From NCBI GenBank assembly GCA_022508505.1, contig JAFLVC010000014.1:1-46400 (forward strand): a stretch of 46,400 nucleotides of DNA, written 5' to 3'. How positions within the stretch are numbered: the stretch's first letter is position 1; the number at the start of each line of letters is the position of its first letter. This document shows positions 1 to 46,400 of this stretch, one piece after another. Position numbers and translations under genes: made by a program. The notes beneath the pieces were generated by a model that worked only from the letters and a program-made list of their open reading frames with translations, searched no databases and was not told the DNA's origin. The stretch is from Clostridiales bacterium (GTDB lineage: Bacteria > Bacillota > Clostridia > Christensenellales > Pumilibacteraceae).

Positions 1-3000
1 GGCACGGTCGAAAACTGCTATTATCTGACAGATACGGCAAGCGGCGGCGGCGCAGCCGGTGCGTTGGTCAAAACGCAAAACGAGTTCGCCTCCGGCGAGA
101 TAGCTTGGCTGCTGCAGAAAGGGCAGCCCGACTACGGCATACAGGTTTGGGGTCAGTCGCTAAAAGGTAGTGAATCAATAGATTCATACCCTGTTCTGAC
201 CGATCAACTTCCCAAAAGAGTGTGGCAGGCCTCGTTTATCAAGAACGGCGAAACGATTTACGTTACCTACGTCAATAACGGCGGCACGGTAACGCCGTCC
301 ACAGACGACGAGTGGTATGATGCCGACGGCAAATTTTTCAATGTGGCGCCTGTTACAAAAGATACGGCGTTCGGACTGCGCGTTTACTTCGGCGGCGCGA
401 CAGGTAATGCCGTCACCGCGACTTACGGGCAGACAGCGAAGAAAAACCTTGACGAATGGATGGCGTACGAAAACGGCAGTTCGGTCGAAGGCAGATTTAC
501 ATACACAATCACAGACAAAGGCGGAATTGCCGACGCGACGATAGAGGACAACATTCTCATAATTCCCGACAACGTCGATGTCAGAAGCGGCGGCTACACT
601 CTTCAAATCACGGCTCGTGAAAAATCGCCGCTAATCGATACCGAAGTGCGCTCGATTTCCGCGCTTAGCGTTTCTGATTTCGGCAAAGACGACGTTGTTT
701 TGAGCGTGCATGTCGATATCGAAAAGGCAGAACAGCAATTCTTCGGAATAACCAACGTGCCTGATAGGGTTGCTTACGGCGACAGGTTCAAGCTCGAAAC
801 GATTGGCGGCACGGGAAGCGGCGGTGTTACATGGACCGTGCAGATGGGTTCCGGAATTGACGGCGGCGAGTTATTCAAGGTCGATCCAGACGGAAACGTC
901 GAAGTAAACGGCGTAGGCGAGTTCCGAATAACCGCCAAAAAGTCGGGCGGCAACAACTATAACGACATATCCGACACTATTACAATAACTGCAAACAAGG
1001 CCGTTCAAGATGCTTTGACAATCATCGATATTCCGAGCAGTGTGACGTACGGCAATCAGTTTACGCTGAAAACGGAAGGCGGTTCGAGCAATAGTGACGT
1101 GACCTGGGAAATTATAGACGGTAAACAATTTGCTACGATAGGAAAAACTACGGGCACGGTTCAAATCACAGGCGTAGGCAGCGTTATGGTCTGTGCGACA
1201 AAGGCGGGCGACGAGTATTACGAGGATATTTCCGCGACGTTCGGCTTCACCGTAAACAAGGCGAACCAAAGTCCGTTTACTATCACCGACATTCCCGCAA
1301 ACATTACATACGAGGACAAACCGTTCAAGCTTTCTGCCGTCGGCGGCTCTGGCGACGGCGCCGTCACGTGGGAGGTAACCGAGGGCGACAAATATGTCGA
1401 AGTCGCTTCCGATGGAACGGTGACAATCATCGGCGCGTGCGAGACTGTTGCTATAACGGCGACGAAAGCAGGCGGCGACAATTATAACGACATATCCGAT
1501 AGGATTGTTTTCACAGTAAACAAAGCCAACCAAAAACCGCTTTCAATCGTCGGCATGCCGGGAAACGTCGCGTACGGAGATACACTGACGCTTAGCGCAA
1601 GCGGCGGCTCGAGCGGTCTTGCCGTCACGTGGGAAGTAACCGGCGGAGAAGGAATTGTAGAGCTCGGCAAAGCTTCCGGCGAGTTTAGCATAGTCGGCGT
1701 CGGCGAGAATGTTACGATAACCGCTACGATGGCGGGCGGCGACAATTATAACGATGTTTCGGTGTCGTTCAGCTTTGACGTGCATAAAGCCAATCAAGCG
1801 TATTTCGCGATTAAGGACCTCGACAATGCAGTAACCTACGGCGAGAACGTGTCGTTTACGCTCGTTGCAGACGGCGGCTCGGGCGACGGCGCCGTCACGT
1901 GGGAAATCACCGAGGGCGAAGGTTATGTTACGCTTCCCGAGGTTGCCGTCGGAAAAACAATTACGGTTACGGTTGTAGGCGCGTGCGAAAGGATCGTGAT
2001 AACGGCAAAGAAGTCGGGCGGCGACTTCTACTACGAAATTTCCGATTTTATCGAATTTGCCGTAAACAAGGCCAACCAAAGCGCGTTTTCTATTAAAGAT
2101 ATACCTGGAATCGTCGTTTACGGCGACACGTTTACTCTCGGTACGGTTGGCGGCGCGGACGGTCTTACCGTAGAATGGTCAATCAAGTACGGCGACGGCG
2201 TCGTCAACGAAGGCACAAAAGCGGGCGAGTTTACCGTCGTCGGCGTCGGAAGCTTTACGATTGTCGCCAAAAAAACGGACGGAAACAACAACTACTACGA
2301 CATATCCGACGAGATAACTCTGACCGCGCAAAAAGCCAATCAAGCGACGCTTACTATAACGAATCTTCCCGATCCCGACGACGAGGAGTACGGCAGTAGC
2401 TTTACGCTCATTGCAGAGGGCGGATCGAGCGGACTTGATATCGAGTGGTCGGTAGATAACGATCAATATGTCGGCATAGACGAACGCACGGGACTTGTCA
2501 CCGTCAAGCAGGCGGGCGACGTTGCCGTCACGATAACGGCTAAACGGCCGGGCGGCGACTACTATTACGACGTGACGGCGTCGTTCACGTTTACTCCCGG
2601 CAGAGCGCATCAAGGCATAATCAATATCGAGGGGCTCGACAAAAGCGTCGTTTACGGCGACAAGTTAGAGCTGTACGTCGAAGGCGGCACGGGCGACGGC
2701 GAAGTGGAATGGACTGTCAAAGCCGCCAAAGATGGCTGCGTTTCCGTTACGAGATACGACGACTCCACGAGGATTACCGTCGATATTATCGGCGTGTGCG
2801 AGTGGGTTGAAATTACGGCTACCAAATCGGGCGGAACAAACTACTTCGGCATATCGGATACTGTCAAATTCGAAATACATAAGGCAAACCAAGCGCATTT
2901 GATGATTGAAGAGCTGCCCGAAAGCGTCGTGTACGGAATGGGCTCGTTCAAGCTTTTTGCAATCGGCGGCTCGGGCGGTGGCGACGTCGTTTGGAGCATT

Positions 3001-4992
3001 TCCGAGTGCAATGAAAGAGTAAAGATCGCGCCCGACGGCACTGTTACTATCGTCGGCGCGTACGAGGACGGAGTGACCGTTACGGCAACCAAGTCGGGCG
3101 GCGACAACTATAACGACATTTCGGCAGTTGTTGTCTTTGTCGTGCACAAGGCCAACCAGAGCTATTTTACAATAGACGGCGTGCCTGCCGTCGTGACGTA
3201 CAACGATACGTTCGAGCTTGCGGCAGACGGAGGTTCGGGCGACGGCGAGGTGAAATGGGAGATTGCAGACGGCGACGGATTTGCTTCGCTTCCCGAACAA
3301 GCTACGGGCGAGACCGTCACCGTTACCGTTACTGGCGTTGGCTATGTCACGATCACCGCGACCAAGTCCGGCGACAGCAATCACAACTCGGTTTCGGCTT
3401 CGATAAGTTTCACAGTCAACAAGGCGAACCAGAGAGGTCTTGCCATTACGGGGCTTCCCAACGGCGTCAAATTCGGAGACATTCCGTTCGAGCTTACGGC
3501 AGACGGCGCGGACGAGAGCACGGGCGGCTATGAGTGGTCTGTAAAAAACGGCGGCGACTGCGTAGCGTTCGTCGGCAGAACAGACGCTAAAAATGCCAAG
3601 ATAGAGATTATCGGCGCGTGCGAGCTCGTCACGATAACCGTCGTAAAATACGGCGATCAACACTATAACGATATTTCGGCGGAGATAAGCTTTGCGGTCG
3701 GCAAGACCAACCAAAGAGCCGTTACGATTAAGGGGCTTCCGCCGAGCGTGTTCTATAACGGAGAGGACTTCGAGCTCACCGCAGAAGGCGGCGACGGCAC
3801 GGGAAGCTTTGAGTGGTCGGTCACAGACGGCAAAGGCTTCGTCACACTCGTTCCCGGAGACAACGACGGCAAAATCACCGTCAAGATTGTCGGCGCGTGC
3901 TCTCTCGTCACGATAACCATCGTAAAGCACGGCGACGACGATTACAACGAAACATCGACCATAATCAGCTTTGCCGTCGAAAAGGCTATACCGAATTATT
4001 CTGTTCCCGACGGGTTGAAGGCGACATACGGAGACAGGCTCGATGACGTCGCATTGCCGCAAGGCTGGGCGTGGGAGAACGGTGCGCTTTCCGTGGGTAA
4101 CGCAGGTGTAAACAGCTTCAAGGCAATCTACACGGACGATGACGTCGACAACTACGTGCCAGTTACCGTCGTTTTGACAGTCACGGTCGACAAGGCTATG
4201 CCCGAATATACGGAGCCCGACGGGCTTACGGCGACATACGGCGACACTTTGAGCGATGTTAAATTGCCGCATGGCTGGGCGTGGAGAGAAGCGCTCACCA
4301 CTTCGGTAGGAAACGCGGGCGAGCGGGAGTTTTATGCGATGTTTACGCCGAACGATCCCGATAACTACTATACCGTCACCGTAGTTCTTACCGTCACGGT
4401 AGAAAAGGCTACGCCCGAATACGTAAAGCCGACAGGACTTACGGCGCGCTACGGCGACACGCTTGCCGCCGTTGCGCTTCCGCGCGGCTGGGCGTGGAAT
4501 GACGAGCTCACCACCAAGGTCGGAAATGCAGGCGAGCGAGTGTTCAAAGCGACCTTTACGCCGAGCGATACGGCTAACTACCGCACTGTGTCGATAGAGC
4601 TTGTCATTACCGTCGAAAAGATTATGCCGGAGTATGTGGAGCCTACGGGGCTCACGGCAAAGTACGGCGACACGCTCGCCGCTGTGGCATTGCCCGACGG
4701 TTGGGCTTGGGTCGACGCGCTCACCACAAAGGTAGGGGACGTCGGCGAGAGGATATTCTATGCGACATACACACCCGACGATGCGGAAAATTACAACACC
4801 GTTACCGTAGCGCTTACAATCACCGTCGAGCCTGCCGCTAAAGCACCCAAGGGTAGCGACGAACAGTCCTCGTGGTGGTGGATACATTTAATCGTTACGA
4901 TAGCGACTGTAATAATAGCTATTTTGATTATAATTCTCGTCAATCGCAGAAAAACCGACGACGAAGATAAAAAGCCCAAGATTAAAAAATAA
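1..4992 (+). CDS. Giant multi-repeat Ig-like surface protein, 5' end missing
   Basis: The frame is open from the first base, so only the last 1663 residues are present. The start has a GLUG-like stretch (GTVENCYYL) and ends about residue 60. Then follow 12 tandem beta-sandwich repeats of about 90 residues (core YGD...GGSGDGAVTWEV...ITATKAGGDNYNDIS...NKANQ) and 4 repeats of about 71 residues (YGDTL...LPxGWAW...VGNAGER). A membrane helix (WWWIHLIVTIATVIIA, about 4873-4941) and a basic tail close the protein, and there is no LPXTG motif. This suggests a cell-surface stalk or adhesin fixed by a C-terminal membrane anchor. The repeats resemble bacterial Ig-like and MBG/YDG-type domains. The ligand is unknown. 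Repeat units differ enough to be old duplications. Confidence 0.85.
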   Translation, partial: GTVENCYYLTDTASGGGAAGALVKTQNEFASGEIAWLLQKGQPDYGIQVWGQSLKGSESIDSYPVLTDQLPKRVWQASFIKNGETIYVTYVNNGGTVTPSTDDEWYDADGKFFNVAPVTKDTAFGLRVYFGGATGNAVTATYGQTAKKNLDEWMAYENGSSVEGRFTYTITDKGGIADATIEDNILIIPDNVDVRSGGYTLQITAREKSPLIDTEVRSISALSVSDFGKDDVVLSVHVDIEKAEQQFFGITNVPDRVAYGDRFKLETIGGTGSGGVTWTVQMGSGIDGGELFKVDPDGNVEVNGVGEFRITAKKSGGNNYNDISDTITITANKAVQDALTIIDIPSSVTYGNQFTLKTEGGSSNSDVTWEIIDGKQFATIGKTTGTVQITGVGSVMVCATKAGDEYYEDISATFGFTVNKANQSPFTITDIPANITYEDKPFKLSAVGGSGDGAVTWEVTEGDKYVEVASDGTVTIIGACETVAITATKAGGDNYNDISDRIVFTVNKANQKPLSIVGMPGNVAYGDTLTLSASGGSSGLAVTWEVTGGEGIVELGKASGEFSIVGVGENVTITATMAGGDNYNDVSVSFSFDVHKANQAYFAIKDLDNAVTYGENVSFTLVADGGSGDGAVTWEITEGEGYVTLPEVAVGKTITVTVVGACERIVITAKKSGGDFYYEISDFIEFAVNKANQSAFSIKDIPGIVVYGDTFTLGTVGGADGLTVEWSIKYGDGVVNEGTKAGEFTVVGVGSFTIVAKKTDGNNNYYDISDEITLTAQKANQATLTITNLPDPDDEEYGSSFTLIAEGGSSGLDIEWSVDNDQYVGIDERTGLVTVKQAGDVAVTITAKRPGGDYYYDVTASFTFTPGRAHQGIINIEGLDKSVVYGDKLELYVEGGTGDGEVEWTVKAAKDGCVSVTRYDDSTRITVDIIGVCEWVEITATKSGGTNYFGISDTVKFEIHKANQAHLMIEELPESVVYGMGSFKLFAIGGSGGGDVVWSISECNERVKIAPDGTVTIVGAYEDGVTVTATKSGGDNYNDISAVVVFVVHKANQSYFTIDGVPAVVTYNDTFELAADGGSGDGEVKWEIADGDGFASLPEQATGETVTVTVTGVGYVTITATKSGDSNHNSVSASISFTVNKANQRGLAITGLPNGVKFGDIPFELTADGADESTGGYEWSVKNGGDCVAFVGRTDAKNAKIEIIGACELVTITVVKYGDQHYNDISAEISFAVGKTNQRAVTIKGLPPSVFYNGEDFELTAEGGDGTGSFEWSVTDGKGFVTLVPGDNDGKITVKIVGACSLVTITIVKHGDDDYNETSTIISFAVEKAIPNYSVPDGLKATYGDRLDDVALPQGWAWENGALSVGNAGVNSFKAIYTDDDVDNYVPVTVVLTVTVDKAMPEYTEPDGLTATYGDTLSDVKLPHGWAWREALTTSVGNAGEREFYAMFTPNDPDNYYTVTVVLTVTVEKATPEYVKPTGLTARYGDTLAAVALPRGWAWNDELTTKVGNAGERVFKATFTPSDTANYRTVSIELVITVEKIMPEYVEPTGLTAKYGDTLAAVALPDGWAWVDALTTKVGDVGERIFYATYTPDDAENYNTVTVALTITVEPAAKAPKGSDEQSSWWWIHLIVTIATVIIAILIIILVNRRKTDDEDKKPKIKK
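730..3987 (+). repeat. Twelve tandem Ig-like repeats (type A)
   Basis: Twelve in-frame units of roughly 88-94 codons. Each starts near NQ(x)n(I/L)P..V.YGD and ends with V(N/H)KA. Units 3, 5 and 10 share GGSGDG; units 3, 5, 8, 11 and 12 share a GAC/GVC cysteine about 22 residues before the end. Lone cysteines in a surface protein are unusual and could pair between repeats. Confidence 0.85.
3988..4836 (+). repeat. Four tandem YDG/MBG-like repeats (type B)
   Basis: Four units of about 71 codons with the pattern (M/T)PEY..P.GLTA.YGDTL..V.LP.GWAW....VGNAGER.F.A..TP.D..NY..V...L.(I/V)TVEK. They sit between the type A array and the membrane anchor, so they probably form the wall-spanning stalk. Confidence 0.8.
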
Positions 4993-5003
4993 AGCGAGGA
5001 AAT

Positions 5004-5294
5004 ATGCGAGAGGGTACGAGCGGGCCTATGCTCACCGAAAACAGCGACGGGAGCATTACCATTGTGGTCGTCGACTACGGCGTCGGTTTTTTCGGCGGCG
5101 GCGATTGGGAAAGCACTTACAGGTTCGACAAGAAAAACGCCGAGCAACTGTTTTCCGCTCTCGAAGAAAAGTACGGCGGAACGCACAAGGAAATGCTTGT
5201 CGCGGCGTTTGGCGAAACATTTAAAATTCCCGAGTTTGAGATGTTTTGCAAGGAGCACGGCATAGAGTACAGTCATACGACTTGGACTTCGTAA
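5004..5294 (+). CDS. Small hypothetical protein
   Basis: A 96-residue acidic protein that I do not recognise. It starts at an ATG with GAGGA four bases upstream, 11 bases after the stop of the surface-protein gene, so it is likely co-transcribed. The sequence has a beta-rich first half (SITIVVVDYGVGFFGGG) and a helical second half (AEQLFSALEEKYGG...). There is no signal peptide or membrane helix, so it should be cytoplasmic. No known domain was seen. Confidence 0.65.
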   Translation: MREGTSGPMLTENSDGSITIVVVDYGVGFFGGGDWESTYRFDKKNAEQLFSALEEKYGGTHKEMLVAAFGETFKIPEFEMFCKEHGIEYSHTTWTS

Positions 5295-5325
5295 TGTCGA
5301 TATATAATAGTTGAAGGGCAGAAGT

Positions 5326-5640
5326 ATGCCGTCGAGTAAGGAATATTTGAATTTTGTATTGGAGCAGCTCGGCTCGAGTGAGGTAGACTGTAAGCCGATG
5401 ATGGGCGAGTTTTTGCTTTATTACCGCGGGAGGCTCGTCGGCGGCATTTACGACGACAGACTGCTCGTAAAGCCTGTCAAGTCGGCGGTAGCTTACATGC
5501 CGCAAGCGGTTTACTCTCTGCCGTACGATGGCGGGAAGGAAATGCTACTCGTAGAAAACGTCGACGATAGGGAGTTTTTGTCGGGACTGTTCGAGGCTAT
5601 GTTCGACGAACTGCCGCCGCCCAAAACAAAAAGGAAGTAA
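5326..5640 (+). CDS. TfoX N-terminal domain protein
   Basis: A 104-residue protein with the TfoX/Sxy N-terminal fold: a helix (KEYLNFVLEQL), then CKPMMGEFLLYYRGRLVGGIYDDRLLVK in the family's typical spacing (MMGEF..YY....G.I.DD.L..K). The family is named after a competence regulator, but stand-alone N-domain proteins in Firmicutes have no proven role. I chose the ATG at 5326 over an upstream TTG because AAGGGCAG lies at 5314-5321. A possible TTGGAC-15-TATAAT promoter (5282-5308) would suit this start. Confidence 0.8.
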   Translation: MPSSKEYLNFVLEQLGSSEVDCKPMMGEFLLYYRGRLVGGIYDDRLLVKPVKSAVAYMPQAVYSLPYDGGKEMLLVENVDDREFLSGLFEAMFDELPPPKTKRK

Positions 5641-5744
5641 AGTGCGGTTTTTCGGCTTTTTTCGGCGCGATTTTGCAAAACTCTACGGAGCGTGGGTGGT
5701 TTTCTTGACGAAACAGTGGTATGCTGTTTCAAAAGGAGGTCGGT

Positions 5745-6356
5745 ATGGATCAAATAAAAACCGGACAATTTATCAAGGACTGCCGAAAGGAGAAGGGTTT
5801 AACGCAGCGCGAGCTCGCCGAAAAACTGAACATATCCGAAAAGACGGTGTCCAAGTGGGAAACGGGTAACGGTCTTCCCGAAGTCGATTTAATGCTTCCG
5901 CTTTGCGAATTGCTCGAAATCAGCGTAAACGAGCTGTTATCGGGCGAAAAGCTCGACGAAAAGCAGTACGTCGAAAAGGCTGAGAAAAACATGATTTCGC
6001 TGATTGAAGAAAAAGCGGAGTCAAAAAAGAAGCTCATTCTCGCCGTAATAGTCGCCGTCATTACTTTGGCGGCAGGGCTTACGATAATGCTTTTGACAGA
6101 ACTGCTGGAAATGGAGACGTGGTTGAGAATTGTTTTGATTGTCGTAGGATTCATCATCATCATCACCGGCATCGGAATCGCCTGTGTGCTCGAAAGGGAC
6201 GCAGGGGCGTACGAGTGCAAGCACTGCGGCGCGAGGTTTGTCCCGACAATGAAGGCGTATATTATCGCTCCGCATACGCCGACTACAAGAATGCTCAAAT
6301 GCCCCAAGTGCGGCAAAACGAGCTTCTGCAAAAAACGATTGAGTAAGTCTGAATAA
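5745..6356 (+). CDS. Xre-family regulator with two membrane helices and C-terminal zinc ribbon
   Basis: Residues about 6-60 are a Cro/C1-type helix-turn-helix (KGLTQRELAEKLNISEKTVSKWE). Two hydrophobic helices follow at about 104-127 and 135-155, then a CxxC...CxxC zinc ribbon (YECKHCGARF...LKCPKCGKTSF). The build is a known clostridial type of membrane-tethered regulator; its signal is unknown. The start at 5745 has a perfect AAGGAGG (5733-5739). TGGTATGCT at 5717-5725 could be an extended -10 box, which would leave a very short leader. It may autoregulate, but no clear operator is visible. Confidence 0.85.
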   Translation: MDQIKTGQFIKDCRKEKGLTQRELAEKLNISEKTVSKWETGNGLPEVDLMLPLCELLEISVNELLSGEKLDEKQYVEKAEKNMISLIEEKAESKKKLILAVIVAVITLAAGLTIMLLTELLEMETWLRIVLIVVGFIIIITGIGIACVLERDAGAYECKHCGARFVPTMKAYIIAPHTPTTRMLKCPKCGKTSFCKKRLSKSE

Positions 6357-6370
6357 AGCGAGGTAATTAA

Positions 6371-6925
6371 ATGCAAGAAAATCAAGCATCTGCGGCGGAC
6401 GCGCTGGAGCGGCTTAAGGCGGGAAATAAGGCGTATTTGAAAGCGTCGAAAAACGACGGCGATATTTCGCCCGAAAAGCGGCTCGACACGAGCAAAAACG
6501 GTCAGCACCCGTACGCCGTAATCGTCGGTTGCGCCGATTCTCGCGTAATTCCCGAGAGCATTTTTTCGGCGGGGATAGGCGAGCTATTCGTCATTCGCGT
6601 CGCCGGAAACGTCGTCGACAACATTCAGCTCGGCAGCGTAGAGTATGCGGTCGATCACCTCGGGTGCCCGCTCGTCGTCGTTCTCGGTCACACAGGCTGC
6701 GGCGCGGTCGGCGCGGCGATGCACGATAATTGCGGGTACGTCAAGCACATCACCGACGAGATAAGCCGCGCTATAGGCACGGAAAAGGACGCCGTCAAGG
6801 CGAGCGTCCTCAACGTCAATCAGAGCGTATCGAAAATACGAAACGGCTTGGCAAAGTCAAACGCCACTGTAATCGGTGCGCTGTACCACACCGACAGCGG
6901 TGCGGTCGATTTTTTTGATAAGTAG
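6371..6925 (+). CDS. Beta-class carbonic anhydrase
   Basis: It interconverts CO2 and bicarbonate in the cytoplasm, supplying bicarbonate to carboxylases. At 184 residues it has the usual size of a short beta-CA. Zinc ligands are visible: Cys54 and the Asp56-Arg58 dyad in GCADSRV, then His107 and Cys110 in LGHTGCGAV. A conserved helix RVAGNVVDNIQLGSVEYAV lies between them. AGCGAGGT sits at 6357-6364 before the ATG, and the gene begins 14 bases after the Xre regulator, so they may share a transcript. A terminator hairpin overlaps its stop codon. Confidence 0.93.
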   Translation: MQENQASAADALERLKAGNKAYLKASKNDGDISPEKRLDTSKNGQHPYAVIVGCADSRVIPESIFSAGIGELFVIRVAGNVVDNIQLGSVEYAVDHLGCPLVVVLGHTGCGAVGAAMHDNCGYVKHITDEISRAIGTEKDAVKASVLNVNQSVSKIRNGLAKSNATVIGALYHTDSGAVDFFDK

Positions 6926-6944
6926 CGGAAGCTTGCTTATTTTT
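6918..6944 (+). terminator. Terminator at end of carbonic anhydrase
   Basis: ATAAGTAGC (6918-6926), loop GGAA, GCTTGCTTAT (6931-6940), then TTTT. One bulge interrupts the stem, and it overlaps the TAG stop, so it is only moderately convincing. Confidence 0.5.
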
Positions 6945-6986
6945 CGGCGTGGTTTCCGTTTCGTAAAACAATATTTCAATTCGCTA

Positions 6987-7015
6987 TTGACACAGCGCGA
7001 AAAAGATGATAAAAT
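6987..7015 (+). promoter_or_regulatory. Sigma-A promoter of SHOCT membrane gene
   Basis: TTGACA at 6987-6992, 17-base spacer, TAAAAT at 7010-7015. It leaves a leader of about 85 bases before the ATG at 7107. Confidence 0.8.
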
Positions 7016-7106
7016 AAATACAACTAAGCCGTATGATGTGGCATTTAATTGACGGCAAGCATTATTCACACCGGTTTTGTTAATAACTTTATCATCGGAG
7101 TGTAAA

Positions 7107-8126
7107 ATGGGACTGTTTGATTTGTTTTTTGGCGGCTTCGGCAGCCGCAGAAACAACGGAATGTCGGATGAATACCGCAATGCTTTGCGCGAAATTCGCA
7201 AGCAAAAGTCAAAGCTGTACCGCGGCGTTCGCACGGCGGTTATCATTGCGACCGCTTTGTCGGTAACGCTCTTTCTCCTCGCACTTTTCGTGTCCGATTT
7301 GCGCAAAAAGGGCGTATTCGAATTTGTTTTCGTGATTTTTGCGCTGTGCGCCGGCGGCGGCATGATGCTGCCTTGGATTACGCAGTACGACAGAGATAAG
7401 CGCAAAGCTCAAAAGGGCGAGGCCGTGCCTGCTTGGCACAAGATTATGGTTTTCGCGTTTTGGGGGCTTATCGGCGTCTGCGTGGTGCTGTGGATTATTT
7501 CGGTTTTTGTCGTCGGAGACGGCATATTGACATTCGTTCAGGCGGTGTCCGGCGAAGATAAGAGCCCGCTCGACCCCACGCTTCTCAAAGCGTACACCAT
7601 GCTTCGCGTTTCTATAATCGTGACGTTGCAGGTCGCGGTAGGGTCGGTCATAGGCGCTAGCACCATGCGCTACGGCAACAAGTATCTTATGCTTCGCGTG
7701 GTGATGTATGTTGCGGCGCTGTATCTTGACATTTGGCTGTCCTGGTTTGTCGGCGGCGTGACGATTAACGGACTCACGAGTAGAACGTTCCCGCCCATAT
7801 CAAACACCTTCTTGTGGGTGCTTGCGGTCATGATGCTTGTCGCGCTCATTGCGGCGGGCGCAATCTTCGGCTCACAGGCAAGGCGCAAGGAAATCGAATT
7901 GTTTATGAAGGGCGACATGGAAGCTCTGACCGACGGCGACGTCGACCTCATCGACGCGCAGGCAAATAGGAAAACGGCGGAGCCCGCACCTTCGCCGCAG
8001 CAGAGCGCACCTGTCGAAAAGGATCCCGAACAGCAGCTCGCCAAAATCAAGGATCTTTTGGATAAGGGTATAATCACAGAGGAAGAATACGCCGCAAAAC
8101 GCAAAGACATCATCGACAAAATGTAA
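7107..8126 (+). CDS. Six-helix membrane protein with SHOCT domain
   Basis: A 339-residue protein. Six hydrophobic segments are visible (for example VIIATALSVTLFLLALF, VFAFWGLIGVCVVLWIIS and LWVLAVMMLVALIAAGAIF). A proline/alanine linker leads to a C-terminal SHOCT domain of about 33 residues (QLAKIKDLLDKGIITEEEYA). SHOCT is a short oligomerisation module that ends many bacterial membrane or cytoplasmic proteins; the membrane part is not a family I recognise. The start at 7107 has CGGAG at 7096-7100. It is transcribed alone between a strong promoter and a strong terminator. Confidence 0.82.
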   Translation: MGLFDLFFGGFGSRRNNGMSDEYRNALREIRKQKSKLYRGVRTAVIIATALSVTLFLLALFVSDLRKKGVFEFVFVIFALCAGGGMMLPWITQYDRDKRKAQKGEAVPAWHKIMVFAFWGLIGVCVVLWIISVFVVGDGILTFVQAVSGEDKSPLDPTLLKAYTMLRVSIIVTLQVAVGSVIGASTMRYGNKYLMLRVVMYVAALYLDIWLSWFVGGVTINGLTSRTFPPISNTFLWVLAVMMLVALIAAGAIFGSQARRKEIELFMKGDMEALTDGDVDLIDAQANRKTAEPAPSPQQSAPVEKDPEQQLAKIKDLLDKGIITEEEYAAKRKDIIDKM

Positions 8127-8161
8127 TCGCGGCGTGCAAATTATTAAAGCAATGTAAAAGA

Positions 8162-8201
8162 CGGACTTATTTCCAAGCGGAATAAGTCCGCCGTGTTTTT
8201 T
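8162..8201 (+). terminator. Rho-independent terminator
   Basis: Perfect 10-bp stem CGGACTTATT (8162-8171) / AATAAGTCCG (8181-8190) with a 9-base loop. CCGTG and a run of T at 8196-8201 follow. Confidence 0.85.
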
Positions 8202-8222
8202 CGCCGCATTTGCTCTATCATA

Positions 8223-8251
8223 TTGATAAGTCTATAAAAGTTTGATATAAT
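8223..8251 (+). promoter_or_regulatory. Sigma-A promoter of small membrane protein gene
   Basis: TTGATA (8223-8228), 17-base spacer, TATAAT (8246-8251). The leader of about 100 bases is AT-rich and holds no clear structure. Confidence 0.8.
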
Positions 8252-8358
8252 GATAGTACTATAAACAATAATTTAACGGAGAATGTTCGTTTAAAGTTGA
8301 TAATGCTCTTACGGTAATTAAAGAATTTATATCAAACATTAAGGAAGAATGAGAATTT

Positions 8359-8736
8359 ATGGATACGGGAACGCTGATTGCAATGTTGTTTGTAATTCCC
8401 ATCATATGGGCTATGTTTTCGTTACCAATTTTGTATATTATTAAAACGGAAGGGCATAAGCATTACAAAAAGAATAAAAAAGTATATCCGTATTTAAGCT
8501 ATCCGTTTTATAAGAAAATATTTTTGTTGGGCTTGAGGGGTGCGATAAATAAAATAACAATAGTAGTGACTTTTGCGCTCAACATTATTACATTATTATG
8601 TATGGTTCTATGTATAGTGCTATTAATACATTTTAATATATATGTAAGCTATTGTTTTAGAGCAGGGATCGGCGCCGAACTGTTATTAGCGCTTTTAAAA
8701 GGCTTTTTGCACTTAACAGACATGCCCAAATTATAG
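8359..8736 (+). CDS. Small three-helix membrane protein, unknown
   Basis: A 125-residue protein with hydrophobic segments at the N-terminus (LIAMLFVIPIIWAMFSLPI), the middle (ITIVVTFALNIITLLCMVLC) and towards the end (CFRAGIGAELLLALLKG). A lysine-rich loop (HKHYKKNKK) separates the first two. I do not recognise the family. The gene is much more AT-rich than its neighbours, with AT-ending codons, which may mean recent acquisition. The ribosome site AAGGAAG lies about 11 bases before the ATG. It has its own promoter. Confidence 0.7.
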   Translation: MDTGTLIAMLFVIPIIWAMFSLPILYIIKTEGHKHYKKNKKVYPYLSYPFYKKIFLLGLRGAINKITIVVTFALNIITLLCMVLCIVLLIHFNIYVSYCFRAGIGAELLLALLKGFLHLTDMPKL

Positions 8737-8797
8737 GAGATAAAAAAATTATTGACAATAAGCAAACTTGTTAAATTTCAATTTTTCGGAGTGACGA

Positions 8798-9328
8798 ATG
8801 AGTAAAAAACTGTCCGAAATGACGCTCGAGGAGCTGTGGGCGCTTTTTCCGATTGTGTTGACCGAGCACGACGAGCGTTGGGCTTTATACTACGAAGAAG
8901 AAGCGGCAGAACTGAAAAAGCTATTGCCGTCAGCCGTCGTAAATCACGTCGGAAGCACGGCAATAAAAGGCATTTGGGCAAAGCCGACAATAGACATTCT
9001 CGTCGAGGTGGGCGGGAATTTGCCCGCCGCCGCAGCTGTTCTTAAAAGTAACGGTTGGACGGAGATGAGCCGAGACGACAGGCGCATTTCGCTGAACAAG
9101 GGCTACACAGAAAACGGTTTTGCCGAAAAGGTTTTCCACCTGCACCTGCGCTACGCGGGCGACAACGACGAGATATTCTTTCGCGATTATCTCAACGCGC
9201 ACACCGAAATAGCCAAAGAATACGAAGAGCTCAAGCTTTCGCTGTGGAAAAGGTTCGAGCACGACAGAGACGGCTATACGGCGGCAAAAGGGGCGTTTGT
9301 CGCAAAGATAACCGCATTAAAGAAATAA
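8798..9328 (+). CDS. GrpB/UPF0157 family protein
   Basis: A 176-residue protein with the family signature HVGSTAIKGIWAKPTIDILVEV near residue 50 and a conserved HLHLRY segment. The GrpB-like fold belongs to the nucleotidyltransferase superfamily; the family's substrate is unknown, and annotation as dephospho-CoA kinase in older records comes from fusions. GGAGTGA lies just before the ATG. TTGACA at 8752-8757 is well formed, but no -10 box sits at 17 bases, so the promoter is uncertain. A terminator follows 22 bases after the stop. Confidence 0.85.
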   Translation: MSKKLSEMTLEELWALFPIVLTEHDERWALYYEEEAAELKKLLPSAVVNHVGSTAIKGIWAKPTIDILVEVGGNLPAAAAVLKSNGWTEMSRDDRRISLNKGYTENGFAEKVFHLHLRYAGDNDEIFFRDYLNAHTEIAKEYEELKLSLWKRFEHDRDGYTAAKGAFVAKITALKK

Positions 9329-9349
9329 ATCAAGTTTGCATTTAGTTTT

Positions 9350-9377
9350 GGCTTTTTCCGTGTGAATAAGCCTTTTT
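9350..9377 (+). terminator. Terminator after GrpB-like gene
   Basis: GGCTTTTTC (9350-9358) pairs with GAATAAGCC (9364-9372) with one T-T mismatch; TTTTT follows. Confidence 0.7.
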
Positions 9378-9392
9378 AAATGCATTTTGCTC

Positions 9393-9420
9393 TTGACAAA
9401 TATGCTTAAAAGTGTATAAT
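9393..9420 (+). promoter_or_regulatory. Sigma-A promoter of first four-helix paralog
   Basis: TTGACA (9393-9398), 16-base spacer, TATAAT (9415-9420), 32 bases before the ATG. Confidence 0.85.
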
Positions 9421-9452
9421 CATATTTAAATTACACAAAAAAGGAGAATAAC

Positions 9453-9959
9453 ATGGTAAAAAAGGAAACTATCTGTAACGTCGTATTGGGCGTTGCACTC
9501 GTGTCGCTCGTGTCTGCCGTAATAGGCGCACTCATAGAGTCGATGACGCTTCTCATCGACTATAACGACGTCAACAGGTTTGATGAATATCTTTATCCCT
9601 ATGCGATAGGCGCTGTGGAGATGGGGCTCGCTCTTGCGGCGATCGGATTTACTGCCGCGATTGTCGCAGCAAAGAAAAAACGCAATAAGCTCACGATTGT
9701 AGCCGCCGTCGTCATACTGCTGTATTTTATTGCATCTGTTATCGTTTTTAGGATCAATGTGGAAACATATGCAAGAGGAAGAATAGACAGCCGCGATTAT
9801 TCTCTGTTCTTGTCGTACGTGACGACTTCCGTATCTCTCGCTATATCCGCAGTGCTTGCCGCAGGCGCTTATATTATGCTCGCGTGGAATAAGAAGCAAG
9901 ACAATGCGGAAGCGGTTGCGCCTTCGACCGAAACAAACGGCGACAGCTCTAATAATTGA
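9453..9959 (+). CDS. Four-helix membrane protein (paralog 1)
   Basis: A 168-residue protein with four predicted membrane helices (VVLGVALVSLVSAVIGALI, AIGAVEMGLALAAIGFTAAI, LTIVAAVVILLYFIASVIVF and SVSLAISAVLAAGAYIMLAW) and a short acidic C-tail. The next gene encodes a clear paralog over the whole membrane part (both begin M(V/T)KKET, then GVALVSL.SAV, then YAIG.VE). It lacks the paralog's zinc ribbon. AAGGAG precedes the ATG. The family is unknown to me; its placement beside a sensor kinase operon hints at a signalling or envelope-stress role, which is inference. Confidence 0.75.
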   Translation: MVKKETICNVVLGVALVSLVSAVIGALIESMTLLIDYNDVNRFDEYLYPYAIGAVEMGLALAAIGFTAAIVAAKKKRNKLTIVAAVVILLYFIASVIVFRINVETYARGRIDSRDYSLFLSYVTTSVSLAISAVLAAGAYIMLAWNKKQDNAEAVAPSTETNGDSSNN

Positions 9960-10012
9960 CCGCAATGCGGCAAGCATAGATATGACATTCAATTAATTGC
10001 ACGATACAGACA

Positions 10013-10039
10013 GGCCGTTGCACTTTGCGACGGTCTTTT
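10013..10039 (+). terminator. Terminator between the paralogs
   Basis: GGCCGTTGC (10013-10021), loop ACTTT, GCGACGGTC (10027-10035) pairing with two G-U pairs, then TTTT. Confidence 0.75.
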
Positions 10040-10063
10040 AAATTATAATAAGCGAATTGCCTC

Positions 10064-10092
10064 TTGACACGCCGCATGCGAAAATGTATAAT
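10064..10092 (+). promoter_or_regulatory. Sigma-A promoter of paralog 2 / two-component operon
   Basis: TTGACA (10064-10069), 17-base spacer, TATAAT (10087-10092). The ATG at 10125 is 32 bases on. The following three genes are spaced by 29 bases and then overlap, so this promoter probably drives all three. Confidence 0.87.
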
Positions 10093-10124
10093 GATGTAAA
10101 GCTTACTGAATAAAGGAGAACGAT

Positions 10125-10787
10125 ATGACTAAGAAAGAAACCGTTTATGCCGTCATTTTGGGCGTAGCGCTAGTGTCGCTCGCGTCGGCTGTGATGAGCG
10201 CAATCGTCGCGGCGTTCATATTGCTAATCGATTTCGGCGATCTAATCGGCTCAAGCGACTACCTGTACAACTACGCAATAGGCGTGGTGGAGCTGATGTT
10301 TGCGCTCGTCGCAATCGGGCTTACCGTCGCGATCATTCTGGGGAAGAAGGTGCGCATATTACTTTCCGTAATTTCGGCCGCCGTTGCCGTGCTGTATTTT
10401 ATAATAAGCGTTGTCATATTGAGAGAGAATGTGGGAGTGTATAACGGATACGTGTCGACGGGCGACTATCAATTGTACGGCGAGTATGTGACGGCTGCAA
10501 CCGCTCTTATGATTTCGGCGGTGCTCTCGGCGATTTTCTTCATCTTGTTCGCGCGCAAGCCCAAGCAAACAGCCGAGGCCGCAGTAGCAGCACAGCCGAA
10601 CGCAACGGTCAACGCGCAGCCGAGTGCCGTTCCCGAAGCCCCTGCGCCTATGCCGCAACCCGCACCGCAGCCTGCACCCGCACCTAAGGTGCAAATTGAC
10701 GAGAACGTTATTTATTGTCCCGAGTGCGGCAAAAAGAACAAGGCTGCCGCAAAGTTCTGCGCCGGCTGCGGGCAAAAACTGAATTAG
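10125..10787 (+). CDS. Four-helix membrane protein with C-terminal zinc ribbon (paralog 2)
   Basis: A 220-residue paralog of the preceding gene. Four membrane helices occupy about residues 9-145. A flexible Pro/Ala/Gln linker of about 50 residues follows, then a double-CxxC zinc ribbon (IYCPECGKKNKAAAKFCAGC) at the very end. Such ribbons are common docking or metal-binding tips on Firmicutes membrane proteins. It lies 29 bases upstream of a response regulator gene, with no terminator between, so the protein may feed into or be controlled by that two-component system. The function is unproven. Confidence 0.78.
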   Translation: MTKKETVYAVILGVALVSLASAVMSAIVAAFILLIDFGDLIGSSDYLYNYAIGVVELMFALVAIGLTVAIILGKKVRILLSVISAAVAVLYFIISVVILRENVGVYNGYVSTGDYQLYGEYVTAATALMISAVLSAIFFILFARKPKQTAEAAVAAQPNATVNAQPSAVPEAPAPMPQPAPQPAPAPKVQIDENVIYCPECGKKNKAAAKFCAGCGQKLN

Positions 10788-10816
10788 TCCGAAGACAAAC
10801 ACTTTCGAGGGCGGAT

Positions 10817-11539
10817 TTGAAAAACATAGCCATTGTTGAAGACGAGGATTCGGCGGCGGAAAAGCTTGTCGAAAGCATTAAGCGCTATCAATCGGAATTC
10901 GATTGCGAGTTTAATATCGTGCGCTTTGTCGACGCCGCCGATTTTCTTGCAGACTATAAGTCCGTGTATGCCGTCGTGTTTATGGATATACAGATGCCGA
11001 GGTCAAACGGCATGGACGCGGCGTTCGAGCTACGAAATATAGACAAGTCGGTGTCGCTCGTATTTATAACCAACCTAATGCAGTACGCGCAAAAGGGATA
11101 CGAGGTCGACGCGGTGGGGTACATTCTCAAGCCGTTTTCGTATTACGATTTTTCGCTCAAGTTCCGAAAAGCGCTCGATAGATACGTCATGGCGGAGGAA
11201 CGCAACGTCGTGCTCGAAATAGCGGGCGGCATGGTACGTATTTCATGCGATAAGTTGATGTATGTGGAAATACTGAAGCACAGGCTGTACTATCATCTCG
11301 TCGACGACGTGATACAGACGACGGGCGTGCTGTCTGTCGTCGAAAAACAGCTGGAGCGCCACGGGTTTTTGCGGTGTAACAGCTGCTATCTCGTCAACCC
11401 GCAGTTTGTTGTCAGCGTGAAAGGCCAGACGGTTACCGTCGGCAACGACGAACTCACCATAAGCCGGCCGCGGCGGGCGGCGTTTATGACCAAGCTCACG
11501 CAGTGGTTTGCTGGGCGGTCGGAAGGAAGTCGGTCATGA
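10817..11539 (+). CDS. LytTR-family response regulator
   Basis: A 240-residue AgrA-type regulator. The receiver domain covers about residues 1-125: acidic pocket Glu8/Asp9, phospho-acceptor Asp57 in VVFMDIQMPR, Thr85 and Lys105 (ILKPF). A LytTR DNA-binding domain (about 135-235; VEILKHRLYYHLV...RCNSCYLVNP) follows. I place the start at TTG 10817 because the receiver beta-strand NIAIVEDED begins there and GAGGGCGG is just upstream. It overlaps the kinase gene by four bases (ATGA), so the two are translationally coupled. Its targets should carry LytTR direct repeats; none is obvious at the nearby promoters. Confidence 0.9.
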   Translation: MKNIAIVEDEDSAAEKLVESIKRYQSEFDCEFNIVRFVDAADFLADYKSVYAVVFMDIQMPRSNGMDAAFELRNIDKSVSLVFITNLMQYAQKGYEVDAVGYILKPFSYYDFSLKFRKALDRYVMAEERNVVLEIAGGMVRISCDKLMYVEILKHRLYYHLVDDVIQTTGVLSVVEKQLERHGFLRCNSCYLVNPQFVVSVKGQTVTVGNDELTISRPRRAAFMTKLTQWFAGRSEGSRS

Positions 11540-12939
11540 CGGCGGGCGCGCTCTTTTCTAACTACGGCATGGTAATAATCGAATTTTTATTCGAGCTTTA
11601 CGTGTTTTTCGGTATGATATCGTTTCGGCTTAGTAAAAAGCCGCGCTTTTTGTTGCGCACAATTTTGACGACGGCGGTAATTTTAGGCGTGTCGATAGGC
11701 GTTGCGGCGTTCTACACTGCTTTCGGCGACACGTTTTGGGGCAGAGTGCTCGTGTATTTAGCGCTTTTCGGAATGGTGTTCGGGCAGGGACTTTTGATAT
11801 TCAGAGAGGACGTGTGGACGGTGCTGTTTTGCGCCGTTGCGGCGTACGCGGTGCAAAACCTCGTGTATAACGTCTACCTATTCCAATACTTTTTCGGCAA
11901 GCTCGCGGGAATTTACAGGTTTGGAAGAGGTGCGCTTGGAAAGTTCCTGTTTCGGCTTATGTACTATACCGTGTTTGCGGCGCTCGCTACGGCGATGTGG
12001 TTTGCCGTAATCAAAAAGATGAGCGGAAAGCTTCCGATAGAGCAGCTCAATTACAAGATTTTCACTGCGGCGGTGTTTATTCTTATCGTGTCGGTCATAC
12101 TGTGTTCGGTTGAGGACATTTACTTCGCGCGCGCCGGTATGAGCGTCGATATGCCCAAAGCGTCAGCCGGCAATTTGTTCGCGCTTAGGCAAGCGAGCCT
12201 TGTCATGAACGCAGTGTGTTGCGTGACGATACTTCTCGTAATGTATAAAACGCTCGAACAGCGCGGTCTGCAGCGCGACGTGGAGCAGCTCCGCCATGCA
12301 ATCCGCCAGAGCGAACAGCAGTACCGCATAAGCAAGGACACGATCGACATGATAAACATTAAGTGTCACGACATAAAGTACAAGCTGGACGCTGCGATAA
12401 AGGACGGCGTTTCGCCGGACGCAGTAGCGGACTTGAAGAAGTCGATTGCGATATACGACAGCAATATCGAAACAGGGAACAAGCTGCTCGACGTTCTATT
12501 TACCGAAAAGAGCCTGTATTGCGAGCAGCACGGCATAACGCTTTCATGTATGATAGACGGCGCGCGGCTGTCGTTTATGGACGACGGCGACCTTTACTGC
12601 TTGTTTGGCAATATCGCGGATAACGCGCTCGAAGCGGTTACCGAGATAAAAGAGCGCGAGCGCAGGGTAATAGACATAGTGGTAAGAGCAAAGGACGGCA
12701 TGGTTATCGTCACCGCCGAAAATTTTTATTCGGGAAACGCAGTCATGAACGACGGATTGCCGATTACGACCAAGAACGACAAGAACTATCACGGTTTCGG
12801 AATGTCGAGCATGCGCATGATTGTCCACAAGTACGGCGGAGAGATGATAGTCGACGCGAGCGGCGACGTTTTCAGACTGACAGTGCTTTTCCCGACGTCG
12901 GGAGACAAACAGGATAAAACCGATATAGCTGCAATTTAA
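11536..12939 (+). CDS. AgrC-like sensor histidine kinase (GHKL type)
   Basis: A 467-residue protein. About six hydrophobic segments fill residues 8-240. A coiled coil follows (QRDVEQLRHAIRQSEQQY), then the phospho-acceptor His278 in IKCHDIKYK, as in the HPK10 group. The GHKL ATPase has an N box (NIADNALEAV) and a glycine box (HGFGMSSMRMIVHKYGG). HPK10 kinases often sense peptides made by AgrBD-like pairs, but no such genes are present here. The ATG at 11536 overlaps the regulator's stop and is preceded by GGAAGGAAG. No terminator is visible before the next promoter. Confidence 0.9.
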   Translation: MTAGALFSNYGMVIIEFLFELYVFFGMISFRLSKKPRFLLRTILTTAVILGVSIGVAAFYTAFGDTFWGRVLVYLALFGMVFGQGLLIFREDVWTVLFCAVAAYAVQNLVYNVYLFQYFFGKLAGIYRFGRGALGKFLFRLMYYTVFAALATAMWFAVIKKMSGKLPIEQLNYKIFTAAVFILIVSVILCSVEDIYFARAGMSVDMPKASAGNLFALRQASLVMNAVCCVTILLVMYKTLEQRGLQRDVEQLRHAIRQSEQQYRISKDTIDMINIKCHDIKYKLDAAIKDGVSPDAVADLKKSIAIYDSNIETGNKLLDVLFTEKSLYCEQHGITLSCMIDGARLSFMDDGDLYCLFGNIADNALEAVTEIKERERRVIDIVVRAKDGMVIVTAENFYSGNAVMNDGLPITTKNDKNYHGFGMSSMRMIVHKYGGEMIVDASGDVFRLTVLFPTSGDKQDKTDIAAI

Positions 12940-12968
12940 GTAATAAACATTCAAAAAAAGAAATTGTC

Positions 12969-12997
12969 TTGACAGTTCCCGTATCGTTATTTATAAT
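12969..12997 (+). promoter_or_regulatory. Consensus promoter of GH16/GH3 operon
   Basis: TTGACA (12969-12974), 17-base spacer, TATAAT (12992-12997). The start at about 13004 falls on the right arm of an inverted repeat. Confidence 0.88.
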
Positions 12998-13013
12998 GAA
13001 AAGCGATACGGGA
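12977..13013 (+). promoter_or_regulatory. Candidate operator: 10-bp perfect inverted repeat around the -10 box
   Basis: TCCCGTATCG (12977-12986) and CGATACGGGA (13004-13013) are exact reverse complements, 27 bp centre to centre. The left arm lies in the promoter spacer and the right arm covers the start point and part of the GGGAG ribosome site. Because transcription should begin near the right arm, an RNA hairpin is unlikely and a protein operator is the better reading. The binding protein is not identified. Confidence 0.65.
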
Positions 13014-13022
13014 GTGTTCGAT

Positions 13023-13811
13023 TTGAAAGAAATGATGAAGAGACTTGCTATCGTCGTTTGTGCGCTTGCGATTTTTTGCGCAAGTCTTTTCGGTTGCGTT
13101 CCCACAAAAAAAGACGATGACGAGCACCCCATGGAAAACCTCGGTTCGTACACGGGCATAAACGACAAGATAGTCGACTTTTCCATTGCCGACGGGCGCG
13201 AGCTCTTTAGGGCGTCGAGCGGCTACGGCAACGGCGGAATGTTCGATTGCGTTTGGAGCGGCAACAACGCAGAACATGACGGGGCAAAAGGCGCCTTAAA
13301 GCTAAAGCTTACGGGCGACAGCAACATGGTCTACGGCGCGGAATATCAAAGCTACAACACGTACGGCTACGGCTACTATTCGGTGCGAATGAAACCGATA
13401 AAAAGAGAGGGTGTCGTCTCGTCGTTTTTCACGTACGTCGGTTGGCCGCAGTGGGACGAGATAGATATTGAGTTTCTCGGAAAAGATACTACAAAGGTTC
13501 AGTTTAATTATTTTACCAATGGCGTAGGTAAGCACGAAAAGTTGATTAATCTCGGGTTTGACGCGTCGGAGGGCTACCACGAATACGGTTTCAAATGGGA
13601 AGAAGACAAAATAACCTGGTACGTCGACGGCAAGGGCGTGTACAAAGCGACGGCCAACATTCCCACACACGACACAAAAATCATGATGAACGTGTGGAAC
13701 GGCAAGTCGGAGGGCGACAACAGCGTCAAAGGCTGGCTGGGCACGTTCGACAAAAACAATATAGGCGAGCTCACCGCCGAGTATAAGTGGGTAGGGTACA
13801 GGCCGATTTAG
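13023..13811 (+). CDS. GH16 endo-beta-glucanase lipoprotein (short)
   Basis: A 262-residue secreted enzyme of glycoside hydrolase family 16, which cuts beta-1,3 or mixed-linkage beta-1,3/1,4-glucans. A lipoprotein signal peptide ends at Cys25 (LFGC), so it should be tethered to the outer face of the membrane. The catalytic motif is DEIDIEFLG, with Glu146, Asp148 and Glu150. The beta-sandwich strands GYGYYSVRMKP and YHEYGFKWEEDKITWYVDG are typical. I chose TTG 13023 because GGGAG lies 8 bases upstream; ATG 13032 is the alternative. It is the first gene of the operon; 62 bases separate it from the next GH16 gene. Confidence 0.9.
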   Translation: MKEMMKRLAIVVCALAIFCASLFGCVPTKKDDDEHPMENLGSYTGINDKIVDFSIADGRELFRASSGYGNGGMFDCVWSGNNAEHDGAKGALKLKLTGDSNMVYGAEYQSYNTYGYGYYSVRMKPIKREGVVSSFFTYVGWPQWDEIDIEFLGKDTTKVQFNYFTNGVGKHEKLINLGFDASEGYHEYGFKWEEDKITWYVDGKGVYKATANIPTHDTKIMMNVWNGKSEGDNSVKGWLGTFDKNNIGELTAEYKWVGYRPI

Positions 13812-13873
13812 ATTTATCAAGTTATATTCGCTTTCGAGCGTATTAAGAATAAAAAATACCAAAAGGGAGAAAA

Positions 13874-16795
13874 ATGAATATGAAAAAGAAAGCAATCAGT
13901 GTCACACTCGCTTCCGTCTTTGCGATGTCGTTTTGCGGCGGTGCTCTTGTCGGTTGCGGCGGCGGCGACGATCCCGAGCAAAAGCTTCCGACTCTTACGG
14001 ACGAAGCGCTCAAGGTCACCAAGGTAGCCGACTACACGACGGGTCAGGCGAGCGACAGATCGGGCGTTTTCGCCAGCGCCGGCTTTGAAAACGGCGACGT
14101 TTTCAACACTTGGTGGAGCGCGGACAACGTCAGCTTCGACAACAACCTCGCACAGCTTTCCATTTCCGAAATGACCGAAAAGGAACAGAAGTGGGATGCG
14201 GAAACCGAAGCGTTTGTCGACTGTCAAGCCGATTACTACGGCGGCGAGCTCCGCACGACCAATTATTACGGCTACGGCGACTACGAGGTCAGCATGAAGC
14301 CCGCGAAAATCGCAGGCACGGCGAGCACCTTCTTTGTCTGTACGGGTCCTTACGACGTCAACTACGAAACGGGCGTACCCAACAAGCACGACGAGATCGA
14401 CATCGAGTTCCTCGGCTACGACACGACGTTCGTTCAGTTCAACTACTTCGTAGACGGCAAGGGCGGGCACGAGTTCAAGTACAAGCTCGGCTTCGACGCG
14501 TCCAAAGAATTCCACACCTACGGCTTCCGCTGGGCGGAGGATTATATCGTTTGGTTTGTCGACGGCAAGCCCGTTTACAAGGTGAGCAAGTCGAGCAAAA
14601 ATCCCATGCCCTCTACGCCGGGCAGAATTCTTACTAACTATTGGACGGGCACAAAAGCTTCCGAGAATTGGATGAAACCGTTCCCCAACGACTACTCGGG
14701 CAAAGCGGAGTATAAGTACATCGCTTCGTCCGCAACGCCTTTGGACGATCCTACGGTAGCGCCTCCCGCGCCGCCCGAAGAGGTAGAAGTCCCCGAAAGC
14801 GGCTGGACGGATATCGACACCTCAGGCTTCGGCGGTTGGGGCATGTACACCGTTGAACACCACGACGACGGCATAAGCATGAAGCACGAAAGCGCCTTTA
14901 CGACAAACAGCTATAAGTGCGAAGGTATGTCGCTCGCTTCCAACTATTCCTGGGTTAAGTTCCACATCAAGAACAACTCCGAAGAAGCCGCCGCCGTTCG
15001 CGTCGACATCAAGAAGGAAAATCCCTCCGCAGGCGGCGTGGCGGCAGTAGTAAGCGAACACGAGGGCGTATCGCATATCGCCGCCGAAAGCGCTGTATCG
15101 ATTAAGCTCGCTGCGGGCGAGGAAGCGGATGTCGCGTGCAAGATAAAAGACACCGTAACGATCAATCAATTTGTCGTGTTCCTCAACTCGATGGACGCTC
15201 CCAACGCGGCAAAGGGCGATATCACTATTTCCGCGCTTAAAGGCATTCCCGCCGAGGCCGGTGAAGACCCCGAGCTTCCGCCCGAAGGCGACGGCGGCGT
15301 CAAAATCGGCGAATCAGAGGTCGCGTTCTCGGGCAACGGCTATTCCGTGTCGTATGCGGAAGATAAGTCGGCTATGACAGTGGCGTATGCGGAGTTGGGC
15401 GGCAACAGCTACAACAATATCGTCGCAGATATAACAAATATAATCGGCGACAACAATGTGTTCAACTTCACGATTAAGAACAACAACGAGACGGACGCGT
15501 TGGTGCGCATAGACATCAAATGTCCGCTCGGCGCAGTTTATGACGTAGCTAACGGTACATACAGCAACCTCAAAGGCACGTTTACCGGCGACGTAGTGTC
15601 GTCGGGCGAAGACTACCAATACGGCGGCGCCGACAAGGTTGTCATCAAGGCGGGCGGCACGGTTACAGGCAAGATAGTATTTGACGCGGCCGTTGCAAAC
15701 AGCCAAGTTGCGTTCTTTATCGAATCTTCAGATTGGCAGGATGATGGAACGCACACCGGCAGCGTCACTATTTCGGGCATGAGCTTTACCAAGGAAGAGA
15801 GCCAAGAACCCGGTCCCGAAGAGCCCGGCGACGAGGTTTGGACGCCCATCGACTTTTCTTCGGGCGTTTCGAAAAACGACGATGCCGACAACATCTATTC
15901 GTATACGGCGACCGAAAACAGCATAACCATTACTCACAGCACCAAGCCGAAGGCTTCTTCAAGCGTATTCAAAGACGTTGCGTACAACGGCAACAATAAG
16001 ATACGCATGAATATCAAGAACAACCTCGATTCCGCGTATAAAATGCGCGTCAACGTCCAAAGCGCGAGCGCCGGCTATAAGACCGTTATACTCAAAGCTA
16101 CGGTTGACGGTCAACCGATTACAGTGCCTGCCGGCGACAACTGGGACGGCGTTACGGTCGAGCTTGCAGCAAACGCGGATATAGTGTTCGAATGCGTAAT
16201 CAACCCGGACGGAGCGGTCAATCTCGCTTTCGGCGTCAACAACATGGCAGACGGCGCGGAAGCCGGCAACGTAACTATAAGCGACATCTGCATGACAGGC
16301 GCAGTGCCCGAGGAAATGGATCTTCCCGAAGGCGACGGCTGGACGGGAATAAATCTTAAAGGTTCGGGCGTGTATCATAAAGACCAAGGCAACCGCTACA
16401 CTCTCGAGGAGAACGCAAACAGCATCAACATAAAGCACTCCGAACTTCCCGTAACCGAAGGCAATATCAACCACGCCGTCGATTACGGCGATAACAATCT
16501 CGTTCACCTCGAAATCACAAACAACGGCGACGTCACCGCGCTCATCGCTTTGTGGGTGCAAAACAGCAGCTATGCCAACGTCATAGACGAAAGCTCGATA
16601 ACGATTACAGGTGAAGCGGGCGACTATACGCTCAACGGCAACACCGTTACCGTTGAGGCGGGCAAAACCATTATCGTCGAGTTCAAGATTAACGCAGGCG
16701 GAACGAATATTTGCTTCGGTGTGAACAACACGGCGGAAAGCGCGAGCACCGGCGACATCACAATCAGCAAGGTTGCGATGAAAAAGGCCGAATAA
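13874..16795 (+). CDS. Large GH16 glucanase lipoprotein with four C-terminal beta modules
   Basis: A 973-residue protein. The lipobox ends at Cys28 (LVGC). A GH16 domain fills about residues 45-285, with catalytic HDEIDIEFLG (Glu174, Asp176, Glu178), clearly related to the preceding enzyme. A proline-rich linker precedes four modules of about 150 residues beginning near 310, 476, 656 and 823. Three of them open W(T)(D/P/G)I(D/N), and all carry an NNxxxxAxxR/AL(V/R)(V/D)xxxx core strand. The modules look like carbohydrate-binding beta-sandwiches, but I cannot assign a CBM family. GGGAG stands before the ATG. It probably holds polymeric glucan at the cell surface while cutting it. Confidence 0.9.
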   Translation: MNMKKKAISVTLASVFAMSFCGGALVGCGGGDDPEQKLPTLTDEALKVTKVADYTTGQASDRSGVFASAGFENGDVFNTWWSADNVSFDNNLAQLSISEMTEKEQKWDAETEAFVDCQADYYGGELRTTNYYGYGDYEVSMKPAKIAGTASTFFVCTGPYDVNYETGVPNKHDEIDIEFLGYDTTFVQFNYFVDGKGGHEFKYKLGFDASKEFHTYGFRWAEDYIVWFVDGKPVYKVSKSSKNPMPSTPGRILTNYWTGTKASENWMKPFPNDYSGKAEYKYIASSATPLDDPTVAPPAPPEEVEVPESGWTDIDTSGFGGWGMYTVEHHDDGISMKHESAFTTNSYKCEGMSLASNYSWVKFHIKNNSEEAAAVRVDIKKENPSAGGVAAVVSEHEGVSHIAAESAVSIKLAAGEEADVACKIKDTVTINQFVVFLNSMDAPNAAKGDITISALKGIPAEAGEDPELPPEGDGGVKIGESEVAFSGNGYSVSYAEDKSAMTVAYAELGGNSYNNIVADITNIIGDNNVFNFTIKNNNETDALVRIDIKCPLGAVYDVANGTYSNLKGTFTGDVVSSGEDYQYGGADKVVIKAGGTVTGKIVFDAAVANSQVAFFIESSDWQDDGTHTGSVTISGMSFTKEESQEPGPEEPGDEVWTPIDFSSGVSKNDDADNIYSYTATENSITITHSTKPKASSSVFKDVAYNGNNKIRMNIKNNLDSAYKMRVNVQSASAGYKTVILKATVDGQPITVPAGDNWDGVTVELAANADIVFECVINPDGAVNLAFGVNNMADGAEAGNVTISDICMTGAVPEEMDLPEGDGWTGINLKGSGVYHKDQGNRYTLEENANSINIKHSELPVTEGNINHAVDYGDNNLVHLEITNNGDVTALIALWVQNSSYANVIDESSITITGEAGDYTLNGNTVTVEAGKTIIVEFKINAGGTNICFGVNNTAESASTGDITISKVAMKKAE

Positions 16796-16830
16796 TACGG
16801 CTACTACGTTATAAAGGCAGGTAAACGGTG

Positions 16831-19800
16831 ATGAGTAAACACAACAATAGGACCGCGCATTTGCCGACCGACCGCAAGCTCGCAATATTTGCAGTATGTA
16901 TTGCCGTAATAATGCTCTTCATCGTGCTTCTCAACGTGCTTATGCTCGGCGTCTATGACGCCGAGCTGACGGCGCGCATGGGCACGTCAAATGCGGGGGC
17001 AAAGGGCACAACGTACGGCGCCGACCTCGAATACGTCAAGAGCGATTTTCACTGCGCGGCGGACCTCTACGCCTATGAGGAAAAGCTGTGCGCGGAAATA
17101 GCTCAGGACGGCACGACGCTTCTTAAAAACGACGGGCTGTTGCCGCTCAAAACGGGCACGCAGCTCGACATCTACAGCGTTTCGTCGGTAAACCTCGTCA
17201 GCGGCGGCTCGGGCTCGGGCTCGGGCAGCTTCGAGCTTACAGTCGACCTTAAAACGGGTCTCGAAGGCACGGGCTTTAAGGTCAACGAAAAGCTGTGGGA
17301 CTTTTATAAGACCGGCGGCGGCTCGAGCTACGGCAGAGGCGAAGGCGTCGTAAATTACGGCAGGGGCTACGATTGGAAGATAGGCGAATGTCCCGTCTCT
17401 GTTATCGAAGCGGACACGTCTGTCATGAACAGCATAGACCGCAAAAACGTAGCTATGTTCGTCATTTCGCGCACGGGCGGCGAGGGCGGCGACGAGCCTC
17501 GCGACATGAAGGAGTTCGGCGGCGAGCGCGGCGAGCACTACCTCGAGCTCGACAAGAACGAGCGTGACACCGTCAAGTTTCTCGGTCGGCACTATGACAA
17601 CGTCATAATTCTCGTCAACTCAAACAATGCGTTCGAGCTCGGATTCGTGTTCGATACGGCAAATTACAAAAACATCAAAGCTGTCGTAAACTTCCCGGGC
17701 GCGGGACGGTTCGGCGTGTACGGTCTCGGGTATTTCCTGCGCGGCTATGACGCGGACGGCAAAGAGATTTCTCCGTCCGGACATCTCGTCGACACGCTCG
17801 TATACGACAATTTCTCGTCGCCCGCGTCGCAAAACTTCGGCGACGCAGTGTTCACCGACGCGCAGGGCCGAGTCATTATGTACTCGGGTGGCGATATCAT
17901 GTACTCGAACGGCAACTACGGCAACAAGGCCGACGAGATAAACGAGGACGACGGGCGTTGTCCGTTCTACTTCGTTTCGTATAGCGAGGGAATTTACGTC
18001 GGCTATAAGTACTACGAAACGCGCTACGAGGACTACATTCTCGGCAAGGCGAACGTCGGCAGCTACGATTACGCCGCGACGGTTACATATCCGTTCGGCT
18101 TCGGCGCGTCGTACACGTCGTTCGAGTGGAGCGGTCTCGAAGTCTCTTCGCCCGACGCGAACGGAAACATGACCGCTTCCGTTGTCGTCAAGAATGTGGG
18201 CGACCGCGCGGGCAGAGACGTCGTTCAGCTGTACTATCAGGCGCCGTACACCGACTACGACGTAGCGCACCACGTCGAAAAGGCTTCGGTAAATCTCGGC
18301 GGGTTTGCCAAAACCGGACTGTTAAAGTCGGGCAGCAGCGAGCGCGTTGCAATATCGTTCAATATCAATGATTTCAAGTCGTACGACGACAGCGGAAACG
18401 GCGGATATATCCTCGAAGCTGGCGACTACTACGTGACCCTCGCGCCCGACGCTCACACCGCGGTCAACAGCATTTTGAAGCGCAAGTGCGCGGGCGAGCC
18501 CGTTCTCGACAACATCTGCGAGACGGCGGAGCTTACCGGCGTTCCGTACATCGAGAGCTCGGCGGCGCTCGTCTATAAGCACGTCGTATCCGAAAGCGCA
18601 GCGATCGGCAATGTTAAAAATCTCTTTTCGGACGCGACGCTCATCGATCGCGCCGATTACCTCACGCGCAACAATTGGGCTATGATGGATAATGACGGTC
18701 TCCGCTATGCGACCGCTCAGTTCGAAGTCGGTTGTGTCGGACAGAAGAACCCTTGGGGCAACTACCATCTCGCGGCTTGCACCGAAATAAACGGCAAGCA
18801 GTTCCGCGCGGTCATTCCCGACGGGCTTCTCGAAAAGCTCATTTCGAGCGATTCGCTGATACCCGACGACGCCAAGGCGAGCAATGCGACAAAGCCCACT
18901 CTCGGCGCGGACAACGGGTTGGAGCTTATAGACATGCGCGGTCTCGACTACGACGACCCGCTGTGGGATAAGCTGTTGGAGCAGGTAACTGCCGACGAAC
19001 TCGCAAGCCTCATCGCGGGCTGCGGCCACAATACGGTCGCCATGCCGTCAGTAAACAAGCCCAAGACCGTCGACCTCGACGGCCCTGCGGGACTCAACGT
19101 CGCAGGCGTTCACGGCTCTATACCGATCGGAAACGGGCTCAAGGCTATGACTTGGGTTACCGAGTACATGCTTGCAAGCACGTGGGACGAGGAGCTTGCG
19201 CTCAAAATGGGCGAGGCTGTCGGCGAGGACGGCTTGCACGGCGACGCTCACGGCTGGTACGGTCCGGGCATGAATCTTCACCGCACGCCTTTTGCGGGGC
19301 GCAACTTCGAGTACTATTCGGAAGACGCGTACATAAGCGGCGTCATGGGCAAGGCCGAGGTGCAAGGCGCGGCACGTAAAGGGTTGTTCGCATACATGAA
19401 GCACTTTGCGCTAAACGATCAGGAAACGCACCGCGACCAGAACGGACTGTTGACTTTCAGCAACGAGCAGGCAATGCGCGAGCTGTATTTCAAGCCGTTC
19501 GAGATTGCGATACGCGACAACACCGTAACGGTCAACTACAACGCGCCCGTCAAAAACGAGAGCGGCAAGACGGTCGGCTACGAGATGAAGCAGGCGGAAA
19601 TGCCCGCGGCTACGGCGGTCATGTCGTCGTTTAACAGGCTTGGCGCCACTTGGGCGGGCGGAAACTACAACCTCATTACGCGCGTACTTCGCGAAGAGTT
19701 CGGCTTTAAGGGCATGGTGCTCACCGACTACGACACCGGCAACTACATGAAGAGCAACAACAAGCAAATGGTGGAAGCGGGCGGCGACATCAAGCTCAAC

Positions 19801-20157
19801 ATCTACAACAAAAAATGGTCGGGCGTGAAAAAGGGCGGCGACAGAAACGAAAATATACGCTATGCCTTGAAAGCCGCTAAAAACGTCCTCTATGCCGTCG
19901 CCAATTCGTCGGCGATGAACGGTTACCTCCACGGTTACCGTCCCAATGCCGACGTCGGCTTCGCGTATTACAAGATAATCCCCATAATATTCACCGTGCT
20001 CGCGGCGGCGGGGATTGCCGTGCTCGTGTGGCTGACAGTGAGAGCGGTAAGGCAAAATACCGCGGCGGAAATCGCTGAGACAAGCGACGACGACGGCGCG
20101 TTCAAAGAAGCGGCGGCTTCGGAGGAAGTAAGCGAAGAAATTTCGCCAACCGAATAA
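16831..20157 (+). CDS. GH3 beta-glycosidase with swapped domain order and two membrane anchors
   Basis: A 1108-residue protein. An N-terminal membrane helix is at about 14-40. A GH3 C-type domain follows (AQDGTTLLKNDGLLPL, with likely acid/base Glu218 in GGEGGDEP), then a fibronectin-III-like domain (about 428-545) and the GH3 N-type barrel (about 720-1000; KHFALNDQETHRDQ, nucleophile Asp966 in GMVLTDYDT). A second membrane helix (about 1049-1071) and an acidic tail end it. The inverted C-FnIII-N order is known from Ruminococcus albus and Butyrivibrio enzymes. It should release glucose or short sugars from the oligosaccharides made by the GH16 enzymes. AAGGCAGG precedes ATG 16831; a GTG lies at 16828. 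Confidence 0.9.
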   Translation: MSKHNNRTAHLPTDRKLAIFAVCIAVIMLFIVLLNVLMLGVYDAELTARMGTSNAGAKGTTYGADLEYVKSDFHCAADLYAYEEKLCAEIAQDGTTLLKNDGLLPLKTGTQLDIYSVSSVNLVSGGSGSGSGSFELTVDLKTGLEGTGFKVNEKLWDFYKTGGGSSYGRGEGVVNYGRGYDWKIGECPVSVIEADTSVMNSIDRKNVAMFVISRTGGEGGDEPRDMKEFGGERGEHYLELDKNERDTVKFLGRHYDNVIILVNSNNAFELGFVFDTANYKNIKAVVNFPGAGRFGVYGLGYFLRGYDADGKEISPSGHLVDTLVYDNFSSPASQNFGDAVFTDAQGRVIMYSGGDIMYSNGNYGNKADEINEDDGRCPFYFVSYSEGIYVGYKYYETRYEDYILGKANVGSYDYAATVTYPFGFGASYTSFEWSGLEVSSPDANGNMTASVVVKNVGDRAGRDVVQLYYQAPYTDYDVAHHVEKASVNLGGFAKTGLLKSGSSERVAISFNINDFKSYDDSGNGGYILEAGDYYVTLAPDAHTAVNSILKRKCAGEPVLDNICETAELTGVPYIESSAALVYKHVVSESAAIGNVKNLFSDATLIDRADYLTRNNWAMMDNDGLRYATAQFEVGCVGQKNPWGNYHLAACTEINGKQFRAVIPDGLLEKLISSDSLIPDDAKASNATKPTLGADNGLELIDMRGLDYDDPLWDKLLEQVTADELASLIAGCGHNTVAMPSVNKPKTVDLDGPAGLNVAGVHGSIPIGNGLKAMTWVTEYMLASTWDEELALKMGEAVGEDGLHGDAHGWYGPGMNLHRTPFAGRNFEYYSEDAYISGVMGKAEVQGAARKGLFAYMKHFALNDQETHRDQNGLLTFSNEQAMRELYFKPFEIAIRDNTVTVNYNAPVKNESGKTVGYEMKQAEMPAATAVMSSFNRLGATWAGGNYNLITRVLREEFGFKGMVLTDYDTGNYMKSNNKQMVEAGGDIKLNIYNKKWSGVKKGGDRNENIRYALKAAKNVLYAVANSSAMNGYLHGYRPNADVGFAYYKIIPIIFTVLAAAGIAVLVWLTVRAVRQNTAAEIAETSDDDGAFKEAAASEEVSEEISPTE

Positions 20158-20176
20158 GTCGTAACTGAAAACAAAC

Positions 20177-20206
20177 AAAAACACGCTCTTTCAGGAGCGT
20201 GTTTTT
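20177..20206. terminator. Bidirectional terminator between GH3 and GNAT genes
   Basis: AAAA, then ACACGCTC (20181-20188), loop TTTCAG, GAGCGTGT (20195-20202), then TTTT. The A run on one side and T run on the other let it end both converging transcripts. Confidence 0.88.
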
Positions 20207-20744
20207 AATCGGTATAAATCATGTCGACGAGCTTTAAAACACGACTGCCGCCCCAATTTTCCATGAGCGAAAGATATTCGTCGCGTGTTATGTCGACGCC
20301 GCCTATCGACATCACGTCGAAGCGTACGGGACCTTCCTTAATCGTACGCGGAATATCGGTAAATCCGTTCCTGACGTAAAAGTCGCGCCTTCTTACGCGC
20401 ATGTCGTAATTGTCGCACGGCTCGTCCAATTTTTCTCGCGCAATGAAAATCTTTTTGCCTTGGTAGGCGTCCTTCACAAACCTGACTATTTCGGTGCCTA
20501 CGCCGCCGCCGCGGCTGTCTTTGCGCACCGCAAGATAAAATAGGTAGCAGACCTTGTCGTTGGCGACGACGTATGCAAACCCGATAATTTCGTCGCCGAT
20601 CTTCGCCGCAAGCATTTGTGCGCTGCCGCTTTGCGCGCGGCGCTTGATTATGCGGAACGGAGCGCGCTCGCAAGGAGGGAAGGCCTCGTTGTAAATGCGC
20701 TTAACGGCGCTGTATTCGCGCTTTTGTGCAATTTCGAGTTTCAT
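20205..20744 (-). CDS. GNAT-family N-acetyltransferase
   Basis: A 179-residue protein with the GNAT core: beta strands MLAAKIGDEIIGFAYVV and CYLFYLAVRKD, then the acetyl-CoA loop RGGGVGTEIV (motif A, Q/RxxGxG/A form). The acceptor cannot be told from the sequence. The ATG lies only 8 bases after a TATACT -10 box, so the transcript should have almost no leader and no ribosome site. The start is nonetheless firm because the fold's first strand begins at residue 2 and no other start codon is near. Confidence 0.85.
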   Translation of the reverse strand: MKLEIAQKREYSAVKRIYNEAFPPCERAPFRIIKRRAQSGSAQMLAAKIGDEIIGFAYVVANDKVCYLFYLAVRKDSRGGGVGTEIVRFVKDAYQGKKIFIAREKLDEPCDNYDMRVRRRDFYVRNGFTDIPRTIKEGPVRFDVMSIGGVDITRDEYLSLMENWGGSRVLKLVDMIYTD

Positions 20745-20752
20745 TGGTATTC

Positions 20753-20781
20753 AGTATATTAAACGTTGAATAATTTGTCAA
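20753..20781 (-). promoter_or_regulatory. Promoter of GNAT gene
   Basis: On the minus strand TTGACA (20781-20776), 17-base spacer, TATACT (20758-20753). The predicted start point, about 20746, is about two bases before the ATG. Confidence 0.82.
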
Positions 20782-20815
20782 GTGTAAGAAAAATTTGTAT
20801 AAAATACTTGACAAA
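20774..20815. promoter_or_regulatory. 10-bp inverted repeat holding both divergent -35 boxes
   Basis: TTTGTCAAGT (20774-20783) and ACTTGACAAA (20806-20815) are exact reverse complements separated by 22 bases. Each arm contains the -35 hexamer of one of the divergent promoters. It could be an operator, or simply two similar -35 regions. Confidence 0.4.
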
Positions 20816-20836
20816 CAGCACATAATCTGTTAAAGT
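20808..20836 (+). promoter_or_regulatory. Promoter of dgt-dnaG-rpoD operon
   Basis: TTGACA (20808-20813), 17-base spacer, TAAAGT (20831-20836). The leader is about 70 bases and contains a small AGCGG/CCGCT inverted repeat and GGGGAGG at 20884-20890. Confidence 0.7.
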
Positions 20837-20912
20837 TTTCGGTAATTAGGTGGAGTAGCGGTGTAATAGGCTTTCCGCTTTATGGGGAGGTATAAAAGTA
20901 AAACAGACTGCT

Positions 20913-21905
20913 ATGGATTACAAGTCGACGGTTTACGAAATACAGGATAAGTATTTGTCGGAGTTTGCTTGCAAGGACAAAGACACGAGGGGCAGAGCGA
21001 AGCCGTTGCCCGCATGTCCCATGCGCACCGAATTTCAACGTGACCGCGACAGGATAATTCACAGCAAAGCGTTTCGTCGTTTGAAGCACAAGACGCAGGT
21101 TTTTCTCTCGCCGGAAGGCGACCATTACAGAACGCGGCTCACGCACACGCTCGAAGTAAGCCAGATTGCGCGCACCGTTTCGCGGTGTCTGCGGCTGAAC
21201 GAGGATTTGACCGAGGCGATCGCTCTCGGTCACGACCTCGGACACACGCCGTACGGACATGCCGGCGAGCGCGCGCTCGGCAAGTTTACGCACTTCGCGC
21301 ACAACGAGCAAAGCCTTCGTATGGTCGACGTAATAGAAAATAACGGGGCGGGCATGAATCTTACCTTCGAGGTGCGCGACGGAATTTTGCACCACACCGG
21401 CGGCGGCACTGCCGCAACGCTCGAAGGGCGAGTCGTAGCTCTTGCGGACAGAATAGCGTACATAAATCACGACATCGACGACGCGATAAGGGGCGGCATA
21501 ATCACGAGCGCGGATATTCCCAAGCGGTTTACGGACATGTTTGGCGACACTCACAGCAAGCGCATTTCCGCTATGATTTCAGATATAATTAAAGCGAGTT
21601 ATGGCAAAAATTCCATCGAGCAATCCGCAGAATTCAGGGACGGCATGAACGAGCTTCGCGCCTACATGTTCGACAACGTGTACACCTCGCCGAACGCAAA
21701 GTCCGAAGAAAAGAAAGCGATCAAAATGATCGAGTATCTGTATCTGTACTACTGCGACCACGAGGACGAAATGCCCGAGCAGTTCGTTTACGACGACGAC
21801 CCAATCGAGCGGCGCGTGTGCGATTTCATCTCTACCATGACAGACCGTTATGCGGTGCGAGCTTTCGAAGAAGTAACCGTTCCGCGCAATTGGTCGAAGC
21901 TATAG
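20913..21905 (+). CDS. dgt: dGTPase-like HD-domain triphosphohydrolase
   Basis: A 330-residue member of the deoxyguanosinetriphosphate triphosphohydrolase-like family, which removes triphosphate from dNTPs. The HD metal site is visible: His78 (THTLEV) and His107-Asp108 (GHDLGHTPYGH). The family opening RTEFQRDRDRIIHSKAFRRL is intact. ATG 20913 fits the family length, but a strong GGGGAGG lies 22 bases upstream with no usable start at normal spacing, so the translation signal is odd. It is the first gene of the replication/transcription operon and ends 12 bases before dnaG, as in other Clostridia. Confidence 0.92.
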   Translation: MDYKSTVYEIQDKYLSEFACKDKDTRGRAKPLPACPMRTEFQRDRDRIIHSKAFRRLKHKTQVFLSPEGDHYRTRLTHTLEVSQIARTVSRCLRLNEDLTEAIALGHDLGHTPYGHAGERALGKFTHFAHNEQSLRMVDVIENNGAGMNLTFEVRDGILHHTGGGTAATLEGRVVALADRIAYINHDIDDAIRGGIITSADIPKRFTDMFGDTHSKRISAMISDIIKASYGKNSIEQSAEFRDGMNELRAYMFDNVYTSPNAKSEEKKAIKMIEYLYLYYCDHEDEMPEQFVYDDDPIERRVCDFISTMTDRYAVRAFEEVTVPRNWSKL

Positions 21906-21917
21906 ACAAGGCGATTT

Positions 21918-23672
21918 GTGGATAAAGAATTTTCCGAGTTTATTTCCAACGTTCTTGACAAGACCGATATAGTCTCGCTTATCTCGCGCTATGTCAAGCT
22001 GAACAAGAAAGGGAACACGTACATGGCGTGCTGCCCGTTTCACAACGAAAAGACGCCGTCTTTTTCGGTCGTCCCGGACAGGCAGTTCTTTCACTGCTTC
22101 GGCTGCGGCGTCGGCGGCAATGCGATTTCGTTTGTCATGAAGGCAAACAACGTCGAGTTTATCGACGCTCTCAAAATGCTCGCCGAAGAAGCGGGACTCG
22201 AAATGCCGAAAAGGAGCGGGTCTTACGACGACGGCATGAAAAAGGAGGACCGCGAAAAGCTGTATGCGCTCATGCGCGACGCGGCGCGGCACTATCACGA
22301 TAACCTTTCCGACCCGCGAGCGGGAAAGTTTAACGATTACATCAAAGAACGAAAGCTCGAAGGCGGCATAGTGCGGCGGTTCGGCTTGGGCGCAAGCCTG
22401 AGCTACGACGAAATGCCGAACTTTCTCCTGAAAAATGGCTACACCGTCGAACAAATGCGCCTTGTCGGCATAGCCGAATCAAAAAACGGCAGAGTGTACG
22501 ACGTGTTCGGCGAGCGGCTTATGTATCCCATAATTGACAACCTAGGTCGCGTGGTCGCTTTCGGCGGAAGGATACTCGAAAAAACAAAAACCGAAACTCG
22601 ACCAAAATACCGCAACAGTATGCAGACTGTCATTTTCGATAAGTCAAACGTACTTTACGGCGTAAACCTTCTCAAAAAGCGCAAGACGCAAGGCCCTATC
22701 GATTACGTCATAATGACCGAAGGGTACATGGACGTAATAGCGCTTCACAAGGCGGGGTTCGATACGGCAGTCGCCTCGATGGGTACTTCGCTTACCGTTC
22801 GCCACGCGCGGCAGCTGAAAATGTACGCCGATACGGTGTATATCAGCTACGACGGCGATACGGCGGGGCAAAAGGCTACGATGCGCGGGCTCGAAATACT
22901 GCGCGAAACGGGTTTAACCGTTAAGGTGGTGCGCATTCCGGACGAGCTCGACCCCGACGACATAATTAAGCGCGACGGTCCGGCAGGTTATCAAAAGCTG
23001 TTGGACGAGGCGATACCGCTTACCGCATACAAGATAGAGGTGTTGCGCAGCAAGTACAACGTCGAAGACCCCGACGAGCGCGCAAAGTTCGCTATCGAGG
23101 CGGCCAAGACGGTTGTTGCGCTTGACAATCCCGTCGAACAGGAGCAGTATCTTCACTACGTCGCAGACGTTTCGGGGTTTGCGATAGAGGCGCTTCGACG
23201 GCAAGCGGCGCTCGCAAGCAGCGTTGCCGCGGACGCCGAGCAAAAGCCCCAGCCCGCAAAAACGGATATGACGGAAGCGTTTGACGAAAACGTCAAAAAA
23301 TACCTGTCGTTCTTGTTGTGGGGATACGATTTCGTCAATTACGACGTCGACGTCTCAAACGCCATGACGGACGATTTTTCGCAAAGGTTATACTGGTTTT
23401 GCAAAAAGTACGGACAACAAGCGCTCAAATATTGCGAGTCCGAGTTTTACGGAGACGACGTTGCGAGGATAAACGAGCTTGTCGGATACAAGTTTGTCGG
23501 CAGCGACGACAAACAAATGTTCGACGACGTGCAACGAAAAGTTCAGATAAAAGCGCTCGAGAACGAGCAAAAGATGTATCAAGAACGGGTCAAAATAACG
23601 AACAGCTTGGAAGATCTAAAGCACCTTCAAGACTTAGTTTACAAAATACAAACCCTCGGGAGTACAAAATGA
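21918..23672 (+). CDS. dnaG: DNA primase
   Basis: Makes RNA primers for DNA replication. The 584-residue protein has the CHC2 zinc finger (Cys39, His42, Cys60, Cys63 in [13 protein letters not shown]...FFHCFGCG). The catalytic core follows, with the TOPRIM acidic residues in [15 protein letters not shown] and [12 protein letters not shown]. The shorter C-terminal helicase-binding region is poorly conserved, as usual. It starts at GTG 21918 with AAGGCGA upstream. Its TGA overlaps the rpoD start (ATGA), so the two are coupled. The macromolecular-synthesis order dnaG-rpoD is kept. Confidence 0.96.
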
Positions 23673-24991
23673 AAGACAAAAACAAGAATAAGAGCAATGT
23701 GACGACAGTTGAAGAGCCGCATGAGGAGTCGCAGTACGCGCCTTCCGAGGGCGTATCGACTATGCTCGACGAAATGTTAAAGTCCGCAACGGAGAGCGGC
23801 GGGATAGAGTACAATACGCTTATTGACAAGCTGCTTGCGCTTGAAGCGGACGCCAACGATATGGATTATGCGCTCAAGCTGTTCGAGGAAAACGGCGTCA
23901 GTATATTGAAGGACGGCGTCAAAGCGCCCGTCCTCACATTAAAGATGAACAACGCTTTGAGCAAGCTTATAGCTATCGGCACGCCGCGCGGTTATCTCTC
24001 AAACATTGAAATAGGCGAAAAGCTTACGATTGAGTGCGGCGCCGACGCAAGTCAGCTCGAAGAGGCTATGCGCATCATTACGGAGAGCGGCATCGAAATA
24101 ACCGACGGACAGGTAAAGCGCACCGAGCTCAAAAGCATAGAGAGCATGCTCGGCGAGATCAGCACCGACGATCCGGTCAAGGTCTATCTCAAAGATATAG
24201 GCAAGATTCCGCTTTTGACCGCAGACGAGGAAACTCTTCTTGCGACGCAGATGTCCGAAGGCGACGAGGAGGCAAAGACAAAGCTGTCCGAAGCAAACCT
24301 CCGTCTCGTCGTAGCTCTTGCAAAACGTTATGTCGGACGCGGAATGCAGCTTCTCGACCTCATACAAGAGGGCAACCTCGGGCTTATGAAAGCGGTCGAA
24401 AAATTCGACTACACCAAGGGCTTCAGGTTTTCGACGTATGCCACTTGGTGGATAAGACAGGCGATTACGAGGGCGATTGCCGATCAAGCGCGAACGATAC
24501 GAATTCCCGTCCACATGGTGGAGACTATCAATAAGCTTTCGCGCACAAACCGCATTCTCGTTCAAAAGCTGGGGCGCGATCCCACGCCCGAAGAGATTGC
24601 GGAGGAAATGGGGCTTTCTGTTGAGCGCGTCGTGGAAATTCAGCGCATAAGTCAAGACCCCGTTTCGCTCGAAATGCCTGTCGGCGAGGAGGAGGACAGC
24701 CACCTCGGAGACTTCCTCGAGGACGAGAAGTCCAAGGCGCCGCAAGACTATTCGGAGGCGGGAATGCTCCGCGAACAGCTCTCCGCCGTGCTAAATACGC
24801 TCACTCCGCGCGAGGAGATGGTCATACGCCTGCGCTACGGCCTTTCCGACGCGCGTCCGCGCACGCTTGAGGACGTCGGCAGGGAGTTCGGCGTCACGCG
24901 CGAGCGCATACGCCAGATAGAAGCAAAGGCGCTCCGTAAGCTCCGCCATCCCAACCGTAGCAAGCGCCTCAAAGACTTTACCGACAGATGA
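23669..24991 (+). CDS. rpoD: Primary sigma factor, with apparent double region 1.1
   Basis: The 440-residue housekeeping sigma factor. Conserved region 1.2/2 begins [18 protein letters not shown]. Region 2.3/2.4 has [20 protein letters not shown], and region 4.2 ends [20 protein letters not shown]. Two region-1.1-like modules precede these (about residues 32-85 and 98-150): one has [17 protein letters not shown], the other [16 protein letters not shown], each with an 'E..GI/VEI..' end. One copy is normal. GGGAG lies six bases before the ATG. Its stop overlaps trmK by four bases. Confidence 0.96.
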
Positions 24992-25626
24992 CGCGCCTCG
25001 ACGCGCTTGAATCGGTAATCGTGCCCGCAGAAACGATAGCCGACGTCGGTTGCGATCACGGACTGGTCGCAAAGTACTGCGTGACGGCGGGACTTGCCGA
25101 ACTCGTCATAGCTTCCGACATAAGCGAAGCGTGTCTCGACAAGGCGCGGCACACGCTCGCCGACGAGAAAAACGTGCAATTCGTTCGGTGCGACGGCATA
25201 GGGTATTCTTGCGACGAGGCTGTTATTTCCGGTATGGGCGGGCTTTTGATTTGCGGGATCTTGGACAGGGCAAACGCCGACGGACTGTTGCCGACTACGC
25301 TCGTTTTGCTCCCGCACCGCGACGCCGACGCCGTTAGGCGCAAGCTGACCGAGCTGAAATACGGTATCGATAAGGACTTTATGATCAAAGACCGCGGCAG
25401 ATACTATTCGGTCATTCGTGCCGAAAGACGGGGCGCGGCGCAAAGTCTTACCGAACGGCAATATCTTTTCGGTGCGTTTTGCGAAGTAAAGAGCGACGTG
25501 CTCGTCGAATATCTTACAGAAAAGTACAAAATTTATCTTGTTGCGCCCGAGCGCAACGCCGACAAACTGTCAAAACTGCGCGACTGTTTGAGCCTTCAAG
25601 GCGCGGACGTCGGCGGCGACATATAG
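24988..25626 (+). CDS. trmK: tRNA (adenine-22-N1)-methyltransferase
   Basis: A 212-residue class I SAM-dependent methyltransferase of the TrmK (YqfN) family, which methylates A22 in some bacterial tRNAs. The SAM motif [15 protein letters not shown] and the family-specific [13 protein letters not shown] and [11 protein letters not shown] segments are clear. It overlaps rpoD by ATGA and precedes a zinc-ribbon gene, the order seen in many Firmicutes. Confidence 0.92.
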
Positions 25627-25635
25627 GAGATTATC

Positions 25636-26367
25636 ATGGACGAAACCCTCAAAAAAGAACTGCAAAAGCTTATCGCATATCAAAAGAAAGACATGGAGCT
25701 TCGCAAGCTCAATCTCGTAATAGAACGTGATGCCGCTCTTATCGAGAAGAACAAGCAGAAAAAGGCGTTCAACGACGCCAAGCAAAAGGTAGAGGAGTGC
25801 GAGCAAGCGTCCGGCGCCTTGCTTTCCACTTACGCCGAGCTTTGCAAGTACGTCGACGACAACGAAGCGGCTTTCAGCGCGTTCGAAAGCGGCACGGCGG
25901 AAACAGAGGAAGAACTCGAAGAGCGGATCAGAAAGCTTGAAAGCTTCAGGACCAAGTTCACGAACGCCGACAAAAAGGCGGGCGAGATAGACCGTCGTTC
26001 GAAGGAAATTGGCAGGGTTCGCGGCGAAGCAATGAAGTCGGGAAAGATTGCGCGTCAAAAGTATAACGAGGCGAGCGACAAGCACAACGAGCTTGTAAGC
26101 TCTAAGGCCGCCGAGATTGCAAAGCTCACCGCCGAGCTGGACGCGCTGAGGAGCGAGCTGAGCGCTCAGCTGTTGGCGGAATACAACAAGCTCGACGCCG
26201 AAAACAAATTCCCTCCGGTCGTTCCTGCAACAGGCGACGAGCGCAAGGGCATGTTCAACTGCGGCGGGTGCGGACTCAACCTTTCTCAGCAAGGAAACAC
26301 GCTGCTTAAAGATAAAGGTTGGTGTCATTGCGACACTTGTCGGCGTATAATAGTAAAGCTTAACTGA
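25636..26367 (+). CDS. C4-type zinc-ribbon coiled-coil protein
   Basis: A 243-residue protein. Residues about 1-190 form a long charged helical hairpin (LRKLNLVIERDAALIEKNKQ and similar). A C-terminal ribbon with CGGCG and CDTC holds the four zinc cysteines. It belongs to the COG1579 group of predicted nucleic-acid-associated proteins with no settled function. TAGGAGA precedes the ATG; the gap from trmK is 9 bases. Confidence 0.82.
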   Translation: MDETLKKELQKLIAYQKKDMELRKLNLVIERDAALIEKNKQKKAFNDAKQKVEECEQASGALLSTYAELCKYVDDNEAAFSAFESGTAETEEELEERIRKLESFRTKFTNADKKAGEIDRRSKEIGRVRGEAMKSGKIARQKYNEASDKHNELVSSKAAEIAKLTAELDALRSELSAQLLAEYNKLDAENKFPPVVPATGDERKGMFNCGGCGLNLSQQGNTLLKDKGWCHCDTCRRIIVKLN

Positions 26368-26380
26368 CAGGGGACGCATA

Positions 26381-27241
26381 ATGAAAATTCGCAAAGCGAT
26401 AATTCCGTGCGGCGGCATGGGTACGAGATTTCTGCCCGTCACAAAGGCGGTACCCAAGGAAATACTGCCCATTATAGACACGCCGGTGCTCAAATACATA
26501 ACCGACGAGATAGTCGACAGCGGCATCGAGGAAATACTTATAATTATCGGCGAGGGCAAGGAAGCCATACGCGAATTTTTCACGGAAAAGCCCAAGCTCG
26601 AAAAAGCGCTTAAAAACAAGCCGCACCTTCTCGAGCTCGTGCGCGATATAAACAAAAAAGCGGATATCAAGTTTGCCGTTCAGCGCGAGCCTAAGGGCAG
26701 CGGCGACGCGGTTTTGCAAGCGAAGGAGTTTACGGGCGACGAGCCGTTTTGCATGTCGAACGGCGACGACCTCATTGTAGCAAGCGTTCCCGTCACAAGA
26801 CAGCTCGCGGACTCTTACGAAAAGATCCCTGGCGTCATTATGGGCGTTCAAAAAATAGCGGAGTCCGAAACCGATAAATACGGCATTGTTGTTCCAAAGA
26901 GCGTCGACGGCCGCGTCGTGTGGTGCGACGGCATGATAGAAAAGCCAAAGAGCAACCCGCCGTCACTGTTTGCCGCGCTCGGCAGATACGTGTTGACGCC
27001 CGAAATTTACGATTATATCGAGCGTTGCGAGGAGGTGGGCGGCGAGATTCGTCTATCCGACGCGATATGCGAGATGATGAAGGACGGCAAAGCCTATGCC
27101 TATGAGTTCGAAGGGAAGCGTTACGACATGGGCGATAAGTTCGGCGCGCTGACGGCGACGGTCGACTTTGCGCTCCAAAACCCCGAATTTAAGGACAAAT
27201 TTGCCGCGTATATAAAAGCGGCGGCGGCGAAATGCGAGTAA
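26381..27241 (+). CDS. galU: UTP-glucose-1-phosphate uridylyltransferase
   Basis: Makes UDP-glucose from UTP and glucose-1-phosphate, feeding cell-surface glycans. The 286-residue protein has the nucleotide-binding start IIPCGGMGTRFLPVTKAVPK, catalytic-site IDTPVLKYITDEI, and EPKGSGDAVLQAKEF. The family-typical length and the late KRYDMGDKFGAL segment are present. AGGGGA precedes the ATG. It is followed, with a 10-base overlap, by a degenerate amidohydrolase-like gene. Confidence 0.95.
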   Translation: MKIRKAIIPCGGMGTRFLPVTKAVPKEILPIIDTPVLKYITDEIVDSGIEEILIIIGEGKEAIREFFTEKPKLEKALKNKPHLLELVRDINKKADIKFAVQREPKGSGDAVLQAKEFTGDEPFCMSNGDDLIVASVPVTRQLADSYEKIPGVIMGVQKIAESETDKYGIVVPKSVDGRVVWCDGMIEKPKSNPPSLFAALGRYVLTPEIYDYIERCEEVGGEIRLSDAICEMMKDGKAYAYEFEGKRYDMGDKFGALTATVDFALQNPEFKDKFAAYIKAAAAKCE

Positions 27242-27861
27242 ATGCGTTTTGCACGGAGCGGATTGACGACGCGCTCGAATATTGCGATAAAGCTGTGTAC
27301 TGCGGCGATGGACTCGTAACGGACAGCCGCGTAGAAGTACTCGGCGTTGGTGGCAAGAGCGGCGGAATATATATTCCGTCGATGTCCGACGAGGACGCGT
27401 TTGCTTCGGCTTGCGATAGGATATTGGCAGAGAATTTAAAGGCTTACGTGCTTGCGGCGTTCGACCTCGAGGAGGCGGGACGGATTGAGGCGCGGTACAA
27501 GCTGTCGCCGATCATGCTGTTGCATAAGTTAGGCGTGTTGAAAAGCTGCACGGTTGTCGGCGGCGTGTGTCTCGACAACGACGACCTCGATTTAATGGCG
27601 CAAGAGAGTGTTCCGCTCGTCGTACTTCCGACTGCGGCGGCGGGATACGGTCATGGGTATGCGCCTGTTTGCGCGGCTGTAGCGCGCGGAATAAGAGTGG
27701 GCGTCGGTACGTTCGACGGCAAGTACAATAAGGCGTGTTCGATAGATTACGAGCTCGAATTTTTGAGACTGACCGCAAATGCGGATATGCGATCGGAGAC
27801 CGCGTTGACAAGGCAAAACCTTGTCGATATAGCAGCATTTTCGAGCGGCGAAAAGCGGTGA
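27232..27861 (+). CDS. Amidohydrolase-like pseudoenzyme
   Basis: A 209-residue protein that aligns by eye with the C-terminal half of TrzA/AtzA-type amidohydrolases (S)PIMLLHKLGVL...LDNDDLDLMAQESVPL...YGHGYAPVCAAVARGIRVGVGT. The HCVHL metal histidine is replaced (VVGGVCL), the GTDG aspartate site reads GTFDG, and the N-terminal HxH half is missing. It should therefore be catalytically inactive. The frame is intact and its start overlaps galU by 10 bases, so it is expressed and translationally coupled rather than an obvious pseudogene. Its role is unknown. Confidence 0.65.
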   Translation: MRVNAFCTERIDDALEYCDKAVYCGDGLVTDSRVEVLGVGGKSGGIYIPSMSDEDAFASACDRILAENLKAYVLAAFDLEEAGRIEARYKLSPIMLLHKLGVLKSCTVVGGVCLDNDDLDLMAQESVPLVVLPTAAAGYGHGYAPVCAAVARGIRVGVGTFDGKYNKACSIDYELEFLRLTANADMRSETALTRQNLVDIAAFSSGEKR

Positions 27862-27914
27862 GAGCAGCGAGCGAGTGCAGTTTTATAAAATTTGCGAAAA
27901 ACGGCTGATTTGAG

Positions 27915-27943
27915 TTGACAAACATTTAATTATTTAGTACAAT
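27915..27943 (+). promoter_or_regulatory. Promoter of tRNA-Leu
   Basis: TTGACA (27915-27920), 17-base spacer, TACAAT (27938-27943), 12 bases before the tRNA. Confidence 0.88.
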
Positions 27944-27955
27944 AATCACAATCGA

Positions 27956-28038
27956 GCGAGGGTGGCGGAATTGGCAGACGCGCACGTTTGAGGGGCGTGT
28001 GGGTGACCGTACGGGTTCAAGTCCCGTCCTTCGCACCA
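27956..28038 (+). tRNA. tRNA-Leu (anticodon GAG)
   Basis: Acceptor GCGAGGG (27956-27962) pairs with CCTTCGC (28028-28034), followed by A and an encoded CCA. The anticodon stem is CACGT/GCGTG with loop TTGAGGG. A class II variable arm (about GGGTGACC) is present, and the T arm is ACGGG TTCAAGT CCCGT. It reads CUU and CUC leucine codons. Confidence 0.96.
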
Positions 28039-28072
28039 AAAGGAAAAAGGGCGTGAAGCCCTTTTTCCTTTT
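28038..28072 (+). terminator. tRNA terminator
   Basis: AAAAGGAAAAAGGGC (28038-28052), loop GTGAA, GCCCTTTTTCCTTTT (28058-28072): a perfect 15-bp stem with built-in T runs directly after the CCA end. Confidence 0.9.
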
Positions 28073-28430
28073 AGTATGAAAATAGATGGTGCTTGAACCC
28101 CTCGGGGCGCGATCGTTAAGCAAACATGCCTGTGGCATGTTTGTAGGGAAGCGCATGAGCGGCTATGCCGAGAAGCGTGCATATTTGCGATAGCAAATAC
28201 TAATCAAGTCTCGTCCTTGCTGCGAAATGAAGCTCCGCTGTCGCGGCATGAAGAATGACGTTCGCTCGCTAATTACGGTGAAACTTCGCGCCTTTTTTAT
28301 TCTTCATTAGAGTTTATGCGCGACTTCATTATTATATTTTACCGACAGTAATCGACGAGAACCATAATATCGATGTAAAGTGATTGTTTAGTATATCAAG
28401 CTATTTTGCATATAAAATCACAAATGAAAA
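28073..28430. other. Gene-free, hairpin-rich stretch after tRNA-Leu
   Basis: No convincing gene. It contains a perfect 10-bp hairpin CAAACATGCC-TGT-GGCATGTTTG (28121-28143), CGGC-TAT-GCCG (28160-28170), TATTTGC-GATA-GCAAATA (28182-28199), a partial copy of the tRNA 3' end (28204-28218), and ATGAAGAAT/ATTCTTCAT (28248-28256 / 28299-28307). It may be a structured RNA or the scar of an element that used the tRNA as a target. Confidence 0.45.
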
Positions 28431-28437
28431 ATTAATA

Positions 28438-28466
28438 TTGACAAACACATCAAAATGTGATAATAT
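28438..28466 (+). promoter_or_regulatory. Promoter of degV-family gene
   Basis: TTGACA (28438-28443), 17-base spacer, TAATAT (28461-28466); GATAAT two bases earlier is an alternative -10. The spacer holds CACAT-CAAA-ATGTG (28446-28459), a small inverted repeat that could bind a regulator. Confidence 0.65.
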
Positions 28467-28510
28467 TCTATGAAATTACGTAACCGCAAAGGCGAGTAAG
28501 GGGGCGCAAC

Positions 28511-29356
28511 ATGAAAATAGCGATAAGCTCTGAATCCACTTGTGATTTGACCAAAGATCTCATCGAAAAGTACGACGTCAAAATCGTTCCCTATAAAATT
28601 CAGATAGGCGAGCGTTCGTTTTACGACGGCGAATTGTCCACTCCCGAAATTTTCGAGCTCGCAGAGCGCACTAAGGAGCTTCCCAAGACCTCGGCGGTCA
28701 ACGAGCACGAGTTCACCGAGCATTTCACAAAGCTCAAACAGGAATACGACGGAATCATTCACATCTCTCTTTCGAGTCACATAACGGCGGCGACGGCAAA
28801 TGCGTCAAGCGTAGCTAAGCAGTTCGAAAACGTTCACGTCATAGACAGCCTTTCGCTTTCCACGGGGCTGGGACTTCTCGTAAGATACGCGGGCATTCTC
28901 GTCGAGAGCGGCGCCGACATCGAAGAGATATGCGCAAAGCTCGAAGAGCGCAAAAAGCATATTCAAGCGAGCTTTGTCATAGAACGGCTTGACTATCTGT
29001 ACAAGGGCGGCAGGTGTAGCAGTCTTGCTTACTTCGGCGCAAACCTTTTGCGGCTTCGCCCCCGAATCGTCATGAAGGACGGGTCGATGCGTTCCGATTC
29101 CAAATTCAGAGGCCCGATTGAGCGCGTGGTGGAAAAATACTGCAAAAGTGTGTTGGAAGATTTCAATACGCCCGACTTGGACTGCGTATTTATCACTTAC
29201 ACGACGGCGACGGACGAGATGGTGGCGGCGGCGCGCACGGCATGCGAAAACGCGGGGTTTAAGAATATCTACGAAACCCACGCCGGCGGCACCATAGCAA
29301 GCCACTGCGGCGGCCACACACTCGGCATTCTGTACTTTAACGACGGCAACAAGTAA
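28511..29356 (+). CDS. DegV-family fatty-acid-binding protein
   Basis: A 281-residue DegV/FakB-type protein. These bind a fatty acid and present it to the FakA kinase. The opening IAISSESTCDLTKDLIEKYD, then ISLSSHITAATANAS, DSLSLSTGLGLLVRYA, the YLYKGGRCS segment and the C-terminal THAGGTIASHCGGHTLGILY are diagnostic. AAGGGGGCG precedes the ATG. The gene stands alone between its promoter and a terminator; no fakA is in the window. Confidence 0.92.
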   Translation: MKIAISSESTCDLTKDLIEKYDVKIVPYKIQIGERSFYDGELSTPEIFELAERTKELPKTSAVNEHEFTEHFTKLKQEYDGIIHISLSSHITAATANASSVAKQFENVHVIDSLSLSTGLGLLVRYAGILVESGADIEEICAKLEERKKHIQASFVIERLDYLYKGGRCSSLAYFGANLLRLRPRIVMKDGSMRSDSKFRGPIERVVEKYCKSVLEDFNTPDLDCVFITYTTATDEMVAAARTACENAGFKNIYETHAGGTIASHCGGHTLGILYFNDGNK

Positions 29357-29405
29357 TCGCACGTTTTAGATTTACTTTGCTTTCAAATACGATATCCTCT
29401 TTGAA

Positions 29406-29445
29406 CGGAAAATGTAGATTTTTTTCGACATTTTTCGTTTTTTTT
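29406..29445 (+). terminator. Terminator after degV-family gene
   Basis: CGGAAAATGT (29406-29415) pairs with ACATTTTTCG (29428-29437) with one G-T pair, then eight T (29438-29445). Confidence 0.75.
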
Positions 29446-29455
29446 CCGCAAGTAC

Positions 29456-29484
29456 TTGAAAACCGCGTAAGAACATGATATAAT
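29456..29484 (+). promoter_or_regulatory. Promoter of AAA+/YbjN operon
   Basis: TTGAAA (29456-29461), 17-base spacer, TATAAT (29479-29484). The leader is about 80 bases. Confidence 0.82.
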
Positions 29485-29569
29485 TTAAAAAATTACGGCA
29501 TGAAACTTGCACAAAGGGGATTTTTCGACGGGTCCGTTTTGCGTTGAGATGTTTATGGGCAGGTAGTAC

Positions 29570-31603
29570 ATGAAAAAATTGACTATAGAATTTGATGGGG
29601 CTTGGGTATTACAGCATCGAGACGACGATGAATTGCCTATTGCAATCTTAAAAAACGAACTGAGCAAATTGTCCGGCGTTCAAGAAAAGGACAGTTCGCT
29701 CACTTCGCTTACTTTGGTTTTTGACGAGCAAAAGGCAGATACGGGCGACATAACAGAGTTAATAAAGAAGCTGATTGCCGACAGATATCCGCAAGACAAG
29801 AGCGATGACATACTGTCTGTTGAAATTGTCGACGTACCCGAAGAAAAAGACGTCAATCAAACGAGCGACGATCCCAGTAGCGGCGAGACCGAAGGCAAAC
29901 CTCAGTCCGGTTCCGATAGTCAGTCGGGGCAACCGAAAGAAGACGGACTTAAGACCGATAATAAAACCGCCGGAGTGTTGCAAAAAATCGACGCGTTGGT
30001 GGGAGCTTTGGAGTTCAAGCGGCTTGCTCACGAGATAGCGGACATCGCCGATGAGGTAAAGAGAACGAACACACAAGAGGTCTTTACCAATTGGTGCTAT
30101 CTTTTTTCTATAGGCGACGGCTGCGGCTTGACTACATATTTGGATTCGCTTGCCGAGCTTATATCGAGTGTGGGGCTGGGCGGAAAGTCGGCGGGTGTGC
30201 GCGAAGAGAGCCTTGCGCCGTACCGCGAAAGCCTTGAACCGTTTGAAGAGGTTATGCGCACGCTCAACGTCGGCAACTCGAAATCGCTCAGGGTGCTATG
30301 CGTCGACATCAGCGAGTGGATGAACCACACCGACAACCACTATTTCAAGCAGTTTTTGCGTGCTGTCGAAAAGCATGCAAACGAGTTTATAGTTGTGTTT
30401 AGGATTCCGTTTGTCGACAAGGACGTCTTGGCGAAAATACGGTATTCGCTGTCCGATTTGCTGAGCGTAAAGACGGTGTCGTTCCCGCCGTTGAATCATG
30501 ATGAAATTCAGGCTTGCGCCGTTTCGGAATTCGATCGGTTCGGTTTTTCGGTCGTCAAGGGCGCATGGAAGTTTATATTCGAGCGTATAGCGGAAGAAAA
30601 GAGCGACGGCAAGTTTTACGGTATCAACACGGTAAAGAAGGTCGTCAGAGAGCTTGTGTATCAAAAGCACCTGTCCAATATCAACAAGACGCACAAGAGC
30701 AGTCAAATAACAATCAACGACGCCAAGGCTGTGACAGGAAACGCCAACAGCTCGAATCTGTCGGGCATGGAACAGCTCGATAAGCTTGTCGGAATTGAAA
30801 GCGTCAAAAAACGCGTGGAAGAAATAATCGCTCAAATCGAGATGTCGATTCAAGACGGTTCGGCGCAGCGTCCGTGCATTCATATGCGTTTCGTCGGAAA
30901 TCCCGGAACGGGCAAAACGACTGTCGCGCGCATCATCGGAAGAATTTTGAAGGACAAAGGTGTTTTGCGCGTCGGCGCTTTCTTTGAGTACGGCGGGCGC
31001 GATTTTTGCGGTCGGTACGTGGGCGAGACGGCGCCCAAAACGACGAGCATCTGCAGAGACGCCTACGGCTCGGTGCTGTTTATCGACGAGGCGTATTCGC
31101 TTTACCGCGCCGATGACGACAGCAGGGATTTCGGGCGCGAGGCTATAGACACTCTGATTGCCGAGATGGAAAATCACCGCAACGATTTGGTTGTGATCAT
31201 GGCGGGGTATGTCGACGACATGAACAAGCTGATGAAGGGCAACCTCGGGCTTGCTAGCAGAATGCCGTACACGATCGAATTTCCCAACTTTACGCGCGAG
31301 CAGCTCTATGAGATTTTCAAGTCGATGGTCAACGAAAAGTTCAAATGCGACAGCGGTTTGCTTGACGCCGCGCGAAAGTTTTTTGACGGGTTGCCCGACG
31401 AAACCTTGTCGTCCAAAGAATTCTCGAACGCTCGCTATGTGCGCAACCTGTTCGAGCGGACCTGGGCAAAAGCAGCCATGCGCTGCCAGTTGAGCGGAAG
31501 CGCGAATGTCACGCTGACTCGCGAGGACTTTGAGCAGGCGAGCGCGGACAAAGATTTTATCAGCACAATGCCTAAAAAAGCCAGGATTGGTTTTAATATA
31601 TAA
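29570..31603 (+). CDS. Tandem AAA+ ATPase, first module inactive, second CbxX/EccA-like
   Basis: A 677-residue cytoplasmic protein. Residues 1-90 are a beta-rich domain I do not recognise, 95-135 an acidic Ser/Gly/Gln linker. Module 1 (about 150-385) keeps the AAA+ layout but has a Walker A reading GDGCGLTT (Leu187 in place of Lys) and a Walker B with Asp246 but no Glu. Module 2 (about 400-660) is intact: GNPGTGKTT (Lys449), VLFIDEAYS (Asp506-Glu507), and the CbxX-type pore and sensor segment FCGRYVGETAPKT. CbxX relatives remodel protein complexes (Rubisco activase, type VII EccA, SpoVK). The client here is unknown; the two YbjN-fold genes that follow are the best candidates. AGGTAG precedes the ATG. 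Confidence 0.88.
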   Translation: MKKLTIEFDGAWVLQHRDDDELPIAILKNELSKLSGVQEKDSSLTSLTLVFDEQKADTGDITELIKKLIADRYPQDKSDDILSVEIVDVPEEKDVNQTSDDPSSGETEGKPQSGSDSQSGQPKEDGLKTDNKTAGVLQKIDALVGALEFKRLAHEIADIADEVKRTNTQEVFTNWCYLFSIGDGCGLTTYLDSLAELISSVGLGGKSAGVREESLAPYRESLEPFEEVMRTLNVGNSKSLRVLCVDISEWMNHTDNHYFKQFLRAVEKHANEFIVVFRIPFVDKDVLAKIRYSLSDLLSVKTVSFPPLNHDEIQACAVSEFDRFGFSVVKGAWKFIFERIAEEKSDGKFYGINTVKKVVRELVYQKHLSNINKTHKSSQITINDAKAVTGNANSSNLSGMEQLDKLVGIESVKKRVEEIIAQIEMSIQDGSAQRPCIHMRFVGNPGTGKTTVARIIGRILKDKGVLRVGAFFEYGGRDFCGRYVGETAPKTTSICRDAYGSVLFIDEAYSLYRADDDSRDFGREAIDTLIAEMENHRNDLVVIMAGYVDDMNKLMKGNLGLASRMPYTIEFPNFTREQLYEIFKSMVNEKFKCDSGLLDAARKFFDGLPDETLSSKEFSNARYVRNLFERTWAKAAMRCQLSGSANVTLTREDFEQASADKDFISTMPKKARIGFNI

Positions 31604-31618
31604 TTTAGGAGGCTTAAA

Positions 31619-32095
31619 ATGTCAGACGAAAAAGAACTAAAACATGCCCAAACAGTTTATTCGACGCTTTGCAATATGTTGGATGAACATGGTTGGCACT
31701 ACGAGAAGCACGATGAGGATCTTTCCATTTCTTGTGCTGCGCAGGGTGACGACTTGCCGATTGACCTCCATGTAGAAGTCGACATGAAGCGCCATCTCAT
31801 CACGCTGTTGTCAAAAATGCCGTTCTCTGTCGCTCCCGAGCGTAGAGCAGCATTGGCTGTAGCCGTCAGTCAGGCGAACAACGGCATGGTCGACGGAAGC
31901 TTCGACTACGACTACACGAGCGGCAGAATTATATTCCGCATGACGTCGAGCTATCTCGACAGCCTTATCGGGAAAGACCTGATGGTCTATATGGTTATGT
32001 GCTCTTGTAAGACGATTGACGACTACAACGACAAATTTCTCATGGTCGCCAAGAGCGAAATGACCAACGAAGAAATTCTCGAATTTATCAAATAG
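31619..32095 (+). CDS. YbjN-domain protein 1
   Basis: A 158-residue protein of the YbjN superfamily, whose fold resembles type III secretion chaperones. Features are an N-terminal helix (AQTVYSTLCNMLDEHGWHY), strands ending in ...GDDLPIDLHVEVD, the conserved NNGMVDGSFDYDYTSGRIIFRMTSS region, and a C-terminal helix pair. A perfect AGGAGG lies 7 bases before the ATG, 15 bases after the AAA+ gene. It is a close paralog of the next gene. It should be cytoplasmic. Confidence 0.85.
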   Translation: MSDEKELKHAQTVYSTLCNMLDEHGWHYEKHDEDLSISCAAQGDDLPIDLHVEVDMKRHLITLLSKMPFSVAPERRAALAVAVSQANNGMVDGSFDYDYTSGRIIFRMTSSYLDSLIGKDLMVYMVMCSCKTIDDYNDKFLMVAKSEMTNEEILEFIK

Positions 32096-32105
32096 GAGGT
32101 TAATC

Positions 32106-32576
32106 ATGGCAGACGAAAAACAACTTAAAAAAGCGCAGACGGTATACGCTTCATTATGCGGAATGCTCGACGAAAAGAGCTGGCACTACGAACAGCACAA
32201 GGAAGATTTAGTCATCACCTTCACGGCGCGGGGTGACGATATCCCCATGCAGTTTATCATTTACATCGACGCAGATCGCGAACTCGTGCGCCTGATGTCT
32301 CCCATTCCCATCTCGTTCGGCGAGGATAAGCGCGTCGAGGGCGCGTTGGCGACCAGCCGCGTCAACTACGCTCTTGCGGACGGAAGCTTCGACTACGATT
32401 TCAAAGAGGGCAAAGTCATGTTCAGAATGACTTCGAGCTACCGCGATAGCTTGATTTCCATGGAGCTGATGAAGTACATGGTCGGTTGCGCTTTGTATAC
32501 GGTGGACGAGTATAACGATAAGTTCCTCATGATTGCAAAGGGCATGATGTCGGTGGACGACCTCTTTTCCAAGTAA
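32106..32576 (+). CDS. YbjN-domain protein 2
   Basis: A 156-residue paralog of the preceding protein (both begin M(S/A)DEK.LK.AQTVY and share DGSFDYD and FRMTSSY.DSLI). AGGAGG at the end of the preceding gene serves it, with a gap of 10 bases. The pair may form a heterodimer, which would explain keeping two copies; that is inference. It is the last gene before a strong terminator. Confidence 0.85.
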   Translation: MADEKQLKKAQTVYASLCGMLDEKSWHYEQHKEDLVITFTARGDDIPMQFIIYIDADRELVRLMSPIPISFGEDKRVEGALATSRVNYALADGSFDYDFKEGKVMFRMTSSYRDSLISMELMKYMVGCALYTVDEYNDKFLMIAKGMMSVDDLFSK

Positions 32577-32610
32577 TCTCGCACTTAGCAATGTTTAAAA
32601 GTTAAAGCAC

Positions 32611-32651
32611 AACAGGCTTACTCGAACGACCGCGTAAGCCTGTTCCTTTTT
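32611..32651 (+). terminator. Terminator of AAA+/YbjN operon
   Basis: Perfect 11-bp stem AACAGGCTTAC (32611-32621) / GTAAGCCTGTT (32634-32644), then CCTTTTT. Confidence 0.88.
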
Positions 32652-32721
32652 GGCGGATTGTACTTACGGATTTGAGACCATACTATATTTGCATCAGATA
32701 TTATTTTGTTGAAAATGCCGT

Positions 32722-32741
32722 CACAAAATTGTTATTTTGTG
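32722..32741. promoter_or_regulatory. 20-bp palindrome upstream of esterase promoter
   Basis: CACAAAAT-TGTT-ATTTTGTG: perfect 8-bp arms, ending 19 bases before the -35 box. The position suits an activator or a repressor site. No following T run makes it a terminator. Confidence 0.5.
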
Positions 32742-32760
32742 CTAATACACTTTAATTTAT

Positions 32761-32789
32761 TTGACATGCAATTGTATATGAGATAAACT
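32761..32789 (+). promoter_or_regulatory. Promoter of esterase gene
   Basis: TTGACA (32761-32766), 17-base spacer, TAAACT (32784-32789). The start at about 32796 rules out the TTG at 32790 as start codon. Confidence 0.6.
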
Positions 32790-32882
32790 TTGCAGATAGA
32801 CATAATTAAGGCGTTTATCGAAAACGCGCGAAGAACGAAAAATATCTCACGACCGACATATCAAAGCTTTTTGTGTGGTAAA

Positions 32883-33953
32883 ATGGAAAAAGACGACGAC
32901 AAATTAAATAGCGGAAAAGTGCGTGCGGAAACATCGACAGACTTGACCGCCGAAACGGTTACGTTTGATATGGCAGAAAACTCCGAGCCTACGATGTCAA
33001 AAGCGGAGCAGCGCAAGAGAAAACGCGCCGCAAAGACGTCGCAAGCTATTTTTCGTGCTATCGATATACTGTTCAGCGCGTCGCAAAACGCTTGCCCTTA
33101 TATTAACGACAAAAACCTCGAAACGATAGACTGCGATGAGGACGTCGTCTATGACGATAAAAACGGTGGCGTCTGCGTAATGGATGTATACCGCGTAAAG
33201 ACCGAGTGCGCCCGGCCCGCCGTCGTGCTCATACACGGCGGAGGTTTTTCGGCGGGCGACAAGAAATACCGAAAGGGGCTTTCGAGGTTTTTTGCTATAA
33301 ACGGATTTACCGTTTTTACTGTCAACTACGGTTTGGCGCCCGACTATGTTTTCCCAGAACCGATAGTTCAGCTTGTAAACGCCGTCAATTTCGTATTTGA
33401 CAACGCAGATCGCTTTGGCATCGACCGCGACCGCATAATCGTAGCGGGCGACAGCGCGGGCGCGTACTACGCGAGTATTGTCGCCACAATCGGCGCTAAC
33501 GGCGATTACGCGGCGGCTTACGGCTGTAAGGTAAAGCCGCGACTCCTCGGCACAGTGCTAAACTGCGGGCTTTATAATATGCAAGTCGTATTGAATTCTA
33601 AATACTTTCTCAACATCGACGACGGCGTGTTGGTAAGCTTTACGGGTGTAAGAAAGAGCGAGTTTAACGACTACAAGTACAAGGACGTGTGCATGCCGTT
33701 CGATTATATCAATAGCGATTTTCCGCCGTCCTTTCTCATCTATTCGCCGAGCGATTTTTTCTGCAAAAATCAAGGCGACGTGCTCAAAGACAGGCTTGAC
33801 GAGCTCGGCGTGTACAACGAGCACTACGAAGCGCGGCACAACAGTGCCATACACTGTTTTTCGCTCAATTGGCGAGGAGAGGATGCATTCGCCGCAAACG
33901 AGCTCATGATGTCGTTCGCAAAGCGGCTCGCAGCGGGCAAAATCAAATTTTGA
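32883..33953 (+). CDS. HSL-type alpha/beta hydrolase (esterase)
   Basis: A 356-residue carboxylesterase-like protein of the hormone-sensitive-lipase group. The oxyanion motif HGGGFSAGD and the nucleophile elbow GDSAGA (Ser191) are intact; the likely catalytic His is in the C-terminal SAIHCF. A charged helical region of about 70 residues (KAEQRKRKRAAKTSQ) precedes the domain and is not typical. There is no signal peptide, so it is probably cytoplasmic. The start at ATG 32883 is the first in-frame ATG after the promoter, but its ribosome site is weak. The substrate is unknown. Confidence 0.82.
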   Translation: MEKDDDKLNSGKVRAETSTDLTAETVTFDMAENSEPTMSKAEQRKRKRAAKTSQAIFRAIDILFSASQNACPYINDKNLETIDCDEDVVYDDKNGGVCVMDVYRVKTECARPAVVLIHGGGFSAGDKKYRKGLSRFFAINGFTVFTVNYGLAPDYVFPEPIVQLVNAVNFVFDNADRFGIDRDRIIVAGDSAGAYYASIVATIGANGDYAAAYGCKVKPRLLGTVLNCGLYNMQVVLNSKYFLNIDDGVLVSFTGVRKSEFNDYKYKDVCMPFDYINSDFPPSFLIYSPSDFFCKNQGDVLKDRLDELGVYNEHYEARHNSAIHCFSLNWRGEDAFAANELMMSFAKRLAAGKIKF

Positions 33954-33964
33954 TATACATTCGG

Positions 33965-33993
33965 TTGACTAATCGCGCCGCGCGGCTTATAAT
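33965..33993 (+). promoter_or_regulatory. Promoter of O-antigen-ligase-like gene
   Basis: TTGACT (33965-33970), 17-base spacer, TATAAT (33988-33993). The predicted start point, about 34000, is one to two bases before the ATG at 34002. Confidence 0.82.
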
Positions 33994-34001
33994 TTAAAGT
34001 A

Positions 34002-35447
34002 ATGCGAGAGAAGTTCGACAAAATAGTAAACAGTCGCATCGGCAAAGGCATAGACAGGTTTATCAATACGCCTTGGTATTCCGCTGTCATTGCGGCGATA
34101 TGCATACTGTGCCACACGCTCGACATTCCGGTTGTCGGCGCTTTTTTGTTGACCTTAACTCTCGTACCGGCTCTCATATTCTGCAAAAACTCGTTTGTTT
34201 TGGTGCCGTTCCTGTTTATGTGCTCGTTTGTCATATCGGAGGACACCATGCCGCAATCGGGGTATTACGGCAGTGCGGGGAAGCTCGTGCCGCTGTGCCT
34301 TATGCTCGCAGTGCTTGCGGCGGCGCTCGTGTTCAACCTTGTCTACTACGGTAAATGGAAAAAAATATTCAAGCGCGCGCATCTTACCGTGTCGCTCGCG
34401 CTGTGCAGCGGAGTGTTGATTGTCGGCGGTTTGTTTTCTCCGACGTTTACGCTCGGCGGGATAGGGCTTGCGCTCGGTATCGGAGTCACGATGTTTTTTC
34501 CTTACGCGTTCTTGATAAACTGCGGGGAGTACGAGGGCAGGAAAACAATAGAGTATATAGCATGGGCGACGGTTGCCGCCGCTATAGTCATAGGCGCGGC
34601 GGTATTCGAACAGTACGCCGTCCACGGCTTTAAAATAGGCAATAAGCGCGCAGATCTTCAATTCGGTTACGCTATTTCAAACACGGCGGCCGCGATAGTC
34701 GTTCTCGCAATCCCGCTGACGTTCTACTTCGTCTATAAATATAAATACGGCTTTTTGTTCCTGCTGCTCGTTGCTCTCGAGCTGTTTATAATAGTCGCGA
34801 CATATTCGCGCGCTACGCTTGTCGTCGCCGTGCCGGGGACGGCAATCGTCGCGGTGTGGTTGTGCTTTAAAAAGAAGTCGGGACGGCTCGCGTATTGGAT
34901 TGCATGCGGCGTCGCGGCAGTCGGAGTCATTGCGCTTGCCGTGCTGTTCAGAAACAGAATTTGGAGCATAGTTTCAGCTGTGTTCGACGGAAATATCAGC
35001 TCGAGCGGGCGAGTAACAATTTGGAAGGAAGGGTTTATTGCGTGGAAGGATAGCCCGTTTTTGGGCGTCGGGTTGCAGTTTTTGCAGCTCGGCGGGCGGC
35101 GGTATTATTCGTTCCACTGTACGCCGCTGACGTATCTGTATTGCGCGGGGCTTGTGGGGCTTGTCGCGTACGGCTATCACAGGTATAAGACGGTGCGGCT
35201 CACATTTGCGGCAAAGCTTACCGCAGAGCGAGTGTTCGTCGCGCTTAGCGTGCTCGCAATGGTTTTTAACGCGCTCCTCGATATAGCTATGACGCTTCCG
35301 CCAAATCTTTTGTACTATTCGACGCTTCTCGCGCTTATCGAAGCGGACGTCAAGCACGTAAAATCATCCTCGGCGGAGATAGACGAGTTGCCCGAGGAGC
35401 AAAATATCGAAAATAATGTCGAAGGTGAAGCTAATGAGCGGGTGTAA
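34002..35447 (+). CDS. O-antigen ligase/polymerase-like membrane protein
   Basis: A 481-residue protein with about ten to twelve membrane helices. The Wzy-type core is visible: the helix end TYSRATLVV and the outer loop SSSGRVTIWKEGFIAWKDSPFLGVG, the conserved pattern of O-antigen ligase family enzymes that join or polymerise surface polysaccharide. No other polysaccharide genes flank it. The ATG falls directly at the predicted transcription start, so the mRNA is probably leaderless. No ribosome site is seen. Its end overlaps the Mrp gene by 14 bases. Confidence 0.85.
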   Translation: MREKFDKIVNSRIGKGIDRFINTPWYSAVIAAICILCHTLDIPVVGAFLLTLTLVPALIFCKNSFVLVPFLFMCSFVISEDTMPQSGYYGSAGKLVPLCLMLAVLAAALVFNLVYYGKWKKIFKRAHLTVSLALCSGVLIVGGLFSPTFTLGGIGLALGIGVTMFFPYAFLINCGEYEGRKTIEYIAWATVAAAIVIGAAVFEQYAVHGFKIGNKRADLQFGYAISNTAAAIVVLAIPLTFYFVYKYKYGFLFLLLVALELFIIVATYSRATLVVAVPGTAIVAVWLCFKKKSGRLAYWIACGVAAVGVIALAVLFRNRIWSIVSAVFDGNISSSGRVTIWKEGFIAWKDSPFLGVGLQFLQLGGRRYYSFHCTPLTYLYCAGLVGLVAYGYHRYKTVRLTFAAKLTAERVFVALSVLAMVFNALLDIAMTLPPNLLYYSTLLALIEADVKHVKSSSAEIDELPEEQNIENNVEGEANERV

Positions 35448-36267
35448 TCACGATTGTTCGAGCTGTTCGTCTAAGTGCGATCAAGCTCCGCAAAAGGAAA
35501 ACACGCACAAGCTGTCGAGAGTGCAGCGCGTGATTGCCGTTATGAGCGGAAAGGGCGGCGTAGGTAAGTCTGCGGTAACCGGAATGCTGACCGTCGCAAT
35601 GCGCAAAAAGGGTTATACGTGTGCCGTCCTCGACGCCGATATAACGGGAGCGTCGATACCCAAGATGTTCGGCGTTAAAGGCGGTGTGACGGGCGACGGT
35701 ACGGGCATTTTTGCCGCGAAAACGTCGTCGGATATTCGGATAATGTCGTCCAATCTGCTCCTCGAAAACGAGACCGACCCCGTAGTATGGCGCGGCCCGA
35801 TAATCGCAGGCATGGTCAAGCAGTTCTGGACGGACGTGATATGGGGCGACGTCGACTACATGTTCGTCGACTGTCCGCCGGGAACAGGCGACGTGCCGCT
35901 CACAGTCTTCCAATCGATTAAGGTCGACGGAATAGTCGTCGTTACGACGCCGCAGGAGCTCGTTTCGATGATAGTAGAAAAGGCTGTCAAGATGGCAAAC
36001 CTCATGCACATTCCCGTATTGGGGCTCGTCGAAAACATGAGCTACGTCGTTTGCCCCGACTGCGGCAAAAAGATGCACCTGTTCGGCTCGGGCAAGACCG
36101 AAAAAATCGCAAAAAAATTCGGGCTGCCGCTGCTTGCCGAAATCCCGTACGACTCGAAAATCGTCGAGGCGAGCGACGGCGGAAAGCTCGACAAGCTCGA
36201 CGTCGATTACGCGGACGCAGCTGTCGACATTTTGGAAAGCGGCTTGCCGGTAAATAAGCGCAAATAA
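35434..36267 (+). CDS. Mrp/NBP35-type Fe-S cluster carrier ATPase
   Basis: A 277-residue cytoplasmic P-loop protein that carries Fe-S clusters. The N-terminus has four cysteines (Cys4, 8, 11, 15). The deviant Walker A is SGKGGVGKS (Lys40 and Lys45), followed by DADITGASIPKMFG, DCPPGTGDVPL, and the cluster-bridging CxxC in VVCPDCGKK. I chose ATG 35434 over ATG 35416 because AAGGTGA is correctly spaced. It lies within the end of the preceding gene, hence coupled translation. Confidence 0.93.
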   Translation: MSGCNHDCSSCSSKCDQAPQKENTHKLSRVQRVIAVMSGKGGVGKSAVTGMLTVAMRKKGYTCAVLDADITGASIPKMFGVKGGVTGDGTGIFAAKTSSDIRIMSSNLLLENETDPVVWRGPIIAGMVKQFWTDVIWGDVDYMFVDCPPGTGDVPLTVFQSIKVDGIVVVTTPQELVSMIVEKAVKMANLMHIPVLGLVENMSYVVCPDCGKKMHLFGSGKTEKIAKKFGLPLLAEIPYDSKIVEASDGGKLDKLDVDYADAAVDILESGLPVNKRK

Positions 36268-36271
36268 ATTT

Positions 36272-36298
36272 AAAGGCGGGGCAACGTCCCGCCTTTTT
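36272..36298. terminator. Terminator after mrp-like gene
   Basis: AAAGGCGGG (36272-36280), loop GCAACGT, CCCGCCTTT (36288-36296), T run. The A run on the left lets it also end the minus-strand glycosylase gene. Confidence 0.87.
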
Positions 36299-36299
36299 A

Positions 36300-36812
36300 C
36301 TATAAATATTCGTTAATAACTTTGTACGCTTCGATTAAGTCGTCGAGCTTTGCGGCGCAGTTTAGCGGGCTTGTGGACGGCAGGCGAGTTGCGGCGGCTA
36401 TGTGTTTATTGTTGTGCTGTCTGTTGTATCTAAGTAAAAGTTCGTGCGCCTTGCCGCCGGTTGTGAAAACCTTGACTATGTTTTCGTGCTTATTCAGTAA
36501 GCCAACGATGTCATTATAAACGACGTTTTTTATCGTGCTGTCGTTTGCGCCGACTATGTCGCAGCTGTCTATGACGTCCCAGAGCGCTATGCCGTGGGTG
36601 AGAGCGAGCTTTTTGCGATCGTCGTTGCCGGCGCATAGAGGCGCATTGAGAACTGCGGACAGCACCTGCCAAAACCTGTTTTGCGGGTGCGCGTAGTAAA
36701 ACCGCGCTTCCGAAGATTTTGGCGAAAGCATGGAGCCGAGGACGAGTACTTTGCTGTTAAAGTCGACGATAGGCGGAACTTCGCCGTGCGTCGCGTGTCT
36801 TATATTGTTCAT
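36300..36812 (-). CDS. DNA-deoxyinosine glycosylase-like (uracil-DNA glycosylase superfamily)
   Basis: A 170-residue base-excision repair enzyme by similarity. PPIVDFNSKVLVLGSMLSP is the superfamily motif 1 region, YYAHPQNRFWQVLS follows, and RLPSTSPLN is the motif 2 region (usually STSPA). The family removes hypoxanthine or uracil from DNA. The frame is open from 36875, but a minus-strand terminator hairpin at 36818-36846 and the family's usual start favour the ATG at 36812. No good ribosome site is visible there, so the start is uncertain. Confidence 0.8.
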   Translation of the reverse strand: MNNIRHATHGEVPPIVDFNSKVLVLGSMLSPKSSEARFYYAHPQNRFWQVLSAVLNAPLCAGNDDRKKLALTHGIALWDVIDSCDIVGANDSTIKNVVYNDIVGLLNKHENIVKVFTTGGKAHELLLRYNRQHNNKHIAAATRLPSTSPLNCAAKLDDLIEAYKVINEYL

Positions 36813-36817
36813 GATAC

Positions 36818-36846
36818 AAAAAAGCTCGAACATATTATGTCCGAGC
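36818..36846 (-). terminator. Minus-strand terminator directly upstream of glycosylase start
   Basis: Read on the minus strand: GCTCGGACAT, loop AAT, ATGTTCGAGC (one G-T pair), then TTTTTT. It lies about 64 bases after the stop of the membrane-protein gene and probably ends it; it could also attenuate read-through into the glycosylase. Confidence 0.7.
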
Positions 36847-36909
36847 AAATATTGTTTTGACGTGCCGCTAAGCACATAAGTCGAACATAGCTGCGCTCGA
36901 ATGTAATGC

Positions 36910-37386
36910 CTATGCCAAAATTGCCAATGCGATCAAATAACAAATAACAAAGCAAATTCCTGTCATAAGAACTGAAATCAGGATTTTTAAGAGGATATTA
37001 TCGACTTTTCTTACCGCAAACATAGTGAGTACGAGAAACACGCCGCCGATAGCACCGCCGATAGCACCGCCGACGACGGGGAGGATTCTGCACAGCGCAA
37101 CACTGTTTCCCCAAACCAAAATCAGAATAAATGGCGGGAAGGCTAATAAGTATTCATACCACTTGCAAGGCGGCGTCAGGGTGATGGTTTCCGCACCTAT
37201 CGTGGCTGTCGTGCCGCGAAAAAAGTTGCCGGTCAGCGTGACGGTCTCGCCGTCGGCAGTCTGAAAAACGTTCTTAGCCGTCTTTTCGAGCTGCTGCCCG
37301 TTTATAAGCAAACTCTTTTTTCCCGTCCAGGGGCTTTCGACGTAGGTTATTTCGCCTAATCGCTCATGCTGAATGACGCACTTCAT
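36910..37386 (-). CDS. Small membrane protein, unknown
   Basis: A 158-residue protein. The first 75 residues are beta-rich and soluble (GEITYVESPWTGKKSLLING...); three hydrophobic segments follow (YLLAFPPFILILVWGNSVAL, ILPVVGGAIGGAIGGVFLVL and LLKILISVLMTGICFVICYL). The GGAIGGAIGG stretch comes from a 12-base tandem duplication (GCCGATAGCACC twice on the plus strand). GAGGTGA precedes the ATG. I do not recognise a named family. It has its own promoter and terminator. Confidence 0.75.
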   Translation of the reverse strand: MKCVIQHERLGEITYVESPWTGKKSLLINGQQLEKTAKNVFQTADGETVTLTGNFFRGTTATIGAETITLTPPCKWYEYLLAFPPFILILVWGNSVALCRILPVVGGAIGGAIGGVFLVLTMFAVRKVDNILLKILISVLMTGICFVICYLIALAILA

Positions 37387-37408
37387 AATTCACCTCGATT
37401 TTTGTTCT

Positions 37409-37437
37409 ATTATAAACCTACTATTTTACAAAGTCAA
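37409..37437 (-). promoter_or_regulatory. Promoter of small membrane protein gene
   Basis: Minus strand TTGACT (37437-37432), 17-base spacer, TATAAT (37414-37409), 22 bases before the ATG. Confidence 0.85.
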
Positions 37438-37446
37438 TAATTTTCG

Positions 37447-37488
37447 ATAAAAAGAACAACCCAAGTCTACAAAGTGTCGACTTGGGTT
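37447..37488 (-). terminator. Terminator of serine recombinase gene
   Basis: AACCCAAGTC (37458-37467) and GACTTGGGTT (37479-37488) form a perfect 10-bp stem. On the minus strand GTTCTTTTT follows. It overlaps the recombinase stop codon. A symmetric site right beside a serine recombinase could also be part of an attachment site. Confidence 0.7.
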
Positions 37489-38954
37489 TTACATGGTACA
37501 GCGAGCGATTTGAAACCCGAATTTTTGGCGGCCGCTATCTCGGAAAAGTATACCGTTTTTGTACCGCCTTTAAAGTTAAGGGTAATATCGAATCTGTCGT
37601 CATAAAGGTAAATTGCGTTGACAAACCCGTCAATTAGCCGCTGTTTTCCTTCTGTCGTGCTAACGTCAAGGTCTCTAAACTGCTCCAAACCGTATGGAAT
37701 TTGATCTTTTGTAAGGAATGGCTTTTTGATTTGCTCTTGCAAAATAGCTATCTTGATTTCTTTCTTTTTCTTTTCAAGCTGATTAAGTCTGTCTTTTGTA
37801 GTGTCGGTGATGATGCCTTGCTCGATAGCACTCATAAGATTTTCAATGCGCTTTTCAATGTCGGCGAGCTGTCCTTTCAGGTGGGGTATTCTCGGATTTT
37901 CTTCACCTTGCAATCTGAAAGCAGTTTCCGAAAGATAATTCAACAACTCGTCATTTTGTAGAATTTCCATAGCGTTTTTAACTACTAAATCTTCTATCCA
38001 TTCTTTCCGCACCGGCTTCTTATCGCAGATATGTACCTTTTTGGTGTTAGCGCATTTGTAGTAACGGTAAACCTTTGACGTGCCCATTCCGCTTTCGCCG
38101 ATCATGTGCGCTTTGCATTTGCCACAGAAAAGTTTTAGCGTAAGCAAATAATCTTCATCCGCTTTGTGCCTTGTCGGAGCTTTCTTATTGGTTTCCAAAC
38201 GCCGTTGCACCTTCTCGAATAGCTCATCAGATATAAGCCTGGGAATACAGTTCGGGACTACAATATCTCGGAATTTAAGCTCACCCAAATAACGACGGTT
38301 GGATAACATTCTTTGAACTGCCATTATGTTGATTTTGCCACCGCGATAGGAGAGTATCTTCTTTTCGTCCAGATAATCGACAATGTTCTTTACCGTTTTG
38401 CCGTCGGCATACATGGTAAATATTTCCACAAGGATAGGGGCATATGTTTCGTGCGGTTCAAACCTTCTTTCCGCATTGAGTTTGTACCCAAAAGTAATTT
38501 GCCCGCCATTGTTTATTCCTTTTAGCGCATTTTCGGTCATACCGCGCACAACCTTTTCGGCAAGCTCGGCTGAATAGTATTCCGCCATGCCTTCCAAAAC
38601 CGATTCAAGAAGTATGCCTTCCGAGCCTTCGGCTATCGTTTCCTTTGCGGACACAACCTTAACTCCATTTTTGCGGAGTAGGGCTTTATAGTGTGCGCTG
38701 TCATAACGGTTGCGCGAAAAGCGGTCTAACTTCCAAACTATGATACAGTCGAAAGCGTGCTTGTAGCTGTCCTTTATCATTTTCTGAAATTCGGGACGGT
38801 GGTCTGTTTTTGCGGAAAGCGAACGGTCTATATATGTTTTGATAACATCAATTCCTGCGTGTTCGGCAAACTCCATACATTCACGGAGCTGACCTTCAAT
38901 GCTTTCTTCTCTTTTGTTATCCGAACTGTATCGTGCGTAAATTACTGCTCTCAT
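37467..38954 (-). CDS. Large serine recombinase (site-specific integrase)
   Basis: A 495-residue enzyme that cuts and rejoins DNA at attachment sites. The resolvase catalytic domain (1 to about 145) has the active-site Ser10/Ser11 (YARYSSDN) and the arginines in KLDRFSRNRYDS. The recombinase domain (about 160-265; GYKLN... and RMLSNRRYLGEL), a zinc beta-ribbon (CGKCKAHM...YYKCANTKK...CDKK) and a coiled coil (about 355-420) follow. The length and order are typical of integrative elements and phages of Clostridia. It shares four bases with the Xre gene and is probably co-transcribed from the promoter at 39351-39379. Confidence 0.95.
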   Translation of the reverse strand: MRAVIYARYSSDNKREESIEGQLRECMEFAEHAGIDVIKTYIDRSLSAKTDHRPEFQKMIKDSYKHAFDCIIVWKLDRFSRNRYDSAHYKALLRKNGVKVVSAKETIAEGSEGILLESVLEGMAEYYSAELAEKVVRGMTENALKGINNGGQITFGYKLNAERRFEPHETYAPILVEIFTMYADGKTVKNIVDYLDEKKILSYRGGKINIMAVQRMLSNRRYLGELKFRDIVVPNCIPRLISDELFEKVQRRLETNKKAPTRHKADEDYLLTLKLFCGKCKAHMIGESGMGTSKVYRYYKCANTKKVHICDKKPVRKEWIEDLVVKNAMEILQNDELLNYLSETAFRLQGEENPRIPHLKGQLADIEKRIENLMSAIEQGIITDTTKDRLNQLEKKKKEIKIAILQEQIKKPFLTKDQIPYGLEQFRDLDVSTTEGKQRLIDGFVNAIYLYDDRFDITLNFKGGTKTVYFSEIAAAKNSGFKSLAVPCKTQVDTL

Positions 38955-39322
38955 TTATTTTGTTCCTCCATAATACGCAAAAGCGTTTCCTTTAACTGCG
39001 CGTTGGCAGGGGAAGCAGGATCAAAACACATTTCGATTAGCTCTTGTATTTGTCCTTGATTTTTCCATACTTTCGGCTGAAAGTTATACAGCTTGCCTTG
39101 CGGATTGTCCGTTCTGCCAAAAAGATAGTCAAGTGAAATGTCAAAAAAATCGGCGTACTGCATAAGCACTCCATATGGCGGGAATGATTGACCGCTTTCA
39201 TAGCGGAAGATTGCAGGCTGCTCGATGTTCTCCAAAAGAGCTGCAAGTTTCGCTTGGGATAGCTTAATACCTTCTCGGAGTTCTCTCATTCTATTAGCTA
39301 CAATGGTAGGTTTTTCTTTCAT
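38951..39322 (-). CDS. Xre-family repressor
   Basis: A 123-residue protein with a Cro/C1 helix-turn-helix at about 8-66 (MRELREGIKLSQAKLAALLE...EQPAIFRYESGQSFP). The C-terminal half is short and helical. It is transcribed ahead of the recombinase with an ATGA overlap, so it probably controls recombinase expression and with it excision of the element; that is inference from position. GAGAGT precedes the ATG, about 22 bases from the predicted start point. Confidence 0.87.
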   Translation of the reverse strand: MKEKPTIVANRMRELREGIKLSQAKLAALLENIEQPAIFRYESGQSFPPYGVLMQYADFFDISLDYLFGRTDNPQGKLYNFQPKVWKNQGQIQELIEMCFDPASPANAQLKETLLRIMEEQNK

Positions 39323-39350
39323 ATATACTCTCTATATTAAAATCGTATTA

Positions 39351-39379
39351 AGAATATCACAAAAGTAGATTAATGTCAA
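39351..39379 (-). promoter_or_regulatory. Promoter of repressor-recombinase operon
   Basis: Minus strand TTGACA (39379-39374), 17-base spacer, TATTCT (39356-39351). Confidence 0.82.
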
Positions 39380-39480
39380 GTGGTATTAGGTGGTTTAACA
39401 AGAATTCATCCTTATTCGAGAACATGAACTACTTTGTAGATACTTGACGAAAAATTCTTTAAATCAAATATTATTTTCGC

Positions 39481-39510
39481 TTGACTTTTATTTTTGCATT
39501 GTGATATAAT
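39481..39510 (+). promoter_or_regulatory. Promoter of AbrB-ABC operon
   Basis: TTGACT (39481-39486), 18-base spacer, TATAAT (39505-39510). The start at about 39518 coincides with a set of 9-base direct repeats. Confidence 0.8.
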
Positions 39511-39517
39511 TTCCTAA

Positions 39518-39544
39518 AAGTAAGATAAGTAAGATTTGTAAGAA
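39518..39544 (+). repeat. Three 9-base direct repeats at the transcription start
   Basis: AAGTAAGAT, AAGTAAGAT, TTGTAAGAA follow each other without gaps (shared core GTAAGA). They lie between the -10 box and the AbrB gene, a fitting place for autoregulation. Confidence 0.65.
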
Positions 39545-39557
39545 AGGAGTATTTTTA

Positions 39558-39779
39558 ATGGGCGACGAACAAGATAAGTTTATTTGGACGACAAAATTGT
39601 CTGGCAAAGGACAAATTGTTCTTCCGAAACAAGCGCGAGAAGTATTCGGCTTTAACGAAGGCGACACTTTGATTTTGCTTGGCGATAAACAAAGAGGTAT
39701 TGCTATTGCAAAATATGACGACTATTTGAAGTTTGCCGAAGAAATTTTTAAGGCTAAAAACGGGGACAATAATGATTGA
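39558..39779 (+). CDS. AbrB/SpoVT-type transition regulator
   Basis: A 73-residue DNA-binding protein with the swapped-hairpin fold (TKLSGKGQIVLPKQAREVFG, then EGDTLILLGD). AAAGGAGT precedes the ATG. It overlaps the ABC ATPase gene by eight bases and probably regulates this three-gene operon, perhaps through the direct repeats upstream. Small AbrB proteins paired with ABC-2 exporters are common in Clostridia. Confidence 0.9.
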   Translation: MGDEQDKFIWTTKLSGKGQIVLPKQAREVFGFNEGDTLILLGDKQRGIAIAKYDDYLKFAEEIFKAKNGDNND

Positions 39780-40482
39780 AATTAAAGGCATAACAAAGAA
39801 GTATTCAAAAGTTGTTGCCGTTGATAACGTGTTATTTTCAATAAACGACAACGAGTGCTTTGCTTTGCTCGGACTTAACGGTGCAGGCAAATCCACTTTG
39901 ATAAACATTCTTTCAACCGGACTTTTACCGACTTCCGGAACGGCAACGATAAACGGTTTTGACCTATTGGGAGAAAGGGATAATATCCGAAAGATAATCA
40001 ATATTTCTCCGCAGGAAAGCGCTGTGGCTAAAAACCTAACCGTCAGAGAAAACTTGGAATTAATAGCTTCTCTATATGGCATCGAAAACAGAAGAAGCAA
40101 AATCGACGCTATCATAGATAAATTTGCGCTTAAAGAAAAAGAAAATGTGCAGTGTAAGAAACTCAGCGGCGGACAACTCCGCAGAGTTAGTATAGCGCTT
40201 GCAATGATTACGGAACCAAAAATACTTTTCCTTGACGAGCCGACGCTTGGGCTTGACGTAAAATCTCGCAAAACCTTATGGGAAATAATAAAAGAAATCA
40301 AAGACAACTTAACTATTCTGCTCACTACCCACTATTTGGAAGAAGTTGAGTTTTTGGCAGACCGAATCGGCATAATAAGTCGTGGTAAAATGCAGGTAAT
40401 CGGATCTCGTGACGAAATCGTCAATAACTGCAAAACGGACAGTCTTGAATCCGCTTTTATTATGCTGACGGAGGAAGAATGA
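39772..40482 (+). CDS. ABC transporter ATP-binding protein
   Basis: A 236-residue ATPase of the drug/antimicrobial-exporter (ABC-2) group. Walker A is GLNGAGKST (Lys40), the signature LSGGQLRRVS, Walker B ILFLDEPTLGLD, and the switch histidine TTHYLEE. The start at ATG 39772 has GGGGA upstream; an earlier in-frame ATG at 39733 lies inside AbrB and would add residues not found in the family. It overlaps the permease gene by four bases. The substrate is unknown; lipids or peptides are usual. Confidence 0.93.
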   Translation: MIEIKGITKKYSKVVAVDNVLFSINDNECFALLGLNGAGKSTLINILSTGLLPTSGTATINGFDLLGERDNIRKIINISPQESAVAKNLTVRENLELIASLYGIENRRSKIDAIIDKFALKEKENVQCKKLSGGQLRRVSIALAMITEPKILFLDEPTLGLDVKSRKTLWEIIKEIKDNLTILLTTHYLEEVEFLADRIGIISRGKMQVIGSRDEIVNNCKTDSLESAFIMLTEEE

Positions 40483-41222
40483 TGAAAAATTGCTTGGTCT
40501 TGTCGCAAAGAAATATCAAGGAAATGCTGAGAGAGCCTTTAAGTTTGGTTTTTTGTTTAGGCTTTCCGCTTGTTATGCTACTACTAATGCAGTTGATATT
40601 TACCAATATGGAATTTGTTTCGGCTAATTTTGAAATTGCAAACTATACCGCAGGAATTTGTGTTTTCGGGTACACATTTATTTGCTTATTTGTCGCTATG
40701 CAAATTTCATCCGATAAAAACACTTCGTTTATCAAACGTATCAATATTTCTCCGATTAGTAAGTTCACTTATTACGGCAGTTTTTTTCTTTCCGCTTTGC
40801 CTATGGCACTCATTCAAACCGTGCTATTTTTTTTGATAGCTCTGATTTTTAAGTTTCCATTCGGTATAAACCTTCTTTTAAGCATTATATATCTATTGCC
40901 ATCTGCTTTTTTCTATATCTGCATAGGCATTTTAATAGGATGCATTTGTAAAAACGAAAAACAAACGGGCCCGTTAACATCTATTTTTATTTCGCTTACG
41001 GGAATATTCGGTGGGGTGTTTATGCCTGTAAGTGCGTTTTCGGGCGGATTTGCGACATTTATAAATTTGCTGCCATTCGGTCATTCTGTCTTAATTGCAA
41101 GCGAAATTCATTCGGTCGGCGCAAAATGTATTTATCCGCACATTCTCTATTTGCTATTTTATACTTTACTCTTGATAGCGACGGTTGCAATTATTGAGAA
41201 AGTCGGAAGCAAAAAAAAGTAA
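40479..41222 (+). CDS. ABC-2 type permease
   Basis: A 247-residue membrane protein with six helices (LVFCLGFPLVMLLLMQLIF, TAGICVFGYTFICLFVAM, LSALPMALIQTVLFFLIALI and others) and the ABC-2 signature (LTSIFISLTGIFGGVFMPVS). GGAGGAAGA lies just before two adjacent ATG codons (40479 and 40482). It should form an exporter with the ATPase. No terminator is visible in the 177 bases that follow. Confidence 0.9.
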   Translation: MMKNCLVLSQRNIKEMLREPLSLVFCLGFPLVMLLLMQLIFTNMEFVSANFEIANYTAGICVFGYTFICLFVAMQISSDKNTSFIKRINISPISKFTYYGSFFLSALPMALIQTVLFFLIALIFKFPFGINLLLSIIYLLPSAFFYICIGILIGCICKNEKQTGPLTSIFISLTGIFGGVFMPVSAFSGGFATFINLLPFGHSVLIASEIHSVGAKCIYPHILYLLFYTLLLIATVAIIEKVGSKKK

Positions 41223-41335
41223 TATGCCATACCACGAAATGTTCCATTAAAAAGCATCTACCGAAAAATGATAGATAATTATGCCATAATGAACATTTTG
41301 CTACGGAGCGTTGCCCTTTTGCAAGCGATTTCTTC

Positions 41336-41364
41336 TTGTATTGTGCTTTTTATTTTGATACAAT
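41336..41364 (+). promoter_or_regulatory. Promoter of second island Xre gene
   Basis: TTGTAT (41336-41341), 17-base spacer, TACAAT (41359-41364). Confidence 0.6.
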
Positions 41365-41399
41365 ATTACCGATAAAAAATATTCGGAGAAAAAACCGAA

Positions 41400-42026
41400 A
41401 TGGAAGAAACAAAGATGACATTGGGCGAAAAGCTTAAAACCGCTCGAAAAAGTGCAGGACTTACACAAGAACAGCTTGCAGATAAGCTTTCGGTTTCAAG
41501 GCAGGCGATTACAAAATGGGAATCCGATAAAGGGATGCCCGATATCGATAATTTGAAACACTTGTCAAAGCTACTTGGAGTCAGCCTCGATTATCTCCTT
41601 GACAACTGGAAACAAATCGATCTTTCCTTTATGAGAGAAGCAATCAATCTCGACGCTTATAACTATAAACGAAAAAAGGGCGGAAGATGGACGAAAAAAA
41701 CGGGCAAAAAAGATATGATTGTCAGAGAAAAATTCCCCAATGCGGAAATACACGCGCTAATCGGCAAGCAAATATTGATGCGTGGCGAGAAGATTTCGGA
41801 CAATGTATTCGGATTTACTTTTTTCGCTTTCGGCATCCCAGATTTTTTAAACGGGATAAAAAATACAGATAAAGAGTTTTATTTGGTAAATGACGCGGAC
41901 AAACAGTATTTCGTAACCGTAACGGACGAATTTATTGAAAGCAGACAGCTGACGGAGAAAATTTCGCAAAAGAAATTTAAAATGGGTAATTTTATGTTTA
42001 TAATGTGTAACTACTTAATCCCTTAA
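41400..42026 (+). CDS. Xre-family regulator with unknown C-terminal domain
   Basis: A 208-residue protein. Residues about 7-62 are a Cro/C1 helix-turn-helix (SAGLTQEQLADKLSVSRQAITKWES). A basic stretch (NYKRKKGGRWTKKTGKKD) leads to a C-terminal domain of about 110 residues that I do not recognise (HALIGKQILMRGEKIS..., FYLVNDADKQYFVTVTD). GGAG lies 11 bases before the ATG. The gene stands alone. Confidence 0.83.
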   Translation: MEETKMTLGEKLKTARKSAGLTQEQLADKLSVSRQAITKWESDKGMPDIDNLKHLSKLLGVSLDYLLDNWKQIDLSFMREAINLDAYNYKRKKGGRWTKKTGKKDMIVREKFPNAEIHALIGKQILMRGEKISDNVFGFTFFAFGIPDFLNGIKNTDKEFYLVNDADKQYFVTVTDEFIESRQLTEKISQKKFKMGNFMFIMCNYLIP

Positions 42027-42081
42027 TTTAAAAAAGTTTTACATATTTTGCATAATTTAAAAGACAAAGAATGAAAACCGT

Positions 42082-42110
42082 TTGTTCTTTTGTAACATTT
42101 ATGCTATAAT
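42082..42110 (+). promoter_or_regulatory. Promoter of nucleotidyltransferase gene
   Basis: TTGTTC (42082-42087), 17-base spacer, TATAAT (42105-42110). The start at about 42117 rules out earlier in-frame starts. Confidence 0.7.
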
Positions 42111-42138
42111 GATTTTCGACAACTTGAGGTACTGCAAC

Positions 42139-42918
42139 ATGGTTGAAAAATTGTTTGAAGAATTGGCGGGATTGCCGCAGGTGGAAGCGATAGCGTTGGG
42201 CGGCTCGCGCGCTGGAACGGCTTTTGACGAAAAATCCGACTACGACGTTTATCTGTACTGCACAGGCGAAATTGCCGACGATGTACGAAACGCCATATTG
42301 ACAAAATACTGCTCGTACTTAGAACTTGGCAACACCTATTGGGAAAATGAAGACAACTGCACACTCAAAAACGGCATTGACATAGATATTCTTTACCGCA
42401 ACCTCGACGACATTGCAGAACAAGTGGCTTCTGTGGTAGAGCGGTATAATGCATACAACGGTTATACAACCTGTATGTGGCACAATATCAAAACCTGTAA
42501 AATCATTTTTGACAGAAACTGTAGATTGACACAGGTGCAGAAGCGGTTTAAAGTGCCGTATCCCGAAATGCTAAGGCAGAATATTATCACGCGCAATATG
42601 AATTTGCTTCACGGCACGATGCCTGCCTACGACGGGCAAATCGCAAAGGCAGTCAAGCGTAACGATAAGGTTAGCATAAACCATAGAACGGCGGCGTTTC
42701 TAGAATCTTACTTCGACGTTATTTTTGCCTACAATCGGCTCACTCATCCCGGCGAAAAGCGTCTTGTTGCTCTATGTAAACGTGATTGCAAAGCGCTTCC
42801 GCGCGATTTTGAGGAGAATTTGAATAAACTGTTTGCGGCAATGTTTGTCAATCCGCAGGAGTTAAAAAGCATTCTGACCAATATTGTTGACAATTTGAAG
42901 GATATGCTCGGCAATTAA
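42139..42918 (+). CDS. Nucleotidyltransferase with helical C-terminal domain
   Basis: A 259-residue protein. The pol-beta-type motif is GGSRAGTAFDEKSDYD, with the third acidic residue probably in the GIDIDILY segment. A helical C-terminal domain (about 135-255) resembles the DUF4037 group that accompanies such transferases. Relatives include antibiotic nucleotidyltransferases, but the substrate cannot be inferred. GAGGT lies eight bases before ATG 42139, the first start after the promoter. Confidence 0.85.
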   Translation: MVEKLFEELAGLPQVEAIALGGSRAGTAFDEKSDYDVYLYCTGEIADDVRNAILTKYCSYLELGNTYWENEDNCTLKNGIDIDILYRNLDDIAEQVASVVERYNAYNGYTTCMWHNIKTCKIIFDRNCRLTQVQKRFKVPYPEMLRQNIITRNMNLLHGTMPAYDGQIAKAVKRNDKVSINHRTAAFLESYFDVIFAYNRLTHPGEKRLVALCKRDCKALPRDFEENLNKLFAAMFVNPQELKSILTNIVDNLKDMLGN

Positions 42919-42987
42919 CATTAACCTATATCTTTTGTGATTTTTTTGGCATCTCGCTCATCAGAGCGAACCGCGGGAGGATATTTT

Positions 42988-43560
42988 ATGGACGTTTACA
43001 AAAGCTTACCGGCATTCGAAAGCGCGCATTTCTTGTTGCGCGGTGTTACCATGGCGGACGCGGAAGACTTGTTGAAGGTTTATTCCGACGAAAAAGCCGT
43101 GCCGTTCTTTAACGGAGATAATTGCCACGGCGACGACTTTCATTACACTACGCTCGAACGAATGAAAGAAGCCGTTAAATTTTGGCTGTTCAGCTACGAT
43201 AACGGCTACTTCGTACGCTGGGCAATAGTTTGTAAAGAAACAAACGAAGCGATAGGTACAATCGAGCTTTTCCACCGTGAGGACGAGGTGGAGGACTATG
43301 ATAATTGCGGACTGTTGCGCTTGGATCTTAGGAGCGACTTTGAAAAAGCCGATGCTATTACCGAAATATTATCTCTTATAACAGAGTTTGTATTTGACTT
43401 ATTCGGCGACAAGGTTGTAACAAAGGTAAAGGCGAGTGCAACCGAACGGCTTGCGGCAGTTAATCGGCTGGGATTTGTGTTGCCTAAGATTGCGTTAAAA
43501 GGCAACGCAGGCGAAGCGTTTGACGACTACTACGTTTTGTGCTCGGGTGATATACTGTAA
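42988..43560 (+). CDS. GNAT acetyltransferase, RimJ/RimL-like
   Basis: A 190-residue protein. FESAHFLLRGVTMADAEDLLKVYSD is the typical opening of the RimJ/RimL branch (SxRLxLRxxxxxDAxxL). Strands WAIVCKETNEAIGTIELFH and a C-terminal SATERLAAVNRLGFV match motif B (SxRVxEKxGF). GGGAGGA precedes ATG 42988. A hairpin TCGCTC-ATCA-GAGCGA (42954-42969) lies just before the ribosome site. The acceptor is unknown. Confidence 0.82.
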   Translation: MDVYKSLPAFESAHFLLRGVTMADAEDLLKVYSDEKAVPFFNGDNCHGDDFHYTTLERMKEAVKFWLFSYDNGYFVRWAIVCKETNEAIGTIELFHREDEVEDYDNCGLLRLDLRSDFEKADAITEILSLITEFVFDLFGDKVVTKVKASATERLAAVNRLGFVLPKIALKGNAGEAFDDYYVLCSGDIL

Positions 43561-43575
43561 TTTAGCGGTGCAAAA

Positions 43576-44385
43576 ATGCTTATTAAGATAGGGAATTTTG
43601 ATTATACGGAAGTGTGGGATGGCGTCTTTTATAAGAAACTGTCCGATTATCCGAACATTACAGATTGGGAGATTCGTACCATTATTGAGTTTATAGACTA
43701 TGAAAATAGGCAAGGACGAGAGTGCGAGATAGAATGCGATGATAAGCGCGTACTCAATGCCATTCATAGAAAATTAAGTAAACGAGAAAAATACATTGAT
43801 ACACCCCGCCCGAAATTGATTACTGAATGTACGGCTTGTCCGCATAGAAAAGGCTGCGTAACAGAGTTTGTTTGCCATACAACGTCACCCGAAAATGCGA
43901 TAAGGATATTTCAATCGGGAAAACTCCTTTCTGCCCGTCTTGCGAGAGGAGTCCCGATAGAACAACTTGTAAATGAAAAACGGAATGCGGCAAATGACCC
44001 TGCCGATTACTTTGATTATGTCATGCTCGCTTGGGGGAATTGTCAATCGGGTGACAGGCTTGTAATGGAGCGAAAATTAGGCAGGTTTCCCAACGAAACT
44101 GATTTAAGCACAAATTTTACCGCAGGAATAAGATTTTACTTTCGCTATGAGGATTTGGTAAAGCATCCTCAAAGAGTGTTTGACGGCGTTTTACCTATGA
44201 AAATCAAGGATGAGATAGATTTGTCCAAGTGGGTTTACGCGATTGTTATACCATCCGAATTACGCTTGGAAATGGAAGATGTAATTCCGTCAGAACTGCA
44301 AAACAAAGTTTTGTATATTGAGAATGATTGCAAAGATATTTGGGAATGGACGGAAAAAGTATATACAGCGATAGAAAGTTTGTGA
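43576..44385 (+). CDS. Unknown protein with an ART-reminiscent motif
   Basis: A 269-residue soluble protein. The middle has a Cys cluster (TACPHRKGC) and then VCHTTSPENAIRIFQSGKLLS, which recalls the His-Thr...Ile...Gly-x-Leu start of DUF4433/DarT-like and Tpt1-like ADP-ribosyltransferase folds. A later EMEDVIPSEL might supply the acidic residue. The resemblance is by eye only. The first 75 residues look like a separate helical domain. The ribosome site is weak (GCGGTG). It lies 15 bases after the GNAT gene. Confidence 0.6.
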   Translation: MLIKIGNFDYTEVWDGVFYKKLSDYPNITDWEIRTIIEFIDYENRQGRECEIECDDKRVLNAIHRKLSKREKYIDTPRPKLITECTACPHRKGCVTEFVCHTTSPENAIRIFQSGKLLSARLARGVPIEQLVNEKRNAANDPADYFDYVMLAWGNCQSGDRLVMERKLGRFPNETDLSTNFTAGIRFYFRYEDLVKHPQRVFDGVLPMKIKDEIDLSKWVYAIVIPSELRLEMEDVIPSELQNKVLYIENDCKDIWEWTEKVYTAIESL

Positions 44386-44414
44386 TGATAAATTTCAATT
44401 TAACGAGGTTTAAA

Positions 44415-44828
44415 ATGAAAAATATATTGAATAATGTATTGTTAATTTGTTTATTGGTTGTTATCTGTTTGTGCTTTGCGGCTTGTACTGACAAAGATAC
44501 AGGTACAGTCATTCCAACGAGTAATGAAATGCAGATAAATCTTGAAGAAGCCGGATATGCAGTTACACTCTCCAATGAATTAGGGGGCGGGTATAGCGGT
44601 ACTCATTTAACAGCCAAGAAAGAGAACGAATATATTGAATTTTATTGGTTGGACGATGCCGAAGCCTGCGATTATTTTTATAACCTTTTAGATGGGCTTT
44701 ATCCGAATAGCAATAAACTTGTTGAAATGGAAAACGACGGGAAGTTCGGTAATATCGTATTTTGTGGCTCTGAATTAGCAATGAATGCGTCGGGGATTAA
44801 AATCGTTGAAATAAAAGTCAAAGTATAA
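44415..44828 (+). CDS. Small lipoprotein
   Basis: A 137-residue protein with a lipoprotein signal peptide ending at Cys24 (CFAAC). The mature part is about 114 residues, mixed alpha/beta (IEFYWLDDAEACDYFYNLLD), and not a family I recognise. GAGGT at 44405-44409 serves ATG 44415. The in-frame upstream starts inside the preceding gene are not used. A 14-base box (AATTTCAATTTAAC) stands before the ribosome site and again after the gene. Confidence 0.78.
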   Translation: MKNILNNVLLICLLVVICLCFAACTDKDTGTVIPTSNEMQINLEEAGYAVTLSNELGGGYSGTHLTAKKENEYIEFYWLDDAEACDYFYNLLDGLYPNSNKLVEMENDGKFGNIVFCGSELAMNASGIKIVEIKVKV

Positions 44829-44860
44829 CTTCTGAATTTCAATTTAACTTGGTAATAAAT

Positions 44861-45466
44861 ATGGATAGACCGCGGTTTGAAGATATAAGATCGTACGACG
44901 AATTTATAAAATACTATTGGTATTTGGAAGAATTGCAAGCTATATGTAAAGCGTTGCATTTGGAATATGTCGGTGGGAAAGCCGAATTGAATAATGTAAT
45001 TAAATCATACTTTGAGGGTGTGATTATTCCGCATAAACCAAAAGCATCATTTAAAAGTAACATCGAAACTCTTACTCTTGAAACAAGATTAATCGACTGC
45101 TGATTTACATTCGGACAACGTTTTAGAGATTTTTATATACAGGTAACGGGCGATAAAAATTTTAAGTTTACTGCCGATATGGTTGCGACCGTAAAAGCAG
45201 TAAAGGAAAAGCAGGATAGCGGCTTTACGTTAGGCGATTTGCTTGACATCAAGCTCGGAAAGAAAGCATATAAAAAATTTGATAATTCAAGCTGTCAATG
45301 GAATAGATTTTTAAAAGACTTTTGCGCAGACGAGATTAACGATATTTACCCGAATAAACTAAAAGCGGCAAGCAAGTTTTGGGCGATTTTACGTTCTTCC
45401 GATTTGCCCAAAGTCTATTCGCGTGAATTTATCGAAAGCCATAAAAATGAGATAAATAGTTTATAA
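44861..45466 (+). pseudogene. SAP-domain/DUF6434-type gene interrupted by in-frame TGA
   Basis: Residues 1-80 form a SAP-like DNA-binding module (YLEELQAICKALHLEYVGGK). A TGA at 45101-45103 follows, and the same frame then continues without a break (FTFGQRFRDFY...) into a DUF6434-like C-terminal half (LDIKLGKKAYKKFDNSSCQW). The second half has no ribosome site of its own. Other genes in the window use TGA as stop (dnaG, rpoD), so the code is standard; a CGA-to-TGA change or a sequencing error is likely. The family assignment is by eye. Confidence 0.65.
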
Positions 45467-45487
45467 ATTCCAATTTACAGGAGAAAC

Positions 45488-46006
45488 ATGCGACTGTTAT
45501 TTGAATTAGATACAAAAGATTACGATATAAACGGCGTAGGATTTGTACGGCATTCTGCCCGTTGTATTCACATCAAAAATGGACAGGTGGCTATGGTTCA
45601 CAGCACCCAATACGACTATTACAAATTTCCCGGCGGCGGAATAGAGCAAAATGAAAGTAAAGAAAAAGCAATGATTAGAGAAACGCAAGAGGAAACCGGA
45701 ATGATTGTTGTAGCGGAATCAATAAGAGAATACGGCTATGTGCATAGAATTCAAAAAAGCGATAATGACGATGCGGATTATTTTGTTCAAGATAACTATT
45801 ACTTTCTTTGCGACGTCGAAGAGACGATAATGCTTCAAAAATTAGATGATTACGAGGCTGACGAAAAATTCACGTTGGAGTACGTAACGCCCGACAAGGC
45901 TATATGCGTAAATAGGAACGTACATCATGGCCAGACTGACCAAACAATGCTCGAACGCGACGCAAGAGTACTGGAATTGTTAAAAGCAGAAGGTTATTTC
46001 AATTGA
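45488..46006 (+). CDS. Nudix hydrolase
   Basis: A 172-residue enzyme cleaving a nucleoside diphosphate linked to another moiety. The Nudix box is complete (GGGIEQNESKEKAMIRETQE then ETGM). AGGAG precedes the ATG. Nothing fixes the substrate. It belongs to a run of small co-directional genes and lies 21 bases after the interrupted gene. Confidence 0.9.
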   Translation: MRLLFELDTKDYDINGVGFVRHSARCIHIKNGQVAMVHSTQYDYYKFPGGGIEQNESKEKAMIRETQEETGMIVVAESIREYGYVHRIQKSDNDDADYFVQDNYYFLCDVEETIMLQKLDDYEADEKFTLEYVTPDKAICVNRNVHHGQTDQTMLERDARVLELLKAEGYFN

Positions 46007-46031
46007 CAATTTTCAATTCGGAGGTGCTTCC

Positions 46032-46400
46032 GTGAATAAAGAATGGGCGGAGCTTAATAAGACTTTACAAAGTCAACTCAAAAAAGAAAACACGTTTGAA
46101 GCCGGCGTTAAAACGGTTTTGGAGTTGAGGCAACAGCTATTCGATATGCTGTGCGGGTTTAAGACGGAACTGTCGCGAGAGGATTTTAATTCTTCCCCTT
46201 ATTCAAATGATGAGGGTTATCACAGCAAAACGATTGCTTATTCGATATGGCATATTTTTCGTATCGAGGACATTGTTGCCCATACGCTTATCGATCACAG
46301 TGAACAAATACTGATGACCGGAAATTATGTTGAACGCATAAACGCGCCTATCATAACAACCGGTAACGAACTTGACGGTAAACAGATTATCGAGTTTTCC
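46032..46400 (+). CDS. DinB-like protein, 3' end missing
   Basis: The first 123 residues of a four-helix-bundle protein. GTG at 46032 has GGAGG at 46021-46025 region just upstream. Helix patterns LELRQQLFDMLCGF and HSKTIAYSIWHIFRIEDIVA, with the spaced histidines of the DinB/YfiT metal-binding group, support the call. The frame runs off the window. Confidence 0.65.
   Translation, partial: MNKEWAELNKTLQSQLKKENTFEAGVKTVLELRQQLFDMLCGFKTELSREDFNSSPYSNDEGYHSKTIAYSIWHIFRIEDIVAHTLIDHSEQILMTGNYVERINAPIITTGNELDGKQIIEFS

Follow-up and report, generated by a model that had tools for sequence, protein, structure and literature searches.

Why would an AAA+ protein retain a module that has lost its ATPase chemistry, and why would its gene be followed by two genes of the YbjN family? 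Both questions are raised by an operon in the window (the whole stretch of DNA analysed here, 46,400 nucleotides from a Clostridiales bacterium of the Pumilibacteraceae). Its layout is given in Table 1. The ATPase gene and the two YbjN genes had been proposed in an earlier note to form a single transcription unit, and this is borne out by the sequence, with a predicted promoter ahead of the ATPase gene and a likely terminator behind the second YbjN gene. The likely terminator is absent from the output of the scan that gave the promoter.

Table 1 Features of the ATPase–YbjN operon (nucleotide positions in the window)
Feature	Position	Strand	Basis
Predicted sigma-70-like promoter, TTGAAA-17-TATAAT, extended -10	29456..29484	+	Consensus scan, 11/12 matches
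Tandem CbbX-type AAA+ protein, 677 aa	29570..31603	+	
N-terminal domain, residues 1-94	29570..29851	+	
Variable acidic linker, about residues 95-129	29852..29956	+	
Module 1, residues 130-395, degenerate CbbX-type AAA+ module	29957..30754	+	
Module 2, residues 398-677, intact SpoVK/CbbX/EccA-like AAA+ module	30761..31600	+	
Module 2 residues: Walker A K449; Walker B D506 E507; GY 546-547; R564; R622			
AGGAGG, likely ribosome-binding site of YbjN-1	31607..31612	+	Read directly in the sequence
YbjN-1, 158 aa	31619..32095	+	PF10722, 30.9 bits (cut-off 22)
AGGAGG, likely ribosome-binding site of YbjN-2	32094..32099	+	Read directly in the sequence
YbjN-2, 156 aa	32106..32576	+	PF10722, 34.5 bits (cut-off 22)
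Likely intrinsic terminator: 14-nt arms, 6-nt loop, T run	32611..32651	+	Inverted-repeat search; T run read directly

Module 1 is an AAA+ module of the CbbX type whose ATPase chemistry has been lost. It aligns with module 2 over 243 columns (E 6.1e-8, compared with 0.15 for a reversed control) and has the α/β core plus lid of the AAA+ fold; CbbX is the best structural match of a focused model and the nearest to module 1 by fold. Leu187 occupies the position of the Walker A lysine and Ile247 that of the Walker B glutamate, the two residues that an active ATPase needs. Neither the lysine (0/34) nor the glutamate (0/34) is present in any homolog, and module 1 is thus an old, fixed pseudo-ATPase. 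What is conserved instead lies in the lid region, where an E-x-x-DGxF motif (E343, D346, G347 and F349) is invariant. Both the AAA+ layout and the loss of the two residues, which the earlier note had read from this one protein, are confirmed. Two-tier AAA+ proteins of the Pex1/Pex6 type also have a degenerate first ring, with an inert and an active module in one chain, but they belong to other AAA+ subfamilies than the window ATPase. A dead CbbX module that is lysine-free in all 34 homologs provides a natural case for studying why two-tier AAA+ proteins keep an inert tier.

Module 2, by contrast with module 1, keeps the Walker A lysine, the Walker B aspartate and the Walker B glutamate, each in 34 of 34 homologs, and is predicted from these residues to be an active ATPase. 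The SpoVK–CbbX–EccA-like clade is defined, in the available text of PMC10659427, by several features that include a GY signature in sensor 1. This signature is present (G in 33/34 homologs, Y in 34/34), as is a sensor 2 arginine, putatively assigned by motif to Arg622 (33/34, with one gap). A helical hairpin precedes Walker A in the clade; here, in a low-confidence model, helices 399-406 and 410-428 precede the strand at 436-441. Asn558 is found in 33/34 homologs, and an arginine six residues after it is kept in 33/34. The clade criterion concerned places the asparagine four residues ahead of the first arginine finger; four residues after the asparagine the window protein has alanine, and arginine occurs there in 6/34 homologs. 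Module 2 aligns with the SpoVK, CbbX and EccA models across about 240-265 residues, but scores far under every equivalog cut-off (SpoVK TIGR02881, 239.3 bits against 422.95; CbbX TIGR02880, 203.3 against 459.25; EccA TIGR03922, 190 against 466.65), and it is the equivalog of none of them. A PDB search with module 2 matched CbbX and EccA1, with EccA entry 9lur among the nearest. The earlier description of this module as fully intact and CbxX/EccA-like was thus accurate. Compared with the clade, the window ATPase is distinguished by its second, dead module, its own N-terminal domain and its adjoining YbjN genes.

The N-terminal domain has a β-α-β-β-α-β order in a low-confidence model, and W12, D19 and P23 are invariant in an alignment of 15 rows. 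Among 20 genomes searched, it was found on this ATPase in 17 and elsewhere only on a weakly TPR-like protein encoded upstream of the ATPase in one genome (G184). Residues 90-129, the acidic linker region, have a pLDDT below 50 in the predicted model. A ClpS-like adaptor domain was considered and rejected: the best profile match to a ClpS chain has an E of 0.12, and the ClpS family is not among the Pfam hits of 15 members. A match to TIGR04116 (E 0.099) was taken as chance.

The two small proteins are paralogous YbjN proteins, as had been suggested: both exceed the PF10722 cut-off and YbjN-2 is 51% identical to YbjN-1. Like E. coli YbjN, Erwinia AmyR and Deinococcus DR1245 they are small; they differ from these in being two paralogs that share an operon with an AAA+ gene. 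In the available text of PMC3575483 and PMC5398634, those YbjN proteins whose structures have been solved are dimeric and adopt a type III chaperone-like fold (α-β-β-β-α-β-β-α), and the YbjN-fold protein DR1245 binds the SSB-like protein DdrB. PDB sequence searches with the window YbjN proteins gave no match to the solved YbjN structures, and the PDB entries that the YbjN profile did hit, among them designed helical barrels and one NTF2 design, were regarded as chance matches. YbjN-1 and YbjN-2 form separate groups in a 33-row tree (support 92/97). An ancient YbjN-1/YbjN-2 pair was nevertheless rejected, because this split was not recovered with 71 rows, and the claim is limited to two loci (L020 and L021) in which the closest counterpart of each window YbjN is the gene at the corresponding position. 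At a further locus (L019), YbjN-2 barely separates the two genes (50.0 versus 49.4% identity).

The ATPase–YbjN–YbjN trio is a real conserved neighbourhood. Profile searches found the ATPase in 36 of 396 genomes of the order, and in 17 of these 36 a YbjN gene lies within 3 kb on the same strand, compared with a crude expectation of 0.11 calculated for uniform placement and a genome size of 1.8 Mb; the loci share ancestry, so adjacency counts are not independent. The 3 kb limit was used because distances run from the N-terminal profile match and not from the gene end. In one more of the 36 (G264), a YbjN pair lies behind an ATPase fragment at the end of another contig; YbjN is elsewhere in the genome in 10 of the 36, and 8 have no YbjN match. 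Across the order, YbjN is found in 28/36 genomes with the ATPase versus 53/360 others (Fisher 6e-15). In 15 of 19 loci with both genes, the start of the first YbjN open reading frame falls between -4 and +53 bp relative to the ATPase stop; in two of the remaining four the longest open reading frame overlaps by 136 bp, in one the start is at +129 and in one YbjN is upstream. Gene order and spacing are held across several families. Two trio loci from the same genus (19.0 and 12.3 kb) match 0 of 11 other window genes tested, and these differing flanks indicate that the trio stays together without its surroundings. That the genes would be neighbours elsewhere, a check set beforehand, is therefore confirmed. 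No paper on YbjN together with a CbxX-type ATPase was among the matches listed, judged by title and start of abstract; one listed paper, PMC6016940, mentions both YbjN and an AAA+ ATPase.

The association is not obligatory. An undamaged ATPase gene, away from a contig end, has no adjacent YbjN in 14/36 genomes (YbjN elsewhere in 10, none in 4). Three genomes of the window's genus carry a full ATPase without an adjoining YbjN (G005, G009 and G013, the last with 644 bp visible downstream), and in G009 a YbjN pair is on a different contig. Damaged ATPase genes, one without module 2 (G016), one split over two frames (G047) and one a 78-position piece with a stop (G026), occur in genomes with no YbjN match. 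Among 19 other genomes of the genus, the ATPase is full length or nearly so in 5, truncated in G016 and missing from 13. In a search for an empty site, the DegV neighbour was matched in 7 of 20 genus genomes, the window's own included; three stretches from the six others match, DegV aside, none of the 14 window genes tried, and so gave no empty site.

YbjN also adjoins a second AAA+ machine. In 9 of 27 genomes that encode an AAA_2–AAA–M41 fusion protease, a YbjN gene lies beside it (expectation about 0.04, under the same uniform placement); these 27 were chosen from 60 matching genomes by a best match above 600 bits, ordinary FtsH-like matches scoring 337-361. Genome-level co-occurrence is weak (10/27, p 0.03), and 17 of the 27 have no YbjN match. 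The window ATPase differs from FtsH-type M41 proteases in that a Pfam profile search gave it no peptidase match, and at the threshold applied the window genome gave no match to the fusion. The earlier note had called the machine self-contained; this is too strong, given the 14 undamaged ATPase genes that stand without an adjoining YbjN and the YbjN genes beside the M41 fusion. Beyond this order, YbjN rarely adjoins an AAA+ gene. Of 338 genomes, 14 others have a YbjN match; among the control genomes, matches occur in E. coli, Caulobacter, Synechococcus, Deinobacterium and Corynebacterium. Among 12 YbjN stretches from 11 of the 14, an AAA gene lies two genes off in one (G1051), and in two others a neighbouring gene shows a P-loop motif by itself, SRP54-like by eye in one case; the nearest seven open reading frames of each were covered with two AAA profiles and the P-loop motif, a search that other ATPases may escape.

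We tentatively favour, at somewhat less than an even chance, a reading in which a dedicated protein remodeller driven by ATP is encoded here together with an adaptor of its own. In this reading, module 2 would form a CbbX/SpoVK/EccA-like ring and perform the ATP work, and module 1, a duplicated CbbX-type module incapable of using ATP, would be a passive upper tier, stiffening the ring and supplying a docking surface, chiefly through its invariant lid region. The small N-terminal domain may recruit partners via the flexible linker. The YbjN pair, for which family membership predicts a type III chaperone-like fold, would form homo- or heterodimers that contact the ATPase, hold an exposed segment of a dedicated client and present it to the motor. 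A YbjN protein of this kind may also be lent to the M41 fusion protease in related bacteria. It is possible, if on balance doubtful, that YbjN-fold dimers are here a class of AAA+ adaptors, a similar small pair serving either a two-tier refolding machine whose first ring is a fossil or an AAA_2–AAA–M41 protease, so that one family would have a part in determining whether a client is rescued or destroyed. The recurring, ordered link to two AAA+ machines makes it testable whether YbjN dimers deliver clients to AAA+ rings. A poorly understood family, whose molecular role is left open in the available text of PMC3575483 and PMC5398634, thus gains a testable role as a helper of such motors.

The roles could also be reversed, with the YbjN pair as client or regulated output and the ATPase assembling, activating or dismantling YbjN complexes, as CbbX does with Rubisco and SpoVK with MurG. 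SpoVK–EccA-clade ATPases are described in the available text of PMC10659427 as chaperones that act on dedicated targets and vary in their N-terminal domains, and the adjoining YbjN genes would be that target. We consider this rather unlikely: YbjN proteins that also adjoin the M41 fusion are more easily understood as a shared adaptor than as a shared client, and elsewhere a YbjN-fold protein binds a partner (DR1245, in the text cited above). A link to secretion, the analogy drawn in the earlier note, is very improbable. EccA is among the nearest models (190 bits, under 466.65) and PDB matches (9lur) of module 2, and the YbjN fold resembles type III chaperones, but the AmyR authors report nothing to indicate that AmyR acts in secretion, and no secretion family exceeded its cut-off among the minority of neighbours scanned against Pfam.

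The patchy distribution of the ATPase, in the order and in the genus, and the differing flanks of trio loci could instead reflect a mobile cassette for stress or conflict, possibly directed against phage, whose ATPase–YbjN unit would sense an invader or stress protein. A GmrSD-type gene (L070), TerD (L026), a kinase plus PP2C (L020) and a vWA protein plus kinase (L028) are found as neighbours, but each at one locus. Such a cassette is distinctly unlikely. PADLOC gave matches to generic AAA only (best DolB, 1.9e-9) and none for YbjN. The N-terminal part plus module 1 was unmatched in 72,556 plasmid records, and among viral contigs 65 stretches matched a pattern and none encodes a relative; a phage or plasmid origin was rejected on these grounds. 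The whole ATPase matches 11 phage records, the best 10 of 11 from residue 358 on, a stretch that takes in the last part of module 1 and all of module 2. Slimmest of all is the chance that the neighbourhood is passively inherited and that ATPase and YbjN work apart. The undamaged ATPase genes without an adjoining YbjN, and the YbjN pair on another contig in G009, would be accommodated by it; against it stand the order and spacing kept in several families with different flanks at two same-genus loci, and an ATPase–YbjN adjacency that exceeds chance (17/36 versus 0.11).

The trio, a tandem CbbX-type AAA+ protein of 677 residues followed by two YbjN genes, sits in a 1.89 Mb genome (window, G000:C6:1-46400) between a DegV-like gene upstream and an alpha/beta hydrolase gene downstream. 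The coordinates that the earlier note assigned to this region are correct. Both YbjN-1 and YbjN-2 score above the Pfam YbjN cut-off, and they are 51% identical to each other.

Features of the trio locus and of related loci (L numbers) in other stretches
Feature	Location	Strand	Remarks
ATPase gene	29570-31603	+	trio gene 1
YbjN-1 gene	31619-32095	+	trio gene 2; 15 bp past ATPase gene
YbjN-2 gene	32106-32576	+	trio gene 3; 10 bp past YbjN-1 gene
Promoter-like site	29456-29484		TTGAAA-17-TATAAT with TG extension; consensus scan
Candidate terminator	ends 32651		14-nt inverted repeat and T run; from sequence
Fusion proteases near YbjN genes	L108:4552-8019, L123:634-4110, L113:1959-5378, L124:4573-7914, L067:2546-5419		
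EHxRW proteins	L019:6016-7995, L083:10736-12880, L089:5916-8090, L114:2115-4406		
Recurrent HTH genes	L067:6295-6618, L068:2074-2403, L026:9790-10113, L114:1547-1900, L140:9948-10304		near ATPase, YbjN or fusion genes

Judged by its sequence, module 1 of the ATPase is dead in all 34 homologs compared: position 187 is never lysine (Leu in 26, Phe in 4, Val in 2 and Ser in 2), position 247 is never glutamate, and Asp246 is retained in 33. Lys449, Asp506 and Glu507 of module 2 are each present in all 34, as are E343, D346, G347 and F349 in the lid stretch of module 1, which may form a docking or subunit surface. A low-confidence structure model gives residues 1–94 a strand-helix-strand-strand-helix-strand order. 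The ATPase bears this N-terminal domain in 17 of the 20 genomes searched, and G184 has an extra copy on a weakly TPR-like protein encoded directly upstream of its ATPase gene; L070:10460-11890 encodes a weakly TPR-like protein with the domain in this position. At L026:7127-9771 (G016), unrelated sequence replaces module 2 and the next gene carries a TerD domain.

Searched with a profile of the N-terminal part and module 1, 36 of 396 genomes from the order contain the ATPase; so do 6 of 361 in the class scan, two of these being the window genome and a second one from the order, and L019, from an uncultured Clostridia bin. Within the genus, 5 of the 19 other genomes have it at or near full length and one has it truncated (G016); at the threshold used it was not found in the remaining 13. 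A YbjN profile matches 81 of the same 396 genomes, comprising 28 of the 36 with the ATPase versus 53 of the 360 without it (Fisher 6e-15).

The earlier note asked whether the three genes are neighbours elsewhere, and they are: 17 of the 36 ATPase genomes have YbjN within 3 kb of the ATPase and on its strand, with about 0.11 expected under uniform YbjN placement. Among the 19 loci holding both, 15 place the start of the first YbjN ORF between −4 and +53 bp relative to the ATPase stop. Two trio loci from the same genus gave no match to 11 other window genes tested; thus the trio stays together while its surroundings change. G264 has an ATPase fragment at one end of another contig, with a YbjN pair behind it. 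YbjN is elsewhere in the genome in 10 of the 36, and the YbjN profile found no match in 8, among which G016, G026 and G047 have damaged ATPase genes and G134 has a contig end where the downstream gene would be. With those four set aside, 14 of the 36 genomes have an undamaged ATPase and no adjacent YbjN; in the genus, the pair adjoins the ATPase in G014 and G018 and is not beside it in G005, G009 and G013. The unit is therefore conserved, yet not 'self-contained', as had been proposed.

The original observation is correct. Besides dropping 'self-contained', its reading needs a second change: YbjN genes also lie beside other AAA+ machines. Some adjoin fusions of AAA_2, an FtsH-type AAA domain and Peptidase_M41 (957–1174 residues in four scanned), identified by Pfam in L108, L123, L067 and L105 and by profile in the others. 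Of 396 genomes, 27 contain this fusion or sizeable pieces of it; in 9 of the 27, YbjN lies no more than 2.5 kb away on the same strand (about 0.04 expected), and in five of these it is within 100 bp. One cluster in G272 (L067) holds both AAA+ machines, a YbjN pair and an HTH gene. Co-occurrence at the genome level is weak (10 of 27, p 0.03), so the fusion protease does not need YbjN. YbjN pairs also adjoin FtsK/SpoIIIE-like and Snf7-like coiled-coil proteins in G267 (by Pfam, L110:5174-8726) and G020 (by similarity, L111:4905-8602). In the phylum scan the Pfam model finds YbjN in 15 of 338 genomes, including the window genome. Outside the order the YbjN–AAA+ link is mostly absent: among 12 stretches examined, which come from 11 of the 14 other genomes, a single one has an AAA gene near YbjN (G1051, two genes away with a winged-helix gene between).

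Characterised members of the SpoVK–CbbX–EccA clade are described as dedicated chaperones, and their diverse N-terminal domains are believed to serve in target recruitment (PMC10659427). The trio ATPase would assemble as a ring with module 2 as motor and module 1 as a passive tier, and a YbjN dimer would act as the adaptor holding the client. The main rival makes YbjN itself the client of the ATPase. YbjN-family members of solved structure are reported to dimerise and to have a fold like that of type III chaperones; one of them, DR1245, binds DdrB, an SSB-like protein. The authors of the AmyR study conclude that YbjN proteins work through protein contacts and state that they have no evidence for a role in secretion (PMC3575483, PMC5398634). 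The interest of the trio lies chiefly in offering a testable partner for YbjN.

The window genome also encodes a paralog (G000:C1, L029:7265-10569) that combines a weakly TPR-like N terminus with two AAA modules, one of CbxX type and a second bearing AAA_lid_3. Genes for coiled-coil-like proteins lie upstream of it, and one of the encoded proteins matches Pfam Snf7 (ESCRT-III) at only E 0.02; a homolog, L110:5174-5749, reaches 1.7e-5 (25.0 bits, below the 27.3 cut-off). The L029 genes may be a bacterial ESCRT-like set.

L028:2413-11800 lies downstream of a trio in which the contig start truncates the ATPase, and it encodes vWA-like (under cut-off), protein kinase, PP2C-like (by eye), weakly zinc-peptidase-like (under cut-off) and radical SAM proteins; at L020:5163-8480 (G014) the genes upstream of the trio encode a protein kinase, a PP2C phosphatase and a ThiF-like protein. 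In L019, L083 and L089 a neighbour of the ATPase or of its YbjN gene encodes a membrane-plus-Rossmann-like protein with a conserved EHxRW motif; in L114 the gene for such a protein is followed by an RyR-domain gene (PF02026, 4.4e-7) and then YbjN. Of these four proteins, that of L019 alone gives a weak TrkA_N match (18.0 bits against a cut-off of 23.8). The recurrent HTH gene, which matches Pfam HTH_3 in L067, is possibly a regulator.
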